64,000 bases of DNA from the NCBI RefSeq assembly GCF_013358405.1, contig NZ_CP054836.1, forward strand, positions 620,001 to 684,000. Direction: 5' to 3'. A program made the translations under genes and the position numbers. A model generated the notes under the pieces. The model did no database searches. It saw only the letters and a program-made list of their open reading frames with translations, and was not told the DNA's origin. How positions within the stretch are numbered: position 1 is the first letter of the stretch; every line of letters begins with the position of its first letter. This document shows, piece by piece, positions 1 through 64,000 of the stretch. Origin of the DNA: Oricola thermophila. Lineage in GTDB: Bacteria; Pseudomonadota; Alphaproteobacteria; Rhizobiales; Rhizobiaceae.

Positions 1-591
1 GAATATGCCCTTGGTTTCAAGTCGCGCGCTGACCGGCTGTCCGGTTTCGCGCGCCTCTTTCAGCGTCCGGGCACGGATCGCGTGCAGGTCGGCGGTCATT
101 TCCCGCGCCAGCAGCTCGACGAGGCCGGCGCCCATCAGGTGATTGGTGTTGCGCTCGTTGGAAAACTGCGGATCGACGGTATCGAAATCCGCGTTCACGA
201 AGCCCTCGTTGACAAAGACATTGACCGTGAAATCGCCCGCGCCTCCGGTCACGGGCTCGCGGTGGCAGCTGGAACAGGCGTTGGAATCGGTCCCAGCGAT
301 GCGCTGGAACAGGCTGTCCGGCGGGCGTTTGCGCTTGGTCGGGATGATCGCTTGCGTCGCCATGATGCGTCCCGCGCCATCAAGCTCGGTGAACTTGGCG
401 GTGAACAGTTCTTCGCCCCGCTCGATCAGGTTGAACAGAGCGTCGCGATCGAGGCGCCCTTCAAGCTCCGACTGGTCGACATGGTCGGTGAGGGTGCGTT
501 CTGCCCAGGGGACGTCGTTGGCCGCGGCTGGCAGGCAAGCCGTGGCGACGAGTAGCGCGACGATGGGCGTGGATATGGAGCGCTTCTGCAT
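1..591 (-). CDS. c-type cytochrome / di-heme oxidoreductase-like protein, 3' end outside window
   Basis: An open frame runs leftward from an ATG at 591 to the window edge without a stop, giving the first 197 residues. Residues 1-22 look like a secretion signal (hydrophobic VALLVATACLPAAA, then the mature start near AND), so the protein should be periplasmic. A heme-attachment motif CSSCH lies at about residues 100-104, followed by a segment ending ELLAREMTADLHAIRAR that resembles di-heme oxidoreductases (DUF1111 type) as I remember them. The second heme motif would lie outside the window. The ATG is one base from the stop of the ROK repressor gene, so the two are probably cotranscribed. Why a xylose-type repressor should sit upstream of a cytochrome is unclear. 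The heme motif is certain; the family is inferred. Confidence 0.6.
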   Translation of the reverse strand, partial: MQKRSISTPIVALLVATACLPAAANDVPWAERTLTDHVDQSELEGRLDRDALFNLIERGEELFTAKFTELDGAGRIMATQAIIPTKRKRPPDSLFQRIAGTDSNACSSCHREPVTGGAGDFTVNVFVNEGFVNADFDTVDPQFSNERNTNHLMGAGLVELLAREMTADLHAIRARTLKEARETGQPVSARLETKGIF

Positions 592-592
592 G

Positions 593-1816
593 TCAATTCT
601 CCGCGGAGCCGAGCACGCGGTCGGCCTGGGCGGCGTCGATTTTCGACAGGGCGCCGATGGCACAACCCTCGAACACGAGCGGCATCTCGTCCACATAGAG
701 GTCGATAGGGATGTCGCGGGCAGCGGCCAGGTTGGAATTGCCCAGCGTTTCGCGCAATGTCGGTTCCATCAGGTCGAAGGCGATCGCGCCGTGGCCCGCA
801 AAGACGACGCGGAACGGATCAACCAGCGCGAAAATGCTGGCCAGGCCCAGCCCCAAGGAACGGCCTGCTGCGGCAAATGCCTCGCGCGCCAGCGGGTTTC
901 CGTCGCGTGCGGCGTTGGCGACGCTGGTGAACTCGCCGGGAGTCACGTGGCTTGCCGGCTTCGCGTCGATCGGCTCCTGGCGGTAGCGGCGCAAGATCGC
1001 ATAGTCGCCGGCATTGGCCTCGATGCAGCCACGCGAGCCGCAGCGGCACAGTGCACCGCCGACCTTGTACATCATGTGTCCGAATTCCGTACCCGACGAT
1101 TGCGTGCCGTTGATGATGTCGCCGCGCAGGAACAGGCCCATGCCGACGCCGTGGGCGAGCAATATGGCCGCGAAATTGTCGCTGTAGCGCTCGGGGTCGC
1201 GCCAGTTGAGCGCCTTCGCGATCAGGTCGCAGTCGTTGGCCAGACTTGCCGGCACGCCGAATTCCTCTTCGAGCCAATCGGCTACGGGCACATCGGTGAG
1301 CGATGTCATCGGCGAACGCAGCATGTTCCGCCCGGCAATGTCAGTCGCGCCCTGCACGCCGACGGCGATACGCGCAACCTGACGGGCGTCGATGCCGCTG
1401 GAATCCAGCGTCCGGCGGATGTCGGCGACGAGGCTTTCACGGAACGCTTCCCTCTCGATGTTCGCCATGTCGAGGTCGAACTCGCGGCGTGCGACAACCG
1501 AGCCCGCGTAATCGACGATGGCCACGGCGGCAACGCCAATCTTGAGGATCAGCAGAACGGCGTGACGGAACTTCGGGTTGATGGACAGGTCTACGCTCGG
1601 CCGGCCCCGGCCTGCGCTGGTGCCATTCTCTCCTCCGCGGGCGATGAGGACGTCCTCGGCGATCAGGTCATTCGAAATCGTGGAGACGGTCGCGGGGCTC
1701 AGTCCTGCCTGCAGGGCGATCTCGCCGCGGCTGATTGCCTTGTTGCGCCGCACGATCTGTATGATGCGTAGCCGGTTCCGTCTTCGCATGTCGTCTGAGC
1801 GAAGTATTTTTGTCAT
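593..1816 (-). CDS. xylR: ROK-family transcriptional repressor, probable xylose regulator
   Basis: This 407-residue protein has an N-terminal winged helix (residues about 8-65) followed by a ROK sugar-sensing domain. The ROK zinc signature CRCGSRGC is present and is followed by IEANAG; the EFGH motif and a DYAG phosphate-binding-like segment are also visible. ROK repressors bind a sugar and release the operator of a sugar operon. The gene is divergent from xylFHG, so the inferred role is a xylose-responsive repressor. The ATG at 1816 was chosen because GAGGAGG precedes it and the helix-turn-helix starts just after it; the frame is open further upstream but that part looks non-coding. A perfect inverted repeat in the divergent promoter region is a good operator candidate. 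Confidence 0.8.
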   Translation of the reverse strand: MTKILRSDDMRRRNRLRIIQIVRRNKAISRGEIALQAGLSPATVSTISNDLIAEDVLIARGGENGTSAGRGRPSVDLSINPKFRHAVLLILKIGVAAVAIVDYAGSVVARREFDLDMANIEREAFRESLVADIRRTLDSSGIDARQVARIAVGVQGATDIAGRNMLRSPMTSLTDVPVADWLEEEFGVPASLANDCDLIAKALNWRDPERYSDNFAAILLAHGVGMGLFLRGDIINGTQSSGTEFGHMMYKVGGALCRCGSRGCIEANAGDYAILRRYRQEPIDAKPASHVTPGEFTSVANAARDGNPLAREAFAAAGRSLGLGLASIFALVDPFRVVFAGHGAIAFDLMEPTLRETLGNSNLAAARDIPIDLYVDEMPLVFEGCAIGALSKIDAAQADRVLGSAEN

Positions 1817-1845
1817 TGTCCCGGTGCGCCTCCTCACGTGCCGGG

Positions 1846-1874
1846 TGCAATGCAAGAATTTCATATGCATTGCA
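1846..1874. promoter_or_regulatory. Inverted repeat, candidate ROK (XylR) operator
   Basis: TGCAATGCA (1846-1854) and TGCATTGCA (1866-1874) form a perfect 9-base inverted repeat with an 11-base centre. It lies between the divergent ROK gene and xylF. A TTGACA at 1901-1906 could be the -35 box of xylF, although the -10 is weak. The position and symmetry suit a dimeric repressor. Confidence 0.6.
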
Positions 1875-2024
1875 ACAAGTTGACGTAGCCCGCTTTCATG
1901 TTGACATGTTCGCCCATTTGAGTCACGATTTTTTTCGAGGCTCGAATTAAAGGGCTTCTGTCGCGGGGAGGCGCTATGCCCGGCCCGCACTAACAGTTGC
2001 ATTTCCGTGCATCGGGAGGATTAC

Positions 2025-3059
2025 ATGAGAAAGTTTGCAACCGCGCTCCTCGCGGGCGTCGTACTGTCTGCCGGTCTCGCCGGTTCGGCATGGGCCGAAG
2101 GCAAGACCATCGGCGTGTCCTGGTCGAACTTCCAGGAAGAACGCTGGAAGACCGACGAAGCCGCCATGAAGGCCGCGATCGAGGCCAATGGCGACACCTA
2201 CGTTTCCACTGATGCCCAGTCGTCGGCGGCCAAGCAGTTGTCGGACGTGGAGAGCCTGATGGCGCAGGGCGTTGACGCGCTCATCGTTCTCGCCCAGGAC
2301 AATCAGGCGATCATCCCGGCCGTGCAGGCCGCTGCTGACGAGGGCATTCCCGTCATCGCCTATGACCGCCTGATCGAGGACAGCCGCGCATTCTACCTTA
2401 CCTTCGACAATGTCGAGGTCGGCCGCATGCAGGCCCGCGCCGTTCTCGCGGCCGCGCCGAAGGGCAATTACGTCATGATCAAGGGTTCGCCCACCGATCC
2501 GAACGCCGACTTCCTTCGCGGTGGTCAGCAGGAGGTTCTGCAGGACGCTATCGACAAGGGTGACATCACCATCGTTGGCGAGGCCTATACCGACGGCTGG
2601 CTTCCGGCCAATGCCCAGCGCAACATGGAACAGATCCTGACGGCCAACGACAACAAGGTCGATGCCGTGGTCGCTTCCAATGACGGTACTGCCGGTGGTG
2701 TCGTTGCCGCGCTTACGGCGCAGGGCATGGAAGGCATTCCGGTGTCCGGCCAGGACGGTGACCATGCCGCCCTGAACCGCGTCGCGAAGGGCACGCAGAC
2801 GGTCAGCGTCTGGAAGGATGCCCGTGAACTCGGCAAGGCTGCAGGCGAAATCGCTGCCCAGCTGGCCGACGGGACGGACATGGCGGATATCGAGGGCGCG
2901 GTGGAATGGACGTCTCCGGCCGGCACGACCATGACCGCCAAGTTCCTCAAGCCGGTTCCGATCACCCAGGACAATCTGAGCGTTGTCGTGGATGCAGGTT
3001 GGATCTCCAAGGAAGCACTCTGCCAGGGCGTTTCCGACGGACCGGCTCCCTGTAACTGA
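2025..3059 (+). CDS. xylF: Xylose ABC transporter substrate-binding protein
   Basis: This 344-residue periplasmic protein starts with a clear signal peptide (cleavage after AGSAWA, about residue 22). The mature part is a periplasmic-binding-protein type I fold. Segments such as EERWKTD, AYDRLIED and FDNVEVG match XylF of enteric bacteria as I remember it, and favour xylose over ribose or fructose. The ATG at 2025 has a strong ribosome site GGGAGGA at 2014-2020. Two cysteines near the C-terminus (CQGV and the penultimate residue) could form a disulfide. xylH follows after a stable intercistronic hairpin, which may let the binding protein be made in excess. The sugar specificity is inferred from similarity only. 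Confidence 0.82.
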   Translation: MRKFATALLAGVVLSAGLAGSAWAEGKTIGVSWSNFQEERWKTDEAAMKAAIEANGDTYVSTDAQSSAAKQLSDVESLMAQGVDALIVLAQDNQAIIPAVQAAADEGIPVIAYDRLIEDSRAFYLTFDNVEVGRMQARAVLAAAPKGNYVMIKGSPTDPNADFLRGGQQEVLQDAIDKGDITIVGEAYTDGWLPANAQRNMEQILTANDNKVDAVVASNDGTAGGVVAALTAQGMEGIPVSGQDGDHAALNRVAKGTQTVSVWKDARELGKAAGEIAAQLADGTDMADIEGAVEWTSPAGTTMTAKFLKPVPITQDNLSVVVDAGWISKEALCQGVSDGPAPCN

Positions 3060-3088
3060 TCTTTCTGCTCTGTTACAAACCAGCATAA

Positions 3089-3118
3089 GGCGTTTCCATC
3101 CCTCGGGATGGGAACGCC
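3089..3118 (+). promoter_or_regulatory. Intercistronic hairpin between xylF and xylH
   Basis: A 13-pair stem (GGCGTTTCCATCC with GGATGGGAACGCC, one G-U pair) closes on a CTCG tetraloop. No T-run follows, so it is more likely an mRNA-stabilising or attenuating element than a full terminator. Similar hairpins follow the binding-protein genes dctP and phnD. Confidence 0.6.
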
Positions 3119-3145
3119 GCGATGTCCCTTACCCGGATTACGGCC

Positions 3146-4447
3146 ATGACCGACACTTCACCTGCGGCAAGCGCGCCGGCAAAACCGCGTAATTTCTTTG
3201 CCGCGCTCGAGATAGACAATCGCCTTCTTGGAATGATCGGCGCCTTCGTCGTCATCTGCCTTGTGTTCAATTTCCTGACCGACGGGCGTTTCATGACGCC
3301 CCGGAACATATTCAACCTGACGATCCAGACCGCGTCGGTCGCGATCATGGCGACAGGAATGGTATTCGTCATCGTCACGCGGCATATCGACCTGTCCGTC
3401 GGCTCGCTGCTCGCGACCTGCTCGGCGGTGATGGCGATGATGCAGACATTGGTCATGCCCGACTGGCTCGGCCTCGGGCTCAACCATCCGGCGACCATGC
3501 CGGTTGCCATCCTCGTCGGCATGGCGGCCGGACTGGCGATCGGCGCATTCCATGGCTGGCTGATCGGCTACCTGACGATTCCCGCCTTCATCGTCACGCT
3601 CGGCGGTTACCTCGTTTGGCGCAACGTGGCATGGCACCTGACAAAGGGCCAGACGATCGGGCCGCTTGACGAGAACTTCCAGCTGTTCGGTGGCATCAAC
3701 GGCACGCTTGGCGAGACCTGGAGCTGGGTCTTCGCTGCCATCGCGATCGCCGGATCCCTGTATGCGCTGTGGCAGTCGCGGCGAACCAAGGTCATGCACG
3801 AGTTCCCGGTCAAACCCGTCTGGGCGGAAGTCGTGCTCGGAGGCGTCATCGCGGCGGTGATCGTCGGTTTCGTCTACGTGCTCAATTCCTATGAAATACC
3901 TGCGGCGCGGCTGCGTCGGATTTACGAGGCGCGCGGCGAGGTGTTGCCGGAGGGAGTCACCCAGGGATACGGCATACCGATCTCGGTGCTGCTGCTGATC
4001 CTCATCGCGATCGTGATGACCGTGGTCGCACGGCGCACCCGGCTCGGCCGCTACATCTTCGCGACGGGCGGCAATCCCGAGGCGGCCATGCTGGCCGGCA
4101 TCAACACGCGGCTGCTCACGGTGAAGGTGTTCGCCATCATGGGGCTTCTTTGCGCGATTTCCGCGGTCGTGGCCTCGTCGCGCCAGACCTTCCACTCCAA
4201 CGACATCGGCACGCTTGACGAGTTGCGGGTCATCGCCGCGGCCGTGATTGGCGGCACCGCGCTTTCCGGCGGCATGGGCACGATATACGGCGCCATTCTC
4301 GGCGCGCTGATCATGCAGAGCCTGCAGTCGGGCATGGCAATGGTCGGCGTCGATGCGCCGTACCAGAACATCGTTGTCGGTATCGTGCTGGTTCTCGCCG
4401 TTTTCATCGACATCGTCTATCGCCGCAGGACGGGAGACAAGATATGA
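3146..4447 (+). CDS. xylH: Xylose ABC transporter permease
   Basis: A 433-residue inner-membrane permease of the BPD_transp_2 (ribose/xylose) family with roughly ten hydrophobic segments. The family EAA-like region GGNPEAAMLAGINT is present before the last membrane helices, and GGTALSGGMGT lies near the C-terminus. Compared with short RbsC-type permeases there is a long central loop (about residues 190-280) with an extra membrane span, as in XylH. The start is uncertain. An ATG at 3122 is also in frame, but it falls right behind the hairpin, which would bury its ribosome site; neither candidate has a strong Shine-Dalgarno. The stop overlaps the xylG start (ATGA). Confidence 0.8.
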   Translation: MTDTSPAASAPAKPRNFFAALEIDNRLLGMIGAFVVICLVFNFLTDGRFMTPRNIFNLTIQTASVAIMATGMVFVIVTRHIDLSVGSLLATCSAVMAMMQTLVMPDWLGLGLNHPATMPVAILVGMAAGLAIGAFHGWLIGYLTIPAFIVTLGGYLVWRNVAWHLTKGQTIGPLDENFQLFGGINGTLGETWSWVFAAIAIAGSLYALWQSRRTKVMHEFPVKPVWAEVVLGGVIAAVIVGFVYVLNSYEIPAARLRRIYEARGEVLPEGVTQGYGIPISVLLLILIAIVMTVVARRTRLGRYIFATGGNPEAAMLAGINTRLLTVKVFAIMGLLCAISAVVASSRQTFHSNDIGTLDELRVIAAAVIGGTALSGGMGTIYGAILGALIMQSLQSGMAMVGVDAPYQNIVVGIVLVLAVFIDIVYRRRTGDKI

Positions 4448-5214
4448 CCACACCGCTTGTCGAACTGCGCGACATGCAGAAGTCGTTTGGCGGCATCAAG
4501 GCCGTCGATCATGTCAGCTTCGATCTCTATCCGGGGGAAGTGGTCGGCGTGCTCGGTCACAACGGAGCAGGCAAGTCCGTGTTGATGAAGATGCTGTCGG
4601 GCGCGTTGCCGCGCGACGGTGGCGAGATCTACATCAACGGGGAGAAGGCGAATATCAACAATCCGCGAGACGCCCGCGACTACAAGATCGAGACGATCTA
4701 CCAGTATCTCGCGCTCGCGGATAATCTGGATGCCGCGTCGAATCTCTTCCTCGGTCGCGAACTCGTCACGCCGAGCGGTTTTGTCGACGACGCGCGGATG
4801 GAGGCCGAGACGCGCAAGATCATGAAACGCCTCAACCCGAATTTCCGGCGCTTCCACACGCCGGTCGCGGGGCTGTCGGGCGGCCAGCGCCAGTCGGTGG
4901 CAATTGCACGCGCGGTCTATTTCAACGCCAGGATCCTGATCATGGACGAGCCGACCGCTGCGCTCGGCGTGCAGGAAACCAAGATGGTTGCCGAACTTAT
5001 CGAGCAGCTGAAGTCCGAAGGTATCGGCATCTTCCTGATCGATCACGACATCCACCAGGTGAAGATGCTGTGCGACCGGGCCAATGTCATGAAGAACGGG
5101 CAGCTTGTCGGCACGGTCAAGGTGGACGAGGTTTCCGAGGATGACATGCTGGGGATGATCATAGCCGGCAAGTGTCCGCCGCAGGGCGTCCCGGGGCCCG
5201 GCGCGATCTCCTGA
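4444..5214 (+). CDS. xylG: Xylose ABC transporter ATP-binding protein, single-domain
   Basis: A 256-residue ATPase with Walker A GHNGAGKS, signature LSGGQRQSVAIARA, Walker B ILIMDEP and the H-loop DHD. It powers the xylFH transporter. Enteric XylG carries two ATPase domains (about 510 residues); this protein has only one, so a homodimer must serve the permease, as in rhizobial FrcA-type systems. It overlaps xylH by four bases (ATGA), consistent with translational coupling. The C-terminal tail (CPPQGVPGPGAIS) is probably unstructured. No xylose catabolic genes follow in this window. Confidence 0.82.
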   Translation: MTTPLVELRDMQKSFGGIKAVDHVSFDLYPGEVVGVLGHNGAGKSVLMKMLSGALPRDGGEIYINGEKANINNPRDARDYKIETIYQYLALADNLDAASNLFLGRELVTPSGFVDDARMEAETRKIMKRLNPNFRRFHTPVAGLSGGQRQSVAIARAVYFNARILIMDEPTAALGVQETKMVAELIEQLKSEGIGIFLIDHDIHQVKMLCDRANVMKNGQLVGTVKVDEVSEDDMLGMIIAGKCPPQGVPGPGAIS

Positions 5215-5224
5215 TCCGCCATGC

Positions 5225-5266
5225 GGGCGCGGTCGTGACATGTTGCCGCGCCCCTGCTCTTTCTCT
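5225..5266 (+). terminator. Possible terminator after xylG
   Basis: GGGCGCGG (5225-5232) can pair with CCGCGCCC (5246-5253) across a 13-base loop, followed by a pyrimidine-rich CTGCTCTTTCTCTC tract. The loop is long and the T-run broken, so termination efficiency is uncertain. Confidence 0.35.
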
Positions 5267-5350
5267 CAAATTCATATATAGTGAGCGGACCTTCCTTCGT
5301 GGTGATCCGCGGGGGAAGGATTTGCCTTGAGTCTCGGAGAGCGGATCGTC

Positions 5351-6088
5351 ATGGATACTGCACGCAAGAACGAACAGTCCTCGGAAATTCCCGCTATCTG
5401 CCGTTCTTGCGAGGCGCGCCACGGAGGGATTTGTGGCGTGCTTTCCCCCGATCAACTGAAAAAGCTCAACCGTTACACCAAGCAGTATTCCTACGAGAGC
5501 GGGAACGAGCTTCTTTCCGCCGGCGAGGAAGCCCATCGCTATTCGAACATTCTTCGCGGCGTGGTGAAGCTGTCCAAGCTGCTTGCCGATGGCCGTCAGC
5601 AGATTGTCGGCCTGCAGTTCGCTCCCGATTTCATGGGCCGCCTGTTCCGCGAGGAAAGCGATGTGATCGCTGACGCGGCGACCGATGTGACGCTTTGCAC
5701 GTTTCCACGCAACGTGATCGAGGAACTGGTTCGCGAATCGCCCGAACTCGAGCACAAGCTGCACGAGCAGGCCTTGAAGGAACTCGACGAGGCACGGGAA
5801 TGGATGCTCACGCTCGGTCGCAAGACTGCTGGAGAAAAGGTGGCCAGCTTTCTTTACCTTATCGCGGCAAATGTCGATCCGGAACTCGCTGACCATGACG
5901 GGCCGATCCGGTTCGAACTTCCGCTCAAGCGTTCGGATATCGCGGATTTTCTCGGTCTGACCATCGAAACCGTCAGCCGGCAGATTACCAAGCTGCGCAA
6001 GGCCGGGGTGATCCAGATCGAGAACAACCGGACGGTGATCGTGCCCGATCTCGAGAGACTCGAAGCCGCCTGCGAAACCGACCGTTGA
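5351..6088 (+). CDS. fnrL: FNR-type oxygen-sensing transcription factor (FnrL/FnrN)
   Basis: A 245-residue Crp/Fnr regulator. N-terminal cysteines at residues 17, 20 and 28 (CX2CX7C) plus C116 match the ligand set for an oxygen-labile [4Fe-4S] cluster in FNR/FnrN proteins. The cNMP-like domain covers about residues 30-150. The C-terminal helix-turn-helix contains ETVSR, the FNR recognition motif for TTGAT half-sites. Two FNR boxes occur in this window, before ccoN/hemerythrin and before ccoG, so it probably activates the adjacent microaerobic genes. The ATG at 5351 has GGAGAG nine bases upstream; a TTG at 5327 is also in frame. The gene is convergent with hemN with no base between the stops. 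Confidence 0.9.
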   Translation: MDTARKNEQSSEIPAICRSCEARHGGICGVLSPDQLKKLNRYTKQYSYESGNELLSAGEEAHRYSNILRGVVKLSKLLADGRQQIVGLQFAPDFMGRLFREESDVIADAATDVTLCTFPRNVIEELVRESPELEHKLHEQALKELDEAREWMLTLGRKTAGEKVASFLYLIAANVDPELADHDGPIRFELPLKRSDIADFLGLTIETVSRQITKLRKAGVIQIENNRTVIVPDLERLEAACETDR

Positions 6089-7444
6089 TCAGACGGCCTT
6101 GGAATAACGTACCGAACTGTCTTCCAGGTAGGCGTCGAACCAGCTTGCGACGATGCGCGTGAAGCGGCGCGCTTCCTCCCTGACGCGGAATCTGCGGTCA
6201 TCGGCTTCGGAGAGGCCGAAGCGGTCCGTCGCGGCGACCAGCCGGGCCTCGGCGATGTAGGGCCGGGCCAGGTCGCCGAACCTTTCCTCCATCGCCTCAA
6301 ATGACACGGCGAAATCGCACATGATGCGTTCGATCATGTAGGCACGAATCCGGTCGTCGACACTCAGCTCGACACCGCGCGCAGCCGCGATCTTGCCGTT
6401 GCGGACGGTATTCTCGTATTCTCTGGTAGGGACAATGTTCTGCACATAGGCGTCCCCGTAGGAGCTGATCGCGGATGCGCCGAGACCGATCAGCGTGCGG
6501 CAGGCGTCTGTCGTGTAGCCTTGGAAGTTGCGGAACAGGCGCCCCTTGCGGGCGGCAAGTGCAAGGCTGTCGTCCGGCTTCGCGAAGTGATCGATCCCGA
6601 TCCGGTCATAGCCGGCGCCGGCAATCATGTCGGCGGCGAGTCCGGCGTGATGGAACCGCTCGATCGTGCCGGGCAGATCCTCCTCGCGGATCAGTCGCTG
6701 GTGCTTCTTCATCCAGGGCACATGGGCGTAGCCGAACAGCGCGATTCGGTCCGGGGACAGGGTGAGTACCTTGTCGATGGTGGAGACGAGTCGTTCCTCC
6801 GTCTGTAGCGGCAGGCCGTAAAGGGCATCGACATTGATCGAGCGCACGCCCGATTCGCGAAGCGTATCGATGATCTCGCGGGTCTGCTCGAAGGTCTGCG
6901 GCCGGTTGATTGCCCGCTGTACCTCTTCGGAAAAGTCCTGGACACCGACGCTGGCGCGGGTGACGCCGAGAACGGAGAATCCCTTCAACGTTTCGGCCGT
7001 GACATCCGACGGATCGATCTCGATCGAGATCTCCGTATCCGCGCCGAGCCTGAAATTGTCCTGCAGCGCCCGGGCGAGACGCTCGATGTCCGGCTGGCGC
7101 AGCATGCTCGGAGACCCCCCGCCGAGATGCAGATGCGCCAGCCGGAACCGACGGCCGGCGAGTTCCCGCACGGTCGCCATTTCTTCCAACAGTGCCCCGA
7201 CATAGGCCTCGACCGGCGCATATTTCAGGGTGTGCTTGGTATGACAGCCGCAAAACCAGCAGAGCCGGTCGCAGAAGGGCACATGCAGATACAGTGAAAC
7301 CGGTTCGTCAGCGGGCAGGCGCTCTAGCCGGGCTCGGGCTATGGACAGTCCGTCCGGCGCGCTGAAATGCGGCGCGGTCGGATAGCTGGTGTAGCGCGGC
7401 ACGGCACCGCGCTGGCTGGCGAGAATCCGCTCCGCGTCGATCAT
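6089..7444 (-). CDS. hemN: Oxygen-independent coproporphyrinogen III oxidase
   Basis: A 451-residue radical-SAM enzyme that decarboxylates coproporphyrinogen III to protoporphyrinogen IX without oxygen. The cluster motif CDRLCWFC (C58, C62, C65, CX3CX2C) is followed by C67, as in HemN. The glycine-rich GGGSPS and the EIDPSD segment for SAM binding are present, and the C-terminal HemN domain is intact. I chose the ATG at 7444 because it overlaps the stop of the hemerythrin-like gene (ATGA); a TTG at 7465 would overlap it by 25 bases. It supplies heme for the neighbouring cbb3 oxidase when oxygen is low and probably shares the FNR-controlled promoter upstream of the hemerythrin gene. Confidence 0.92.
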   Translation of the reverse strand: MIDAERILASQRGAVPRYTSYPTAPHFSAPDGLSIARARLERLPADEPVSLYLHVPFCDRLCWFCGCHTKHTLKYAPVEAYVGALLEEMATVRELAGRRFRLAHLHLGGGSPSMLRQPDIERLARALQDNFRLGADTEISIEIDPSDVTAETLKGFSVLGVTRASVGVQDFSEEVQRAINRPQTFEQTREIIDTLRESGVRSINVDALYGLPLQTEERLVSTIDKVLTLSPDRIALFGYAHVPWMKKHQRLIREEDLPGTIERFHHAGLAADMIAGAGYDRIGIDHFAKPDDSLALAARKGRLFRNFQGYTTDACRTLIGLGASAISSYGDAYVQNIVPTREYENTVRNGKIAAARGVELSVDDRIRAYMIERIMCDFAVSFEAMEERFGDLARPYIAEARLVAATDRFGLSEADDRRFRVREEARRFTRIVASWFDAYLEDSSVRYSKAV

Positions 7445-7950
7445 TTGGATACCTGTTTCTGGCAAAGAAGCGGCACGATGTGCTCGCGCTCGAAAGCTAT
7501 GTGGCGCCGCAGCCCCTCGAAAAAGCCGCGCAGCATGTAGGCAAGGGTTTCGACATTCACGGAGGCCTTGTCCGTGACGAACCGAGACAACGCATCCGAA
7601 ACCTCGTCGGCGTAGCTCTCGTCCTCCCAGTGCTCGTAGCGGAGCCGCTCAAGGGAGGCCTTCAGGTTCGAGTCGATTCCGTCGCTCGCCATCAGAATGG
7701 GAAAGACTGTCCTTTCCTCGTGTTCATGTGCAGCACGGACCATCGGCTGGATCTTGCGGGCCAGACTCAGACACATCTGCGTGTCGGAAATTTCGGGCAA
7801 TTCGTCCGCGATTTCCTCGAGTTTCTGGCACAGGGCCAGCTGCTCTTCGTGATGGGCAAGGATTTGCGCGCAGACCTGCCCGGCGTCCACGCATGTATTT
7901 CGCAGCAGCGGAACGACGTTGTCCTTCTTTGCGTCTTCGCGCGTTTTCAT
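7441..7950 (-). CDS. Hemerythrin-like HHE domain protein
   Basis: A 169-residue helical protein with histidine/glutamate clusters expected for a non-heme di-iron site: HHEEQ (residues 33-37), [10 protein letters not shown] (about 75-84) and [13 protein letters not shown] near the C-terminus. HHE proteins bind oxygen, NO or iron; the exact role here is unknown. The ATG at 7950 begins the conserved region; the open frame extends upstream through the promoter region and is not coding there. It is the first gene of a two-gene operon with hemN. An FNR box lies 67 bases upstream, pointing to low-oxygen induction and to a function in oxygen or NO handling. Confidence 0.75.
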
Positions 7951-8016
7951 TTGTCTACAGCCTCGCAGGGCGATTAAGGTCAGCGGCAAGCATTGCGCCT
8001 TGGCGAGTCCCGCACA

Positions 8017-8030
8017 TTGATTCAGGTCAA
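8017..8030. promoter_or_regulatory. FNR box between hemerythrin-like gene and ccoN
   Basis: TTGATTCAGGTCAA fits the FNR/Anr/FnrL consensus TTGAT-N4-ATCAA with one change. Its centre is about 110 bases from the ccoN ATG and about 73 bases from the hemerythrin ATG, so it may serve one or both divergent promoters. The same 14 bases recur before ccoG. Confidence 0.85.
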
Positions 8031-8132
8031 GGCGCGTCGGTACGAAGCACTGACATATCGAGGATGCGAATAGATGCCAGCGCGGTCGGGACAGCCGCGG
8101 CTGGCCTGAGCGCATGTCCGAAGGGGGTTCCC

Positions 8133-9749
8133 ATGAACAACAGCTACATGACCGCGCTGGTGGGGCTGGCGGCGTTTCTCGCCCTGCTCGGAGCGGCATT
8201 CGCCCAGGATGCGGCTTTCCAAGCGCATGCCTGGGTCGTCTTTTTCGCGCTGGCGATCGGCACGATTGTCATGCTGCGGAAACTTGAATTCGCGCCTGCC
8301 GGCGCGGCGGCCGACGAGTCGGCCTATTTCGACAATGTGGTGCGCTATGGTGTCGTCGCCACGCTTTTCTGGGGCGTTGTCGGCTTCCTGGTCGGTGTTA
8401 TCGTTGCTTCGCAGCTGGCATGGCCCGAACTCAACATCGAGCCCTGGTTCAATTTCGGTCGTATGCGTCCGTTGCATACCTCGGCCGTCATTTTCGCCTT
8501 TGGCGGAAACGCGCTGATCGCAACCTCGCTCTATGTCGTTCAGCGCACGACGCGGGCGCGCCTGTTCGGCGGAAGCCTCGCTTGGTTCGTCTTCTGGGGG
8601 TACCAGCTCTTCATCGTCATGGCCGCGACCGGCTACCTGCTCGGAATAACCGAAAGCCGCGAATATGCCGAGCCTGAATGGTATGTCGACATCTGGCTGA
8701 CGGTGGTGTGGGTTGCCTACCTGATCGTGTTCATGGGAACGCTGTTCAAGCGCAAGGAACCTCACATCTACGTGGCGAACTGGTTCTATCTTTCCTTCAT
8801 CGTGACGATCGCGATGCTGCACATCGTCAACAACCTGTCGATGCCCGTGTCGCTGCTTGGTGCGAAGAGCTACTCGCTGTTCGCCGGCGTGCAGGACGCG
8901 CTGACGCAATGGTGGTACGGCCACAACGCGGTGGGCTTCTTCCTGACTGCCGGATTCCTCGGCATGATGTACTACTTCGTTCCGAAGCAGGCCGGACGCC
9001 CGGTCTATTCCTACCGGCTTTCGATCATCCACTTCTGGGCGCTGATCTTCCTCTACATCTGGGCGGGCCCGCACCATCTCCATTACACGGCGCTGCCCGA
9101 CTGGGCGCAGACGCTGGGCATGGTGTTCTCGATCATGCTCTGGATGCCTTCGTGGGGCGGCATGATCAACGGCCTGATGACGCTCTCGGGCGCCTGGGAC
9201 AAGCTGAGAACCGACCCGATCATGCGCATGCTCGTGATCTCGGTCGCCTTCTACGGCATGTCGACCTTCGAGGGGCCGATGATGTCCATCAAGACGGTGA
9301 ACTCGCTGTCCCACTACACGGACTGGACCATCGGGCACGTTCATTCTGGCGCGCTCGGCTGGGTCGGCATGATCTCCTTCGGTGCCATCTACTATCTTGT
9401 GCCTAAACTGTGGAACCGGCAGCGCCTCTACAGCCTGCGCCTTGTCAGCTGGCACTTCTGGCTGGCGACTCTTGGCATCGTCGTCTACGCGGCGGTCATG
9501 TGGGTGTCGGGCATCCAGCAGGGCCTGATGTGGCGCGAGTACGATGATCAGGGCTACCTGGTCTACTCCTTCGCCGAATCCATCGCAGCCATGCATCCCT
9601 ACTACGTGCTGCGCATGCTCGGTGGCGTGCTCTACCTGGCGGGTGCGCTGGTGATGGCGTTCAACATCTACAAGACGATCCGCGGCGACGTCCGGTCCGA
9701 GGTGCCCATGGGTGCCGAGCAGCCGGAAGCGCTTGCGCCGGCGGAATGA
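8133..9749 (+). CDS. ccoN: Cytochrome cbb3 oxidase subunit I
   Basis: A 538-residue heme-copper oxidase catalytic subunit with about twelve to fourteen membrane spans. Conserved histidine-bearing segments include [24 protein letters not shown] (Cu-B region), [15 protein letters not shown] and [17 protein letters not shown] for heme ligation. It reduces oxygen to water at high affinity and pumps protons. The ATG at 8133 follows AAGGGGG at 8121-8127; the frame is open far upstream but that part overlaps the FNR box region and is not coding. First gene of ccoNOQP, 11 bases before ccoO. Confidence 0.96.
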
Positions 9750-9760
9750 GGAGCTGAAAC

Positions 9761-10492
9761 ATGGCTTTGATCGATAAACACGAGATACTCGAGAAGAACG
9801 TCACGCTCCTGTTCCTCGCCTCCTTCGCGGTGGTGACGGTCGGAGGCATCGTCGAGATCGTTCCGCTGTTCTACCTGGAGAACACGATCGAGAAGGTGGA
9901 GGGGATGCGTCCCTATTCGCCGCTCGAACTGGCAGGCCGGAACATCTATGTGCGCGAAGGCTGCTATGTCTGCCACAGCCAGATGATCCGTCCGTTCCGC
10001 GACGAGGTGGAACGCTACGGCCACTACAGCCTGGCTGCAGAGTCGATGTACGACCACCCCTTCCAGTGGGGATCGAAGCGAACCGGGCCGGACCTGGCCC
10101 GGGTCGGCGGGCGATACTCAAACGAGTGGCATGTGGAGCACCTGAAGGATCCGCAGTCGGTCGTTCCGGAATCCGTCATGCCGTCCTACGAGTTCCTCGC
10201 CAACACGGAACTGAAGATCGAGAACGTGTCGGGTCACCTGATCGCGAACCGGCGCGTGGGCGTGCCCTACACGGACGAGATGGTCGAAAACGCGGAGGCC
10301 GACCTGATGGCGCAGGCGGATCCCGAGGCCGACTGGAGCGGGATCGAGGAGCGCTATCCGAAGGCAGTGCTCGGAGATTTCGACGGCAATCCGACGAAGG
10401 TTACGGAGATGGACGCGCTTGTGGCCTATCTCCAGATGCTCGGCACGCTCGTCGACTTCTCGGTCTACGAACCTGAAGAAAACTACCGGTAG
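9761..10492 (+). CDS. ccoO: Cytochrome cbb3 oxidase subunit II (monoheme)
   Basis: A 243-residue membrane-anchored cytochrome c. One N-terminal membrane helix (about residues 13-38) is followed by a periplasmic domain with a single heme site CYVCH (C68-H72) and the conserved [15 protein letters not shown]. Methionine candidates for axial ligation include SVMPSYE. It passes electrons from CcoP to the CcoN catalytic core. GAGGAGCTGAAAC precedes the ATG. Length and motifs are normal for the family. Confidence 0.96.
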
Positions 10493-10503
10493 GGGAGGGA
10501 CAG

Positions 10504-10659
10504 ATGGAATTCGACTACCACTCCATGCGTACCTTCGCCGACAGCTGGGGCCTGCTCTACATGTTCGTGATCTTTCTCGCGGTCGTCGTGTGGGTCATGC
10601 GTCCCGGTTCCAAGAAACACAGTGAAGATGCGGCCCGCATCCCCTTCAAGGAGGACTGA
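10504..10659 (+). CDS. ccoQ: Cytochrome cbb3 oxidase subunit CcoQ
   Basis: A 51-residue protein with one membrane helix (LLYMFVIFLAVVVWVM) after MEFDYHSMRTFADSWG, ending in a charged tail HSEDAARIPFKED. This is the usual size and layout of CcoQ/FixQ, which stabilises the cbb3 complex. AGGGGAGGGAC before the ATG is a strong ribosome site. It lies 11 bases after ccoO, and its last codons contain the ribosome site (AAGGAGG) for ccoP. Confidence 0.92.
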   Translation: MEFDYHSMRTFADSWGLLYMFVIFLAVVVWVMRPGSKKHSEDAARIPFKED

Positions 10660-10662
10660 TCC

Positions 10663-11535
10663 ATGGCCGACAAAAAGGATATCGATGAAATCTCCGGTGT
10701 CGAGACCACGGGCCATGAGTGGGACGGCATCAAGGAACTCAACAACCCGCTGCCGCGCTGGTGGCTCTGGACATTCTACGGCTGCATCGCCTGGTCGCTG
10801 GCCTACACGGTATTCTATCCGGCCTGGCCGGGCATCACCGACGCGACGGCGGGCGTTCTCGGCTGGTCCAGCCGTGCCCAGCTTGCCGACGAGATGACCG
10901 AGCTCCAGGCGGAGCGCGCCGTCTATCTCGACAGGATTGCGTCGATCGACGTGACGGAGATCAGCGCGGATCCGGATCTTGTCCAGTTTGCCACGGCAGG
11001 CGGCGCATCGACCTTCAAGGTCTATTGCGTGCAGTGCCACGGCTCCGGTGCGCAGGGCGGTCCGGGCTATCCGAACCTCAATGACGACGCATGGATCTGG
11101 GGCGGCACGGTAGAGGACATCTATACCACGATCATGCACGGCGCCCGCTACGAGACGGACGAGGACACGCGCATCTCCGACATGCCGGCCTTCGGCCGTG
11201 ACGAGATACTGGAACGCGACGACATCGTCGATGTTGCCTGGTACGTCCGCAAGCTGTCCGGCCAGGAACATGACGAGGAGGCGGCGGCGCGCGGCGAAAC
11301 TGTCTATGTCGACAACTGCGCCGTCTGCCATGGCGATGCGGGCGAGGGAGATCCCGAACTCGGTGCGCCCAATCTGTCGGACGCGATCTGGCTCTATGGC
11401 GGTACTCACGCCGACATCGTTGCCCAGGTAAGCAGCCCGCGACAGGGCGTCATGCCGGCCTGGGGCGATCGCCTCGGCGAGTCGACCGTCAAGCAGCTCG
11501 CCGTCTACGTGCACGGTCTCGGCGGCGGTCAGTAA
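10663..11535 (+). CDS. ccoP: Cytochrome cbb3 oxidase subunit III (diheme)
   Basis: A 290-residue membrane-anchored diheme cytochrome c. A single helix (about residues 33-53) precedes two cytochrome c domains with CVQCH (C122-H126) and CAVCH (C219-H223). Methionines in DMPAFG and GVMPAWG are the likely sixth ligands. It receives electrons from soluble or membrane cytochromes and feeds CcoO. The ribosome site AAGGAGG lies inside the end of ccoQ. A strong intrinsic terminator follows, so ccoNOQP is one transcription unit. Confidence 0.96.
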   Translation: MADKKDIDEISGVETTGHEWDGIKELNNPLPRWWLWTFYGCIAWSLAYTVFYPAWPGITDATAGVLGWSSRAQLADEMTELQAERAVYLDRIASIDVTEISADPDLVQFATAGGASTFKVYCVQCHGSGAQGGPGYPNLNDDAWIWGGTVEDIYTTIMHGARYETDEDTRISDMPAFGRDEILERDDIVDVAWYVRKLSGQEHDEEAAARGETVYVDNCAVCHGDAGEGDPELGAPNLSDAIWLYGGTHADIVAQVSSPRQGVMPAWGDRLGESTVKQLAVYVHGLGGGQ

Positions 11536-11560
11536 GACGCCGGCGCGTAACTGCAAGATA

Positions 11561-11594
11561 GGCCGGGCGGCGTCAGCGCCGCCCGGCCTTTTTT
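11561..11594 (+). terminator. Intrinsic terminator after ccoNOQP
   Basis: GGCCGGGCGGC (11561-11571) pairs perfectly with GCCGCCCGGCC (11578-11588) across a six-base loop and is followed directly by six Ts. Textbook rho-independent terminator, 26 bases after the ccoP stop. Confidence 0.93.
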
Positions 11595-11655
11595 GTCGCT
11601 CAGCGGAATTTTAAGCTTTCGGTGGTCTCCTTGCCTTCCAAGGGTGGGACGGACC

Positions 11656-13929
11656 ATGAGCGACAACCAGGCGATTCATGTTGCGAAACCGATGGCGGGG
11701 TTCGGCGCGCTGGTACTGCCGCTGTTTTCGTTGACGATCTTCCTCAGCGCCTTCCTGCTTTTTTCCGTCCAGCCCCTCTTCGCCAGAATGGTCCTGCCGA
11801 AGCTGGGCGGCACGCCTGCGGTGTGGTCCGTCGCCATGGTCTTCTTCCAGGCGATGCTGCTCGCCGGCTACGGCTATGCGCATTTCCTGACAAAGCGGCT
11901 GAACCTGCGCGTGGCGGCCGTCGTGCACATTGCGGTGATGGCTTGCGCGCTCGTCTTCCTTCCGATCGCTGTTTCCGAAGCGTGGGGGCAGCCGCCGCAA
12001 AGCGGCCAAGCGATCTGGCTGTTGGGCCTGTTCGCGGTCTCGGTCGGGCTGCCGTTCTTCGCGGTATCGGCCAACGGGCCGCTGCTTCAGGCCTGGTTCC
12101 ATCGCACCGGGCATCCGCACGCGCACGATCCCTATTTCCTCTACGGCGCCTCGAACATCGGCAGCTTCGCATCGCTGGTCCTCTACGTCGCGTTTTTCGA
12201 GCCGGCATTCGTCCTGCAGGCGCAGTCTGCGATGTGGGCGGGCGGCTTCATTGCGCTCGGCGCGGCCATCGCCGCCTGCGCGCTCGCCGCGGGCAGGGGG
12301 ACGCTGCAACGGGCAGCGGCGGAGCAGGCGGACCCTGTCGAAGCCGGGCCGCGCACGCAAGCCGGATGGCGCACACGGCTGCAATGGGTCTGGCTGGCCT
12401 TTGTGCCGTCGGGCCTGATGGTCGCGGTAACGGCACACATCTCGGTGGATGTCGCGGCGATCCCGCTGCTCTGGATCGTGCCGCTGTCGCTGTATCTGAT
12501 GACGTTCGTCTTCGCCTTCGCGCGCAGGCCTGTCGTGCCCGTCAGATTCCTGGACCGCGCGCTGCCCGCGCTCGGTTTCGGAGCGCTGGCGGTCAGCTAT
12601 TTCAACCTGTTCCCGCTGGTCGCTCAGATGCTGATCCAGGTCGTCTTTTTCTTTGCCGCGGCGCTGCTTGCCCACAGCGTCCTGGCGTCGAAGCGGCCGG
12701 CGGCGTCCGACCTGACGAATTTCTATTTCTGGATGTCCACCGGTGGTGTGCTCGGTGGCGTCTTCGCATCGCTGCTGGCCCCGGTCCTGTTCGACTGGAT
12801 TGCCGAATATCCTCTGCTCGTGCTCGCCGCGCTGTTGATCCGCCCGTCCATCTGGGCGGAGGACGCTCGACCGGCGTGGATCGTGTCGATCGCGGGCCTC
12901 ATCCTGCTGTTTCTTGCCGGAAGTCCGTTCGGCCCGGCCTTGTTCTCGGCGGTTCCGACGGACTTGACGCTGATGGCGTTCATCGCCTTCGCCGCCGCCG
13001 GATCGATCGTCCACCTGCGAGCGGAACCCGCCTTCGTCGCTTCGGTGATGGCCTTCGGTGTGCTCTGTTTCGGGCTTCAAATGCAGGGCAACCAGCTCTT
13101 CATGGAACGGTCATTCTTCGGCGTCCTGAAGGCGCGCCTGAGCGAGGACGGGGAGTTCATGAACATGTCGCACGGCACGACGATCCACGGATCGATGCGC
13201 GTCGATGAAACAGGGACCCCGACTCCGCTGACCTACTATCACGCAAGCGGCGGTATCGCCCGCGCGCTGTTCTCCGTCCAGCGGCGCAAGGCGGGCGAGC
13301 CGGCCGAAATCGGCGTTGTTGGCCTCGGCGTCGGCTCGTTGATCTGCCATCGCTCGCCCGGCGAGCGGTGGACGCATTTCGAGATCGATGCCGACGTGGT
13401 GCGGCTCGCGCGCGACCCCGAATACTTCCGGTTCATGTCCTCCTGCGAGATGCCCGACGACCGCATGGTCATCGGCGACGCGCGGCTGAAGCTGGCCGAC
13501 GAGCCCGACCGGCGGTTCGACTATCTGTTGATCGATGCATTCTCGTCCGATTCGATTCCCATACATCTGCTGACGACGGAAGCTTTCGACCTCTATCGGG
13601 ACAAGCTGGCCGAAAGGGGCTTGCTTGTCGTGCACATCTCGAACCGGTACATGGAGCTTGCCACTGTCTTGGCGGCCATCGCCCGCGAGACCGGCATGGC
13701 GATGCGGGCCGGAAAGTTCATTCCGGACGCGGCGGCGCGAGACCAAGGTGCCACGACCTCCATGGTCGCCGTGCTGGCCCGCGACGAGCGGGACCTTGCC
13801 GCACTGGCGGCTGACAATACCTGGCAACCCGTCGATCCGGGCCGAACCGCGGCCTGGACCGACGGCTACTCCAACGTTCCGGCCGCGATCCTGCGCAAGT
13901 CCTGGTACGCCGAGCCCGAGGCGAAATGA
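11656..13929 (+). CDS. Membrane protein with C-terminal spermidine-synthase-like domain
   Basis: A 757-residue fusion. The first about 490 residues are very hydrophobic with a dozen or more membrane spans, starting FGALVLPLFSLTIFLSAFLLFSVQPLFAR. The C-terminal about 230 residues look like a Rossmann methyltransferase/spermidine synthase fold: GVVGLGVGSLIC nucleotide loop, FEIDADVV acidic end of strand 2, and LLIDAFSSDSIP near the aminopropyl-transfer site. Fused spermidine-synthase-like membrane proteins are widespread and their substrate is unknown to me. The ATG at 11656 has GGGACGGA before it; an upstream TTG at 11593 would overlap the ccoP terminator. It separates the two cco operons and has no obvious FNR box, so a link to respiration is only positional. 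Confidence 0.7.
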   Translation: MSDNQAIHVAKPMAGFGALVLPLFSLTIFLSAFLLFSVQPLFARMVLPKLGGTPAVWSVAMVFFQAMLLAGYGYAHFLTKRLNLRVAAVVHIAVMACALVFLPIAVSEAWGQPPQSGQAIWLLGLFAVSVGLPFFAVSANGPLLQAWFHRTGHPHAHDPYFLYGASNIGSFASLVLYVAFFEPAFVLQAQSAMWAGGFIALGAAIAACALAAGRGTLQRAAAEQADPVEAGPRTQAGWRTRLQWVWLAFVPSGLMVAVTAHISVDVAAIPLLWIVPLSLYLMTFVFAFARRPVVPVRFLDRALPALGFGALAVSYFNLFPLVAQMLIQVVFFFAAALLAHSVLASKRPAASDLTNFYFWMSTGGVLGGVFASLLAPVLFDWIAEYPLLVLAALLIRPSIWAEDARPAWIVSIAGLILLFLAGSPFGPALFSAVPTDLTLMAFIAFAAAGSIVHLRAEPAFVASVMAFGVLCFGLQMQGNQLFMERSFFGVLKARLSEDGEFMNMSHGTTIHGSMRVDETGTPTPLTYYHASGGIARALFSVQRRKAGEPAEIGVVGLGVGSLICHRSPGERWTHFEIDADVVRLARDPEYFRFMSSCEMPDDRMVIGDARLKLADEPDRRFDYLLIDAFSSDSIPIHLLTTEAFDLYRDKLAERGLLVVHISNRYMELATVLAAIARETGMAMRAGKFIPDAAARDQGATTSMVAVLARDERDLAALAADNTWQPVDPGRTAAWTDGYSNVPAAILRKSWYAEPEAK

Positions 13930-13968
13930 CGCGGACGGGGCCGGTAGCCCTTCCGCCACTTGGTGGCC

Positions 13969-13982
13969 TTGATTCAGGTCAA
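13969..13982. promoter_or_regulatory. FNR box upstream of ccoG
   Basis: TTGATTCAGGTCAA, identical over 14 bases to the box before ccoN. A class II position would put transcription start near 14017, which favours a translation start after that point for ccoG. Confidence 0.87.
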
Positions 13983-14062
13983 GGATTGTTGGGCGCTCTG
14001 TCGCCAAAAAGGGGCATGCGGGGCGCATGTTTGCGCGCCCACCGCTATGGCAGGAGCATGTT

Positions 14063-15622
14063 TTGGATCAGGCGACCGAAGTTCCGTCCGTCGACGTCGA
14101 ACCCGTCAACGCCGGCGCGAAGAAGAAAGCACAGCCGCTATACGCGGCCCGCAAGCAGATTTTCCCGAAACGGGCGGAGGGCCGGTTCCGCCGCCTGAAG
14201 TGGCTTATCATGCTGGTCACGCTCGGCATCTATTACGTGACGCCGTGGCTACGCTGGGACCGTGGCGATCATGCGCCGGACCAGGCCGTTCTGATCGACA
14301 TGGCCAATCGGCGCTTCTATTTCTTCTTCGTCGAGATCTGGCCACAGGAGTTCTTCTTCGTCGCCGGCCTTCTGGTGATGGCGGGCGTCGGCCTGTTCCT
14401 GGTCACATCAATCGTCGGGCGCGCCTGGTGCGGCTATGCCTGTCCGCAGACCGTGTGGACGGACCTTTTCATCGCGGTGGAACGATTCTGGCAGGGCGAC
14501 CGCAACGCGCGCATGCGCCTCGCCAAGGCGCCATGGTCGTTCGAGAAGGCCCGAAAGATGGTCGCGACCCATGCGTCCTTTCTCGCCATTTCCGTGGCGA
14601 CGGGTGGTGCGTGGATATTCTACTTCGCCGACGCGCCGACGCTGCTGAAGGATCTTGTGACCTTCCAGGCACCATTCATCGCCTATTCGACCGTCGCGGT
14701 CCTGACGGCAACGACCTATGTGTTCGGCGGCCTGATGCGCGAACAGGTGTGCATCTACATGTGTCCGTGGCCGCGCATCCAGGCGGCTATGCTCGACGAG
14801 GATTCGCTGGTCGTCACCTACAACGACTGGCGCGGCGAGCCACGCAGCCGCCATGCCAAGAAGGCCGCAGCCGAAGGCAAGGCCGTCGGCGATTGCGTCG
14901 ATTGTAACGCCTGCGTTGCCGTCTGTCCGATGGGCATCGACATCCGCGACGGACAACAGCTGGAGTGCATCACCTGCGCGCTGTGCATCGACGCCTGCGA
15001 CTCGGTCATGGACAAGATCGGCAAGAAACGCGGGTTGATCGCCTATGCGACGCTGCACGAGTACAACCACAACATGCAGCTCGCCACGGACCCGGAGACC
15101 GGGGCCGTCGACCCGGCGCGCGTGCGCGGCGAGGACGGAAAGTTTGACGACCGCATAAAGCATTTCAACTGGCGGATCATCTTCCGCGTCCGTTCGCTGA
15201 TCTACATGGGCGCATGGGCTGCCATCGGCCTCGCCTTGGTGGTTGCGCTGCTCAGCCGCGACCGGCTCGAGGTGAACGTGCAGAAGGACCGCAATCCGGT
15301 TTTCGTCACGCTGTCCGACGGATCGATACGCAACGGCTACACCGTCAAGCTCCTCAACATGATCCCCGAGCCGCGGGTCATCTTCCTGTCGCTGGAGGGA
15401 CTGCCGGGCGCCACCATGAGCATCAACGGCCTCGACCAGCCGGACGGCACCAGTTTCGCCATTCCGGTCGAGCCGGACAAGTTGCGGGCGCTTAAGGTGT
15501 ATGTCACGCAACCGCTGGAATACACCGTGGAAGGGCGCGCGCCGTTCCACTTCATCGCCGAGGACAAGCAGTCCTTCGAGAGCGACGTCTATGACGCGGT
15601 ATTCGAGGCACCGGAAAGATGA
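14063..15622 (+). CDS. ccoG: Cytochrome c oxidase accessory protein CcoG (FixG/RdxA)
   Basis: A membrane iron-sulfur protein of about 519 residues needed for cbb3 copper handling; it is thought to reduce Cu(II) for CcoI or the oxidase. Several membrane spans flank WCGYACPQTVW and YMCPWPRIQ, and a ferredoxin-like domain carries CVDCNACVAVCP and CITCALCIDACD. The C-terminal Ig-like domain is periplasmic. The start is a choice: TTG at 14063 has AGGAG six bases upstream, while the ATG at 14027 has no good site and would lie only about 10 bases from the expected FNR-dependent transcript start. The stop overlaps the ccoH start (ATGA). Confidence 0.92.
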   Translation: MDQATEVPSVDVEPVNAGAKKKAQPLYAARKQIFPKRAEGRFRRLKWLIMLVTLGIYYVTPWLRWDRGDHAPDQAVLIDMANRRFYFFFVEIWPQEFFFVAGLLVMAGVGLFLVTSIVGRAWCGYACPQTVWTDLFIAVERFWQGDRNARMRLAKAPWSFEKARKMVATHASFLAISVATGGAWIFYFADAPTLLKDLVTFQAPFIAYSTVAVLTATTYVFGGLMREQVCIYMCPWPRIQAAMLDEDSLVVTYNDWRGEPRSRHAKKAAAEGKAVGDCVDCNACVAVCPMGIDIRDGQQLECITCALCIDACDSVMDKIGKKRGLIAYATLHEYNHNMQLATDPETGAVDPARVRGEDGKFDDRIKHFNWRIIFRVRSLIYMGAWAAIGLALVVALLSRDRLEVNVQKDRNPVFVTLSDGSIRNGYTVKLLNMIPEPRVIFLSLEGLPGATMSINGLDQPDGTSFAIPVEPDKLRALKVYVTQPLEYTVEGRAPFHFIAEDKQSFESDVYDAVFEAPER

Positions 15623-16110
15623 CCATGATCGAGAAGATACTCGGGCTGAAGCATTTCACCGGCTGGCACATGCTGGGCGTGCTGGTCCTGTTCTTCGGGA
15701 CCATCATCGGCGTCAACCTGACGCTTGCCTGGTTTGCCAATTCCAGCTGGACGGGGCTGGTGGTGCAGAATTCCTATGTCGAGAGCCAGCGTTTCAACGA
15801 GGTGACGGCCGAGAAACGTCGTCAGCTCGCGCTTGGCTGGCAGGCTGAAATCGCCTATGGCGGCGACACCTTCACGGTGGAGATGACCGACAAGGACGGC
15901 GCGCCGTTGCGCGGTGCCATCGTTTCGGCGAAAATCGGTCATCCGGTCCAGGACCGGAACGACCAGACGGTATCGCTGCTCGACAGGGGCGGCGGGGAGT
16001 ATGCCGCCGATGTCGCGCTCGATCCGGGCATCTGGAACGTCGACCTGACGGTCACGGGGGCGAAGGGCGAGATCTGGACGCGCGCGATCAGGTTCCTGGT
16101 CAGGGAGTAA
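15619..16110 (+). CDS. ccoH: cbb3 oxidase assembly protein CcoH (FixH)
   Basis: A 163-residue single-span protein: a short cytoplasmic start, a helix (WHMLGVLVLFFGTIIGVNLTLAWFA), and a periplasmic beta-rich FixH domain. SSWTGLVVQNSYVESQRFN is a typical FixH block. CcoH helps assemble CcoNO with CcoP and CcoQ. It overlaps ccoG by four bases and ends six bases before ccoI. Confidence 0.92.
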   Translation: MTMIEKILGLKHFTGWHMLGVLVLFFGTIIGVNLTLAWFANSSWTGLVVQNSYVESQRFNEVTAEKRRQLALGWQAEIAYGGDTFTVEMTDKDGAPLRGAIVSAKIGHPVQDRNDQTVSLLDRGGGEYAADVALDPGIWNVDLTVTGAKGEIWTRAIRFLVRE

Positions 16111-16116
16111 TGCGCC

Positions 16117-18420
16117 ATGGCGGGTAGCTGTTGCGGCGGAGATCTCGGGGTGGACAATGCGCTTGCCTCTGCGGGCGTGGGCGATTTCACGCGCGTGGAG
16201 GAGTTGCAGCGCGCCGGCCACATCGAGAATGACGGCACCGTGCGCTACGTGCTTTCGGTGCCCGAGGTGCATTGCGGCGCCTGCATCTCGGCGATCGAGC
16301 GCGGGCTGAACGGCCTCGAAGGCGTCGTTTCGGCGCGCGTGAACCTGTCGCTGAAACGCCTGACGGTCATCCTGGATTCCGAAGACCGCTCGCCCGGCTT
16401 CGTGCTCCAGACGCTCGACCGCCTGGGGTATCGCGCCATGCCGGTCGACCTGGGCGAACTCGGCGATGTAGAGCACAAGCGGCAGTCCGAGCGCCTTTTG
16501 CGGGCGCTCGCGGTCGCGGGCTTTGCCGCGGGCAACATCATGCTCCTGTCGGTGTCGGTCTGGTCCGGCGCCACCGGTGCCACTCGGGACCTGTTTCACC
16601 TGATTTCCGGCCTTGTCGCCGTTCCCGTCGTCGCCTATTCGGGCCAGGTGTTCTTCTCCTCGGCGCTGAAGGCCCTTGCTGCGCGCCGCCTCAACATGGA
16701 CGTGCCGATCTCGCTTGCCGTAATCCTGGCGCTGGGCATGAGCGTCTATGAAAGCCTGACCGGCGGCGCGGAGGCCTATTTCGACGCGGCCGTGACGCTC
16801 CTCTTCTTCCTGCTTATCGGACGCTATCTCGACCAGCTGATGCGCGACCACGCCCGCTCCGCCGTGCTCGGGCTTGCCCGCATGACGGCGCGCGGCGGCA
16901 ATGTCGTCGGGGATGACGGCTCGCTCACATATGCGCCGGTCGACGAGATCGAGCCGGGCATGGTGGTGCGGGTCGCTCCGGGCGAACGCATTCCCGCGGA
17001 CGGCCGTGTAGTCCGGGGCACCAGCGATCTCGACCGTTCTCTGGTGACCGGCGAGAGCGCGCCGGTTGCTGTCGCGGCCAATACCGAGGTGGAGGCCGGC
17101 ACGCTGAACCTTACCGGCCCGATCGACGTGAAGGTCGTTCGCAAGGCCGACGAATCCTTCATCGCCGAGGTGATGCAGATGATGGAGGCCGCCGAGAACG
17201 GTCGCGGGCGCTACGTGCGCATCGCCGACCGGGCGGCGCGGGTCTACGCGCCCGCGGTGCACCTGTTGGCGCTGTTTGCGTTTCTCGGCTGGATGATCGT
17301 GACGGAAGGCGACTGGCATGCGTCGCTTTACACCGCCATTTCCGTCCTCATCATCACCTGTCCTTGCGCGCTCGGCCTTGCCGTGCCCGTGGTGCATGTC
17401 ATCGGGGCCGCACGCCTGTTCGGCCGTGGCATCCTGATGAAGGACGGGTCGGCCCTCGAAAGGCTGGCCGAAGCCGACACGGCGGTCTTCGACAAGACCG
17501 GCACGTTGACCACGGGCACGCCGCGCATCGCGGCAACGGCGATCGGCGCCGACGACGCGCCGGCGGCCAAGGCGCTGGCCATGCACTCGATCCACCCGGC
17601 TTCGCGTGCGGTCGCCGTGTTCCTGGCGGATACGCCGGTCGCTGCGCTGTCCGATATCCGCGAGGTTCCGGGCTACGGTGTCGAGGGTATCGTCGATGGC
17701 GAGCGCGTGCGCCTCGGTCGTGCCGAATGGGCGGCCGAAATGGCCGCGCCGGGGACCGGGGAGGCAGCGCGGGGCGCCGGGCTTGCCTTTGCCCGCGAAG
17801 GGGGCGAGGTGGCCGGCTTCACCCTGTCGGAGACCCTGCGGCCCGATGCGGCGGATGCCGTCGCAGCGCTCAGGGAACAGGACATGGCGGTCGAACTCCT
17901 GTCGGGCGACAGCGCCGCCGCGGTCAAGGCAATCGCAGCCACGGTCGGCATCGAGGCGGTACGAGCGCAGGCCACTCCCGCATCCAAGATCGCCCGCGTC
18001 CGCGAACTCCAGGCCCATGGCCGCCATGTCATGATGGTCGGCGACGGACTCAACGATGCTCCGGCGCTCGCGGCGGGGCACGTTTCCATGGCGCCGGCCT
18101 CGGCGTCGGATATCGGCCGCATGGCCGCCGATTTCGTCTTCACCCGGGAGACCATGATGTCGGTGCCGTTTGCCCGCGAGATCGCGCTCAAGGCGGGCCG
18201 GCTGGTGCGGCAGAATTTCGGGCTTGCCGCGCTCTACAACGTCATCGCCGTGCCGCTGGCCGTCGCCGGCTACGTGACACCGCTGATCGCTGCGCTCGCC
18301 ATGTCGGGATCGTCCATCGTCGTCGTGATGAACTCCATGCGCCTGGCGCGCGGCGGGCGGTTGCTGCCGCGCCTCGGACGCACGCGGAAGGCGGCGGAAC
18401 CGAACGAGGTTCTGGCATGA
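16117..18420 (+). CDS. ccoI: Copper-exporting P-type ATPase for cbb3 assembly
   Basis: A 767-residue P1B-type ATPase that delivers copper to the periplasm for the CcoN Cu-B site. An N-terminal cysteine-rich start (GSCCGG) precedes a heavy-metal domain with CGAC at about residue 53. The transmembrane metal site CPC (ITCPCALGLAVP), the phosphorylation motif DKTGTLT, the nucleotide-binding SIHPAS and the hinge GDGLNDAPAL are all present. It is the FixI/CcoI subtype by context, inside ccoGHIS. Its last codons overlap the start of ccoS (ATGA). Confidence 0.94.
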   Translation: MAGSCCGGDLGVDNALASAGVGDFTRVEELQRAGHIENDGTVRYVLSVPEVHCGACISAIERGLNGLEGVVSARVNLSLKRLTVILDSEDRSPGFVLQTLDRLGYRAMPVDLGELGDVEHKRQSERLLRALAVAGFAAGNIMLLSVSVWSGATGATRDLFHLISGLVAVPVVAYSGQVFFSSALKALAARRLNMDVPISLAVILALGMSVYESLTGGAEAYFDAAVTLLFFLLIGRYLDQLMRDHARSAVLGLARMTARGGNVVGDDGSLTYAPVDEIEPGMVVRVAPGERIPADGRVVRGTSDLDRSLVTGESAPVAVAANTEVEAGTLNLTGPIDVKVVRKADESFIAEVMQMMEAAENGRGRYVRIADRAARVYAPAVHLLALFAFLGWMIVTEGDWHASLYTAISVLIITCPCALGLAVPVVHVIGAARLFGRGILMKDGSALERLAEADTAVFDKTGTLTTGTPRIAATAIGADDAPAAKALAMHSIHPASRAVAVFLADTPVAALSDIREVPGYGVEGIVDGERVRLGRAEWAAEMAAPGTGEAARGAGLAFAREGGEVAGFTLSETLRPDAADAVAALREQDMAVELLSGDSAAAVKAIAATVGIEAVRAQATPASKIARVRELQAHGRHVMMVGDGLNDAPALAAGHVSMAPASASDIGRMAADFVFTRETMMSVPFAREIALKAGRLVRQNFGLAALYNVIAVPLAVAGYVTPLIAALAMSGSSIVVVMNSMRLARGGRLLPRLGRTRKAAEPNEVLA

Positions 18421-18572
18421 ACGTGTTGATCTACCTCATACCCGCGGCACTCGGGATGGGCGCGCTTGGTCTCTTCGCCTTCCTGTGGTCGATGAAGAGC
18501 GGCCAGTACCAGGATCTCGACGGCGCGGCGGAACGCATCCTCGACGAGGAAGCTGACGAGAAGCCGCTCTAG
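18417..18572 (+). CDS. ccoS: cbb3 oxidase maturation protein CcoS
   Basis: A 51-residue protein with one membrane helix (LIYLIPAALGMGALGLFAFLWSM) followed by SGQYQDLDGAAERIL, the conserved CcoS block. CcoS is needed to insert redox cofactors into CcoN. It overlaps ccoI by four bases and ends the ccoGHIS operon. It is convergent with the EamA transporter gene 31 bases away. Confidence 0.92.
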   Translation: MNVLIYLIPAALGMGALGLFAFLWSMKSGQYQDLDGAAERILDEEADEKPL

Positions 18573-18603
18573 GGGAGAGGGCAGGGCCACCGGAACGCGG
18601 CGG

Positions 18604-19530
18604 CTATGCTCCGTTCGCCTGCCGTCTCTGTCTTGCCGCCAGTCTTTCCCGGTGCAGGGTGTAAATGCCCGAGACCATGATGATGGCCGCGCCGATCAGG
18701 GACCACGCGTCCGGCAATTGCGAGAAGAGCAGCCAGCTCAGGCCCGTGCTCCAGATGATCATCGTGTATTGCAACGGAGCCAGCGTCGCCGCTTGGGCAA
18801 GTTCCAGGGCCCGGATGATGAGAAACTCCCCGATCCCTGCGGTGCAGGCAATGAGCAGGATCAGCAATACCTGCCTGAGGCTGGTCGGCGTCTGCCAGAC
18901 AAGGATCGTCGGTATGGTCAACAGCACGACACTGCTGATCGCCGTGTAGACGATGGTCGTGATCGTCCGATCCACCGGCCCGAGAACGCGCGACAATATC
19001 TGTCGCACCGCGAACAGGGAAGCTGCTGCGAGGACCACGAAGATCGCGGGATGGAACAGGCCGAGGCCGGGACGGATCACGATCAGCGTTCCGATGAAGC
19101 CGATCGTGACCGCCGTCCAGCGGCGTATGCCCACTGTTTCGCGCAGCACGACCGCGGCCAGTATGGTGACGACGAACGGTGCGACAAAGCTCACGGCGGT
19201 GGCATCGGCCAGCGGAACGTAGCCGACAGCGAATATGAAGGCGGATGCCGACAGCGCGGCCGCCATCCCCCTGCCTATCTGCAATACAGGGCGGGCCGTC
19301 CTGAAAACCGAACGACCGCGTGTGGCGACGATCCATGTCGCGATGGTCAGAAGCCCGAGCTGGCGAAACCATGCAATCTGGAATGGCTCGAAATCCCGCG
19401 TGAGTATCTTGGCGGTCGCATCCGTTATTGAAAAGAACATGAAGCCGAGAAGCATCAGGCCGATTCCGAGGCCGGTTCGGCTTGTTCTGGGCGGTTCGGT
19501 GGAGGCTATGGGCGCGTTCGGAAAGGTCAT
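18604..19530 (-). CDS. EamA/DMT-family transporter
   Basis: A 308-residue inner-membrane protein with about ten hydrophobic helices arranged as two EamA repeats (residues about 22-155 and 165-300). It belongs to the drug/metabolite transporter superfamily; substrates range from amino acids to S-adenosylmethionine and cannot be predicted here. The RxTxP-like and LADATAVSFVAPF segments are typical. The ATG at 19530 is the only good start and follows CGAACG without a strong Shine-Dalgarno. It stands alone, convergent with ccoS. Confidence 0.78.
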   Translation of the reverse strand: MTFPNAPIASTEPPRTSRTGLGIGLMLLGFMFFSITDATAKILTRDFEPFQIAWFRQLGLLTIATWIVATRGRSVFRTARPVLQIGRGMAAALSASAFIFAVGYVPLADATAVSFVAPFVVTILAAVVLRETVGIRRWTAVTIGFIGTLIVIRPGLGLFHPAIFVVLAAASLFAVRQILSRVLGPVDRTITTIVYTAISSVVLLTIPTILVWQTPTSLRQVLLILLIACTAGIGEFLIIRALELAQAATLAPLQYTMIIWSTGLSWLLFSQLPDAWSLIGAAIIMVSGIYTLHRERLAARQRRQANGA

Positions 19531-19604
19531 GCAGTCCGCCCATACCCCTTTCCGCGGCGCGAGGCCAGCAGGCAGGGCGTTGCGATGACGGTTCCGCGTG
19601 CCGG

Positions 19605-19745
19605 CTACCGCTTCAGCGAGCGGAAATGGTCGTCCCAGCCCCGGTGTCGACGACCGGTGGCCGCGAGATGGTCGCTCTCGTTGTCCGGCGCACGCACGAT
19701 TTTGGCGCCGAGCTGTTCCGATACGGCGGTAACAGCAATGGTCAT
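19605..19745 (-). CDS. Possible 46-residue small protein
   Basis: An ATG at 19745 opens a 46-codon frame (MTIAVTAVSEQLGAKIV to HFRSLKR) in the gap downstream of the 77-residue protein gene. Third-position GC is high as in real genes, but there is no ribosome site and plus-strand frames are also open here, so it may not be translated. I do not recognise it. Confidence 0.25.
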   Translation of the reverse strand: MTIAVTAVSEQLGAKIVRAPDNESDHLAATGRRHRGWDDHFRSLKR

Positions 19746-19760
19746 GGCAATGTCGTGCGG

Positions 19761-19994
19761 TCAGCTTCGAAGGTGGGCGGGAATATTGTTGTTGGCCGGC
19801 GAGCTGTGGACCGGCTCGATGTCGTCTTCCCCGACGACGCGCTCATACGCCTCATGCTCGCTCTTGATCCTGTACTGGACGATGCCTTCGCGCGGGGGCA
19901 GGACGGCGCTGACCTCGAAGGAGTCCGGCATCTTCATGAGGGTGCGGCTGCGGTAGCAGACGAGGTCGCCGACGCTGAATCTGTGGGTGTCCAT
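19761..19994 (-). CDS. Conserved small hypothetical protein
   Basis: A 77-residue soluble protein starting MDTHRFSVGDLVCYRS. The middle reads FEVSAVLPPREG-IVQYRIKS and then EAYERVV, a pattern I remember from many small alphaproteobacterial hypothetical proteins of unknown function with a beta-rich, SH3-like look. The ATG at 19994 was preferred to a TTG at 20009. It lies just downstream of the terminator of the cold-shock gene on the same strand, so it probably has its own promoter or lives on read-through. Confidence 0.6.
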   Translation of the reverse strand: MDTHRFSVGDLVCYRSRTLMKMPDSFEVSAVLPPREGIVQYRIKSEHEAYERVVGEDDIEPVHSSPANNNIPAHLRS

Positions 19995-20010
19995 AATCCG
20001 ATTTCCCAAT

Positions 20011-20035
20011 AAAAAAGCGGGGACCAGTCCCCGCT
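20011..20035 (-). terminator. Terminator of the cold-shock gene
   Basis: On the minus strand AGCGGGGAC pairs with GTCCCCGCT (20016-20035) and is followed by six Ts (20011-20016). It lies 61 bases after the csp stop. Confidence 0.8.
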
Positions 20036-20095
20036 TCGTGTGTCGATGGGAACCGGGCAGGGGACGCTTGGCGGTCCGCCCGGTTTCACTGCCGG

Positions 20096-20302
20096 TTAGA
20101 GCAGCTGGAGGTTCGCCGCGCTCGTACGGCCGTCACGGCCGGACTCGAGGTCGAAAGAGACCTTCTGGCCTTCGACGAGACCGCCGATGCCTGCGCGCTC
20201 GAGGGCGCTGATGTGGACGAACACGTCCTTGCTGCCGTCTTCCGGCTGGATGAATCCAAAGCCCTTCTGGCCATTAAAGAACTTTACGGTACCTGTAGTC
20301 AT
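20096..20302 (-). CDS. cspA: Cold-shock domain protein
   Basis: A 68-residue single cold-shock domain. RNP1 (KGFGFI) and RNP2 (VFVHIS) are intact, and the length matches alphaproteobacterial CspA. It binds single-stranded RNA and DNA and melts secondary structure. The start [10 protein letters not shown] at 20302 is clear; the in-frame extension upstream is the leader. The leader region up to about 20440 may carry thermosensor structure, but I could not identify one. A strong terminator follows. Confidence 0.93.
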
Positions 20303-20554
20303 GTCTGCTATTCCTAAGCGTAACTTGCCGCGCCGCAACGTGCGGACGCGATCCAAACATCGAAATTTTGGAAAGAAATTGGCGGGTCGATAGCGTTGAC
20401 GCCGCGAATAGCCAAGACTGGCCAAAAGAACGATGATTTTACATAGTACGGATTTGCGGTTTATTCAAGGCCGTCATCCGAAGTCTTGCGAAAATGTGCA
20501 CTGGCTGACGGCGAAACGCCCGATATCGGCGTTCCCGGCCGATCCGGCACAAAC

Positions 20555-20710
20555 AAAAAAAGCGGGCTATTGCCCGCTTTCCCCGTTCAACCGTGACCTG
20601 CCAGGTGCCAGTACATCCGTGGTCACGTGGCGGTCTTCCGGTTGTCGCAGCCAGCGCCGGGGACCTCTCGACACATCCGGAAGGAGCCCCACGCGGCGCC
20701 GTGCCGCTCA
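20555..20710 (-). ncRNA. Candidate heat-shock small RNA, divergent copy
   Basis: The minus strand carries a divergent relative of the two repeats at 32222-32376 and 34505-34665. Shared blocks in order: CCCATCTATTG, GCGCCGCGTG, GCTCCTTCC-GAT, a GTAC-GGC-CC block and the terminator. The terminator stem AAAGCGGGC/GCCCGCTTT with loop AATA and a T7GTTT tail is the same as copy 1. No coding frame is conserved between copies. The gene sits between the stop of the propionate regulator and csp. It has its own sigma-32-like promoter and is about 155 nt long. Antisense frames here are not protein genes. Confidence 0.65.
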
Positions 20711-20715
20711 ACAAT

Positions 20716-20744
20716 AGATGGGCGGCGCGGGGCGCGGTTTCAAG
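20716..20744 (-). promoter_or_regulatory. Sigma-32-like promoter of the divergent small RNA copy
   Basis: On the minus strand CTTGAA (20739-20744) is followed after exactly 15 bases by GCCCATCTA (20716-20724). The classical heat-shock consensus is CTTGAA, a 13-17 base spacer, then CCCCATNTA. It begins 30 bases after the stop of the upstream regulator gene. Confidence 0.6.
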
Positions 20745-20774
20745 GCCTGAACCGAGACATGGTCGGAAATCCGA

Positions 20775-22193
20775 CTACTCGAAGCTGTAGGGCACCGTAT
20801 CGCGCGCCTTTTCGTCCACGAACAGCTTGTGCTTGAGCGGCGGCACGGCGCGCTGGTGGCAGTCCTGGCGCTCGCAGATGCGGCACGAAATGCCGATTGG
20901 CTCGAAGGCCTCGTCGCGGCCGGTGTCGAGATCGTCGGCATAGACCAGCTCGCCGGCATGGCGCACCTCGCAGCCAAGCGCCAGCGCATAGCGCTGCACG
21001 GGGGCACGGAAGCCGCCTCCCGGTTTCGAGACGGTCGTCGCGAGGCACAAATACCGAATCCCGTCAGGGGTTTCGGCCAGTTGCCTGATAATCCGGTTCG
21101 GCGTCTCGAAGGCGGAGTGCACGTTCCAGAGCGGGCAGGCGGAACCGAAGCGGGCGAATTGCAGCTTGGTGGCCGAGTGGCGCTTGGTGATGTTGCCGGC
21201 CTGGTCCACGCGGGCGAAGAAGAAGGGCACGCCCTTCAGCCCCGGTCGCTGCAGGGTCGACAGCCGGTGGGCGACCTGCTCGATCGAGGCACCGAAGCGC
21301 TCGGCAAGCAGCTCGAGGTCGTGACGCAGCTCCCGGGCGGCTTCCATGAATTCGCCATAGGGCAGCAATGCCGCGCCGGCGAAATAGTTGGCCAGGCCGA
21401 TCCGGCAGATGGCCTCGGCATCCCTCGAGCGGAAGGCGGCCTTGCGCACGATCTCGTCGATGGCATCCGAATGGGCGATCAGGGCCAGCTGGTGGGCGAT
21501 CTGGAAGGCCCGGGTGGCGGGCGAGGAGCGCGGATTGAGCGACAGTACCTTCGAATGACGGTCGTAGCGCCTGATTGCGCCGGGCCGTGCCGCCGCTCCG
21601 CCGATCACCGTGCGCACGCCGTGGCGGGACTCGATGAACCCGGCCAGCGCGCGCGTTCGGTCGGTGCGACCGGCATCCAGCTGGCCGGCGAGATCCTCGG
21701 CCGCGCGGTCCAGCCAGTCGATGTAGTTGTCCATGTAGTGAAAGAAGTCGCGGACTTCCTCGTAGGGTGTCGGCTCGGCCTGTGCCCCGGAGCGCTCCAG
21801 CGTGTCGTCCAGTTCCGCCAGCCTCTCGCCGGCGCGGCGCAGCGCCTGGTGCATGGAGAGGAAGGCATGGGCCACGGCGGGCGTGTTCTGGACGACCAGC
21901 TTCAGGTCCTGCGCCGGCGGCGCGTCGCCGGAAAACAGAGGGTCGGCGAGGGCTTCCGACAGGTCCGCCAGCAGCCGGTCGTCGTCATTGCCCGACAGGT
22001 CCTTGATGTCGACGGCGAAAACCTCGGCCAGCGCCATGAGGACCGGGGCGGTCACGTGGCGCTGATTGTTCTCGATCTGGTTGAGATAGGAGGTCGAGAT
22101 GCCGAGCTGGGCCGCGAAAGCCGCCTGGGTCAGGCCGCGTTCCGTGCGGATGGAGCGGATCTTGCGTCCGGCGAATACCTTGCGTGCGCGCAT
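20775..22193 (-). CDS. pccR: Short-chain acyl-CoA regulator (PccR/ScfR/RamB family)
   Basis: A 472-residue regulator: an Xre-type helix-turn-helix (residues about 7-62), an ImmA/IrrE-like middle region (about 160-300, QIAHQLALIAHS) and a C-terminal DUF2083-type domain with cysteines CRICERQDC. Relatives such as RamB and PccR sense acyl-CoA or acetate/propionate status and control carboxylase or glyoxylate genes. It is divergent from pccB, so control of propionyl-CoA carboxylase is inferred. The ATG at 22193 begins right before the helix-turn-helix; a GTG at 22229 would overlap the operator-like repeats. Confidence 0.82.
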   Translation of the reverse strand: MRARKVFAGRKIRSIRTERGLTQAAFAAQLGISTSYLNQIENNQRHVTAPVLMALAEVFAVDIKDLSGNDDDRLLADLSEALADPLFSGDAPPAQDLKLVVQNTPAVAHAFLSMHQALRRAGERLAELDDTLERSGAQAEPTPYEEVRDFFHYMDNYIDWLDRAAEDLAGQLDAGRTDRTRALAGFIESRHGVRTVIGGAAARPGAIRRYDRHSKVLSLNPRSSPATRAFQIAHQLALIAHSDAIDEIVRKAAFRSRDAEAICRIGLANYFAGAALLPYGEFMEAARELRHDLELLAERFGASIEQVAHRLSTLQRPGLKGVPFFFARVDQAGNITKRHSATKLQFARFGSACPLWNVHSAFETPNRIIRQLAETPDGIRYLCLATTVSKPGGGFRAPVQRYALALGCEVRHAGELVYADDLDTGRDEAFEPIGISCRICERQDCHQRAVPPLKHKLFVDEKARDTVPYSFE

Positions 22194-22197
22194 GTTT

Positions 22198-22212
22198 GCA
22201 ATTTCGCAATTT
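22198..22212. promoter_or_regulatory. GCAATTT direct repeats, candidate PccR operator
   Basis: GCAATTT occurs twice with an 8-base period (22198-22204, 22206-22212) in the pccR-pccB divergent region. The 10-mer TTCGCAATTT within it recurs at 23873-23882 before yghU. Known RamB/PccR sites contain TTTGCAAA, which is similar. Confidence 0.5.
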
Positions 22213-22313
22213 GCTATTTGATTTTTCACTAAATCCGCTTGCTTGCTTTTTCAACCCTAGCTGCGCAGGCTCGCAGGCGTTACGGAAAACGCCCCGGCAA
22301 ACGCGAGGACTTC

Positions 22314-23846
22314 ATGCAGGATATTCTGGAACAGCTGGAAGAGCGCCGGCGCGAAGCGCGCCTCGGCGGCGGTCAGAGGCGTATCGACGCACAGCACGCC
22401 AAGGGCAAGCTGACCGCGCGCGAGCGGCTGGAGGTGCTGCTCGACGAGGGCTCCTTCGAGGAATACGACACCTACAAGGCGCATCGCTGCGCCGATTTCG
22501 GCATGGATCAGACGAAGATCCCCGGCGACGGCGTGGTCACGGGCTGGGGCACCATCAACGGCCGGCCGGTCTATGTCTTCTCCCAGGATTTCACCGTTTT
22601 TGGCGGTTCGCTGTCGGAAACGCACGCCGAGAAGATCTGCAAGGTTATGGACCTTGCCATGCAGAACGGCGTGCCGATCATCGGCCTCAACGATTCCGGC
22701 GGCGCGCGCATCCAGGAGGGGGTGGCCTCGCTGGGTGGCTATGCCGAGGTGTTCTGGCGCAACGCGCAGGCCTCCGGCGTCATCCCGCAGATTTCCGTCA
22801 TCATGGGCCCGTGCGCGGGCGGCGCGGTCTATTCGCCGGCCATGACCGACTTCATCTTCATGGTGAAGGACACCAGCTACATGTTCGTCACCGGCCCGGA
22901 CGTGGTGAAGACCGTCACCAACGAGATCGTCACGGCGGAGGAACTCGGCGGCGCATCGACCCATTCGAAGAAATCCTCCGTCGCTGACGGCGCCTACGAG
23001 AACGATGTCGAGGCGCTGCTCGAAATCCGCCGCATGTTCGACTTCCTGCCGCTGTCGAACCGCGAGGCGCCGCCGGTCATACCGACCGCCGACCCGGGTG
23101 ACCGCGTCGAGATGGCGCTGGACACGCTGGTGCCGGAAAATCCGAACAAGCCCTATGACATGCACGAGGTCGTCACCAAGGTGGCGGACGAGGGCACCTT
23201 CTTCGAGATCCAGAAGGATCACGCCGGCAACATTCTCTGCGGCTTCATCCGTCTCAACGGCTCGACCGTGGGCGTGGTGGCCAACCAGCCCATGGTGCTG
23301 GCCGGTTGCCTCGATATCGATGCTTCGAAGAAGGCCGGGCGCTTCGTGCGTTTCTGCGATGCCTTCAACATCCCGATCCTGACCTTCGTTGACGTGCCGG
23401 GCTTCCTGCCGGGTACCGCGCAGGAATATGGCGGCATCATCAAGCACGGCGCGAAGCTCCTGTTCGCCTATGCGCAGGCGACCGTGCCCAAGGTCACGGT
23501 GATCACCCGCAAGGCCTATGGCGGTGCCTATGACGTGATGGCGTCGAAGCACATTCGCGCGGACGTCAACTACGCTTGGCCGACTGCGCAGATCGCGGTG
23601 ATGGGGGCCAAGGGCGCGGCCGAGATCCTCTACCGCTCGGAGCTGGGCGATGCCGACAAGATCGCGCAGCGCACCAAGGAGTACGAGGACCGCTTCGCCA
23701 ATCCCTTCATCGCCGCCGAGCGCGGCTTCATCGACGAGGTGATCATGCCGCACTCGACGCGTCGCCGCGTGGCGCGGGCCTTCGAGCTGCTGAAGGGCAA
23801 GCAGGCGGAGGCCCCGGCCAAGAAGCACGACAACATTCCGTTGTGA
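22314..23846 (+). CDS. pccB: Propionyl-CoA carboxylase beta subunit
   Basis: A 510-residue carboxyltransferase that moves CO2 from biotin on PccA to propionyl-CoA, giving (S)-methylmalonyl-CoA. The N-terminal acyl-CoA-binding crotonase-like half ([29 protein letters not shown]) and the C-terminal biotin-binding half ([22 protein letters not shown]) are intact. Length is normal. The ATG at 22314 follows GCGAGGAC; the frame is open further upstream without a good start. It begins the pcc block, but pccA is two genes further down. Confidence 0.95.
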
Positions 23847-23872
23847 GGGTGGCGGCTGCCGTGGAAGGACAA

Positions 23873-23882
23873 TTCGCAATTT
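23873..23882. promoter_or_regulatory. Second TTCGCAATTT site before yghU
   Basis: Exact 10-base match to the candidate PccR site at 22203-22212, located in the 118-base gap between pccB and yghU. It suggests an internal PccR-controlled promoter. Short, so chance is possible. Confidence 0.4.
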
Positions 23883-23964
23883 CTCGTGATGAGGGGCGCC
23901 GCAGTCGGTGCGTTCTTCCTATATGGTGCAGCGCCAATGCAAACCTCAGGAAGGACATGAATTC

Positions 23965-24876
23965 ATGACCGATCAATTCGATCCCGCAAACAACTTCCCC
24001 GCCGGCTACGTTCCGCCGAAGGTCTGGGAATGGGAGCAGGGCAATGGAGGCACCTTCGCCTCGATCAACCGGCCGACCGCCGGTGCGCAGTTCGAGAAGG
24101 AGCTGCCTGTCGGTCGGCATCCGCTGCAGCTCTATTCGCAGGGCACGCCCAACGGGGTGAAGATCACGGTCATGCTGGAGGAGCTTCTGGCTGCCGGCCA
24201 CGAGGGAGCCGAATACGACGCCTGGCTCATCCGGATCGGGGAGGGCGACCAGTTCGGCTCCGGCTTCGTTTCCGTCAACCCGAATTCCAAGATCCCGGCC
24301 ATGATGGACCATGCGCCGAAGGGTGGCGGCGAGCCGATACGGCTGTTCGAGTCCGGCTCCATCCTGCTCTATCTCGCCGAGAAGTTCGGCGCCTTCCTGC
24401 CGACCGACATTCGCGGGCGTACCGAGGCGCTGAACTGGCTGTTCTGGCAAATGGGCTCCGCTCCCTATCTCGGCGGCGGCTTCGGCCATTTCTACGCCTA
24501 TGCCCCGATGAAGATAAAATACGCCATCGACCGCTTCGCCATGGAGGTGAAGCGCCAGCTCGACGTGCTCGACCGGCACCTGGCCGACCACGAGTACATG
24601 GCCGGCAGCGAGTACACGATTGCCGACATGGCGATCTGGCCCTGGTACGGGCGGCTCGCCAGCCACGGCGCCTACAACGACGCCGGCGAGTTCCTCTCCG
24701 TCGACGAATACGAGAACGTCCAGCGCTGGACGAAGCAGATCGCGCAGCGTCCGGCGGCGCAGCGCGGCTCGATGGTCAACCGCACCTTCGGCGATCCGGC
24801 GAAGCAGCTGCACGAACGTCACGACGCCTCCGACTTCGAGACGAAGACGCAGGACAAGATCGGGGACGCGGGCTGA
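23965..24876 (+). CDS. yghU: Glutathione S-transferase family protein YghU
   Basis: A 303-residue Nu-class glutathione transferase with disulfide reductase activity in the E. coli relative. Blocks INRPTAG, LPVGRHPLQLYS, GTPNGVKITVMLEELL, YDAWLIRIGEGDQF, FESGSILLYLAEKFG and the C-terminal HERHDASDFET match YghU closely. The N-terminal thioredoxin-like and C-terminal all-helical domains are complete. The ATG at 23965 has AGGAAGGA nine bases upstream. Its stop overlaps the start of the next gene (TGATG), tying it to the pccA transcript. A metabolic link to propionate is not known to me. Confidence 0.93.
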   Translation: MTDQFDPANNFPAGYVPPKVWEWEQGNGGTFASINRPTAGAQFEKELPVGRHPLQLYSQGTPNGVKITVMLEELLAAGHEGAEYDAWLIRIGEGDQFGSGFVSVNPNSKIPAMMDHAPKGGGEPIRLFESGSILLYLAEKFGAFLPTDIRGRTEALNWLFWQMGSAPYLGGGFGHFYAYAPMKIKYAIDRFAMEVKRQLDVLDRHLADHEYMAGSEYTIADMAIWPWYGRLASHGAYNDAGEFLSVDEYENVQRWTKQIAQRPAAQRGSMVNRTFGDPAKQLHERHDASDFETKTQDKIGDAG

Positions 24877-25253
24877 TGGTGAAACTGCCGCACATGACCA
24901 AGCATCGCGGCTTCCCGTCCGGCCTGCCGGGCACGGGGTACCAGTTCACGATCCGCCGCGCCAACCCGAAGGGAGTGACGCCGATCGTGCGCCGAGAGCG
25001 CAAGCGGGATCGCCTGCCGGTCGAGATACTTGCCGACACCGCCTTCCTGCACGCGTTGTGGCACCATTTCGGCAACGAGCCCTTCGAGCGGGGCAATCTC
25101 GACGCGGGCCGGCTGTCCTGGCTGTTCGGGCGGGAGGTCGTGCCCGCCGAGCAGCCCTTCGACCCGGCCTCCTACGAGGCGCTGCTGAAGATCGATGAAG
25201 AGGTCGCCCGGGCGAGTTTCCCGGACGCATTCGAGGATGTGCTAGAAGTATGA
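24876..25253 (+). CDS. Unknown 125-residue protein in the pcc operon
   Basis: I do not recognise this protein. It begins with a basic stretch (TKHRGFPSG, IRRANPKGVTPIVRRERKRDR) and ends with an acidic helix-like region ([21 protein letters not shown]). No signal peptide, membrane helix or cysteine motif is visible. The start overlaps the yghU stop (TGATG); a second ATG at 24894 is possible. The stop overlaps the pccA start (ATGA). Tight coupling on both sides suggests a role with biotin carboxylase or the transferase, but no function can be assigned. Confidence 0.7.
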   Translation: MVKLPHMTKHRGFPSGLPGTGYQFTIRRANPKGVTPIVRRERKRDRLPVEILADTAFLHALWHHFGNEPFERGNLDAGRLSWLFGREVVPAEQPFDPASYEALLKIDEEVARASFPDAFEDVLEV

Positions 25254-27351
25254 CAACAGAGCTTTTCTCCAAGATCCTCGTCGCCAATCGCGGCGAAATC
25301 GCCTGCCGCGTCTTCAGGACCGCGAAACGTCTCGGCATCGGAACCGTCGCGGTGCACTCGGAGGCCGACCGCAACGCGCTCCATGTCGAGATGGCCGACG
25401 AGGCCGTGGAGATCGGCCCTGCACCTGCCTCCGAGAGTTACCTCGTCATTGACAGGATCATCGAGGCCTGCAAGGAGACCGGCGCCGACGCCGTGCATCC
25501 CGGTTACGGCTTCCTGTCCGAGCGGGCCGAGTTCGCCGAGCGGCTGAAGGCCGAGGGCATCGCCTTCATCGGCCCGCCGGTCAATGCCATCGAGGCGATG
25601 GGCGACAAGATCACGTCCAAGAAGCTTGCCGCCGAGGCCGGGGTCTCCACCGTCCCCGGCTTCATGGGGCTGATCGACGATGCCGATCATGCGGCGAAGA
25701 TCGCGTCCGAGATCGGTTATCCGGTGATGATCAAGGCGTCGGCGGGCGGCGGCGGCAAGGGCATGCGGATCGCCTGGAACGACGACGAGGCACGAGAGGG
25801 CTTCGCGCGCTCGAAGTCCGAGGCCGCGTCCTCCTTCGGCGACGATCGCATCTTCATCGAGAAATTCATCACCGAGCCGCGCCACATCGAGATCCAGGTG
25901 CTGGCCGACTCCCACGGCAATGCCGTCTGGCTCGGCGAGCGGGAATGCTCGATCCAGCGGCGCAACCAGAAGGTCATCGAGGAGGCGCCGTCGCCCTTCC
26001 TCGACGATCAGACGCGCCGGAAGATGGGCGAGCAGGCCGTCGCGCTGGCGAAGGCCGTCGGCTACTCGTCGGCCGGCACGGTCGAGTTCATCGTCGACCG
26101 GGACCGCAACTTCTACTTCCTGGAGATGAACACCCGCCTGCAGGTGGAGCATCCCGTCACCGAGCTGATCACCGGCGTCGATCTCGTCGAACAGATGATC
26201 CGGGTTGCCGCCGGCGAGCGGCTGACGCTGGCCCAGGACGACATCCGGCTGGACGGCTGGGCGATCGAGAGCCGGCTCTATGCCGAGGACCCGTACCGCA
26301 ACTTCCTGCCCTCCATCGGACGGCTGACGCGCTACCGCCCGCCGCGCGAGGGAAAACGCTTCGACGGCGTGATCGTGCGCAACGATACCGGCGTCTTCGA
26401 GGGCGGCGAGATATCGATGTTCTACGATCCGATGATCGCCAAGCTTTGCACCTGGGCGCCGACGCGCGACGAGGCGGTCGAGGCCATGGCGGAGTCGCTC
26501 GACGCCTTCGAGGTCGAGGGCATCGGCCACAACCTGCCGTTCCTGTCGGCGGTGATGGACCATCCGCGCTTTCGCGAGGGACGTATCACCACGGCCTTCA
26601 TCGCCGAGGAATATCCGGACGGCTTTGCAGGCGCGGAGCTTTCCGCCGAGAACCTGCGCCTGGTGGCGGCCACGGCCGCGGCGGCGCAGTGGATATCGGA
26701 GCGCCGCGGCAGCTTCATCACCGGCCGCATGGGAAGCGGCCATCGCGCCGAGCCGCGGGAAACGCCCTACGTGGTGCGTGCGGGCGGCGAGGAGTTCGAG
26801 ATCGCCATCGACGCGGAAGCCACGCGCGGCTTCTACGACGCCGAAAGCCTTGTCGCGCCGTCCGGCGGCGAGTGGGGCGGCCCGATATGGCTCACCTTCG
26901 CCGACGAGGACGAGGCGCGCGGCTACCAGGTCGCCTGGCGGCCCGGAGACCGGGTGGCGATCCTGTTCGCCGAGACCGGCGAGAAGGGGCGCTGGCGCGA
27001 GATCGCGGCGATGAAGATCGCGCCGATCCCCGGCGGCTTCCGGATGCGCTACCGCGGCGCCGATCTCGCCGTCCATGTCATGGCCCCGCACGTGGCGCGG
27101 CTTGCCGCCATGATGCCGGAAAAGGAGGCGCCCGACACCTCCAACCTGCTGCTGTGCCCGATGCCGGGCCTCGTCGTCGCGCTGCATGTCGAGGAAGGCG
27201 AGAAGGTGGTCGAAGGCCAGCCGCTCGCCATCATCGAGGCGATGAAGATGGAGAACGTGCTGCGTGCCGAGAAGGCCGGCACGGTGGCGAAAATCCCCGT
27301 CTCGGTCGGCGAAAGCCTCGCCGTCGATGCGGTCATCATGGAGTTCGAGAG

Positions 27352-27355
<4 letters not shown>
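25250..27355 (+). CDS. pccA: Propionyl-CoA carboxylase alpha subunit (biotin-containing)
   Basis: A 701-residue biotin-dependent enzyme. The biotin carboxylase part (residues 1-450) shows [14 protein letters not shown], the ATP-grasp loop [26 protein letters not shown] and [13 protein letters not shown]-type BT linker domain follows (about 510-620), then a biotinyl domain with the biotinylated lysine in EAMKMEN. It carboxylates biotin with ATP and bicarbonate and works with PccB. It overlaps the upstream 125-residue gene and the downstream mutase by ATGA, so expression is coupled to both. Confidence 0.95.
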
Positions 27356-29487
<2,132 letters not shown>

Positions 29488-29513
29488 AGTTCAGTAAAGG
29501 GCAGAATTTCTAC

Positions 29514-30083
29514 CTAGATTACTTTCTTGGATTTCGGTGTATCCGGCAGGTGGATAGTCTTAATATAGCGCCCATATGATTTGTTGATGGCGAACGGTTC
29601 AGGCCGGAGGAAAAGCTGTATGTGTTCTCCTTTCTTTTGGCCAGGGTAGGGCGTTCCGGCTTTTACGAAACCCGAACGTTCCAGAATGCGGTGCATTCCG
29701 ATATTGTCTGTCCGGGTTGTTGAAAATATTCCCCGGTTTTCGGCGCATTCGATGGACGCCCTTATCAACTCACTCGCGTAGCCGTTATTGCGCACGACCT
29801 CTGCGACAAACACATAGCCGAGTTCGTAAGGGTAATCCGCATCCCCAACATACACGCCGGTTCTCTTGGGGAATTTTGAGCGATAGCTGGCTTGAGGTAT
29901 TTTAAGTGCGGCAGCCCCGAGCGCTGTGCCTCTAACACGAAGGAAAATAAGACGTTTGGCATTCGGCACATTGGTCCGAAGCGTCTTTTCGCTAACCTCG
30001 CCGCCAACCAATATAAGATCAATGAAATCCTTTTGAAGAACGGAAGAAAAATCGTCCGGGTTTCCTGTAATAATCTCAATCAC
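29514..30083 (-). CDS. GNAT-family acetyltransferase coupled to the retron
   Basis: A 189-residue protein with an N-acetyltransferase fold. The acetyl-CoA loop RNNGYASELIRAS and the following FSTTRTDNIGMHRILERSGF (motif B region) are clear. It starts with GTG at 30083, and that base is also the last base of the reverse transcriptase stop (TAGTG), so translation is coupled. Composition is AT-rich like the retron and unlike the pcc operon. It may be a second effector or antidote, acting on tRNA, protein or nucleotide, but no substrate can be read from the sequence. It is convergent with the mutase gene 26 bases away. Confidence 0.8.
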   Translation of the reverse strand: MIEIITGNPDDFSSVLQKDFIDLILVGGEVSEKTLRTNVPNAKRLIFLRVRGTALGAAALKIPQASYRSKFPKRTGVYVGDADYPYELGYVFVAEVVRNNGYASELIRASIECAENRGIFSTTRTDNIGMHRILERSGFVKAGTPYPGQKKGEHIQLFLRPEPFAINKSYGRYIKTIHLPDTPKSKKVI

Positions 30084-31801
30084 TACGGCACCCTTGATTT
30101 GTAGTCGACGATTGCCGCAGTAATTCGCTCCAACAACGGCTTGAAGCCGTTAAAATCGATTTTGTCTGCATTGGGCCGGACCACTTGCTCGGCGAATACG
30201 AACTTTCCGTAGCCACCGGAAGCGCCACCATATTTTAACGAATTGAACTTCTTTCCTTTGACTTTGGTTTCCAAAAGGGAAGGCTCGAAACAATCCTCGA
30301 TGCAGGATTTCCCTGACTCTCCTTTCTCGATAGTTTTAACGAGGTAAAGATTATCGGTGATGTGGTAGAATTTATCATCTGATTGCAAATCAATTGTTAT
30401 TCCGAAATTCTGCTTGATAGTTTTGAAAAGCCCCTTAGCACCGTCGTCGTTGTCGATCAGCACGATGACCGGGTGTTGCAGCGGTTTGTGGCCGAATCTA
30501 TTTATGATTTCGTGGTAGCGCGTCTTGATAAAGAAGAACTTCAAATCCTCGGTGCCGCCACCCAACTCCAGCACTGAGTGCACACGGCCAGTGTAGTTGA
30601 AGAAAGATATTTTCGAAGTGAATTTTTCGTCCTTTATTTTGGCCAATTCCGGAAATGACGGCGTGAGTTTCCGCAGCGCACACTTCAAGTAGATACTGTC
30701 AGTCTTGCCTTCACAAATTACGAGCGGTTGATCTAGGCAGACGAATTTCTTGAATATCAAAAACCGCCTATAGAGCTGGCGCGCCGCTGTCCCGTGTCTT
30801 CTTTTCTCCGGTTCGATGCGTACATCGATGGTGTCTTTGACGTGATGGATATGGCTCAGAATTCCCTCTAATGGATTCAGGGATTCGATCATTTCAGGCT
30901 CTTTTTCACCAACGACCGACACTTTAGATGGCCGATAATATTTTCCCGACTTGAAAGCCTGGTGGCACATTGAGCGAGCGTAACGGTAGTACTCCGGACG
31001 GATATTGACTTTGTCGTTGACAGTAAGTCCTGTAACGAGTTGGCGGCCATCCCGAAATTGCATGCGGGTCTTGTCGGGATTGATCTTAAAGCCGGCGCCT
31101 TCAATCGCCTTTGTCAACGGATCTGCGAGTTTCCAATCCGGTCCCTCGCCAGCTACAGGTTGTGCCAAAGCCGCCGGAAATTTCTTCAAGCTTGTAGAAA
31201 AGGTGATGTCGTCGGCATAGCGCGAGTAGGTGACTTTGTGGTCTTTCGCAAGCCGTACGAGCCGCGCGTCAAGAATGTTTGCGATCAGATCAGCAATGAT
31301 GGGCGAACACGGGCTTCCTTGCGGAAGTGAGTTCTCGTGGCAGGCAATCTGGCTGATAAGCGTTGCAACGTTTTCGTGAAAACCAAAGCGGTTGTCACTA
31401 ATGAAAAAACCACGCACTCGCCCGAAATTGAAGGTAGGAAAGAAATCCTTCAGGTCGAGGTTTAGGACGTAGCGACGACGTTTATGCTTCCGCGCATTCG
31501 AGATAATGGAATGCCCGCGACGAAAGCCGTGGGAGGTAGAGTTTATTCCTTTTTCTGCCTCAATTGAATCAACAGAGGCATAGAGCACATTGGCGAGCCG
31601 TCGCTGGAGCGTTTTCAGCGGTTCGATGGGTGCGCAGATTTCTCTCTCGCCTCCGTGGGATTTTTTGATCTTGAATTTCTTGTACTTTGAATTTTCTTCC
31701 AGCTTGTATATTATGTAAGAAATTCCCTTTGGCGAGAAGCCAAGTATTTTTGCGAGGTCTTCTAAATCTTTAGCGTCTTGTAGTTTCTTTAGTATGGTCA
31801 T
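30083..31801 (-). CDS. Retron reverse transcriptase fused to TOPRIM domain (Ec67-like)
   Basis: A 572-residue fusion. The reverse transcriptase part (residues about 45-300) has the catalytic YADD at 195-198, LPQGSPCSP at 159-167, NPDKTR at 241-246 and the retron hallmark VTG at 257-259. The C-terminal part (about 357-510) is a TOPRIM domain: ICEGKTD with E364, and VIVLIDNDDG with D450 and D452. Ec67-type retrons share this fusion and act in phage defence, with the TOPRIM part as toxic nuclease; that role is inferred here. The ATG at 31801 has no clear ribosome site. A candidate msr-msd RNA ends 25 bases upstream. Hand counts of single 60-base stretches gave 42% GC here and 68% in the neighbouring mutase gene, a sign of transfer. 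Confidence 0.92.
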   Translation of the reverse strand: MTILKKLQDAKDLEDLAKILGFSPKGISYIIYKLEENSKYKKFKIKKSHGGEREICAPIEPLKTLQRRLANVLYASVDSIEAEKGINSTSHGFRRGHSIISNARKHKRRRYVLNLDLKDFFPTFNFGRVRGFFISDNRFGFHENVATLISQIACHENSLPQGSPCSPIIADLIANILDARLVRLAKDHKVTYSRYADDITFSTSLKKFPAALAQPVAGEGPDWKLADPLTKAIEGAGFKINPDKTRMQFRDGRQLVTGLTVNDKVNIRPEYYRYARSMCHQAFKSGKYYRPSKVSVVGEKEPEMIESLNPLEGILSHIHHVKDTIDVRIEPEKRRHGTAARQLYRRFLIFKKFVCLDQPLVICEGKTDSIYLKCALRKLTPSFPELAKIKDEKFTSKISFFNYTGRVHSVLELGGGTEDLKFFFIKTRYHEIINRFGHKPLQHPVIVLIDNDDGAKGLFKTIKQNFGITIDLQSDDKFYHITDNLYLVKTIEKGESGKSCIEDCFEPSLLETKVKGKKFNSLKYGGASGGYGKFVFAEQVVRPNADKIDFNGFKPLLERITAAIVDYKSRVP

Positions 31802-31825
31802 TTAGCAATTTCGTAATAAGGAAAT

Positions 31826-31964
31826 GCTTACAGGCACTCCTATGCGATACCCAGTTTTCGTCCATTCATCACAAACGAATAGGCATTAAGGATCGTCGGG
31901 AAGCGATTCCCTCCTGACATTGTTTCTTATATCGCGATACGCGATAACAATTCTGCCTGTAAGC
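31826..31964 (-). ncRNA. Retron msr-msd RNA, Ec67-like
   Basis: A perfect 11-base inverted repeat, GCTTACAGGCA (31954-31964 as read on the minus strand) with TGCCTGTAAGC (31826-31836), forms the a1/a2 stem of a 139-nt RNA just upstream of the reverse transcriptase. After a1 the RNA reads GAATTGTT, then a TATCGCG/CGCGATA hairpin (31930-31946), then CAGGAGGGAATCGCTTCCC with a GGGAA/TTCCC stem (31898-31911), then GATCCTTAAT. From memory, Ec67 RNA has the same order: GGCAGA-TTGTT, CAGGAGG-AATCGCCTCCC, ATCCTTGAT and GGAGTGCCTG before a2. The copied msd part would fold on CCTAT/ATAGG (31839-31883). The branching G is probably the one right after GGCA. Confidence 0.85.
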
Positions 31965-31983
31965 GGTTTTCTAATAACCGCTT
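31961..31983. promoter_or_regulatory. Inverted repeat at the retron RNA start
   Basis: AAGCGGTT (31961-31968) and AACCGCTT (31976-31983) form a perfect 8-base inverted repeat that overlaps the first four bases of a1. On the minus strand TATTAG lies inside it, seven bases before a1, a plausible -10 box. It could be an operator or a structure that competes with a1/a2 pairing. Confidence 0.5.
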
Positions 31984-32168
31984 CAATCAAATGGCACAAG
32001 TTTGTCAATCATCGGCGAACATGGAAAGCTATCTGGCGCACGGTGATAGTTTGTACCGGTCGCAACCAATATACTGATGTTGCACTTCGAGGCTTCTTAT
32101 CCCCGTTTTTGCGGGCTAGCCTTAATCCAACTCTCCTTATTAAACTTTACCCGCCCTCCCTATCTCCT

Positions 32169-32187
32169 CCCCCCCCCCCCCCCCCCC
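32169..32187. repeat. Homopolymer of 19 cytosines
   Basis: An uninterrupted run of 19 C ends exactly at the -35 box of small RNA copy 1. Copy 2 has an interrupted C-rich stretch at the same place. The exact length may be a sequencing estimate. Long C-runs slip in replication and could vary between cells. Confidence 0.9.
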
Positions 32188-32216
32188 TTGAACTCCGTCC
32201 CCACCGTCCCCATCTA
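32187..32216 (+). promoter_or_regulatory. Sigma-32-like promoter of small RNA copy 1
   Basis: CTTGAA (32187-32192), a 15-base spacer and CCCCATCTA (32208-32216) match the RpoH consensus almost perfectly. Transcription would start near 32222-32224. The spacer length equals that in the divergent copy near 20.7 kb. Confidence 0.7.
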
Positions 32217-32221
32217 TTGAT

Positions 32222-32376
32222 CAACCGGCTGACGCCGCGTGAAGCTCCTTCCAGATAGGTTGCGAGGTTTCGGGCGAGGTCGGGTCAGAGCTGATCGACA
32301 GTCTGGCGACCGCGGAAGTACCGGCGCCATCCAAGTCTCAGCGAACGAGGGAAGCGGGCAATAGCCCGCTTTTTTT
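32222..32376 (+). ncRNA. Candidate heat-shock small RNA, copy 1
   Basis: From the expected start to the terminator this is about 155 nt. It ends with AAGCGGGC/GCCCGCTT (loop AATA) and seven Ts, a strong intrinsic terminator. It contains AGCTCCTTCC, which can pair with Shine-Dalgarno sequences; CAACC (32222-32226) can pair with GGTTG (32258-32262) to enclose it. About six differences separate it from copy 2 over roughly 170 bases. I cannot place it in a named family with certainty; alphaproteobacterial small RNAs with anti-Shine-Dalgarno motifs are known. Confidence 0.7.
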
Positions 32377-32408
32377 GTTTCCGGCGCCGAGCCGGTCAAG
32401 CCCGGTGA

Positions 32409-33278
32409 TCACGTCAGGGCGGCGAACTGCTTGCGGATGTCGGCGACAAAGACGCGCATGCGCGCCGTATGCCGGAAGTCGCGGTGGTAGAGAATCCAGA
32501 CATCCCGGTCCGATTTCACCGTCAGTTCGGGAAGCTGGACGAGATCCGGTATCCAGGCGCCCACGATGACCGGGAGTTCGACCACGCCCATATTCGCCAG
32601 CGCCGCGGCAACCGCGGCAAGCTTGGTATCGACCCGGCAGGCCGCGCGCCCGCCGGGAAAATGCGATGCCGCCCATTCGGGCCGACCCTCGCCCGTGTCG
32701 TGCCAGATCCAGTCGAGGTCGGTGCGCCGGGTTGCTTCCTCCGCATCGGTTCCCTTCGCTTGCAGGTAGGCCCGCGTGCAGTAGAGGCTGTTCCGGTTCG
32801 CGGTCAGCCGATGCCCGACCAGCGTCTCTTGTGGCGCGGCGGTCGCACGGATGGCGACGTCGGCCTCGCGCCTGTTCAGGCTCGCGAGCTCGTCCGAGGC
32901 CAGCAAGGTGACCTCTATCTGCGGGTAGCGCGACGAGAAACCGGCGATCATTGGCATGAGCAGGTAGTGCGCGAGAAGGGGCGGCGCCGCTATCGTGAGC
33001 TTGCCGCCGATGCGGGCATCCCTGGCGCTTGCGCCGCGCGAGAAGCGCGACACCTGGTTCTCGACCTGCTCCGCGATCGGAACGAGTTCGCTTCCCGCGG
33101 CCGTCAATGCAAGCCCGCTCGCCAGCCGGTCGAACAGCCTGACGCCCATCCGCCGCTCGAGCTGCGCTATGCGGCGCGATACGGTCGAATGGTTGACTGC
33201 CAGCCGACGGGCGGCCGCGGTTATGCTGCCCGTTCGGGCAACGGCCAGGAAATGGCGGATGTCGTCCCAGTCGTGCAT
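32409..33278 (-). CDS. LysR-family transcriptional regulator
   Basis: A 289-residue LysR protein: a winged helix-turn-helix at residues 3-60 (FLAVARTGSITAAARRLAVNHSTVSRRIAQLE) and a periplasmic-binding-like effector domain. The ATG at 33278 is preferred over a GTG at 33293, which would sit inside the candidate operator. It is divergent from the metallo-hydrolase gene, the usual arrangement for a LysR protein and its target. The inducer is unknown. Confidence 0.87.
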   Translation of the reverse strand: MHDWDDIRHFLAVARTGSITAAARRLAVNHSTVSRRIAQLERRMGVRLFDRLASGLALTAAGSELVPIAEQVENQVSRFSRGASARDARIGGKLTIAAPPLLAHYLLMPMIAGFSSRYPQIEVTLLASDELASLNRREADVAIRATAAPQETLVGHRLTANRNSLYCTRAYLQAKGTDAEEATRRTDLDWIWHDTGEGRPEWAASHFPGGRAACRVDTKLAAVAAALANMGVVELPVIVGAWIPDLVQLPELTVKSDRDVWILYHRDFRHTARMRVFVADIRKQFAALT

Positions 33279-33291
33279 TGTGCAAAAATGC
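33271..33291. promoter_or_regulatory. Inverted repeat at the LysR start, candidate autoregulatory operator
   Basis: GTGCATT and AATGCAC form a perfect 7-base inverted repeat around GTGCAAA (33271-33291), overlapping the LysR start codon. TTTTGCA-like half-sites continue toward the hydrolase gene. The position suits a LysR autoregulatory site. Confidence 0.5.
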
Positions 33292-33393
33292 ACGAGAAGT
33301 CTGCAAAAGTCGAGAATTTTCGAACCGGTCCGACCCTGCTAGCAACCGGGACCTGCCCGTAGGCGCAGCGCACAGCAAAACAGGAGCCAACCC

Positions 33394-34353
33394 ATGCACA
33401 TCGATAGACGCAGCTTTCTCACCGGTGCAGGCAAGTTCGCCTTTGCAACCGCCCTGGTTTCGCCGGGCGCTGCCCTGCAATTAGCTTCCCATCCAGTCCG
33501 GGCGAGCCAATCCACCGGCGCGCACAGCTGGAGCGTCGGCGATATCAGGATCACCGCCCTGCTCGACGGCTTCGTCGAACTCGACGCGACGATATTTGCC
33601 GACGCGGACCCGTCCGAGCGGCGAACGCTTCTGGAGGAAGCCGGCCAGAAGCCAGGCAAGTTCGCAGTCGACGTGAACGCGTTTCTGCTGGAACACTCGG
33701 GCAAGCTCACGCTCATCGACAGCGGCACCCGCGATCTCTTTGGCCCGACGCTCGGCAAGGTGCCTGCGGCGCTGAGGAACATCGGCGTGGATCCCGCCAA
33801 CATAGGCCATGTGCTGCTTACCCACATGCATAACGATCATGTCGGCGGTCTGCTGGACGAGAATGGCGCGGCCGCGTTCCCCAATGCCGAGCTTGTCGTT
33901 CCGGCTGCCGAGTGGGACTACTGGACGTCCGAGGACGTCTACTCCGCCGCATCGGATCAGGGACGGTATTCCTTCGCCGGAGCACGGGCCGCGGCGCCGG
34001 TCTACAAGGACCGGGTGAAGACCTTCGCGGGTGAGGCCGAGATACTGCCGGGCGTCTTTCCGATCGCGTTGCCCGGCCACAGTATCGGGCACACCGGTTT
34101 CCGCCTCGCATCGGGCTCCGAGCAGATGATCGTCTGGGGCGACATTGTCGTTTCTCCGCAGGTGCAGTTCGCGCATCCGGAATGGGCGTCGACCTTCGAT
34201 GCGGACGGCCAGCTTTCGATCGCCTCGCGCATACGGATGTTCGACGAGGCTGCGGCCGACAGAATCCTCGTCGCGGGAATGCATCTTCCATTCCCGGGGG
34301 GCGGACGTGTCGAAGTGCACGGTCTCTCCTACCGGTTCTTGCCATTCGAATAG
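33394..34353 (+). CDS. Secreted MBL-fold metallo-hydrolase
   Basis: A 319-residue protein with a twin-arginine type signal (DRRSFLTGAGKFAFATALV) and cleavage near residue 37. The metal motif HMHNDH (in LLTHMHNDHVGG) and later histidines in PGHSIGHTGF and MHLPFPGGG fit a two-zinc metallo-beta-lactamase fold. Such proteins include lactonases, arylsulfatase-like and quinoprotein-relay enzymes; the substrate is unknown. GGAGCC precedes the ATG. It is divergent from the LysR gene, which probably controls it, and is followed by small RNA copy 2. Confidence 0.82.
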   Translation: MHIDRRSFLTGAGKFAFATALVSPGAALQLASHPVRASQSTGAHSWSVGDIRITALLDGFVELDATIFADADPSERRTLLEEAGQKPGKFAVDVNAFLLEHSGKLTLIDSGTRDLFGPTLGKVPAALRNIGVDPANIGHVLLTHMHNDHVGGLLDENGAAAFPNAELVVPAAEWDYWTSEDVYSAASDQGRYSFAGARAAAPVYKDRVKTFAGEAEILPGVFPIALPGHSIGHTGFRLASGSEQMIVWGDIVVSPQVQFAHPEWASTFDADGQLSIASRIRMFDEAAADRILVAGMHLPFPGGGRVEVHGLSYRFLPFE

Positions 34354-34484
34354 CGGACTTCCTGTTAATGTCGGTCGGTGACCGACCGGTGTTTCCCTGT
34401 CCGCTAAAAATGCAGGGGCTTTCCCGAAGCGACTGGACGGAAGGGCAGGGGCGGAGCAGGTGGAAGAGTGCACCGCCCCCGCCC

Positions 34485-34665
34485 CTTGAACTCCGTCCCC
34501 ACCTATTGATCAACCGGCTGACGCCGCGTGAAGCTCCTTCCAGATAGGTTGCGAGTTTTCGGGCGAGGTCGGGTCAGAGCTGTTCGACAGTCTGGCGACC
34601 GCGGAAGTACCGGCGCCATTCGAGTCTCGGCGAACGAGGGAAGCGGGCAGTAGCCCGCTTTTTTT
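34485..34665 (+). ncRNA. Candidate heat-shock small RNA, copy 2 with shortened promoter
   Basis: This direct repeat of copy 1 is nearly identical from TTGATCAACCGG to GTTTCCGGCGC, including the terminator AAGCGGGC/GCCCGCTT (34641-34660) and T-run. CTTGAA is at 34485-34490, but only six bases separate it from CCCCACCTA because nine bases present in copy 1 are missing. The promoter is therefore probably weak, changed or dead. The RNA body would begin near 34505. No protein frame is conserved. Confidence 0.6.
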
Positions 34666-34775
34666 GTTTCCGGCGCGCCCCGGCGCGGTGGAAACGGCCG
34701 GGCGGCCCGTGCAGGCCGCCGCGCCGTCGCGGTCATTCGATGCCGTCCGAACCAGCGGGCAACGCCCGCCGCCCG

Positions 34776-34979
34776 CTACTCCTGGCTTTCCAGCGTCAGG
34801 AACATCAGCGCCAGGTAGACCACCGGCATGACGCCGAGGACGATGAGTTCCAGCCCCATCGAGATGCCGCAATTGCTCGCATGCATCCGGTAGCCGACGA
34901 AGATCACCGCCGCCAGGATCACGGCAAGGCCGATGAACCACGGGGTGAGGCGGTTGCGCTTGCGGGTTTTCCCGCTCAT
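34776..34979 (-). CDS. Small two-helix membrane protein
   Basis: A 67-residue protein: a basic start (SGKTRKRNRLTP), a first helix (WFIGLAVILAAVIFVGY), a short loop with one cysteine, and a second helix (LELIVLGVMPVVYLALMFLTL). I do not recognise a named family. The ATG overlaps the stop of the bacterioferritin-like gene (ATGA) and has GTGAGGATTC upstream, so it is the second gene of that operon and may be linked to iron storage or stress. Confidence 0.65.
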   Translation of the reverse strand: MSGKTRKRNRLTPWFIGLAVILAAVIFVGYRMHASNCGISMGLELIVLGVMPVVYLALMFLTLESQE

Positions 34980-35464
34980 GAATCCTCACCTTCTCCCGGG
35001 GCCGTCATGTGCTTGGCGATATAGGCCGGCTCGCCCATGCGCGAGAGCAGGTCGAGCTGCAGTTCCAGCCACGACATGTGCCCCTCCTCGTCGAGGGCGA
35101 TGGTCTCGAACAGCAGCCGCGAACCCACGTCGCCTTCCTTGGCGGCATCGCGGGCGGCCTGGCTGTAGAAATCGATGGCCTCCTTCTCGTCCGCGAGATC
35201 GGCCTCGAACATCTCGGCAAGCGACGTCGCGATCGCCGGCGGCTTGGCCAGTCGCAGCTCGGGCTCGCCCTTCAGGAACATGATGCGCTCGATGTAGTCG
35301 TCGGAATGTCCGAGTTCCTCGTGCATTTCCTCGCGCATCTTGTCAGCGAGGCGGTCGATGCCCCAGCCGTCGAGCACATGGGCGTGGAGCTGGTACTGGT
35401 GCGCAGCGCTCAGCTCCATGCCCAGCGCCTTCTGAAGGTTCTTGAGTGTCTTGGCATGTGCCAT
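34976..35464 (-). CDS. bfr: Bacterioferritin-like protein without the heme methionine
   Basis: A 162-residue four-helix ferritin-like protein. The di-iron ligands of bacterioferritin are present: E17, E50, H53, E93, E126 and H129. The residue equivalent to Met52 of E. coli, which binds the inter-subunit heme, is Leu51. The protein therefore probably oxidises and stores iron without heme, or binds heme differently. The start MAHAKTLKNLQKAL is clear. The downstream two-helix protein overlaps its stop. Confidence 0.87.
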   Translation of the reverse strand: MAHAKTLKNLQKALGMELSAAHQYQLHAHVLDGWGIDRLADKMREEMHEELGHSDDYIERIMFLKGEPELRLAKPPAIATSLAEMFEADLADEKEAIDFYSQAARDAAKEGDVGSRLLFETIALDEEGHMSWLELQLDLLSRMGEPAYIAKHMTAPGEGEDS

Positions 35465-35602
35465 GGTCGCATCCCCTGTTGACGAGAAGTCGGTCGCGGC
35501 TTCGGCAGCGCGCGGTTGCGCGCGACATATTTCCGCAAGGGAATGTTACGCCAGTTTTCGCGCGGCGCCTAATCGGCGGCGCTTCGGGAGGCGAGGGGGC
35601 TG

Positions 35603-36634
35603 CTATCCCGCGTTGCGCGGCCGGTTGGTGCTCTGGCGGGCTATCACCTCGAAGCCGAGATCAACGAGGGTCTCGTCCGGTTCCCGGCCCTCGAGGGCGT
35701 CGACCATCATCCGCATCGCGCGTTTCCCGATCTCCTGGCGGTGCGTGCGGACGCTGGTTATCGGCGGCACCGCCGATGCCATCATCTCGAAATCGTTGAA
35801 ACCGCAGATGCCCATGTCGGCGGGCACCGACAGTCCGCGCCGCTGGCACTCGAACAGGGCGCCGAGGGCAAGGTCGTCATTGTTGCAGAAAATGGCGTCG
35901 GTGTCGGGGGCGCGCGAGAGCAGGTCGGCCATCAGCAGGCCGCCCAGCGTGACGGTGGAGGGTTGCGGCGTCGTGACGATGCGGTTCTCGTCCATCATGC
36001 CGGCGTCCTGCAGTACGTCGCGAAATCCCTCGAGGCGTCGCTGGGTGCGCGGGTCGAGCCGGGCGCCCAGAAAGCCGATGTGGCGGTAGCCCCTCCCGAT
36101 CAGGTGGCGCGTCGCGGCGCGCGCGCCCTCGATGTGGGAGAAGCCCACCAGCATGTCGAGCGGCCGGTCCGTTGTCTCCATGATCTGCACGATACGGCAG
36201 GAGGATTCGCGCAGCAGCTTCCGCGTCTCTTCCGACTGGTCGATGCCGGATATGACAAGGCCGGCCGGGCGCTGGTTCAGGAATGTGCGCACCAGGCTTT
36301 CCTCCTCCAGCGGCGAATAGCGCGAATTGCCGAACTGGACCTGCCACCGCGTGTTCCCGGCCGCGTCGTAAAGGCCCCGCATGACGTCGGCGAAGACGTT
36401 GTTCGTCACCGACGGAACGATCACGCCGATGACGTTCGTCCGCCCCGCGGCAAGCGCCTGGGCTGCCGGGTCGGGCACGTAGCCGAGCCGGTCGATCACG
36501 GCACGGATCTGCTTCAGCGATTTGGCGGAAACGCGATCCGGCTCGCGCAGCGCTCGCGATACCGTCATAGCGCTAACACCGGCTTCCCGCGCGACGTCGG
36601 CAATCGTAACAGTCTTGTTTCTGTTGTTTTTCAA
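35603..36634 (-). CDS. gntR: LacI-family repressor, probable gluconate regulator
   Basis: A 343-residue LacI/GalR protein. The helix-turn-helix TIADVAREAGVSAMTVSRAL is complete, followed by a hinge (PDPAAQALAAGRT) and a sugar-binding domain (IGVIVPSVTNNVFADVM). It is divergent from gluconokinase and a TRAP transporter, so gluconate control is inferred. No ATG fits; the frame starts at TTG 36634, eight codons before the helix-turn-helix, with a weak ribosome site. An operator-like palindrome lies in the gntK promoter. Confidence 0.85.
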   Translation of the reverse strand: MKNNRNKTVTIADVAREAGVSAMTVSRALREPDRVSAKSLKQIRAVIDRLGYVPDPAAQALAAGRTNVIGVIVPSVTNNVFADVMRGLYDAAGNTRWQVQFGNSRYSPLEEESLVRTFLNQRPAGLVISGIDQSEETRKLLRESSCRIVQIMETTDRPLDMLVGFSHIEGARAATRHLIGRGYRHIGFLGARLDPRTQRRLEGFRDVLQDAGMMDENRIVTTPQPSTVTLGGLLMADLLSRAPDTDAIFCNNDDLALGALFECQRRGLSVPADMGICGFNDFEMMASAVPPITSVRTHRQEIGKRAMRMMVDALEGREPDETLVDLGFEVIARQSTNRPRNAG

Positions 36635-36686
36635 CAGCTAATCCCGATTTTATGAAGTTCGTCTCAACTTATCATTATTTGCCGTG

Positions 36687-36714
36687 TTGACAAATGTTAG
36701 CGTTATCATATTCC
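36687..36714 (+). promoter_or_regulatory. gntK promoter with LacI-type operator
   Basis: TTGACA (36687-36692), a 16-base spacer and TATTCC (36709-36714) form a promoter. The spacer contains ATGTTAGCGTTATCAT (36694-36709), a near-palindrome close to GntR operators (ATGTTACCGGTAACAT type). A repressor bound there would block RNA polymerase. Confidence 0.65.
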
Positions 36715-36733
36715 TTGCGGCGGGAGTTTGATC

Positions 36734-37309
36734 ATGCGAGCGGGAAATCCGAACGACGTTCTGGTGGTGATGGGGGTATGCGGCGCGGGGAAGAGCGCCG
36801 TCGCCGGGCGTCTTGCCGCGTGTCTCCGGGGCGGACTGATCGAGGCCGACGATTTCCACACCGACGAGGCAAGGGCGAGAATGTCGCGCGGCGAACCCCT
36901 CGACGACGCCCTGCGCCTGCCATGGCTCGATCGCATCGGCGAGGCGACGCTGGCCAGGCTGCGGCAGGGCGGTCCGGTCGTTGTGGCCTGCTCGGCGCTT
37001 CGCCGTCTCTATCGCGACAGGCTGCGCGGGTTCGTTCCGTCCGCGCTCTTCATTCACCTGAACGGAGACCGCGAGCTGATCGCGCAACGGCTGGACCGGC
37101 GCGAAGGGCATTTCGTGGGCCGCTCGCTGCTGGACAGCCAGATTGAGGCTCTTGAACCGCTCGCACAGGATGAGGCGGGCATGGTTCTTGATGTCGCGGT
37201 ACCTCTCGACACGCTCGTCGGGACGGTACTGCGCGAACTGGGGAATGCGGAAACGCCGTCCCTGAATTCCGGTCCGGTCGGCGACGATGTCGCAGGCCGG
37301 CAAAACTGA
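36734..37309 (+). CDS. gntK: Gluconokinase
   Basis: A 191-residue P-loop kinase that makes 6-phosphogluconate from gluconate and ATP. Walker A is GVCGAGKS; DDFHTDEARARMSRGEPLDD is the substrate region, and HFVGRSLLDSQIEALEP the C-terminal GntK signature. The ATG at 36734 follows GGGAG seven bases upstream. About 20 extra residues extend the C-terminus (ETPSLNSGPVGDDVAGRQN). It heads the transport operon under LacI-type control. Confidence 0.92.
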   Translation: MRAGNPNDVLVVMGVCGAGKSAVAGRLAACLRGGLIEADDFHTDEARARMSRGEPLDDALRLPWLDRIGEATLARLRQGGPVVVACSALRRLYRDRLRGFVPSALFIHLNGDRELIAQRLDRREGHFVGRSLLDSQIEALEPLAQDEAGMVLDVAVPLDTLVGTVLRELGNAETPSLNSGPVGDDVAGRQN

Positions 37310-37333
37310 AACATGTGTCTGGGAGGTATCTAC

Positions 37334-38356
37334 ATGCTCAAGTCACTCATAAAGGCAGCCCTTGCTTCGGCCGTCGGTATCGCGCTCGGTGCGTCGGCCA
37401 TTGCGCAGGAGATGACGCTGAAATTCCAGTCGTCCGATCCGGCGGGCAACGCGAACTTCATCCTCCAGCAGGGCTGGGCGGAAAGCGTGAAGGAAAAGAC
37501 CGGCGGACGCATCGCCATCGAGCTTCTTCCGGTGGAATCGATCGTTGCCCACAACGAGACCCAGGACGCCATTGCCGCCGGCATTCTCGACGGCCATGTT
37601 ACCGACACGTCCTATTTCGCGGGCAAGGATCCCGCCTTCGGCCTGATCGCGAACCCCGTCGGGGCTTGGTCCTCGCCGCAGGAAATGTTCGACTTCATGG
37701 AGAAGGGTGGCGGCAAGGCGCTGATGAACGAATTGCTCGAGCCCTACGGCCTGCATTTCATCGGTGCGACAACGCCGGGCCTCGAGGCTTTCGTATCCAA
37801 GGTTCCGCTCGATGGAGTCGATGATCTCAAGGGCGTGAAGATGCGTGCGCCGGAAGGCCTGGTGCAGCAGGTGTTCGCTGCCGCGGGTGCCGTGCCGGTC
37901 AATCTTCCGGGGTCGGAAGTGTTCACCTCGCTCGACAAGGGGGTGATCGAAGCGGCGGACTACTCCGTCTATTCGACCAACAAGGCGCAGGGTCTGCATG
38001 ATGTCGCGAAGCACCCCGTCTATCCCGGCTTCCATTCCATGCCGCTGGTCGAGATTTCGATGAACAAGGCGAAGTGGGATGCGCTCGACGACGATCTCAA
38101 GGCGGCGCTGGAGGAAAGCGTACGCGAGTTCGCGCAGAATCAGGTTGCCGCGCTCGCCGAAAGCGACCTGAAGGCCGTCGAGGAAGACAAGGCAAGCGGC
38201 GAGGTGACGGTGCATGACTGGCCGGCCGAAGAGCGCGCCCGGTTCCGTGCCATCGCGACCGGCGAATGGGCCAAGGTGGCCGAGCGCTCGGAAAACGCGA
38301 AGAAGGTCTACGATGTCCTGACCGGCTATCTGAAGGACAATGGCCTGTTGAAGTGA
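37334..38356 (+). CDS. dctP: TRAP transporter substrate-binding protein
   Basis: A 340-residue DctP-type periplasmic protein. The signal peptide ends near AIAQ (residue 25). The family block FTSLDKGVIEAADYSVYS and the conserved arginine segment GVKMRAPEGL are present. With gntK and a GntR-like repressor next to it, gluconate or a related sugar acid is the likely substrate. GGGAGG lies before the ATG at 37334; an upstream in-frame start at 37313 is less likely. A GC-rich hairpin follows, before the membrane subunits. Confidence 0.87.
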   Translation: MLKSLIKAALASAVGIALGASAIAQEMTLKFQSSDPAGNANFILQQGWAESVKEKTGGRIAIELLPVESIVAHNETQDAIAAGILDGHVTDTSYFAGKDPAFGLIANPVGAWSSPQEMFDFMEKGGGKALMNELLEPYGLHFIGATTPGLEAFVSKVPLDGVDDLKGVKMRAPEGLVQQVFAAAGAVPVNLPGSEVFTSLDKGVIEAADYSVYSTNKAQGLHDVAKHPVYPGFHSMPLVEISMNKAKWDALDDDLKAALEESVREFAQNQVAALAESDLKAVEEDKASGEVTVHDWPAEERARFRAIATGEWAKVAERSENAKKVYDVLTGYLKDNGLLK

Positions 38357-38386
38357 TCCGGCAGGAAGCTGTAACCGAATGGTAGC

Positions 38387-38409
38387 ACCGGGCGGCTAGG
38401 CCGCCCGGT
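38387..38409 (+). promoter_or_regulatory. Intercistronic hairpin between dctP and dctQ
   Basis: ACCGGGCGGC (38387-38396) pairs perfectly with GCCGCCCGGT (38400-38409) around TAG. Only CTTTCTC follows, so partial termination or 3'-end protection of the dctP message is likelier than full stop. Confidence 0.65.
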
Positions 38410-38431
38410 CTTTCTCGGGAGGATGACCACG

Positions 38432-38983
38432 ATGAGCGATGAAAAGGCAGTTCCGGACGAGGGCCGGGAAGCGGGGGCGATCCCGCAGGCAGGGCTTCTT
38501 GGCCGGCTGATCGACCGGGCGGGCGTCGTCTTTGCTCTCGGCATTGTCCTGTCGATGGCCATTCTCATCAACGAGGTCGCACTGCGCTACATCTTCAACG
38601 CGCCGACAATCTGGGCGCACGAGACCACGATCTTCCTGTGCGGCATCGCATTCGTCTATGGCGGTCTCTATTGCAGCGCCCGCGACAAGCACATTCGAGT
38701 GGTGCTGGTCTATGATGCACTGCCGGCACGCGCGCGGCGTATCCTCGATGTCTTCATATCCCTCGTCTGTGCAGCATCCAGTGCCATGTTCGCGTGGGCG
38801 GCCTGGGCCATGGTGCAGCGGGCGGCCTTTCGCCCCGACGGCTCGTTCCGCCTCGAGCGTTCGGGCAGCGCGTGGGATCCCGTCTATCCCGGCCTCCTGA
38901 AGATATTCCTGCTGGTCGTCATGGCCGTCATGGCTGTCCAGTTCGTCATCCTCGCCATCAACTACGCCCGGGGCCGCAACTGA
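38432..38983 (+). CDS. dctQ: TRAP transporter small membrane subunit
   Basis: A 183-residue DctQ subunit with four membrane helices: about residues 28-48, 57-77, 94-115 and 145-170. The FNAPTIWAHETTIFLCGIAFVYGG block is typical. The ATG at 38432 has GGGAGG nine bases upstream; the ATG at 38423 would be too close to it. The stop overlaps the dctM start (TGATG). Confidence 0.87.
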   Translation: MSDEKAVPDEGREAGAIPQAGLLGRLIDRAGVVFALGIVLSMAILINEVALRYIFNAPTIWAHETTIFLCGIAFVYGGLYCSARDKHIRVVLVYDALPARARRILDVFISLVCAASSAMFAWAAWAMVQRAAFRPDGSFRLERSGSAWDPVYPGLLKIFLLVVMAVMAVQFVILAINYARGRN

Positions 38984-40299
38984 TGGAAATTTTCGGGTCG
39001 TTCCAGTCGCTCGGGATCGAGGGCGGCACGCTGCTCATGTTCGCCATGCTGCTCGGCTTCCTGGTCTGCGGCATACCGCTGGCCTTCGTCACGCTGCTGG
39101 TGGCGCTGATCTTCGCGCTGGGCTGGTTCGGGCCGATGGTCGTCCCCCTGATCACCAGCCGCGTCTTCTCCTTCGTCTCCTCGTTCGTGTTCGTCTCGGT
39201 GCCGATGTTCGTGCTGATGGCCGCCATCCTCGACCGGTCGGGCATCGCCCGCGACCTGTTCGACGCGATGAGACTGCTCGGCGGGCGGTTGCGCGGCGGC
39301 GTCGCCATCCAGACGATCGCGGTCGCCGTCATCCTGGCAGCAATGAGCGGCATCATCGGCGGCGAGGTCGTGCTGCTCGGACTCGTGGCGCTGCCGCAGA
39401 TGCTGCGGCTCGGTTACGACAGGGGGCTTGCCATCGGCGTGGTCTGTGCGGGCGGTGCGCTCGGCACGATGGTCCCGCCCTCCATCGTCCTCATCATATA
39501 CGGGTTGACCGCCAATGTTTCGGTCGGTGACCTGTTTACCTCGGCATTCGTTCCGGGCCTGATGCTGGCCTCCTTCTACGTGGCCTATGTGTTGATCCGC
39601 GCCTATCTGAATCCCGCCGTCGCCCCGATTCCGGAAGGACCGGCAGCTCCGACAGCCGAGAAGATCCGGTTGCTCAAAGGGCTCATCCTGCCGCTTTGCG
39701 TCGTGGGCGGGGTACTGGGGTCCATCTATGGCGGAATTGCCAGCGTGACGGAGGCTTCCGCCGTTGGCGTGGCCGGCGTGATCCTGTCGACGATCGTGCG
39801 CGGCGAGTTCACCTTGGGGCTGCTGAAGGACGCTGCCCTGCAGACCCTTCAGACGGTGGGCATGATCGTATGGATCGGCATTGGCGCGAGCGCGCTGGTA
39901 GGCGTTTTCAACCTCATGGGCGGTATCAAGTTCGTCTCCGAACTTATTACCGGAATATCCGACAATCCGACGATCGTCCTGCTGTTCATGATGATGATCC
40001 TGTTCGTGCTGGGCATGTTCCTGGACTGGGTAGGCATCGCGCTACTGACCATGCCGATCTTCGTGCCGATCATCATCGAACTTGGCTATGATCCGGTCTG
40101 GTTCGGCGTGCTGTTCTGCATGAACATGCAGGTCTCCTTCCTGTCGCCGCCTTTCGGGCCCGCGGCGTTCTACCTGAAGAGCGTCGCCCCGCCGGAGATT
40201 TCGCTGGGAATGATCTTCCGCGCGCTGCTGCCGTTCATCGCCCTGCAGGTGCTGGCCCTCGCACTCCTGATCGCTTTTCCGTTCATTACCGGGCGATAG
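38983..40299 (+). CDS. dctM: TRAP transporter large permease subunit
   Basis: A 438-residue DctM permease with about twelve membrane helices. Family blocks GGALGTMVPPSIVLIIYG and TEASAVGVAG are present, and the C-terminal NMQVSFLSPPFGPAAFYL is typical. It drives sodium-coupled uptake of the ligand delivered by DctP. It overlaps dctQ by one base. No terminator was identified in the 170 bases after it, which are otherwise gene-free. Confidence 0.9.
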   Translation: MEIFGSFQSLGIEGGTLLMFAMLLGFLVCGIPLAFVTLLVALIFALGWFGPMVVPLITSRVFSFVSSFVFVSVPMFVLMAAILDRSGIARDLFDAMRLLGGRLRGGVAIQTIAVAVILAAMSGIIGGEVVLLGLVALPQMLRLGYDRGLAIGVVCAGGALGTMVPPSIVLIIYGLTANVSVGDLFTSAFVPGLMLASFYVAYVLIRAYLNPAVAPIPEGPAAPTAEKIRLLKGLILPLCVVGGVLGSIYGGIASVTEASAVGVAGVILSTIVRGEFTLGLLKDAALQTLQTVGMIVWIGIGASALVGVFNLMGGIKFVSELITGISDNPTIVLLFMMMILFVLGMFLDWVGIALLTMPIFVPIIIELGYDPVWFGVLFCMNMQVSFLSPPFGPAAFYLKSVAPPEISLGMIFRALLPFIALQVLALALLIAFPFITGR

Positions 40300-40469
40300 G
40301 ATTGTCCGCTTTGCCGGCAGCCGCGCGTTGCCGGGGATATTCGGCCGGATCTCCTATCCGCTCCACCTGCCCCTGCCGCTGATCGCGATCGTGCCGGCGG
40401 CTGCCTGCGCTTGGTAGGACGGAAACAGCCTGCTGCCGGCGGCGGTGCTGCCCGTCTTCCTCCTTCCCG

Positions 40470-41939
40470 TCATCCGCGCCGTTTCGCCTTCCGCGGTTCC
40501 GGCGCGGCCGCAATGGCGGCAAGGCCGGCCCCCGCCACGCAGGAGGCGGCCGCGAGCCACGGCCACAGCCCCGGCAGGATCGAGAACAGGAACAGGTAGT
40601 CGCGCGTTGCCGCCCAGGCGGGCAGGCAGACAAGCGGCAGGGCGAAGACGCCGGCGGCAATGCGCGACATCCTGCCGGCGGGACGTCGCCATGCCGCCCA
40701 TGCAGCGGCGATGCCGCCAAGGACAAGTGCCGCGATGGCGAAGCGCGCGGCGGTCTCGGCAAGAAGCACGCGGGTCATGCCGACCGGCGCCACGCCGAGG
40801 CTTTGCGACCAGGTCCGCAGCACGTCTGCGAAGAGCGGCCAGGCGCGCTGGCTGTTGGCGAGGATCACGATGCCGTCGCCGGTTTCCGGGACCATGTGCA
40901 GATGCGTCATCCAGCCATGGCCCTGGCCGCCATGCCACACAGCCCTGCGCCCGTCCGACAATGTCTCGACGAAATGGCCGAGGCCGTATGCCTCGGCGGC
41001 GAAGCCGAACAGCCCGCCCACCTCGACGGCCGGGGCATGCAGCTCTTCCACGCCCTGTGCGGACAGTACCGGTTGTGCCGCTTCCGCCATGCCGGCGGCG
41101 GCGAAACGTGCAATATCCGTCGCAGTGGCCAGCAGGCCGCCGGACGCGCGCGCCGGGTAGACATAGGGAGCGACGGTGCGGCCGTGCAGGTCGTGGCCCA
41201 CCGGCATTCCGGCGCCGGTCCACTCGAAGCTTGCTTGCTCCATGCCCAGCGGCTGCAGGACTTCCCGTTTCATCATCAGGGAGAAATCCTCGCCGGTGCA
41301 ATCCTCCATCACCAGTTCGAGCAGCGCGAAACCCGTGTCCGAATAGGCAAATCCGGAGCCGGGATCGCCGGGTTGCGCGAAATCCGCGTCCAGGAACCGT
41401 GCCAGGTCCGGGCGAGGACCCGCCGGGTCGTAACGCGCGGCGTAGTCGCCAAGGCCGATCCCCGCCGTATGCGACAGGAGCTGCCGGACCGTAAAAGGCT
41501 TCGTGCCGGACGGCGGAACCCAGCGCGACAGGCAGCCGGAAATCGGCGCATCAAGGTCGAGTCGTCCGGTCTCGGCAAGCCGCATGGCGCCCCATGCGGT
41601 CACGGGCTTGGACAGCGACTCGACCCGGAAGAGCATGTCCGCCACCATCATCTGGCCTGTTGCGGGATCGGCGATGCCGAAGGCCGTGCTCCATGCCGGG
41701 ACGCCGTCCCGCAGCACGACGATCACCGCGCCTGCCACACCGTCGGCTTCCATGCGGGCCGGGACCCGCGTCCGGAGGTTGGCCGCCAGCGTCCCGATAT
41801 TCTCGTCTCCGGCCGGCGCGGCCGGCGTGCCGGCGAGGCCCGGAAAGGCGGCGAGGGCAAGTGCGGCCGCGGCCGGACGCAACAGGCGGTGAAAGAAGGC
41901 AAGGAAATTTCGCGTGCGTGGCGTCTGTTCGGGATACAT
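40470..41939 (-). CDS. Serine hydrolase of the beta-lactamase/penicillin-binding family with C-terminal membrane helices
   Basis: A 489-residue protein. A signal-like hydrophobic stretch (about residues 18-38) leads to a class C beta-lactamase-like domain with SLSK (SxxK nucleophile motif), YSD at the tyrosine position and WHGGQ in place of KTG. After about residue 370 there are three or more membrane helices. Such proteins are usually peptidases or esterases acting outside the cell and rarely give drug resistance; the substrate is unknown. The ATG at 41939 has GGCAGG before it; an ATG at 41954 abuts a palindrome and has no ribosome site. Confidence 0.75.
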   Translation of the reverse strand: MYPEQTPRTRNFLAFFHRLLRPAAAALALAAFPGLAGTPAAPAGDENIGTLAANLRTRVPARMEADGVAGAVIVVLRDGVPAWSTAFGIADPATGQMMVADMLFRVESLSKPVTAWGAMRLAETGRLDLDAPISGCLSRWVPPSGTKPFTVRQLLSHTAGIGLGDYAARYDPAGPRPDLARFLDADFAQPGDPGSGFAYSDTGFALLELVMEDCTGEDFSLMMKREVLQPLGMEQASFEWTGAGMPVGHDLHGRTVAPYVYPARASGGLLATATDIARFAAAGMAEAAQPVLSAQGVEELHAPAVEVGGLFGFAAEAYGLGHFVETLSDGRRAVWHGGQGHGWMTHLHMVPETGDGIVILANSQRAWPLFADVLRTWSQSLGVAPVGMTRVLLAETAARFAIAALVLGGIAAAWAAWRRPAGRMSRIAAGVFALPLVCLPAWAATRDYLFLFSILPGLWPWLAAASCVAGAGLAAIAAAPEPRKAKRRG

Positions 41940-41956
41940 GTGCCTGCCGTTCATTG

Positions 41957-41979
41957 CGCGAATGCGGTCCGCATTCGCG
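41957..41979. promoter_or_regulatory. Perfect 10-base palindrome before the serine hydrolase gene
   Basis: CGCGAATGCG (41957-41966) and CGCATTCGCG (41970-41979) with a GTC centre. It lies 17 bases upstream of the chosen start. It may be an operator or an mRNA hairpin that hides the ribosome site. Confidence 0.5.
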
Positions 41980-42680
41980 TTTCAAGCGATCTAGTTCCGG
42001 ATGCGTCGCGGGCGACATGATGCAGATCAACTGCTGCGGCTCCGCCTCCGTTGGACAAATTCTGCGCCGCTTTCCCGGAATCCCGGCATTTCCGCGAAAA
42101 CTTGTCCACCGCCCTCCGGCCTCCCTTACCCTTCCCCTTGCCCCCTCGCGGAAGCCTGAGTGCGCACCGGCATTTCGGGGAGGGGGACGGTACCCGGTGT
42201 CCGCGTGCAGGTGGCGCGGGCAGGAGCCGGCTTGACGGAAGTCGCCCAACAGCTCCGAAACCGGGGAGGCATATCGGTCCCGCGCGTGACCGCCGTGCCG
42301 CCGGCTCCCCCGGGCGGTAGCAGCAGCGGCGGGCGAGCGGCGCCGGAACGCGAGCGCATCCGCCACGGGGAAGGCGGGTCACAGATGCGTGCCGTATCCG
42401 GCCTGCGAGCTGCCCACGGGCAAGGCGGCGGGATGACTGATGTCGTGAGAATGCCGAGCGGGCGGTCGGGGGACCGCGCAAAAATCAAGATGAGCGGCCT
42501 CCGACCGCCCGTCTTCCACCCGTTTCAATGGCCAGACCGGTTGGTTCCGGGGCGTGGCGAGGATAGGGCATGGCCTGATGCGGGGCCGGTTGCTTTACCC
42601 GTGCGATGCGCGGCATTCCGCCCAATTCCGGCCATCGCCACCATTTCGCCCCATTTGTGCCGTGAAAGGGCTTCGGTCGT
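41980..42680. other. Gene-free stretch of about 700 bases
   Basis: No frame here looks coding: overlapping open frames on both strands are low-complexity, proline/arginine-rich and lack ribosome sites. The stretch is GC-rich, with G- and C-runs. It contains two competing hairpins: GCGGTC/GACCGC (42462-42477) and a longer GGGCGGTCGG/CCGACCGCCC (42460-42469 with 42501-42510). No T-run follows either. I see no known RNA family. Confidence 0.5.
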
Positions 42681-42685
42681 CGCCC

Positions 42686-42707
42686 TTAACGCTTTGTTAG
42701 GGTTAAC
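42686..42707 (+). promoter_or_regulatory. Candidate CtrA site before the SleB-type hydrolase
   Basis: TTAACGCTTTGTTAG (42686-42700) matches the CtrA consensus TTAA-N7-TTAA with one change, and a further TTAAC follows at 42703. It lies about 40 bases before the start of the cell-wall hydrolase gene. Cell-cycle control is inferred only. Confidence 0.4.
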
Positions 42708-42739
42708 GATTTGTGTGCTTGAGCGTATACGGAGGGGAC

Positions 42740-43606
42740 GTGCCGCTTATTCGCGGGGACAAGGGCCGGCGCAGGTTCCGACGGATTTTCCGCATTGCGG
42801 CGCTTCCGGCGATCGCGGTATTCGCCAATCTCTCCCTGCCGACCCAGGCCGCGCTTCCCCAGTTCTCGACAACCGGATGGACCGAAGCCCGCGTGGACGA
42901 GGCCGGCAAGATCGGCCGCTGGTGGGCGGTGTCGCGCGCCGCGGGCGAGGCGGCGGCCGTGCCGGACCGGGCAGTGGCCCGCGCATTCGCCAATGTCGCG
43001 CCGGAACGCCTGGCCGGACCGCTGCCCATGAGGCCCGATCCCGTGGTGGAGGGCGAAACCGATCCCTACGCCATCGCCTACACGCCGTTCGAGGCGAAGC
43101 GCGTAGTTTGGTCGCCGCTCGCCTTCTACACCCAGCCGCCGGTAGGGAAGGGCGATCACGCCTGGATGCGAAAGCCGCTGCCGGAAAACGTGTTCACGGC
43201 GGAGGAACAGCAGTGCCTCGCGACCGCGATCTATTTCGAGGCGCGCGGAGAGAGCCGCAAGGGGCAGGCGGCCGTTGCGCAGGTGATCCTCAATCGCGTG
43301 CGCAACCCGGCCTTTCCGAACACCGTGTGCGGCGTCGTCTACCAGAATGCCGACCAGCGAAACCGCTGCCAGTTTTCCTTCGTCTGCGACGGGATACGGG
43401 ACGTCATCCGTTCGCGCAGCTCATGGCAGCGCGCCAGAGATGTGGCGATGGCCGTGACCTCGGGCGAGACCTTCCTGCCGGAAGTCGGCTCGGCGACGCA
43501 TTACTTCGCCAGCTACGTGCGGCCGCGCTGGGCCGGGGCGATGCAGAAGATGGCGTCCATCGGCCAGCACCAGTTTTTCCGCACGCGCGGCGGCGGCTGG
43601 AAGTAG
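42740..43606 (+). CDS. SleB/CwlJ-type cell-wall hydrolase
   Basis: A 288-residue exported protein: a basic start (RGDKGRRRFRR), a hydrophobic signal (IAALPAIAVFANLSLPTQA) and a C-terminal Hydrolase_2 domain (about residues 160-280) with the catalytic-type glutamate in IYFEARGES, then VAQVILNRVRNPAFPNTVCGVVYQ and CQFSFVCDG. It should cleave peptidoglycan in the periplasm. The GTG at 42740 has GGAGG four bases upstream; a GTG at 42713 is the far end of the frame. A CtrA-like site lies before it. Confidence 0.8.
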   Translation: MPLIRGDKGRRRFRRIFRIAALPAIAVFANLSLPTQAALPQFSTTGWTEARVDEAGKIGRWWAVSRAAGEAAAVPDRAVARAFANVAPERLAGPLPMRPDPVVEGETDPYAIAYTPFEAKRVVWSPLAFYTQPPVGKGDHAWMRKPLPENVFTAEEQQCLATAIYFEARGESRKGQAAVAQVILNRVRNPAFPNTVCGVVYQNADQRNRCQFSFVCDGIRDVIRSRSSWQRARDVAMAVTSGETFLPEVGSATHYFASYVRPRWAGAMQKMASIGQHQFFRTRGGGWK

Positions 43607-43620
43607 CCCAGGAGGCGGTA

Positions 43621-44190
43621 TCAGGCGGCGGCGCGATGTTCCGACGCGCCGGTATGCGTGATCCGCTCGACAAGCGCGTCCATCATGCCGATGCCGTCAC
43701 CGGCGAATTCCTGCCACAGGGACAGGTGCGACCGGGCCGGCAGTGCGAGTTCCGCTTCCAGCGTCCCGGAATCGAGCCGGGTGACGATGCGGCCGAATTT
43801 CCTGAGCAGGTGCCGCATCTTCCGGTTCTCCGGCAGGCAGGCGATATAGATCGATTTCGCATTGCGGTTGCGCGCCAGCACCAGCGAGCGCCGCAGCAGT
43901 TCCGTGCCGATACCCTGTCCCTGGAAATCGTGCTCCACCGAAAGGGCCAGTTCGCATCGCCGGTCGCCGTCGTCCTCGAACCACAGTTCCGACGCACCGC
44001 GCAGGGTGCCGTCGACGAAACAGCCGATGACCACGCTCGACGGACCGCCGACAAGCGAGCAGTGGGCACGTATGAAATCGTCGTTGACCCCGCCCATGAA
44101 CCGCATCACCCGGTCCTCGCCGCCGACACGGAGCAGGTGTTCCTCGAGAAGCGGGTTTTCCTTTTTCGTCAGCTTGCGGATGCTGAGCAT
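43621..44190 (-). CDS. GNAT-family acetyltransferase
   Basis: A 189-residue N-acetyltransferase. The acetyl-CoA loop QGQGIGTELLRRSLVLARNRN is typical of motif A, and ENRKMRHLLRKFG is motif B. The substrate is unknown. CGGAGATTC precedes the ATG. It is convergent with the cell-wall hydrolase gene, with 14 bases between stops. Composition is normal for the window, unlike the retron-linked acetyltransferase, and the two share little sequence beyond the fold. Confidence 0.8.
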   Translation of the reverse strand: MLSIRKLTKKENPLLEEHLLRVGGEDRVMRFMGGVNDDFIRAHCSLVGGPSSVVIGCFVDGTLRGASELWFEDDGDRRCELALSVEHDFQGQGIGTELLRRSLVLARNRNAKSIYIACLPENRKMRHLLRKFGRIVTRLDSGTLEAELALPARSHLSLWQEFAGDGIGMMDALVERITHTGASEHRAAA

Positions 44191-44434
44191 GAGAATCTCC
44201 GGTTAGCTCCTCCCGGAATTCCGATTCACGCGTCGTCTCGACGCCTGCAGGTCCAATATAATACCTTTGTCGCAGCAATCCGTTGCGGAGTGTGCATGGG
44301 AGCCATGCGACGAATGCATTTCCCAGGATGAGAATATTGGCTCAAATCACTCAAAATTAAGAAAAATACTCGTTCGCGAAGAATCCGTTCCTTCATCACC
44401 GGTGGTTATTCCTGCGCCGACGAGGAGCATGGAC

Positions 44435-44785
44435 ATGACCGCGATCACGCCCGTATCCCCAGTTTCCGAAACACGTCCGACCCACGGGCTGCGGACCCTG
44501 CCCGGCGAGACCGTCAGCCCGCCGCTGGAAACGCAAGGCATCGCCGCCGGTGGCGCGACGAGCGTCGAGGAAATGCTGCTGAAGCTGCAGGAAAAGGCCT
44601 TCTACACCGAAGCCGCGCTGCGCGTTCAGGTTGGCGACATGGGCCGGCAGCCGCTCGCGCGTGTCGATATCACCGATCTTGCGTTGATGATCATTTCCGG
44701 CAAGGCCATGAGCGACGCGCTGGCCGCGCGCGCGGCCGACCAGCCGCCGATATCGGCCACGCCGGCTTCCGCCTACCGCGGCTGA
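44435..44785 (+). CDS. Unknown 116-residue protein
   Basis: I do not recognise it. The first about 45 residues are proline/threonine-rich and probably disordered (TAITPVSPVSETRP). The middle is a predicted helix (SVEEMLLKLQEKAFYTEAALRVQV), followed by ARVDITDLALMIISGKAMSDALA. No signal or membrane helix. GAGGAG lies seven bases before the ATG at 44435. The 244 bases upstream are gene-free and relatively AT-rich near 44330-44380, a plausible promoter region. Confidence 0.55.
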   Translation: MTAITPVSPVSETRPTHGLRTLPGETVSPPLETQGIAAGGATSVEEMLLKLQEKAFYTEAALRVQVGDMGRQPLARVDITDLALMIISGKAMSDALAARAADQPPISATPASAYRG

Positions 44786-44805
44786 CGGCAGGCGGCGCGA
44801 CCGGC

Positions 44806-46623
44806 TCATTCACCGAGCGCGATGCCTTCCCGGCGCGGATCCGCCCCGCCGCTGAGACCGTCCGGCCGGATGGCTATGGCGTGCAGGCCGGAATTGAGTT
44901 CACCGACATTCACCTTGTAACCCATCGCCTCCAGGGCCGGTTTCAGGGATTCGGCCACTGTTCCTTCTTCGAGGTCGAAGGTTCCGAAGCGGTTGACCGC
45001 GTGCGCCATGGAGACCGCCCGCTGCACGTCCATGCCCCAGTCTAGATGGGCGATGATTGCCTGCGCGACGTAGCCGATGATGCGGCTGCCGCCCGGCGAG
45101 CCGATGGCCAGCACCGGCTTGCCTTCGCGCAGCACGATGGTCGGCGACATGGAGGATCGGGGGCGCTTGCCCGGTTCGACCCGGTTGGCGATCGGCCAGC
45201 CGCCGGCATGCGTCCGGAAGGAGAAGTCCGTCAGCTCGTTGTTGAGCAGGAAGCCGTTGGTCATCAGCCGCGAGCCGAACCCGTTTTCGATGGTCGTGGT
45301 CATGGACAGGACATTGCCGTCGGCATCGACGATGGAGATGTGGCTGGTAGAGGGAAACTCGATCGAGGCGTCGTCGCCTAGCAGCAGCGCGTGGTCATAG
45401 GGCGGTTCGCCGGGCAAGACTTCCTCCAGCGCCCCGAAGCCGTCGATCCGGTCGCCCTCGATCAGGTTGGCGCGTTCGGCCAGGTAGTCGGGATCAAGCA
45501 GGCCTTTGACCGGCACGGGGACGAAGTCGCTGTCGGCCATGTAGCGGCCGCGGTCGGCAAAGGCGAGGCGCGAGGCATCGCCGATCAGCCGCCAGGTATC
45601 GGTATCGCCCGGATCGCCGAGCGAGAAGTTCTCGATGATGCCGAGGATCTGGCCGACGGTCAGCGCGCCGGAGGAGGGCGGCCCCATGCCGCAGACGTCA
45701 TGGCCGCGATAGGGCGCGCAGACAGCGGGCCGTTCCTTTACCGTGTAGGTCTCGAAATCCTTGATCGACAGGACACCGGGGTTGCCCTCGGCATTGCGTA
45801 CCGTGTCGACAATGGCCTGCGCTATCGGACCCGAATAGAACGCGTCCGCCCCGCCCATCGCAATTGCGCGCAGCGTTTCGGCATATGCGGGATTCTGCAG
45901 CCGGTCTCCAGCATTCAGAGGCGTGCCCCCCGGGAGAAAGTAGTTGGCCGTGGTCGAAAAGCGTGAAAGTCGCTTTGCGTCGGCGGCTATCATGCCCGCA
46001 AGGCGGGGAGACACCTCAAAACCGTTTTCGGCAAGCGCGATGGCGTTGGCGAACAGATCGGGCCAGTCCACCTTGCCCCAGCGTTTCCAGGCTTCCTCCA
46101 GCAGCATCGGCGTTCCGGGCGTTCCGACCGAGCGCCCGCCGACGACCGCGTCGAAGAATTTCAGCGGCTCGCCGTTCCCGTCCTGGAACAGGGTCGGGGT
46201 TGCTTCCATCGGCGCTGTCTCTCGGCCGTCCAGCGTGGTGATTTCGCCGGTCGCCGCGTCGTACCAGACGAGAAACGCGCCTCCTCCGAGTCCGGAAGAT
46301 TGCGGCTCGACCAGACCGAGAACGGTCTGAACGGCGACCATCGCATCTGCCGCGCTGCCGCCGGCGCGCAGAATCTTTGCGCCTGCTTCGACAGCCAGCG
46401 GATTGGCTGCCGCGACCATCCAGTTCTTCGCCTCGACCGGCTTGCCGGCGGCCTTGGCTTCCAGTGCGGCACGAATCTCCGGCGACGTGAAGCCGTGGGG
46501 GCCGGTAGTCCCGATTTCGGGTGCGATGGCATCGGCGGCTTCCTGGGAGCGGGCATTGCCGGCAAGGGCTGACAAGCCTGCGGCGGCAATAATGGCAATT
46601 CGGATGCTGGCTCGAAAGGTCAT
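44806..46623 (-). CDS. ggt: Gamma-glutamyltransferase
   Basis: A 605-residue periplasmic Ntn-hydrolase that cleaves glutathione and other gamma-glutamyl amides. The signal peptide ends near NARSQ (residue 25). The precursor self-cleaves before the nucleophile threonine in [14 protein letters not shown] and SSMSPTIV, and [12 protein letters not shown] with the oxyanion glycines, follow. The ATG at 46623 has AAAGGAGG upstream. The frame is open further upstream but overlaps the macro-domain gene and is not coding there. No partner gene is adjacent. Confidence 0.92.
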
Positions 46624-46728
46624 TGGGGCCTCCTTTCTCCCCATATTAGAGGATGGAAAGGGCCTCGCGGCAAGACTTGCCTCCTTGTCGGCAGGTGTAA
46701 CAATCTCGCAGGATATGGAAGCCTCATC

Positions 46729-47244
46729 ATGATCGAAGACCGTTTTACAGTCGTTCAGGGCGACATCACCACGCTCGACGTCGATGCCATCGTCAACGCT
46801 GCCAATGAGAGCCTTATGGGCGGTGGCGGCGTGGACGGCGCGATTCACCGCGCGGCCGGGCCGGGGCTGCTGGCCGAATGCCGCACGCTCGGCGGCTGCC
46901 CCACCGGTCAGGCGAAAATCACGGCCGGCTATGACCTGCCGGCGCGCCACGTCATTCACACGGTCGGGCCGGTGTGGCGCGGCGGCGGGGTGGGCGAACC
47001 GGCATTGCTGGCCTCCTGTTACCGGAATTCGCTGCTGCTGGCCGCGGAACATCGCTGTTCCACCGTTGCCTTTCCGGCGATTTCCACCGGTGTTTACGGC
47101 TATCCGGCGGAGGCGGCGGCGAAGATCGCTGTCGAAACCGTGGCTCGGACGCTTGGCGAACTGCCGAAGATCGAGCGCGTCACCTTCTGCTGTTTCTCGG
47201 AGCGGTCGGTCGAACTCCACCGCGTGGCGATTGCCGCACTGTAA
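46729..47244 (+). CDS. Macro-domain ADP-ribose deacetylase-like protein
   Basis: A 171-residue single macro domain. [26 protein letters not shown], the HVIHTVGP strand and [12 protein letters not shown] are the ADP-ribose-binding loops of the YmdB/MacroD class, which removes O-acetyl from ADP-ribose or ADP-ribose from proteins. The ATG at 46729 has no strong Shine-Dalgarno. It is divergent from ggt and convergent with the flavin monooxygenase. Confidence 0.9.
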
Positions 47245-47257
47245 ATGACGGACAGGA

Positions 47258-48265
47258 TCAGTCCGGCATGTCCGTTTCCGCCAGTTCCCGCATCGCTTCG
47301 GCACCGATCCGGAAGGACTGCAACCGCGCCGCGTGATCGTGGATATGACCGGTCAGGATCACCTCGTCCGGGCGGTATTCGTCGATGAAGCGGGCAAGCT
47401 GGTTCCTGACGCTTTCGGGGGAGCCGACGGCGGTGATCCGGAGCGCCTCGTCTACCATCGGGCGCACATTCGGGTCGATCGCGGCGTCGATGTCCTCGAC
47501 GGGGCGCGGCAGCTTGCCGGGCATGCCGGTGCGGAGCCTCGCGAACCCGAGTTGCATCGAGGTCCGGATATACCGGCCTTCCTCGTCCGTCGGTGCGGCA
47601 AAGAGGTTGATCGCGAGCATGAAATGCGGCCTTGCGAGAAACTCGGACGGCCGGAAAGTGCGGCGGTAGATTTCGGATGCCTGTTCCAGCGCCGCCGGGG
47701 CAAAGTGCGAGGCGAAAGCATAGGGCAGGCCGAGATGGGCGGCGAGCTGCGCGCCGTAAAGGCTCGATCCGAGGATCCAGATCGGCACCTTCGTGCCGGT
47801 GCCGGGGATCGCCCGAACCTTCGCACCGGGATCGGAATCGCCGAGGTAGCCGATCAGTTCCACCACGTCGTTGGGAAAATGGTCGGCGCCATCCATGCCG
47901 CGGCGCAGTGCCCGCGCCGTGGCCATGTCGGTTCCCGGCGCGCGGCCGAGGCCGAGATCTATGCGGTCAGGGAAGAGCGTCGCCAGCGTACCGAACTGCT
48001 CGGCGACGACGAGCGGTGAATGGTTCGGCAGCATGATGCCGCCGGCTCCGACCCTAATCCGCTTGGTTCCGCCTGCGACATGGCCGATCAGGACCGATGT
48101 TGCGGCGCTGGCGATGCCGGGCGAATTGTGATGCTCGGCCAGCCAGTACCGGTTGTATCCCCATTCTTCCGCATGGCGGGCGAGGTCTAGCGTGTTGCGA
48201 AGCGCATCGGCGGCCTCGAAACCTTCGGGTATGGGCGAAAGATCAAGCAGCGAATAGGGGACCAT
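47258..48265 (-). CDS. yhbW: Luciferase-like flavin-dependent oxidoreductase (YhbW type)
   Basis: A 335-residue LLM-class protein, the same length as E. coli YhbW. Blocks [52 protein letters not shown] and [14 protein letters not shown] match that protein closely. It is a TIM-barrel FMN-dependent enzyme whose substrate is unknown. The ATG at 48265 is close to phnF on the same strand, 35 bases from the phnF stop, so it may be cotranscribed with it. Confidence 0.87.
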
Positions 48266-48300
48266 GGAGGCTCACAGGGAACGGTTGCGGTCGCCACGAC

Positions 48301-49104
48301 CTATGGTCTGTGCCGCCCCGGTTCAAGCGGGCCCTTGTCCGAACGAGCGCTGGTCGGCGCCGTTTGGTCGTCGTTGTCGATCTTCAACTCGACACGGTCG
48401 GCGGCAAAGCGGGTTTCCGAGTAGTGGACGGGTTTTCCCTCGGCATCGACATTGATTGCACGTGTCACCAGCACGATGGCGCCGGCCGAAAGACCAAGGA
48501 GTTCGATGTCCTCCGCGGATGCATGGCGCGCCTCCACCACAGTCGACCTGCGCATGTAGTCTCTCACGCCGCAGGAGGCCAGCGCCCTGGTGATGGAGGC
48601 ATGTTCCTCGAAAGTCTTTCGGATGTCGGCGAAACGCGTGGCGTCAAACCACGAAGTCGCGCGCGACACCGGTACACCGTCGGCGTCGCTGATCGTCTCG
48701 AGGCGTATCGCCGGATCTCCGGCAGAAATGCCCAGCGCGTCGGCGACTGTCTCGGACGCGGGTTCTTCGTGGCTTTCAAGCATGCGGGTGCTTGTAGAAC
48801 CTGCCTGGTTGCCGAGGCCGGCTGAGAAGCGTGTGCGCCTTGTTATGGGATAGCTGAGCCGTTTCCGGCGCCGGACAAAGGTGCCGCGTCCCTGCTCGGA
48901 ACGGAGTACGCCTTCCTGTTCGAGCGAGGCGATCGCGGATCGAACCGTGTGGCGGTTTACACGGTAGCGTTCGGCCAGCTTCATCTCCGACGGCAGCTTT
49001 CCGTCCGCGCCGGCGGCGCCGCTGGCAATGTCCGAGCGGATCATGTCGGCGATCTGGCGCCAAAGTGCCACGCCCGATTTTCGCTCCAGCAACTTGTCAC
49101 GCAA
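48301..49104 (-). CDS. phnF: GntR-family regulator of phosphonate metabolism
   Basis: A 267-residue HutC/GntR regulator: winged helix at about residues 8-78 (YRVNRHTVRSAIASLEQEGVL) and a UTRA ligand domain (about 95-245). It is divergent from phnG, with a clean palindrome between them, so it probably represses the C-P lyase operon. The start is TTG at 49104 with GGAGG seven bases upstream; no ATG fits. The C-terminal tail (PTSARSDKGPLEPGRHRP) is probably disordered. Confidence 0.87.
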   Translation of the reverse strand: MRDKLLERKSGVALWRQIADMIRSDIASGAAGADGKLPSEMKLAERYRVNRHTVRSAIASLEQEGVLRSEQGRGTFVRRRKRLSYPITRRTRFSAGLGNQAGSTSTRMLESHEEPASETVADALGISAGDPAIRLETISDADGVPVSRATSWFDATRFADIRKTFEEHASITRALASCGVRDYMRRSTVVEARHASAEDIELLGLSAGAIVLVTRAINVDAEGKPVHYSETRFAADRVELKIDNDDQTAPTSARSDKGPLEPGRHRP

Positions 49105-49163
49105 ATCCCGTCCTCCGTCATACTTCTGTCATCCGCGACGGATACATGAATAATATGTTCAGT

Positions 49164-49181
49164 TGTCTATATCAATAGACA
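49164..49181. promoter_or_regulatory. Palindrome between phnF and phnG, candidate PhnF operator
   Basis: TGTCTAT (49164-49170) and ATAGACA (49175-49181) with an ATCA centre form a perfect 7-base inverted repeat. PhnF sites described elsewhere are short palindromes with TCTA/TAGA cores. Confidence 0.7.
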
Positions 49182-49211
49182 TGTTGTGATCCAAGGTGGC
49201 CAGGGAATGGG

Positions 49212-49667
49212 ATGGCAGGACAGGTAACGGGAAATCAAAGGCAGGAGCGGTTGTCGGTGCTTGCCAGGGCCAGCGGTTCGGAACTGGCCGAGTTGTGGCA
49301 GCGACTTGGAATCGACCCGGCTTGCGAGATCGTGCGTGGTCCGGAGACCGGGCTGGTGGCGTTGCGCGGTCGGATCGGCGGGGGCGGCGCGCCGTTCAAT
49401 TTTGGCGAGGCGACGGTAACGCGGGCGACGGTGCGGCTGGAAAACGGCGCGGTCGGCCATTCGGTTGCTCTAGGGCGTGACCGGCGAAAGGCGAAGCTGA
49501 TCGCGATCCTCGATGCGCTTTCTCAGGACCCGGCGATGGCGGTGCGTGTCGACACGGAAATCGTGCAGCCTCTGCTGGAATCGCTTGTCGCCCGGGATGA
49601 GAAGCGGCGTGCGGAAACAGCAGCGACCAGGGTCGATTTCTTCACGATGGTGCGAGGAGAGGACTGA
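49212..49667 (+). CDS. phnG: C-P lyase core subunit PhnG
   Basis: A 151-residue subunit of the PhnGHIJ core. With PhnH and PhnI it helps attach the phosphonate to ATP, displacing adenine, to give a ribose triphosphate phosphonate. The block RDRRKAKLIAILDALSQDP and the FFTMVRGED end are typical. AGGGAA precedes the ATG. The stop overlaps the phnH start (TGATG). First gene of phnGHIJKL. Confidence 0.93.
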   Translation: MAGQVTGNQRQERLSVLARASGSELAELWQRLGIDPACEIVRGPETGLVALRGRIGGGGAPFNFGEATVTRATVRLENGAVGHSVALGRDRRKAKLIAILDALSQDPAMAVRVDTEIVQPLLESLVARDEKRRAETAATRVDFFTMVRGED

Positions 49668-50278
49668 TGATGGCAAGCGCAGAGATCGTCGAGGGCGGCT
49701 TTGCCGAACCCGTTTTTGCCGCGCAGTCCGTGTTTCGCGCCGTGATGGATGCGATGGCGCAGCCGGGCACGGTGCACAGCATCGAAACGGTTGCCGGTCC
49801 TCCGGCGCCGCTGAGCGCAACGGCGGGGGCGGTGGTTCTGACACTTGCGGACGCTGACACGCCGGTCTGGCTTGATGCCAATTTGGCGCGCAGCGACGCG
49901 GTGAAGGGCTGGATATCCTTTCATGCAGGTGCACCATTCGCGAGCATGGCTTCGGATGCATCCTTCGGGATCGTCACGGATCCCGGGCTGGCGCCTCCTC
50001 TTTCCGGCTTTACTCTCGGTACGCAGGAATATCCGGACCGCTCGACAACGCTGATCCTGCAGGTCGAGACATTGACCGGGGGCGATCCGCTGACGCTTCG
50101 CGGTCCCGGTATCCGGAATACGCGATCCTTTGCCCCGCATCCGCTACCCGGCCATTTCGAAATGCAGTGGCGCGAGAACGGCGCAATGTTTCCGCGCGGC
50201 ATCGACATCATCCTGGCTGCGCCGAATGCGGTCGCCTGCCTGCCGCGCACGACGCGGATCGTCGAAGGGGGAGCCTGA
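49667..50278 (+). CDS. phnH: C-P lyase core subunit PhnH
   Basis: A 203-residue core subunit. GGFAEPVFAAQSVFRAVMDAMAQPGTV is the usual start, and PPHPLPGHFEMQW-like and FPRGIDIILAAP segments close it. The protein has a PLP-transferase-like fold without the cofactor lysine in known structures. It overlaps phnG by one base and ends two bases before phnI. Confidence 0.93.
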   Translation: MMASAEIVEGGFAEPVFAAQSVFRAVMDAMAQPGTVHSIETVAGPPAPLSATAGAVVLTLADADTPVWLDANLARSDAVKGWISFHAGAPFASMASDASFGIVTDPGLAPPLSGFTLGTQEYPDRSTTLILQVETLTGGDPLTLRGPGIRNTRSFAPHPLPGHFEMQWRENGAMFPRGIDIILAAPNAVACLPRTTRIVEGGA

Positions 50279-50280
50279 AC

Positions 50281-51384
50281 ATGTATGTCGCGGTGAAGGG
50301 GGGCGAGATCGCCATTCGCAATGCGCACCGGTTGCTCGCCGACCGGCGGCGTGGTGACCGATCGGTGCCGGCGCTTGGGTTGGAGCAGATAGCGGAGCAA
50401 CTTGCGCTGGCATGCGACCGTGTGATGTCGGAGGGCTCGGTCTACGACAGGGAACTGGCGGCACTCGCGATCAAGCAGGCAAGGGGAGACCTGATCGAGG
50501 CGATTTTCCTGTTGCGTGCCTACCGCACGACGCTGCCGCGTTTCGGATATTCGGAACCGATCGATACCGCCGAGATGCAGGTCGAGCGGCGTGTCTCGGC
50601 AACCTACAAGGACCTGCCGGGCGGACAGATGCTCGGGCCGACCTTCGATTACACGCATCGCCTGCTCGATCCGGAACTGGCGCGCGACAGCGAGGTCGCG
50701 GAGCCGGAAAGCCGGATGGGCGACGACGCGCCGGTGATGCGGGTTTCCGACATTCTCGCCGAGGAAGGGCTGATAGAAGAGGACGGCGATGTGCCGGGCG
50801 ACGGGATCGGTGACCTGACCCGCACGCCGATGGAATTCCCGATGACCCGCGACACCCGGCTGCAGGCGCTGGCTCGCGGCGACGAGGGCTTTCTCCTGGC
50901 GCTCGGATATTCCACACAGCGCGGCTATGCCCGCACCCACCCCTTCGTCGCCGAAATCCGCATCGGCGAGGTCGAGGTCAAGCTGGACGTGCCGGAGCTT
51001 GGGTTCGCCGTCACGATCGGCCGGATCCAGGTGACCGAGTGCCAGATGGTCAACCAGTTCAAGGGATCGGCCAAGGCGCCGCCGCAATTCACCCGCGGCT
51101 ACGGCCTCGTTTTCGGTCAGTCGGAACGCAAGGCGATGGCCATGGCGCTGTGCGACCGCGCCCTACGCGCAGGCGAACTCGGCGAGGATGTCGTCGCTCC
51201 GGCGCAGGACGAGGAATTCGTCATTTCACATTCCGACAACGTGCAGGCGACCGGTTTCGTGGAGCACCTGAAGCTTCCGCATTACGTCGATTTCCAGGCG
51301 GAACTCGACCTGGTGCGACGCATGCGCAGCGAACATGCGAAGCGGCAGGGTGGTGACAGCGACATGCAGGAGGCGGCGGAGTGA
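50281..51384 (+). CDS. phnI: C-P lyase core subunit PhnI
   Basis: A 367-residue subunit that catalyses nucleophilic attack of the phosphonate on ATP in the PhnGHI step. MYVAVKGGEIAIRNAHRLL, LPGGQMLGPTFDYTHRLLD and SHSDNVQATGFVEHLKLPHYVDFQAELD are conserved blocks. The ATG at 50281 is three bases after the phnH stop. The stop overlaps a GTG start for phnJ (GTGA). Confidence 0.95.
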   Translation: MYVAVKGGEIAIRNAHRLLADRRRGDRSVPALGLEQIAEQLALACDRVMSEGSVYDRELAALAIKQARGDLIEAIFLLRAYRTTLPRFGYSEPIDTAEMQVERRVSATYKDLPGGQMLGPTFDYTHRLLDPELARDSEVAEPESRMGDDAPVMRVSDILAEEGLIEEDGDVPGDGIGDLTRTPMEFPMTRDTRLQALARGDEGFLLALGYSTQRGYARTHPFVAEIRIGEVEVKLDVPELGFAVTIGRIQVTECQMVNQFKGSAKAPPQFTRGYGLVFGQSERKAMAMALCDRALRAGELGEDVVAPAQDEEFVISHSDNVQATGFVEHLKLPHYVDFQAELDLVRRMRSEHAKRQGGDSDMQEAAE

Positions 51385-52283
51385 CGATCGGGACCGATAT
51401 GGATGACGGGCTGGCGACCTACAACTTCGCCTATCTGGACGAGCAGACGAAGCGGATGATCCGGCGTGCGATCCTCAAGGGGATCGCGATACCTGGCTAC
51501 CAGGTACCGTTCGCATCGCGCGAGATGCCGATGCCATACGGCTGGGGCACCGGCGGCGTGCAGGTGACGGCCTCGATCATCGGGCCGGACGATATTCTGA
51601 AGGTGATCGACCAGGGTGCCGACGACACCACCAATGCGGTATCGATCCGGGCCTTTTTCGCCAGGGTCGCCGATGTCGAGACAACCACCGAGACCGGCAA
51701 GGCGACGATCATCCAGACGCGTCACCGCATTCCCGAGGAAAAGCTCAAGAAAGGCCAGGTGCTGGTCTACCAGGTGCCGATCCCCGAGCCACTGCGTTTC
51801 CTTGAACCGCGGGAAACCGAGACGCGCAAGATGCATGCGCTCGCGGACTACGGGCTGATGCATGTGAAGCTGTACGAGGACATTGCCCGAAACGGTCATA
51901 TCGCCACCACCTATGCCTATCCGGTCCAGATCGAGGGGCGTTACGTGATGGACCCGTCACCGACTCCGAAATTCGACAATCCGAAGATGCACATGTCGGA
52001 CGCGTTGCAATTGTTCGGCGCGGGGCGCGAGAAGCGCATCTATGCGGTGCCGCCGCACACGCAGGTGGTCAGCCTCGATTTCGAGGACTACCCGTTCGAG
52101 ATCCAGCAATTCGAGGAGCCGTGCGCCCTGTGCGCCGCGAAGGGCGTCTATCTCGACGAGGTGATCCTCGACGATCACGGCGGGCGGATGTTCGTCTGTT
52201 CGGATACCGATTATTGCGAAAAGCGGCGCGCGGAAGGCCATCGCGGCCATCTCGCCGGCGAGACGACGGAGGCCGCGGAATGA
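51381..52283 (+). CDS. phnJ: C-P lyase catalytic subunit PhnJ (radical SAM)
   Basis: A 300-residue radical-SAM enzyme that breaks the C-P bond. The [4Fe-4S] cysteines are C248, C251 and C273 with C279 following (CX2CX21CX5C), matching C241, C244, C266 and C272 of E. coli shifted by seven residues. The glycine for the radical corresponds to G39 in AIPGYQVPF. The GTG at 51381 overlaps the phnI stop; an ATG at 51399 is possible. The product is 5-phosphoribosyl 1,2-cyclic phosphate plus a hydrocarbon. Confidence 0.96.
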   Translation: MTIGTDMDDGLATYNFAYLDEQTKRMIRRAILKGIAIPGYQVPFASREMPMPYGWGTGGVQVTASIIGPDDILKVIDQGADDTTNAVSIRAFFARVADVETTTETGKATIIQTRHRIPEEKLKKGQVLVYQVPIPEPLRFLEPRETETRKMHALADYGLMHVKLYEDIARNGHIATTYAYPVQIEGRYVMDPSPTPKFDNPKMHMSDALQLFGAGREKRIYAVPPHTQVVSLDFEDYPFEIQQFEEPCALCAAKGVYLDEVILDDHGGRMFVCSDTDYCEKRRAEGHRGHLAGETTEAAE

Positions 52284-53056
52284 GCGACCAACCACTATTG
52301 AGAGTCAGCGGCGTATCGAAATTCTACGGCACCCGTACCGGCTGCCGCGATGTCAGCTTCGATCTGTATCCCGGCGAAGTGCTGGCCGTCGTCGGCGAGT
52401 CCGGCTCCGGCAAGACGACGCTGCTCAATTGCATTTCGACGCGGCTGATGCCGACCGCCGGGACCGTCAGTTACCGCATGCGCGACGGCCGGTTCCGGGA
52501 CCTCTATCGCATGGGCGAGGCGGAACGGCGATTCCTCATGCGCACGGATTGGGGTTTCGTGCACCAGAACCCTGCCGACGGGTTGCGCATGAGCGTTTCG
52601 GCCGGCGCCAATGTCGGTGAGCGGCTGATGGCCGTCGGCGAACGCCACTACGGCAACATCCGTGCCACGGCGACCGACTGGCTCGGGCGGGTGGAAATCG
52701 GTGCCGACCGCATCGACGACCAACCGCGCGCCTTCTCCGGCGGCATGCGGCAGCGCCTGCAGATCGCCCGCAATCTCGTCACCGGGCCGCGCCTCGTTTT
52801 CATGGACGAACCGACCGGCGGCCTGGACGTGTCGGTTCAGGCGCGACTGCTGGACCTGCTGTGCGGTCTCGTCAACGACCTCGGTCTTGCCGTGGTGGTC
52901 GTGACCCACGACCTCGCGGTGGCGCGGCTGCTGTCGCACCGCATGATGGTGATGAAGGACGGGCAGGTGATCGAGTCCGGCCTTACCGACCGGGTGCTTG
53001 ACGATCCGCGCGCGCCCTACACCCAGCTTCTCGTTTCCTCGATCCTGCAGGTTTGA
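52280..53056 (+). CDS. phnK: C-P lyase ABC ATPase PhnK
   Basis: A 258-residue ABC-type ATPase that binds the C-P lyase core rather than a permease. Walker A GESGSGKT, signature FSGGMRQRLQIARNL and Walker B LVFMDEPTGGLD are present. ATGA overlap with phnJ. Length and sequence are normal for PhnK. Confidence 0.95.
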   Translation: MSDQPLLRVSGVSKFYGTRTGCRDVSFDLYPGEVLAVVGESGSGKTTLLNCISTRLMPTAGTVSYRMRDGRFRDLYRMGEAERRFLMRTDWGFVHQNPADGLRMSVSAGANVGERLMAVGERHYGNIRATATDWLGRVEIGADRIDDQPRAFSGGMRQRLQIARNLVTGPRLVFMDEPTGGLDVSVQARLLDLLCGLVNDLGLAVVVVTHDLAVARLLSHRMMVMKDGQVIESGLTDRVLDDPRAPYTQLLVSSILQV

Positions 53057-53058
53057 CG

Positions 53059-53763
53059 ATGCCCACTCCGCTTGTCGTTTCCGATATCGCGAAAACCTTC
53101 ACCATGCATTTGCGCGGCGGCGTTGAAATTCCGGTGGTCGAACATGTCGACTTCTCGCTGAAGGCGGGACAATGCGCCGTGCTGGGCGGGCCGTCAGGCG
53201 CGGGCAAGAGTTCCATCCTGAAGATGCTCTACGGTAATTACGGCGTCGACAGGGGGCAAATACTCGTCAGGCACAATGGCGATTATGTCGATCTCGCCAC
53301 CGCCGATCCGCGCATGGTGATCGCCATCCGGCGCGACACGATCGGCTATGTCAGCCAGTTCCTGCGCGTCGTGCCGCGGGTTTCGGCGCTCGACGTTGCG
53401 TCCGAACCGCTGGTACAGCGTGGCGCCGATCCGGGAGAGGCGAGAGCCAGGGCGGCGCATCTGTTTTCCCGGCTCAATCTTCCCGAAACGCTGTGGAACC
53501 TGCCTCCGGCGACGTTTTCCGGCGGCGAGCAGCAGCGCGTCAACATCGCGCGCGGCTTCATTACCGATCATCCCGTTCTGTTGCTCGACGAACCGACGGC
53601 TTCGCTGGACGCGAGGAACCGGCAGGTGGTGATCGACATGATTGCGGAGAAGAAGGAAGCCGGCGTCGCGTTGCTCGGAATCTTTCACGACCAGGACGTG
53701 CGCGACGAGGTCGCCGATGCGGTCATCGACGTCACGCGTTTCGCGGCCAAACGGGCGGCCTGA
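53059..53763 (+). CDS. phnL: C-P lyase ABC ATPase PhnL
   Basis: A 234-residue ABC-type ATPase that stacks with PhnK on the core complex. Walker A GGPSGAGKSS, signature FSGGEQQRVNIARGF and Walker B VLLLDEPTASLD are intact. The ATG at 53059 starts MPTPLVV; a TTG at 53053 would overlap the phnK stop. Six bases separate its stop from the next gene. Confidence 0.93.
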   Translation: MPTPLVVSDIAKTFTMHLRGGVEIPVVEHVDFSLKAGQCAVLGGPSGAGKSSILKMLYGNYGVDRGQILVRHNGDYVDLATADPRMVIAIRRDTIGYVSQFLRVVPRVSALDVASEPLVQRGADPGEARARAAHLFSRLNLPETLWNLPPATFSGGEQQRVNIARGFITDHPVLLLDEPTASLDARNRQVVIDMIAEKKEAGVALLGIFHDQDVRDEVADAVIDVTRFAAKRAA

Positions 53764-53769
53764 TCACCG

Positions 53770-54390
53770 ATGACGAAGAAGCTGGGCATCGAGCCGTTCA
53801 TCCATCCGACGGCGCGCGTCACCAATTCCACCCTCGGACGCTACACGGAGATCGACGAGCGGTGCATCGTTTCCGAGTGCGAAATCGGCGACTATTCGTA
53901 CCTTATCCGTGAAACCGAGGCGTGGTGCGCGACCATCGGAAAGTTCGCGAACATCGCCAGTCATGTGCGCATCAACGCGACCAATCATCCGACCTGGCGG
54001 GCGACACAGCACCACTTCGTCTACCGGGCAGGCGACTACTTCGACGACGCATCCCACGAGGACGAATTCTTCGAATGGCGTCGCGGCAACCGGGTGGTCA
54101 TCGGTCACGATACCTGGATAGGCCACGGGGCGATCATCCTGCCCGGCGTGACCGTCGGCGACGGTGCCGCCATAGGCGCCGGCGCGGTCGTCACGAAGGA
54201 CGTTGCACCGTACACGATCGTGGGGGGCGTTCCGGCGCGGCCGATCCGGGAACGCTTCTCCAGGGCGACGGTGGACCGGCTACTGGCACTGGCCTGGTGG
54301 GACTGGGATCACGCCCGCCTGCGTTCTGCGCTCGAGGATTTCCGTGCGCTCGATGTCGAGGCGTTTCTGGACAAGTACGAATCCGCCTGA
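53770..54390 (+). CDS. Phosphonate-cluster hexapeptide-repeat acetyltransferase
   Basis: A 206-residue left-handed beta-helix transferase. Hexapeptide-like repeats run from about residue 10 to 65 and 108-155 ([35 protein letters not shown]). [17 protein letters not shown] is the usual start of the phosphonate-associated subgroup (TIGR03308). It may acetylate a phosphonate, as PhnO does, but this is inferred. It follows phnL by six bases and probably ends the phnG operon; a 233-base gap with Pho-box-like repeats comes next. Confidence 0.85.
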
Positions 54391-54427
54391 GTTGCGCAGC
54401 GTTCATCATCCCGATTGCCGCACTTGT

Positions 54428-54444
54428 TGACAGTTCCGTGACAT
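54428..54444. promoter_or_regulatory. Pho-box-like repeat upstream of phnC, site 1
   Basis: TGACAG-N5-TGACAT, two half-sites at an 11-base period. This is the Pho box (CTGTCAT-N4-CTGTCAT) read on the opposite strand. PhoB control of phosphonate uptake is common. Confidence 0.5.
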
Positions 54445-54547
54445 GACGCGGACGGGAGCCCGGGCGACCGGCAGGAGATGCCCTGTTTTCAAGCATGCCG
54501 GGAGGGGCGGATGACCGTCCACAGCTCCGTTCGACATGTCATGGAAT

Positions 54548-54564
54548 TGAAATCGAACTGACAT
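54548..54564. promoter_or_regulatory. Pho-box-like repeat upstream of phnC, site 2
   Basis: TGAAAT-N5-TGACAT, same orientation and 11-base period as site 1, 60 bases before the phnC ATG. The first half has one mismatch. Confidence 0.5.
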
Positions 54565-54623
54565 TCTCCGGTTATCGAAGCCGCATAGACCCCGCATTGG
54601 CTCAATCGAAATCGGGGTTGCCG

Positions 54624-55463
54624 ATGCTCGAAATCAGGAACGTGACGCGCCGTTTCGGCGCAAATACGGCAGTGAAGTCAGTCGACCTCAGGATTCCGAC
54701 CGGCCAGATGGTCGGCATAATCGGCGCTTCGGGCGCCGGAAAATCGACGCTCCTGCGGATGATCAACCGGCTGATCGATCCTTCTGAAGGCAGCATCCTG
54801 TTCGAGGGCAGGGAAGTGTCGTCGCTAAAGGGCAAGGCGTTGCGGAGCTGGCATCGCGATTGCGCGATGGTATTCCAGCAGTTCAATCTGGTGCCGCGTC
54901 TCGATGTCGTGTCGAACGTTATGCACGGCTTGCTGAACGAGCGCTCGACGCTGGCGACAATATTCAACGTCTGGCCGCGCGCCGACATTCTGCGCGCCAT
55001 CGACATTCTCGAGCGCCTCGGCGTCGGCGATCACGCCGTGAAGCGCGCCGAAGCGCTCTCCGGCGGCCAGCAGCAGCGCGTGGCCATTGCGCGGGCTCTG
55101 ATGCAGCAGCCGAAGGTTGTTCTCGCCGACGAACCGATTGCATCGCTCGATCCACGCAACGCGCAGATCGTCATGCAGTCGCTCAGGGACATCAACCGGC
55201 AGGACGGCCTCACTGTCATTACCAATCTTCATACGCTCGACACCGCGCGAGCCTTCTGCGAGCGCATCATCGGCATGTCCGCGGGAGAGGTGGTGTTCGA
55301 CGGCACGCCGGAGGACCTCACGGAGGCCGCTGCACGCCGCATCTACGGGGCGGACGGCCTCGATGAGGCGTTCTCCGAATCTGTCACCTCGACCAGCTTC
55401 AACGCCGTGCGGGAGACGGTCGCGCCCAAGCCCGAGCCGGAAGTGCTGGCGGCGCAGCCCTGA
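54624..55463 (+). CDS. phnC: Phosphonate ABC transporter ATP-binding protein
   Basis: A 279-residue ATPase. Walker [10 protein letters not shown], signature [15 protein letters not shown], Walker [14 protein letters not shown] and the H-loop NLHTLD (histidine in NLH, the usual PhnC variant) are present. It powers PhnDEE. The ATG at 54624 starts MLEIRNV; the in-frame extension to 54495 covers the Pho-box region and is not coding. About 30 residues extend the C-terminus. Confidence 0.93.
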
Positions 55464-55561
55464 CGGCGGTTTCGGAATTCCTCGCGATGTGGGTCGCGTC
55501 GCGCGGATGCATGCTTCGAACGACCACCAACCGGGCAATCCAGCCCAACAGGAGAGACCTT

Positions 55562-56476
55562 ATGTTCAAGAAGCTTCTTCTCGCGACGGTCGCCGTTGCT
55601 GCTGTCGCAGCCGGCTCCCTGTCCGCCAAGGCGCAGGAGATCAACGAGTTCCGGATCGGCATTCTCGGTGGCGAAAACGCCCAGGATCGCCTGACCTCCA
55701 ACGAGTGCGTCCGCGCCTACGTCCAGGACCTGCTCGGCGTCGAGACCAAGCTGTTTACCCCGGCTGATTATGACGGCGTGATCCAGGGGCTGCTCGGCGG
55801 GACCATCGACATGGCCTGGCTCGGCGCCTCGGCTTACGCGAAGACCTATCTGACCGATCCGGAAGCCGTGGATGTCGTACTCGTCAAGACAAACCTTGAC
55901 GGTTCCTTCGCATATCACTCTGTCGGCTTTGCCCGCGCCGATTCCGGCATCAAGTCGCTTGCCGACATGAAGGGCAAGGTCTTCGCTTTCGGCGATCCGA
56001 ACTCGACCTCCGGATATCTCATTCCCTCGATCGAGATTCCGCAGGAGATTGGCGCCACGATGGAATCCGGCGACTATTTCAAGGAAGTGAAGTTCGTCGG
56101 CGGTCATGAACAGACAATCGTTGCCGTCAACAACGGCGAAGTCGACGCGGGCGTCACATGGGCCGACGGTCAGGGTGCCTGGGAAGACGGCTACAATTCC
56201 GGCGCATTGCGCAAGGCCGTCGACTCCGGCCTCATCGACATGAACGATCTCGTCGAGATCTGGAAGTCCAAGCCGATCCCGGAAGGTCCGATCGTGCTGC
56301 GTCGTGCGCTGCCGGAGGATGTCAAGACCAAGGTCGTCGACTTCCTGAAGGGCCTGCACGACAGCGACCCCCAGTGCGCCTACAACATGGCCGCCGGCGA
56401 TACGGCGGGCTTCCGTCCGATCACGCACGAGGCCTACGAGACGATCATCGCCGTCCGCAAGGCCAAGGGCAGCTAG
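55562..56476 (+). CDS. phnD: Phosphonate ABC transporter substrate-binding protein
   Basis: A 304-residue periplasmic protein. The signal peptide ends near SAKAQ (residue 22). FRIGILGGENAQDRL and the PhnD block FGDPNSTSGYLIPS are clear. It captures phosphonates for PhnCEE. AGGAGAG lies before the ATG at 55562. A GC-rich hairpin follows, before phnE1. Confidence 0.93.
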   Translation: MFKKLLLATVAVAAVAAGSLSAKAQEINEFRIGILGGENAQDRLTSNECVRAYVQDLLGVETKLFTPADYDGVIQGLLGGTIDMAWLGASAYAKTYLTDPEAVDVVLVKTNLDGSFAYHSVGFARADSGIKSLADMKGKVFAFGDPNSTSGYLIPSIEIPQEIGATMESGDYFKEVKFVGGHEQTIVAVNNGEVDAGVTWADGQGAWEDGYNSGALRKAVDSGLIDMNDLVEIWKSKPIPEGPIVLRRALPEDVKTKVVDFLKGLHDSDPQCAYNMAAGDTAGFRPITHEAYETIIAVRKAKGS

Positions 56477-56495
56477 TCGCAAGATTTCAACATTG

Positions 56496-56516
56496 CCGGG
56501 CGGGTTTCCCGCCCGG
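56496..56516 (+). promoter_or_regulatory. Intercistronic hairpin between phnD and phnE1
   Basis: CCGGGCGGG (56496-56504) pairs perfectly with CCCGCCCGG (56508-56516) around TTT; no T-run follows. Same position and character as the hairpins after xylF and dctP. Confidence 0.65.
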
Positions 56517-56541
56517 TGCCTGATTATTGAAGGTCTGGGAC

Positions 56542-57399
56542 ATGGCGCAAATCGCGGCGGGCGGAAGCCAGGACATCAGGACTGCATATCTGGCGATGGC
56601 GCGCCAGAAGCAAGTGTATAGCGGGATCATCGTACTGGTCTTCGCGCTTCTGATGGTGTCGGGCTATCAGCTCGCAAACATGCGCAGTGCCGGCGGTTTC
56701 CTGGACGGGTTGACGAGCTTCTTTGACTTTCCCCACGAGGTCATTGCCGAAGCGAGCGAGAAGGCCGCCAATCTTCCGGGACTGCTGGTCAGGTTTTTTC
56801 CGTCATTGATCGAAACCATCAACATAGCGGGCGTTTCGACCCTGATCGGTGCGATCGCGGCCGTGTTCCTGTCCCTGCTTTCGACGCGCGGACTCGCGCG
56901 GTTTCCGCGTCTGATCCCCGTTTTCCGGCGGATCATGGACGTCACGCGCGCGATTCCCGAGATCGTCGTCGCGCTGATCCTCATCTTCGTTCTCGGTGGC
57001 GGTCCGGTTCCGGCCATGATTGCCATCGCCGTCCACACATCGGGTGCGCTGGGCAAGCTGTTTTCGGAAGTCAACGAAAACGCGGACCTGAAGCCGCTGG
57101 AGGGACTGGCTTCCGTCGGCGCCAACTGGTCGCAGCGCATGTGGCTCGGTGTCGTGCCGCAGGTTGCGCCGAACTGGCTCTCCTACGGATTGCTTCGCTT
57201 TGAGATCAATGTCCGGGCTTCTGCCATTCTCGGCTTCGTGGGCTCCGGTGGCATTGGCCACGACCTGCGGCTGGCCATGCAGTGGGGTGTTGGCCGTTAC
57301 GACGAGGTCGTCTCGATATTCATCCTGTTGTTCCTCGCCATCGTGATTATCGACCAGGTATCCAGCCACTACCGAAACCGTCTCGTGAAAGGTCACTGA
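56542..57399 (+). CDS. phnE: Phosphonate ABC transporter permease, first copy
   Basis: A 285-residue permease with about six membrane helices. The EAA-type loop is in EGLASVGANWSQRMWLGVVPQVAPNWLSY; RAIPEIVVALI is another PhnE mark. It pairs with the second PhnE in one transporter. The ATG at 56542 is preferred to a TTG at 56527. Five bases separate it from phnE2. Confidence 0.92.
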   Translation: MAQIAAGGSQDIRTAYLAMARQKQVYSGIIVLVFALLMVSGYQLANMRSAGGFLDGLTSFFDFPHEVIAEASEKAANLPGLLVRFFPSLIETINIAGVSTLIGAIAAVFLSLLSTRGLARFPRLIPVFRRIMDVTRAIPEIVVALILIFVLGGGPVPAMIAIAVHTSGALGKLFSEVNENADLKPLEGLASVGANWSQRMWLGVVPQVAPNWLSYGLLRFEINVRASAILGFVGSGGIGHDLRLAMQWGVGRYDEVVSIFILLFLAIVIIDQVSSHYRNRLVKGH

Positions 57400-57404
57400 A
57401 AGCC

Positions 57405-58757
57405 ATGTCCGCAACAGCCGCCGATTTCGGTTCAACCGGCGCCCGCACCGACCTGCGCGAAGCGGTGGTCGCCGGGATCAACCGGCGCAAGTGGATATCC
57501 TTCGCGATTCCCGTGCTGATCCTCGTCTATCTGGGCTATTCCGCGTTCGCGTTCGACGTGGCGGGCCTGTTGCAGAGAGCCCGGCTCGACAACGTGCAGA
57601 TACTCCTCTCGGACTTCGTGAGCTACAAGACGCACGTTACCCGCGACAATCGTTCGGCGTCGATCGTCGTCGCCATCGAGGGGGAAAACAAGGGTACATA
57701 TCCCGAGGGACAGATGCCGGGCTTTGTCTCGATGGATGGAGATGTGGTGAGGATCGATCTCGGTGGCGGGCATCGTGTGACCTACGAGGGCCCGGTCGCG
57801 ACCTACAGCTACCCCGGCTATGGCGAAATCGTTGTCTCGCGGGACGGCAATCGCGTCGACCTGTCATTGCCGGGAGAGGATTTGCCTCCCTTCATCAATG
57901 CCTCGCGCAGCCGCGTGACGATCAAGACACCTCGGGGCCGGATGTCGTACACGCGCAACAAGATCGAGACCTTCAAATACGACTATGGCTGGGAATTGTT
58001 CTTCTTCACGCTGGACAGCCCGTTCGCCGGCAAGGGGCCGGGAGAATTGATCGAACTGGCGCTGTGGGGCGAGCGGATCGATCCGGACAGGAGCAACCTC
58101 TCCTACATGTTCTCCGAATTCTGGAACAACCGGATGTGGCGACACAAGGACGTCATGTGGGCGATTTTCGAGACCGTGCTCATGGCTTTCCTTGGGACCA
58201 TGACGGCGGCTCTCGTGGCGCTTCCACTTGCCTTTGTCGCGGCACTGAACTTCACCCCGTCACGTGTGGCTCGCGCAGGCGCACGCCGTCTCTTCGATTT
58301 TTTCCGCGGCGTGGACGGCCTGATCTGGACGATCATTTTGAGCCGCGCCTTCGGCCCCGGTCCGCTTACCGGTGCTATTGCGATCGCGATCACCGATACC
58401 GGCAGCTTTGGCAAGATGTTCTCCGAGGCGCTCGAGAACGTGGATCACAAGCAGATCGAGGGCGTTCAGTCGACCGGCGCCAACGTGCTTCAGCGGGCAC
58501 GTTTCGCAGTCTTGCCGCAGGTGGTCCCGGTGTTTCTCAGCCAGGTGCTCTACTACTTCGAATCCAACACGCGGAGCGCGACGGTGATCGGCGCCATCGT
58601 GGGTGGCGGCATCGGACTCCTGCTGACGCAGGCAATCTCCACCCAGAAGGACTGGGAAGAAGTCAGCTACTACATCGTGCTCATCATCCTGATGGTGATG
58701 GCGATGGACAGCGCTTCGGGCTGGATCCGGGCCAAACTGATCGGCCGGTCGTCCTGA
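57405..58757 (+). CDS. phnE: Phosphonate ABC transporter permease, second copy with large periplasmic insert
   Basis: A 450-residue permease. After the first helix (about residues 32-50) a segment of about 190 residues without membrane helices, rich in beta strands (GGGHRVTYEGPVATYSYPGYGEIVVS), precedes the permease domain (about 250-440) with its EAA loop EGVQSTGANVLQRARFAVLPQVVPVF. The long insert makes it much larger than PhnE1; similar long PhnE2 proteins occur in rhizobia as I remember. The insert may contact PhnD. Confidence 0.9.
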   Translation: MSATAADFGSTGARTDLREAVVAGINRRKWISFAIPVLILVYLGYSAFAFDVAGLLQRARLDNVQILLSDFVSYKTHVTRDNRSASIVVAIEGENKGTYPEGQMPGFVSMDGDVVRIDLGGGHRVTYEGPVATYSYPGYGEIVVSRDGNRVDLSLPGEDLPPFINASRSRVTIKTPRGRMSYTRNKIETFKYDYGWELFFFTLDSPFAGKGPGELIELALWGERIDPDRSNLSYMFSEFWNNRMWRHKDVMWAIFETVLMAFLGTMTAALVALPLAFVAALNFTPSRVARAGARRLFDFFRGVDGLIWTIILSRAFGPGPLTGAIAIAITDTGSFGKMFSEALENVDHKQIEGVQSTGANVLQRARFAVLPQVVPVFLSQVLYYFESNTRSATVIGAIVGGGIGLLLTQAISTQKDWEEVSYYIVLIILMVMAMDSASGWIRAKLIGRSS

Positions 58758-58862
58758 ACGCATGCGGTTGGCCGGGCCAGCGACGGCGGAACGTAAACCT
58801 GCCGCCTTTCCCTGCCACTGCGTCATTGCGGAATCGGATAAAGGAATGGGGTAAGTCTTTTC

Positions 58863-60053
58863 ATGAACGAAATCAGGGGCGCATTGGCCTTCGCCGTGAC
58901 ACAGTCGGAAGAAATTTTCACGAATGCTCGCATCGTCCTTGCCGACGAGGTGCTTGACGGCACCGTTGTCGTGCGGGACGGGCGGATTGCCGATATCCAG
59001 CCCGGCGGCACGGCGGTGCCCGCACATGACCTGGAGGGCGACTATCTGACGCCCGGCCTTGTCGAGCTGCATACGGACCATCTGGAAACCCACTACAGCC
59101 CGCGCCCCGGCGTTGTCTGGAACCTGATGGCATCCGTGCAGGCGTATGACGCGCAGATCGCCACGTCCGGCATCACAACGGTGTTCGATTGCTTCCGCAT
59201 GGGATCGGACGAGGACGGCGGCTTCCAGCCGGGCGAGATGCGAAAGCTGGCGGACGCGCTGAAGGCGGCGCAGACGAAGGGTCGGCTGCGCGCTGAACAC
59301 CGCATCCACCTGCGCTGCGAGGTGTCGTCCCACAACGTGCTCGAGGAACTCGACCAGTTCCGTGGCGAGGAACTGGTCGGTCTTGTCTCGCTGATGGATC
59401 ATGCGCCGGGGCAGAGGCAGTTCCAGACAATGGACAAGTATGTCCTCTACTACCAGAAGAAGCGTGGCCTGAACGATGACGAGTTCGCGGAGTTCGTGAA
59501 GCGCAGGCAGGAGGAATCGGCACGCTATTCCGACAGGCATCGCGCGGAAATCGCTGAACACTGCCATGCAATGGGCATCGCCATCGCCTCGCATGACGAC
59601 GCCACGCTGGATCATGTGGCGGAAGCGATCCGGCTCGGTGTCAGGCTGGCGGAATTCCCGACCACCCTCGAGGCTGCGAAGGCTTCGCACGAGGCGGGCA
59701 TGAGCGTGCTCATGGGGGCGCCCAACATTGTGCGCGGCGGCTCGCATTCGGGCAATATCGCGGCAATCGATCTGGCGAGGCACGGAATTCTGGATGTGTT
59801 GTCCTCGGACTATATCCCGTTCAGCCTGCTGCATTCGGTCTTCGTCATCGCGCATGACGTCGAGACGATCACGTTGCCGATAGCAATGCGCATGGTCACC
59901 AAGACGCCGGCCGAGGCTGTCGGATTGGTGGACCGCGGCGAGATCGCGATCGGCAAGCGCGCGGATGTCGTTCGGGTCCATCATGACCCCGAACACTCGG
60001 ATCATGTGCCCGTGGTGCGCGGTGTCTGGCGCGCAGGTCGCCGCGTGGCGTGA
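58863..60053 (+). CDS. phnM: Ribose 1-methylphosphonate triphosphate diphosphatase
   Basis: A 396-residue amidohydrolase-fold enzyme that removes pyrophosphate from the ribose triphosphate phosphonate before PhnJ acts. Metal-binding HTDHLETHYSPRPGV and later DHAPGQRQFQTMDKY, SHDDATLDHV and LSSDYIPFSLLHS are the usual PhnM blocks. The ATG at 58863 follows a 105-base gap after phnE2. It ends just before phnN. Confidence 0.94.
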   Translation: MNEIRGALAFAVTQSEEIFTNARIVLADEVLDGTVVVRDGRIADIQPGGTAVPAHDLEGDYLTPGLVELHTDHLETHYSPRPGVVWNLMASVQAYDAQIATSGITTVFDCFRMGSDEDGGFQPGEMRKLADALKAAQTKGRLRAEHRIHLRCEVSSHNVLEELDQFRGEELVGLVSLMDHAPGQRQFQTMDKYVLYYQKKRGLNDDEFAEFVKRRQEESARYSDRHRAEIAEHCHAMGIAIASHDDATLDHVAEAIRLGVRLAEFPTTLEAAKASHEAGMSVLMGAPNIVRGGSHSGNIAAIDLARHGILDVLSSDYIPFSLLHSVFVIAHDVETITLPIAMRMVTKTPAEAVGLVDRGEIAIGKRADVVRVHHDPEHSDHVPVVRGVWRAGRRVA

Positions 60054-60058
60054 CAGGC

Positions 60059-60646
60059 ATGGCGATGCCAGGAGAGCAGGGCTGCTTCATCGCCGTTGTC
60101 GGGCCGAGCGGATCCGGCAAGGATACGATCATAAACTGGCTGAGGCCGAGACTGGCGGCGGACGCGCGGGTGATGTTCGTGCGCCGCGCCGTGACCCGCG
60201 ATGCAGACGGCGCGACCGAGGATCACGACTCGCTTGATCGGGAAACCTTCGATCGTGAGGAGGAGGCCGGGCGCTATGCCGTCTGCTGGAACGCACATGG
60301 CCTTCGCTATGGCCTTCCCGCCGCGGCCCTCCGTCATGTCGAACGCGGCGGCATAGCAATCGGCAACGGATCGCGTCGAGCGCTGCGCGAAATCGAACTG
60401 GTATTCGGAAATCTTCTGGTCGTCAGCCTGAAGGTGGACAGGGATGTCCTCGCGCGGCGGCTTGCAGGGCGGGGGCGCGAAACAACCGAAGAGATCGCAA
60501 GGCGGCTGGCACGCAGCGAACTGGCCCTGCCGGTTGCCTGCCGCGTGGTCGAGATCGACAATTCGGGCCCTGTCGATCGGGCTGGCGAGGCTTTCCTGGC
60601 GCTGATTGAGAATGAATTCGGCCTGGGAACCGTCCGACCGGCCTAG
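60059..60646 (+). CDS. phnN: Ribose 1,5-bisphosphate phosphokinase
   Basis: A 195-residue guanylate-kinase-like enzyme that makes PRPP from ribose 1,5-bisphosphate, the last step of the C-P lyase pathway. The P-loop is GPSGSGKDT; RRAVTRDADGATEDH is the substrate region. Three starts are possible: GTG 60050 overlapping the phnM stop, ATG 60059 or ATG 60065. Its stop overlaps the convergent putR stop (CTAG). phnP, the cyclic phosphodiesterase needed before it, is not in the window. Confidence 0.9.
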   Translation: MAMPGEQGCFIAVVGPSGSGKDTIINWLRPRLAADARVMFVRRAVTRDADGATEDHDSLDRETFDREEEAGRYAVCWNAHGLRYGLPAAALRHVERGGIAIGNGSRRALREIELVFGNLLVVSLKVDRDVLARRLAGRGRETTEEIARRLARSELALPVACRVVEIDNSGPVDRAGEAFLALIENEFGLGTVRPA

Positions 60647-61125
60647 TCCTCCGGCAGCGGCCCGTCCTTGACTGCCTGCATCGAGACATAGGTCGAGGTG
60701 TTGGAAACGTGCGGCAGGGACGAAATCGCTTCGCCCAGCACACGCCGGTAGGCCGCGATGTCGCGGGTGCGCACCTTCAGCAGGAAATCGAACGGCCCCG
60801 CAATCATGTGGCACTGTTCGACCTCGGGGATGCGCTTCACCGCGGCATTGAAATCCGCGAGTGCCCGTTCCGTCGTGTCGGAGAGCTTCACTTCGGTGAA
60901 GGCGACGTGTTCGCGGCCCATCTTTGCCATGTCGAGCACGGCCTTGAAGCCGAGGATGTAACCATCCTCGATCAACCGTTTCAGACGCACCTGGCAGGGG
61001 CTCTTGGAAAGGCCGACGCGGCGGGCGAGCTCCGTCACCGGCAGGCGCCCCTCGGATTCAAGGATGGCTATGATGCGTCGATCGTATCGGTCAAGTCGAT
61101 TGCCTTCCGGTCTTGTATCATCCAT
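60643..61125 (-). CDS. putR: Lrp/AsnC-family regulator of proline catabolism
   Basis: A 160-residue Lrp-type regulator: helix-turn-helix at about residues 15-60 (LPVTELARRVGLSKSPCQVRLKRLIEDGYI) and a C-terminal RAM ligand domain. It is divergent from putA with 116 bases between starts, the usual layout of PutR, which activates putA with proline. The ATG at 61125 is preferred to a longer frame. Its stop overlaps the phnN stop. Confidence 0.9.
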   Translation of the reverse strand: MDDTRPEGNRLDRYDRRIIAILESEGRLPVTELARRVGLSKSPCQVRLKRLIEDGYILGFKAVLDMAKMGREHVAFTEVKLSDTTERALADFNAAVKRIPEVEQCHMIAGPFDFLLKVRTRDIAAYRRVLGEAISSLPHVSNTSTYVSMQAVKDGPLPED

Positions 61126-61241
61126 GAGGACTTCATTCCGGCTCAAAATTGGGAAAACTTCCTGCGATGCCCGAAAACTAGGGAAAATGGCCTTCAGGGT
61201 CAATGTTACGATGACGGCAGGTTCGCAGTTCGGAGAGAGCC

Positions 61242-64000
61242 ATGCCGATTGATCCCATATCCCACGCCCGTCGGGCCATGCGGACAGCGCATCGTGCCGA
61301 CGAGGCAGCCATCGTTGAAAGCTTGATCGCCGGACATGCGCCGGAACTTGCGATAAGGGAACGGTCTGTGCGGCGCGCCGCCCGGCTGGTCAAAGCGATC
61401 CGCGCGGAAACGCGTCCCGGCTTGATGGAGGTGTTCCTCGCCGAATACGGGCTTTCGACCGAGGAGGGCGTCGCGCTAATGTGCCTGGCCGAGGCACTGT
61501 TGCGTGTACCGGATGCCGCGACGATAGACGAACTCATCGAGGACAAGATTGCGCCGTCACAATGGGGGCGCCATCTCGGGCGGTCCAATTCCCCGCTGGT
61601 AAACGCTTCAACCTGGGCGCTGATGCTGACCGGCAAGGTGCTGGATACGGAGAACGCGCAAGGCATGGCCGGCTTGCTGCACGGTGCAGTGAAAAGGCTC
61701 GGCGAACCGGTGATCCGTGCCGCGGTTCGCCAGGCGATGAAGGAACTCGGCAACCAGTTCGTGCTCGGCGAAACCATCGAGGGAGCGATGCATCGCGGCT
61801 CGGCGATGGAGGCGAAAGGCTATACCTATTCCTATGACATGCTGGGGGAGGCGGCGCTGACCGCGGCTGACGCGGCCGCCTACTTCGATGCATATGCTTC
61901 CGCGATCAGGGCCATATCGAGCGGCTGCCGGTCGGATGACATCCGCCGCAACCCGGGCATCTCCGTCAAGCTTTCCGCACTTCATACGCGCTACGAGATG
62001 GCGCAGCGCGAGCGTGCGATGGAGGAACTCGTGCCTCGCGTTGCCGACCTGGCCGCAAAGGCCGCGGAAGCTCGCATGGGGTTCAACATCGATGCCGAGG
62101 AGGCCGACAGGCTGGATTTGTCGCTCGATATGATCGAGGCCGTGCTGGCCGACGAACGACTTGCCGGCTGGGACGGCTTCGGCGTCGTGGTGCAGGCCTA
62201 TGGCAAGCGCGCCGCGCACGTTATCGACTGGCTCCATGCGTTGGCGGAAAGGCTCGATCGACGCATCATGGTGCGCCTTGTCAAGGGCGCCTACTGGGAC
62301 ACGGAGATCAAGCGGGCACAGATCGACGGCGTCGCGGACTATCCGGTGTTCACGCGCAAGTCGGCGAGCGATGTCTCCTATATCTGCTGCGCCAGGAAGC
62401 TGCTCGGCCTGACCGACCGGATCTATCCGCAGTTCGCAACCCACAATGCCCATAGCGTCGCCGCGATCCTGGAGATGGCCGAAGACAGGGACTCGTTCGA
62501 GTTCCAGCGGCTGCACGGCATGGGCGAGGCGCTGCATCGGCTCGTGCTCGAGGGCGAGGGGACGCGCTGCCGCATCTACGCGCCCGTGGGTGCCCATCGC
62601 GATCTTCTCGCCTATCTCGTTCGGCGGCTGCTGGAGAACGGCGCCAATTCCTCCTTCGTCAACCGTATCGTCGACGAGACCGTTCCGGTGGCGGAGATCG
62701 TCGCAGACCCGTTTGCCGCTTGGGCGAAAGACCCGACGTCCAACCCGCGCATCCGCAAGCCGGCGGACATCTTTCTGCCGGAACGCGGCAATTCGCGCGG
62801 CTTCGACCTGCGCAACCGCGACGATCTGGAGGAAATCGAGGCCGCTCGCGCGCCCTTCCGCACGGAGCGTTTTCGCGCGGAGCCCATGCTCGGCAGCGCA
62901 TTCGGGCGCGACAGGCCCGTGCGCGAGATACGCAATCCGGCCGATCCCGCGGACATCGCCGGCGAGGTCGCGGATGCGGACGGGGCCGATGTGGAGGCGG
63001 CGCTGGACGCGGGGCGTGACTGGTCTCATTGTTCGCCGGAAAAGCGTGCCGAAGTGCTGCGCCGGGCAGGGGAGCTTTACGAGCGGGATTTCGGCGCGAT
63101 CTTCGCGCTGCTGGCCCGCGAGGCCGGCAAGACGCTTCCCGATGCCGTCGGCGAGCTGCGCGAGGCGGTCGATTTCCTGCAATACTACGCCAATCAGGCC
63201 GGGGCGCTGAAAGCGCCGCCGCGCGGGCTGTTTGCCTGCATTTCGCCATGGAACTTCCCGCTGGCGATCTTCACCGGCCAGATCGCGGCGGCGCTCGCGG
63301 CCGGCAACGGCGTGCTCGCGAAGCCGGCCGAGCAGACGCCTCTGATCGCCGCGCGCGCGGTGAAGCTCATGCACGAGGCCGGCGTCCCGCGCGACGTGCT
63401 TCAGCTCCTGCCCGGCGATGGAGCGACGGTCGGTGCGGCACTCACGTCCGATCCGCGCGTCGACGGGGTCTGTTTCACCGGCTCGACGGAGACGGCGCAG
63501 GCGATCAACCGGGCGATGGCACGGCATCTTGCGCCCGATGCGCCGCTGATCGCGGAAACGGGCGGGCTGAACGCCATGATCGTCGATTCCACGGCCCTTC
63601 CGGAACAGGCCGTGCGCGACATTGTCGCTTCGGCATTCCAGTCCGCGGGGCAGCGCTGCTCGGCGCTGCGTGTGCTTTACTTGCAGGAGGATGTCGCCGA
63701 CGGTGTGCTGGAGATGCTGTTCGGCGCGATGGACGAGTTGCGCGCGGGCGATCCCTGGGCCCTGGCGACGGATACCGGGCCGGTGATCGATGAGGAAGCC
63801 CGCAGGGGGATTGTCGGCTACATCGAAAAGGCAAGGCTCGAGAATCGCTTGCTGAAGGAACTTGAGAAACCGATTCGGGGAACCTTCGTCGCGCCGACGG
63901 TTATCCGGGTGAACGGTATTGGCGATCTCGAACGGGAAATATTCGGTCCGGTTCTTCATGTCGCCACGTTCAGGGTGGCGGAGATCGACCAGGTCGTCGC
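61242..64000 (+). CDS. putA: Bifunctional proline/delta-1-pyrroline-5-carboxylate dehydrogenase, 3' end outside window
   Basis: The first 919 codons of PutA. The N-terminal part lacks the ribbon-helix-helix DNA-binding domain of enteric PutA, in line with the separate PutR. The FAD-dependent proline dehydrogenase barrel spans about residues 170-470 (ISVKLSALHTRYE, FNIDAEEADRLDLSLD, VRLVKGAYWDTEIK). The aldehyde dehydrogenase domain starts near 540: CISPWNFPLAIFTGQIAAAL, the glutamate in ETGGLNAMIV and the nucleophile cysteine in SAGQRCSALR. It oxidises proline to glutamate. CGGAGAGAG lies before the ATG at 61242. The frame is intact to the window edge. Confidence 0.95.
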   Translation, partial: MPIDPISHARRAMRTAHRADEAAIVESLIAGHAPELAIRERSVRRAARLVKAIRAETRPGLMEVFLAEYGLSTEEGVALMCLAEALLRVPDAATIDELIEDKIAPSQWGRHLGRSNSPLVNASTWALMLTGKVLDTENAQGMAGLLHGAVKRLGEPVIRAAVRQAMKELGNQFVLGETIEGAMHRGSAMEAKGYTYSYDMLGEAALTAADAAAYFDAYASAIRAISSGCRSDDIRRNPGISVKLSALHTRYEMAQRERAMEELVPRVADLAAKAAEARMGFNIDAEEADRLDLSLDMIEAVLADERLAGWDGFGVVVQAYGKRAAHVIDWLHALAERLDRRIMVRLVKGAYWDTEIKRAQIDGVADYPVFTRKSASDVSYICCARKLLGLTDRIYPQFATHNAHSVAAILEMAEDRDSFEFQRLHGMGEALHRLVLEGEGTRCRIYAPVGAHRDLLAYLVRRLLENGANSSFVNRIVDETVPVAEIVADPFAAWAKDPTSNPRIRKPADIFLPERGNSRGFDLRNRDDLEEIEAARAPFRTERFRAEPMLGSAFGRDRPVREIRNPADPADIAGEVADADGADVEAALDAGRDWSHCSPEKRAEVLRRAGELYERDFGAIFALLAREAGKTLPDAVGELREAVDFLQYYANQAGALKAPPRGLFACISPWNFPLAIFTGQIAAALAAGNGVLAKPAEQTPLIAARAVKLMHEAGVPRDVLQLLPGDGATVGAALTSDPRVDGVCFTGSTETAQAINRAMARHLAPDAPLIAETGGLNAMIVDSTALPEQAVRDIVASAFQSAGQRCSALRVLYLQEDVADGVLEMLFGAMDELRAGDPWALATDTGPVIDEEARRGIVGYIEKARLENRLLKELEKPIRGTFVAPTVIRVNGIGDLEREIFGPVLHVATFRVAEIDQVV

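What the first reader, a model, noticed from the sequence alone, without database searches (positions are those of the whole stretch)
20555..34665. Three-copy family of putative heat-shock small RNAs
Copies at 20555-20710 (minus), 32222-32376 (plus) and 34505-34665 (plus) share CCCATCTATTG or a remnant, GCCGCGTG, CTCCTTCC-GAT and an almost identical terminator, with no conserved protein frame. The two long-promoter copies have CTTGAA, exactly 15 bases, then (C/G)CCCATCTA, which is the sigma-32 consensus. CTCCTTCC can mask ribosome sites. I cannot match the family to a named RNA.
Basis: partly seen in the sequence, partly recalled or inferred. Interest (0 to 1): 0.85.

Follow-up and report, generated by a model that had tools for sequence, protein, structure and literature searches.

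The report
Divergent αr35 small RNA, three copies
The three repeats are a diverged branch of a small RNA family already known from rhizobia (αr35/SmelB053): two copies carry heat-shock-type promoters, one has lost its promoter, and all share a hairpin that elsewhere sits at the end of cold-shock mRNAs.

Summary
Copies lie at 20555-20709 (-), 32222-32376 (+) and ~34511-34665 (+); no fourth was found in the 4.0 Mb genome. The genus is Oricola. The "unnamed" family has a name. All three copies match Rfam RF02346 (ar35 = SmrB35/SmelB053 of Sinorhizobium), below its cut-off (43.7, 25.5, 28.0 bits against 45). A model built without Oricola finds them at 54-55 bits; the next window match has 17.7. 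They share the family's three-stem-loop plan and conserved second hairpin, which in relatives lies within 130 nt behind cold-shock (csp) genes at 57 of 107 sites, a link already published (PMC3927594). The promoters of copies 1 and 2 are two of three strict CTTGAA-N14-16-CCCATNT matches in the genome; copy 3 lost 9 nt of its spacer. Elsewhere in Oricola one copy is sigma-32-like, one nearer housekeeping, one ambiguous. CTCCTTCC is invariant in six Oricola copies, absent from an outgroup homologue, and mostly paired in three of six predicted folds, so ribosome-site masking is unproven. New here: copy 1 and two orthologues precede a csp gene, while no csp gene in this genome carries the hairpin core.

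The parts
20716..20744 (-). Copy 1 promoter, CTTGAA-N16-CCCATCT (sigma-32 type)
   Evidence: one of three strict matches in the genome
20555..20709 (-). Copy 1 sRNA (start inferred about 7 nt after the -10; end = end of the T run)
   Evidence: RF02346 43.7 bits; leave-out model R2 54.3 bits
20679..20686 (-). CTCCTTCC of copy 1, in stem-loop 1
   Evidence: structure
20607..20624 (-). Hairpin core GACCACGGATGTACTGGC of copy 1 (stem-loop 2, GAUGUA hexaloop)
20555..20580 (-). Intrinsic terminator of copy 1 (stem-loop 3)
20441..20469 (-). Predicted housekeeping-type promoter of the csp gene (CTTGAA-N17-CTATGT), between copy 1 and csp; similar sequence at the same place in G003, G004, G065
   Evidence: alignment
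20096..20302 (-). Cold-shock protein gene (CSD, 68 aa) directly downstream of copy 1
   Evidence: PF00313 82.8 bits
32187..32215 (+). Copy 2 promoter, CTTGAA-N16-CCCATCT (sigma-32 type)
32222..32376 (+). Copy 2 sRNA (ends inferred)
   Evidence: R2 54.3 bits
32245..32252 (+). CTCCTTCC of copy 2
32308..32325 (+). Hairpin core of copy 2, GACCGCGGAAGTACCGGC (A-U to G-C compensatory change in the stem; loop GAAGUA)
32352..32376 (+). Terminator of copy 2
34485..34508 (+). Remnant promoter of copy 3: CTTGAA and CTATTG with 9 nt missing between them
34511..34665 (+). Copy 3, RNA part intact, promoter broken
   Evidence: R2 55.2 bits
34534..34541 (+). CTCCTTCC of copy 3
34597..34614 (+). Hairpin core of copy 3
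34641..34665 (+). Terminator of copy 3

Best explanation
The loci are three copies of a divergent alpha-r35/SmelB053-type trans-encoded sRNA of about 155 nt with three stem-loops: a lineage-specific 5' domain holding CTCCTTCC, a strongly conserved hairpin with a GAUGUA (here also GAAGUA) hexaloop, and an intrinsic terminator. Copies 1 and 2 are separate genes with sigma-32-type promoters. Copy 3 is a local duplicate of copy 2 that lost its promoter and, if transcribed at all, is made by read-through from the metallo-hydrolase gene upstream. Most likely working (inferred): under heat or similar stress RpoH makes copies 1 and 2, and stem-loop 2, the element that relatives carry at the 3' end of cold-shock mRNAs, binds the factor (an RNA-binding protein or RNase) that reads that mRNA end. 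The sRNA would thus act as a decoy or competitor that shifts the stability of RNAs bound by the same factor. Step by step: identity 0.93; transcription of copies 1 and 2 with RpoH input 0.75; decoy action through stem-loop 2 0.35; base pairing by the CU-rich 5' domain 0.25.
For: Identity: RF02346 hits and the leave-out model from 34 non-Oricola sites, 54-55 bits. Structure: covariation in six Oricola copies and in 41 sites. Promoter: two of three strict genome matches, full score of 11 of 11 in copies 1, 2 and G005; -35 and spacing shared with one groES and one hsp20 gene; one RpoH gene over the family cut-off and a second RpoH-like one below it. Across relatives stand-alone sites show sigma-32-like promoters more often than csp-3'UTR sites (13 of 44 against 2 of 57 at p<=0.05 against dinucleotide shuffles; Fisher p 3e-4). 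Shared element: 57 of 107 sites lie within 130 nt behind csp genes, as published for 29 of 33 3'UTRs with the interceptor proposal. Separate unit: csp has its own promoter-like sequence, kept in four genomes.
Against: No expression data for this organism. In this genome none of the 4 csp genes carries the hairpin core; the one behind copy 1 gives only a weak model match (17.1 bits, E 0.0045, window 20011-20105; G004 18.8, G003 13.7 bits), so the decoy would have to act on other RNAs or on the factor itself. The copies are below the Rfam cut-off. Promoter types overlap: 5 of the 20 stand-alone sites with a sigma-32 or sigma-70 signal score for both, G003 and G004 among them, and PMC3616915 itself warns that RpoH and RpoD motifs are similar and that many predicted RpoH promoters are likely false (passages). 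No copy was found in G002 of the same genus (best 28.6 bits). S. meliloti SmrB35 was first reported with a sigma-70 promoter and luteolin response.
Confidence: 0.6

Rival explanations
1. Antisense-to-Shine-Dalgarno sRNA: CTCCTTCC pairs with AAGGAG-type ribosome sites and represses many mRNAs under stress, as RpoH1-dependent AbcR2 does with its aSD motifs in S. meliloti.
For: CTCCTTCC is invariant in the six Oricola copies while flanks vary. It is partly open in the predicted ensembles of copy 1, G003 and G004. Precedent: AbcR2, an RpoH1-dependent sRNA with aSD motifs (PMC8844928, passages).
Against: CUCC and the last CC are almost fully paired in copies 2, 3 and G005, with only UU free; the consensus fold pairs CCUU with GAGG. 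The homologue in G078 has TCCTGCG at that place although the rest aligns. The exact 5' pattern turned up in no alphaproteobacterial genus but Oricola in the scan of 84,980 genomes.
Confidence: 0.25
2. Copy 1 is a 5' leader or attenuator of the csp gene behind it: sigma-32 transcripts usually stop at the terminator and sometimes run on into csp.
For: The hairpin core starts 287-331 nt before the csp domain on the same strand in G000, G003, G004 and G065.
Against: Strong terminator with T7, then a csp promoter-like sequence in all four. Copies 2, 3 and that of G005 have no csp gene within the 700 nt upstream and 800 nt downstream read.
Confidence: 0.08
3. A dispersed terminator-bearing repeat without function of its own.
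For: Copy 3 is a broken local duplicate; free-standing copies vary from 0 (G001, G002) to 3 in the genus.
Against: Compensatory base changes; the core in 50 of 101 genomes, 107 sites against 1 for the reversed pattern; promoter enrichment; RNAs of the family detected in S. meliloti.
Confidence: 0.05
4. The copies encode a 41-codon peptide (GTG to TAG).
For: The frame is open and of equal length in all three window copies.
Against: It stops 6 codons after CTC in G005 and G003 and has neither that start nor that stop in G004; of the 6 differences between copies 2 and 3 in the stretch compared, 3 fall on second and 3 on third codon positions.
Confidence: 0.02

Closest known systems
alpha-r35 / SmrB35 / SmelB053 (Rfam RF02346), Sinorhizobium meliloti
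   Same: Three stem-loops, first one variable, second with GGAUGUA loop, third a terminator (PMC3927594 passages); 139 nt (PMC2780559 passages); listed with RpoD and RpoH1/2 and a figure 3 that I take for copy number (PMC7143759 table passage); a second copy 3 kb away, 64% identical (PMC2573895 passages).
   Different: Below the Rfam cut-off; own 5' domain with CTCCTTCC, its exact pattern in no other alphaproteobacterial genus; GAAGUA loop in copies 2 and 3; strict sigma-32 promoters in copies 1 and 2.
3'UTR hairpins of csp mRNAs in Rhizobiales (SmelC521 type)
   Same: Same GACCACGGATGTACTGGC hairpin and terminator; published for 29 of 33 3'UTRs.
   Different: The window copies are free-standing, two with own promoters; no csp gene of this genome bears the core.
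AbcR2 of S. meliloti
   Same: RpoH1-dependent sRNA with anti-SD motifs; RpoH1 consensus CTTGAA-N16-CCTATAT (PMC8844928 passages).
   Different: No Rfam match to it in the stretch; the CU-rich stretch here lies largely in a stem.
SmelA075 family with CCUCCUCCC loops
   Same: CU-rich element and several copies (PMC3927594 passages).
   Different: There three hairpins each show CCUCCUCCC in the loop; here one CTCCTTCC sits mainly in a stem.

Membership tests
alpha-r35 (RF02346) | Rfam gathering score of 45 bits | tested here: not met
   43.7, 25.5, 28.0 bits for copies 1, 2, 3; RF02346 itself reaches 48.2 on a csp 3'UTR of G001
alpha-r35 / SmelB053 family in the sense of PMC3927594 | Stem-loop 2 with conserved GGAUGUA loop | tested here: met
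   Exact in copy 1; one letter off (GGAAGUA) in copies 2, 3 and G005; covarying stem
alpha-r35 / SmelB053 family in the sense of PMC3927594 | Profile similarity to family members outside the genus | tested here: met
   Leave-out model R2: 54.3, 54.3, 55.2 bits, E about 1e-13; next in window 17.7 bits. Its 34 sites had been picked by a motif that allowed the window's variants, and include csp 3'UTRs
alpha-r35 / SmelB053 family in the sense of PMC3927594 | Three stem-loops, variable first, terminator third | tested here: met
alpha-r35 / SmelB053 family in the sense of PMC3927594 | Detected as an independent transcript | not testable with these tools
   No RNA data for Oricola at hand
sigma-32 (RpoH) regulon | CTTGAA-N16-CCTATAT-like promoter | tested here: met
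   Copies 1 and 2 (CTTGAA-N16-CCCATCT); copy 3 not met
sigma-32 (RpoH) regulon | RpoH-dependent induction | not testable with these tools
   needs an rpoH deletion strain
Anti-SD sRNA | Exposed CU-rich stretch | tested here: inconclusive
   mostly paired in three of six predicted ensembles, partly open in three
Hfq-bound sRNA | Hfq co-precipitation | not tested
   SmrB35 of S. meliloti gave no signal, absence or weak binding (PMC2848018 passages)

The most novel reading that the evidence does not exclude
The GGA(U/A)GUA hairpin is a portable binding site for an unidentified RNA-binding factor. In relatives it marks the 3' ends of cold-shock mRNAs; in the window's Oricola it has left csp and survives only in sRNA genes with heat-shock promoters, one of them next to csp, so that the heat-shock sigma factor controls the factor that once read cold-shock mRNAs.
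Probability: 0.22. Interest if true: 0.6.

Novelty: new variant of a known kind. Interest (0 to 1): 0.38.

Why it matters
It turns an 'unnamed' RNA into a branch of a known but functionally unexplained family. It also gives a clean test case for the published interceptor idea: a genome that keeps the sRNA yet has no cold-shock gene followed by the hairpin core. If the sRNA still binds the same factor there, simple protection of csp mRNAs cannot be its only role. It further shows that the Rfam ar35 model does not separate sRNA genes from csp 3'UTRs: 10 of the 19 matches over its cut-off are sites that class as csp 3'UTRs.

Tried and rejected
Protein-coding repeat: rejected. Rfam at the curated threshold gave nothing; the family came out only in E-value mode. 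The hairpin as a peptide start (GGATGTACTGG) was rejected because ATG is changed in copies 2 and 3 and in a few other sites. A CsrA-type loop (ANGGA; motif recalled) was rejected because copies 2 and 3 break it. Other names for the RNA: searches for ar35, Smr35B and alphar35 gave no relevant paper; SmelB053/smrB35 gave 11 listed papers, and I saw passages of six of these. A paper on the alphaproteobacterial sRNA families whose DOI I recalled is not held. Searches for later work on csp 3'UTR RNAs in alphaproteobacteria found only PMC3927594 and PMC2873474, or nothing; they cover open-licence papers only. Alignment A1 had wrong coordinates for G005 and was replaced by A2. The sigma-32 test first used single-base shuffles and was repeated with dinucleotide shuffles without the window copies.
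Full report
What is there. Three related stretches lie on both strands of the window. Copy 1 against copies 2 and 3 gives E 4e-17 and 6e-12; the next match in the 4.0 Mb genome has E 0.12. Copies 2 and 3 are a local duplication, 96% over 184 nt. A covariance model built from 41 sites gives 62.8-68.7 bits for the three and 26.6 for the next listed place in the genome. That model contained the copies. A second one without any Oricola row gives 54.3, 54.3 and 55.2 bits against 17.7 for the next place in the window.

Organism. A scan of genome contigs (84,980 species) with the 5' pattern GCTCCTTCCNGATNNGTNGNGAG found 7 places: Oricola indica JL-62, Oricola sp. HH_bin22, a MAG labelled Ahrensia sp. 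SAT55, and four from unrelated phyla that I take for chance. The contig lengths of the first three equal those of G005, G004 and G003, which the search tool places in the window's own genus. So the genus is Oricola, and the exact 5' pattern was seen in no other alphaproteobacterial genus. The species is not established.

Anatomy. Six Oricola copies (three in the window, one each in G003, G004, G005) fold into three stem-loops. 93% of cells pair, and 15 of 55 pairs have compensatory changes, against a shuffled mean of 6.9 with 0 of 500 shuffles as high; sliding the partners breaks it. The structure came from the same rows, which favours it. CTCCTTCC is invariant in the six. In the consensus its CCUU pairs with GAGG; in the single ensembles of copies 2, 3 and G005 CUCC and the final CC are paired with probability near 1 while UU is free, and it is partly open in copy 1, G003 and G004. 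The second hairpin has a conserved core. Among 41 sites its lower stem covaries strongly (for example G-C 16, C-G 9, U-G 5, A-U 4, not paired 7 at one pair). The G-C-closed hexaloop is GAUGUA, but GAAGUA in copies 2, 3 and G005, GAGGUA in L033 and GACGUA in L148. The loop was unpaired with probability 0.9 or more, apart from its first G, in five of six copies; in G004 the predicted fold disrupts it.

Coding. The three window copies share an open 41-codon frame, GTG to TAG. It is broken after 6 codons in G005 and G003 and different in G004, so I do not read the repeat as a gene for a protein.

Which family. Rfam at its curated thresholds finds nothing. In E-value mode copy 1 reaches 43.7 bits for RF02346 ar35 (cut-off 45, E 1.5e-5), copies 2 and 3 25.5 and 28.0, copy 1 aligned over the block UGACCACGGAUGUACUGGCAC. 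The cut-off as a formal test is therefore not met; the structural features and the leave-out model are. PMC3927594 (passages and one section) describes the SmelB053 family so: first stem-loop variable and sometimes missing, second with GGAUGUA, third a terminator, and the last two also in 3'UTRs, 29 of 33 of them of cold-shock genes; the authors suggest interceptor transcripts. PMC7143759 (table passage) lists SmelB053/smrB35 with RpoD and RpoH1/2. PMC2780559 (passages) gives SmrB35 139 nt and a predicted sigma-70 promoter. So the family, its csp link and an RpoH promoter in it are already in print.

The hairpin in relatives. The pattern GACCRCGGANGTACYGGC occurs in 50 of 101 genomes, 107 places, against 1 for the reversed pattern. 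Of the 107, 57 lie within 130 nt behind a csp stop codon, 4 lie ahead of a csp gene, 3 lie 312-343 nt behind one, and 43 have none on that strand within about 700 nt upstream and 800 nt downstream, where that much was held. In the window's genome the only three places are the copies; none of the 5 cold-shock domains (4 genes) has the core behind it. The csp 3'UTR behind copy 1 does give a weak match to the leave-out model (17.1 bits, E 0.0045), as do those of G004 (18.8) and G003 (13.7); this may be a worn-out remnant or only the terminator.

Promoters. Strict CTTGAA-N14-16-CCCATNT occurs 3 times in the genome (reversed control 0): copies 1, 2 and one place 300 nt ahead of an ArsR-like gene (the gene name is my reading of the sequence). 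CTTGAA-N17-CCANNT occurs 11 times (control 6), among them ahead of one groES and an Hsp20 gene, which serve as internal standards; a control of 6 means that this looser pattern alone proves little. The second groES gene has a housekeeping-like promoter. One RpoH gene is over its family cut-off and a second RpoH-like one is below it. S. meliloti RpoH1 consensus: CTTGAA-N16-CCTATAT (PMC8844928 passage). Scored against simple consensus words, copies 1, 2 and G005 have 11 of 11 for sigma-32; G003 has 9 of 11 for sigma-32 and 10 of 12 for sigma-70; G004 has 10 of 11 (with an 18-base spacer) and 9 of 12; copy 3 has 8 of 11 at best. Across relatives 13 of 44 stand-alone sites have a sigma-32-like promoter at p<=0.05 against 2 of 57 csp sites, and 12 of 44 against 1 of 57 a sigma-70-like one; 5 sites score for both. 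So stand-alone copies do have promoters of both types, and sigma-32 control is one state, not the family rule.

Context. Copy 1 is followed by a csp gene about 250 nt behind its terminator. The same order holds in G003, G004 and, with another 5' domain, in G065. A promoter-like sequence for csp lies in between in all four, so I take copy 1 for a separate unit. Copy 2 faces a LysR gene, and the copy of G005 faces a gene that reads like LysR (by eye). Copy 3 lies about 130-160 nt behind a metallo-hydrolase gene on the same strand and could end its transcript.

Mechanism. I rate the decoy reading, in which stem-loop 2 binds the factor that reads csp mRNA ends, highest (0.35), because that hairpin is the one part kept across genera and contexts. 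The anti-SD reading has the invariance within Oricola for it, but the G078 homologue, which aligns along the whole RNA, lacks the motif. Neither is shown. The result against the simplest decoy idea is that this genome has no csp gene followed by the core.

Verdict. A real and well-read observation; a divergent branch of a family already described, with a new lineage-specific 5' domain, a csp neighbour and one dead promoter.

Noticed in passing
window 32169-32187: A run of 19 C whose last base is the first base of the -35 box of copy 2; a tract of this kind could slip and change promoter strength.
   Followed up: no
window 30083-31801 (-): Reverse transcriptase that matches the RT-Toprim_I-C defence class (PADLOC PDLC02966, E 2.6e-216) on the far side of copy 2; the G005 locus has a different gene there.
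   Followed up: partly
L150 2226-2344; L141 1071-1185 and 545-669: Rfam RF02346 scores 48.2 bits on a csp 3'UTR of G001. In a G065 locus with the order hairpin-csp-hairpin it gives 54.1 bits for the hairpin ahead of csp and 44.9 for the one behind it. The model does not separate sRNA genes from csp 3' ends.
   Followed up: partly
L074, L075, L104, L125 and L079, L088, L101, L106, L123: Two further stand-alone groups with the hairpin core but other flanks and mostly CTTG-type promoters with CATNT or TATAT; they do not look like alpha-r35 and may be other RNAs using the same hairpin.
   Followed up: no
L152 2531-3172; L079 downstream (G062): A protein stretch with VVQYKIKSEYERF follows csp in G004 and one with SLQYRIRNDDERY follows a stand-alone hairpin site in G062; a frame with a similar start (MDTHRFSVGDLVCYRSR, my reading) lies behind csp in the window. 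Possibly a linked gene family.
   Followed up: no
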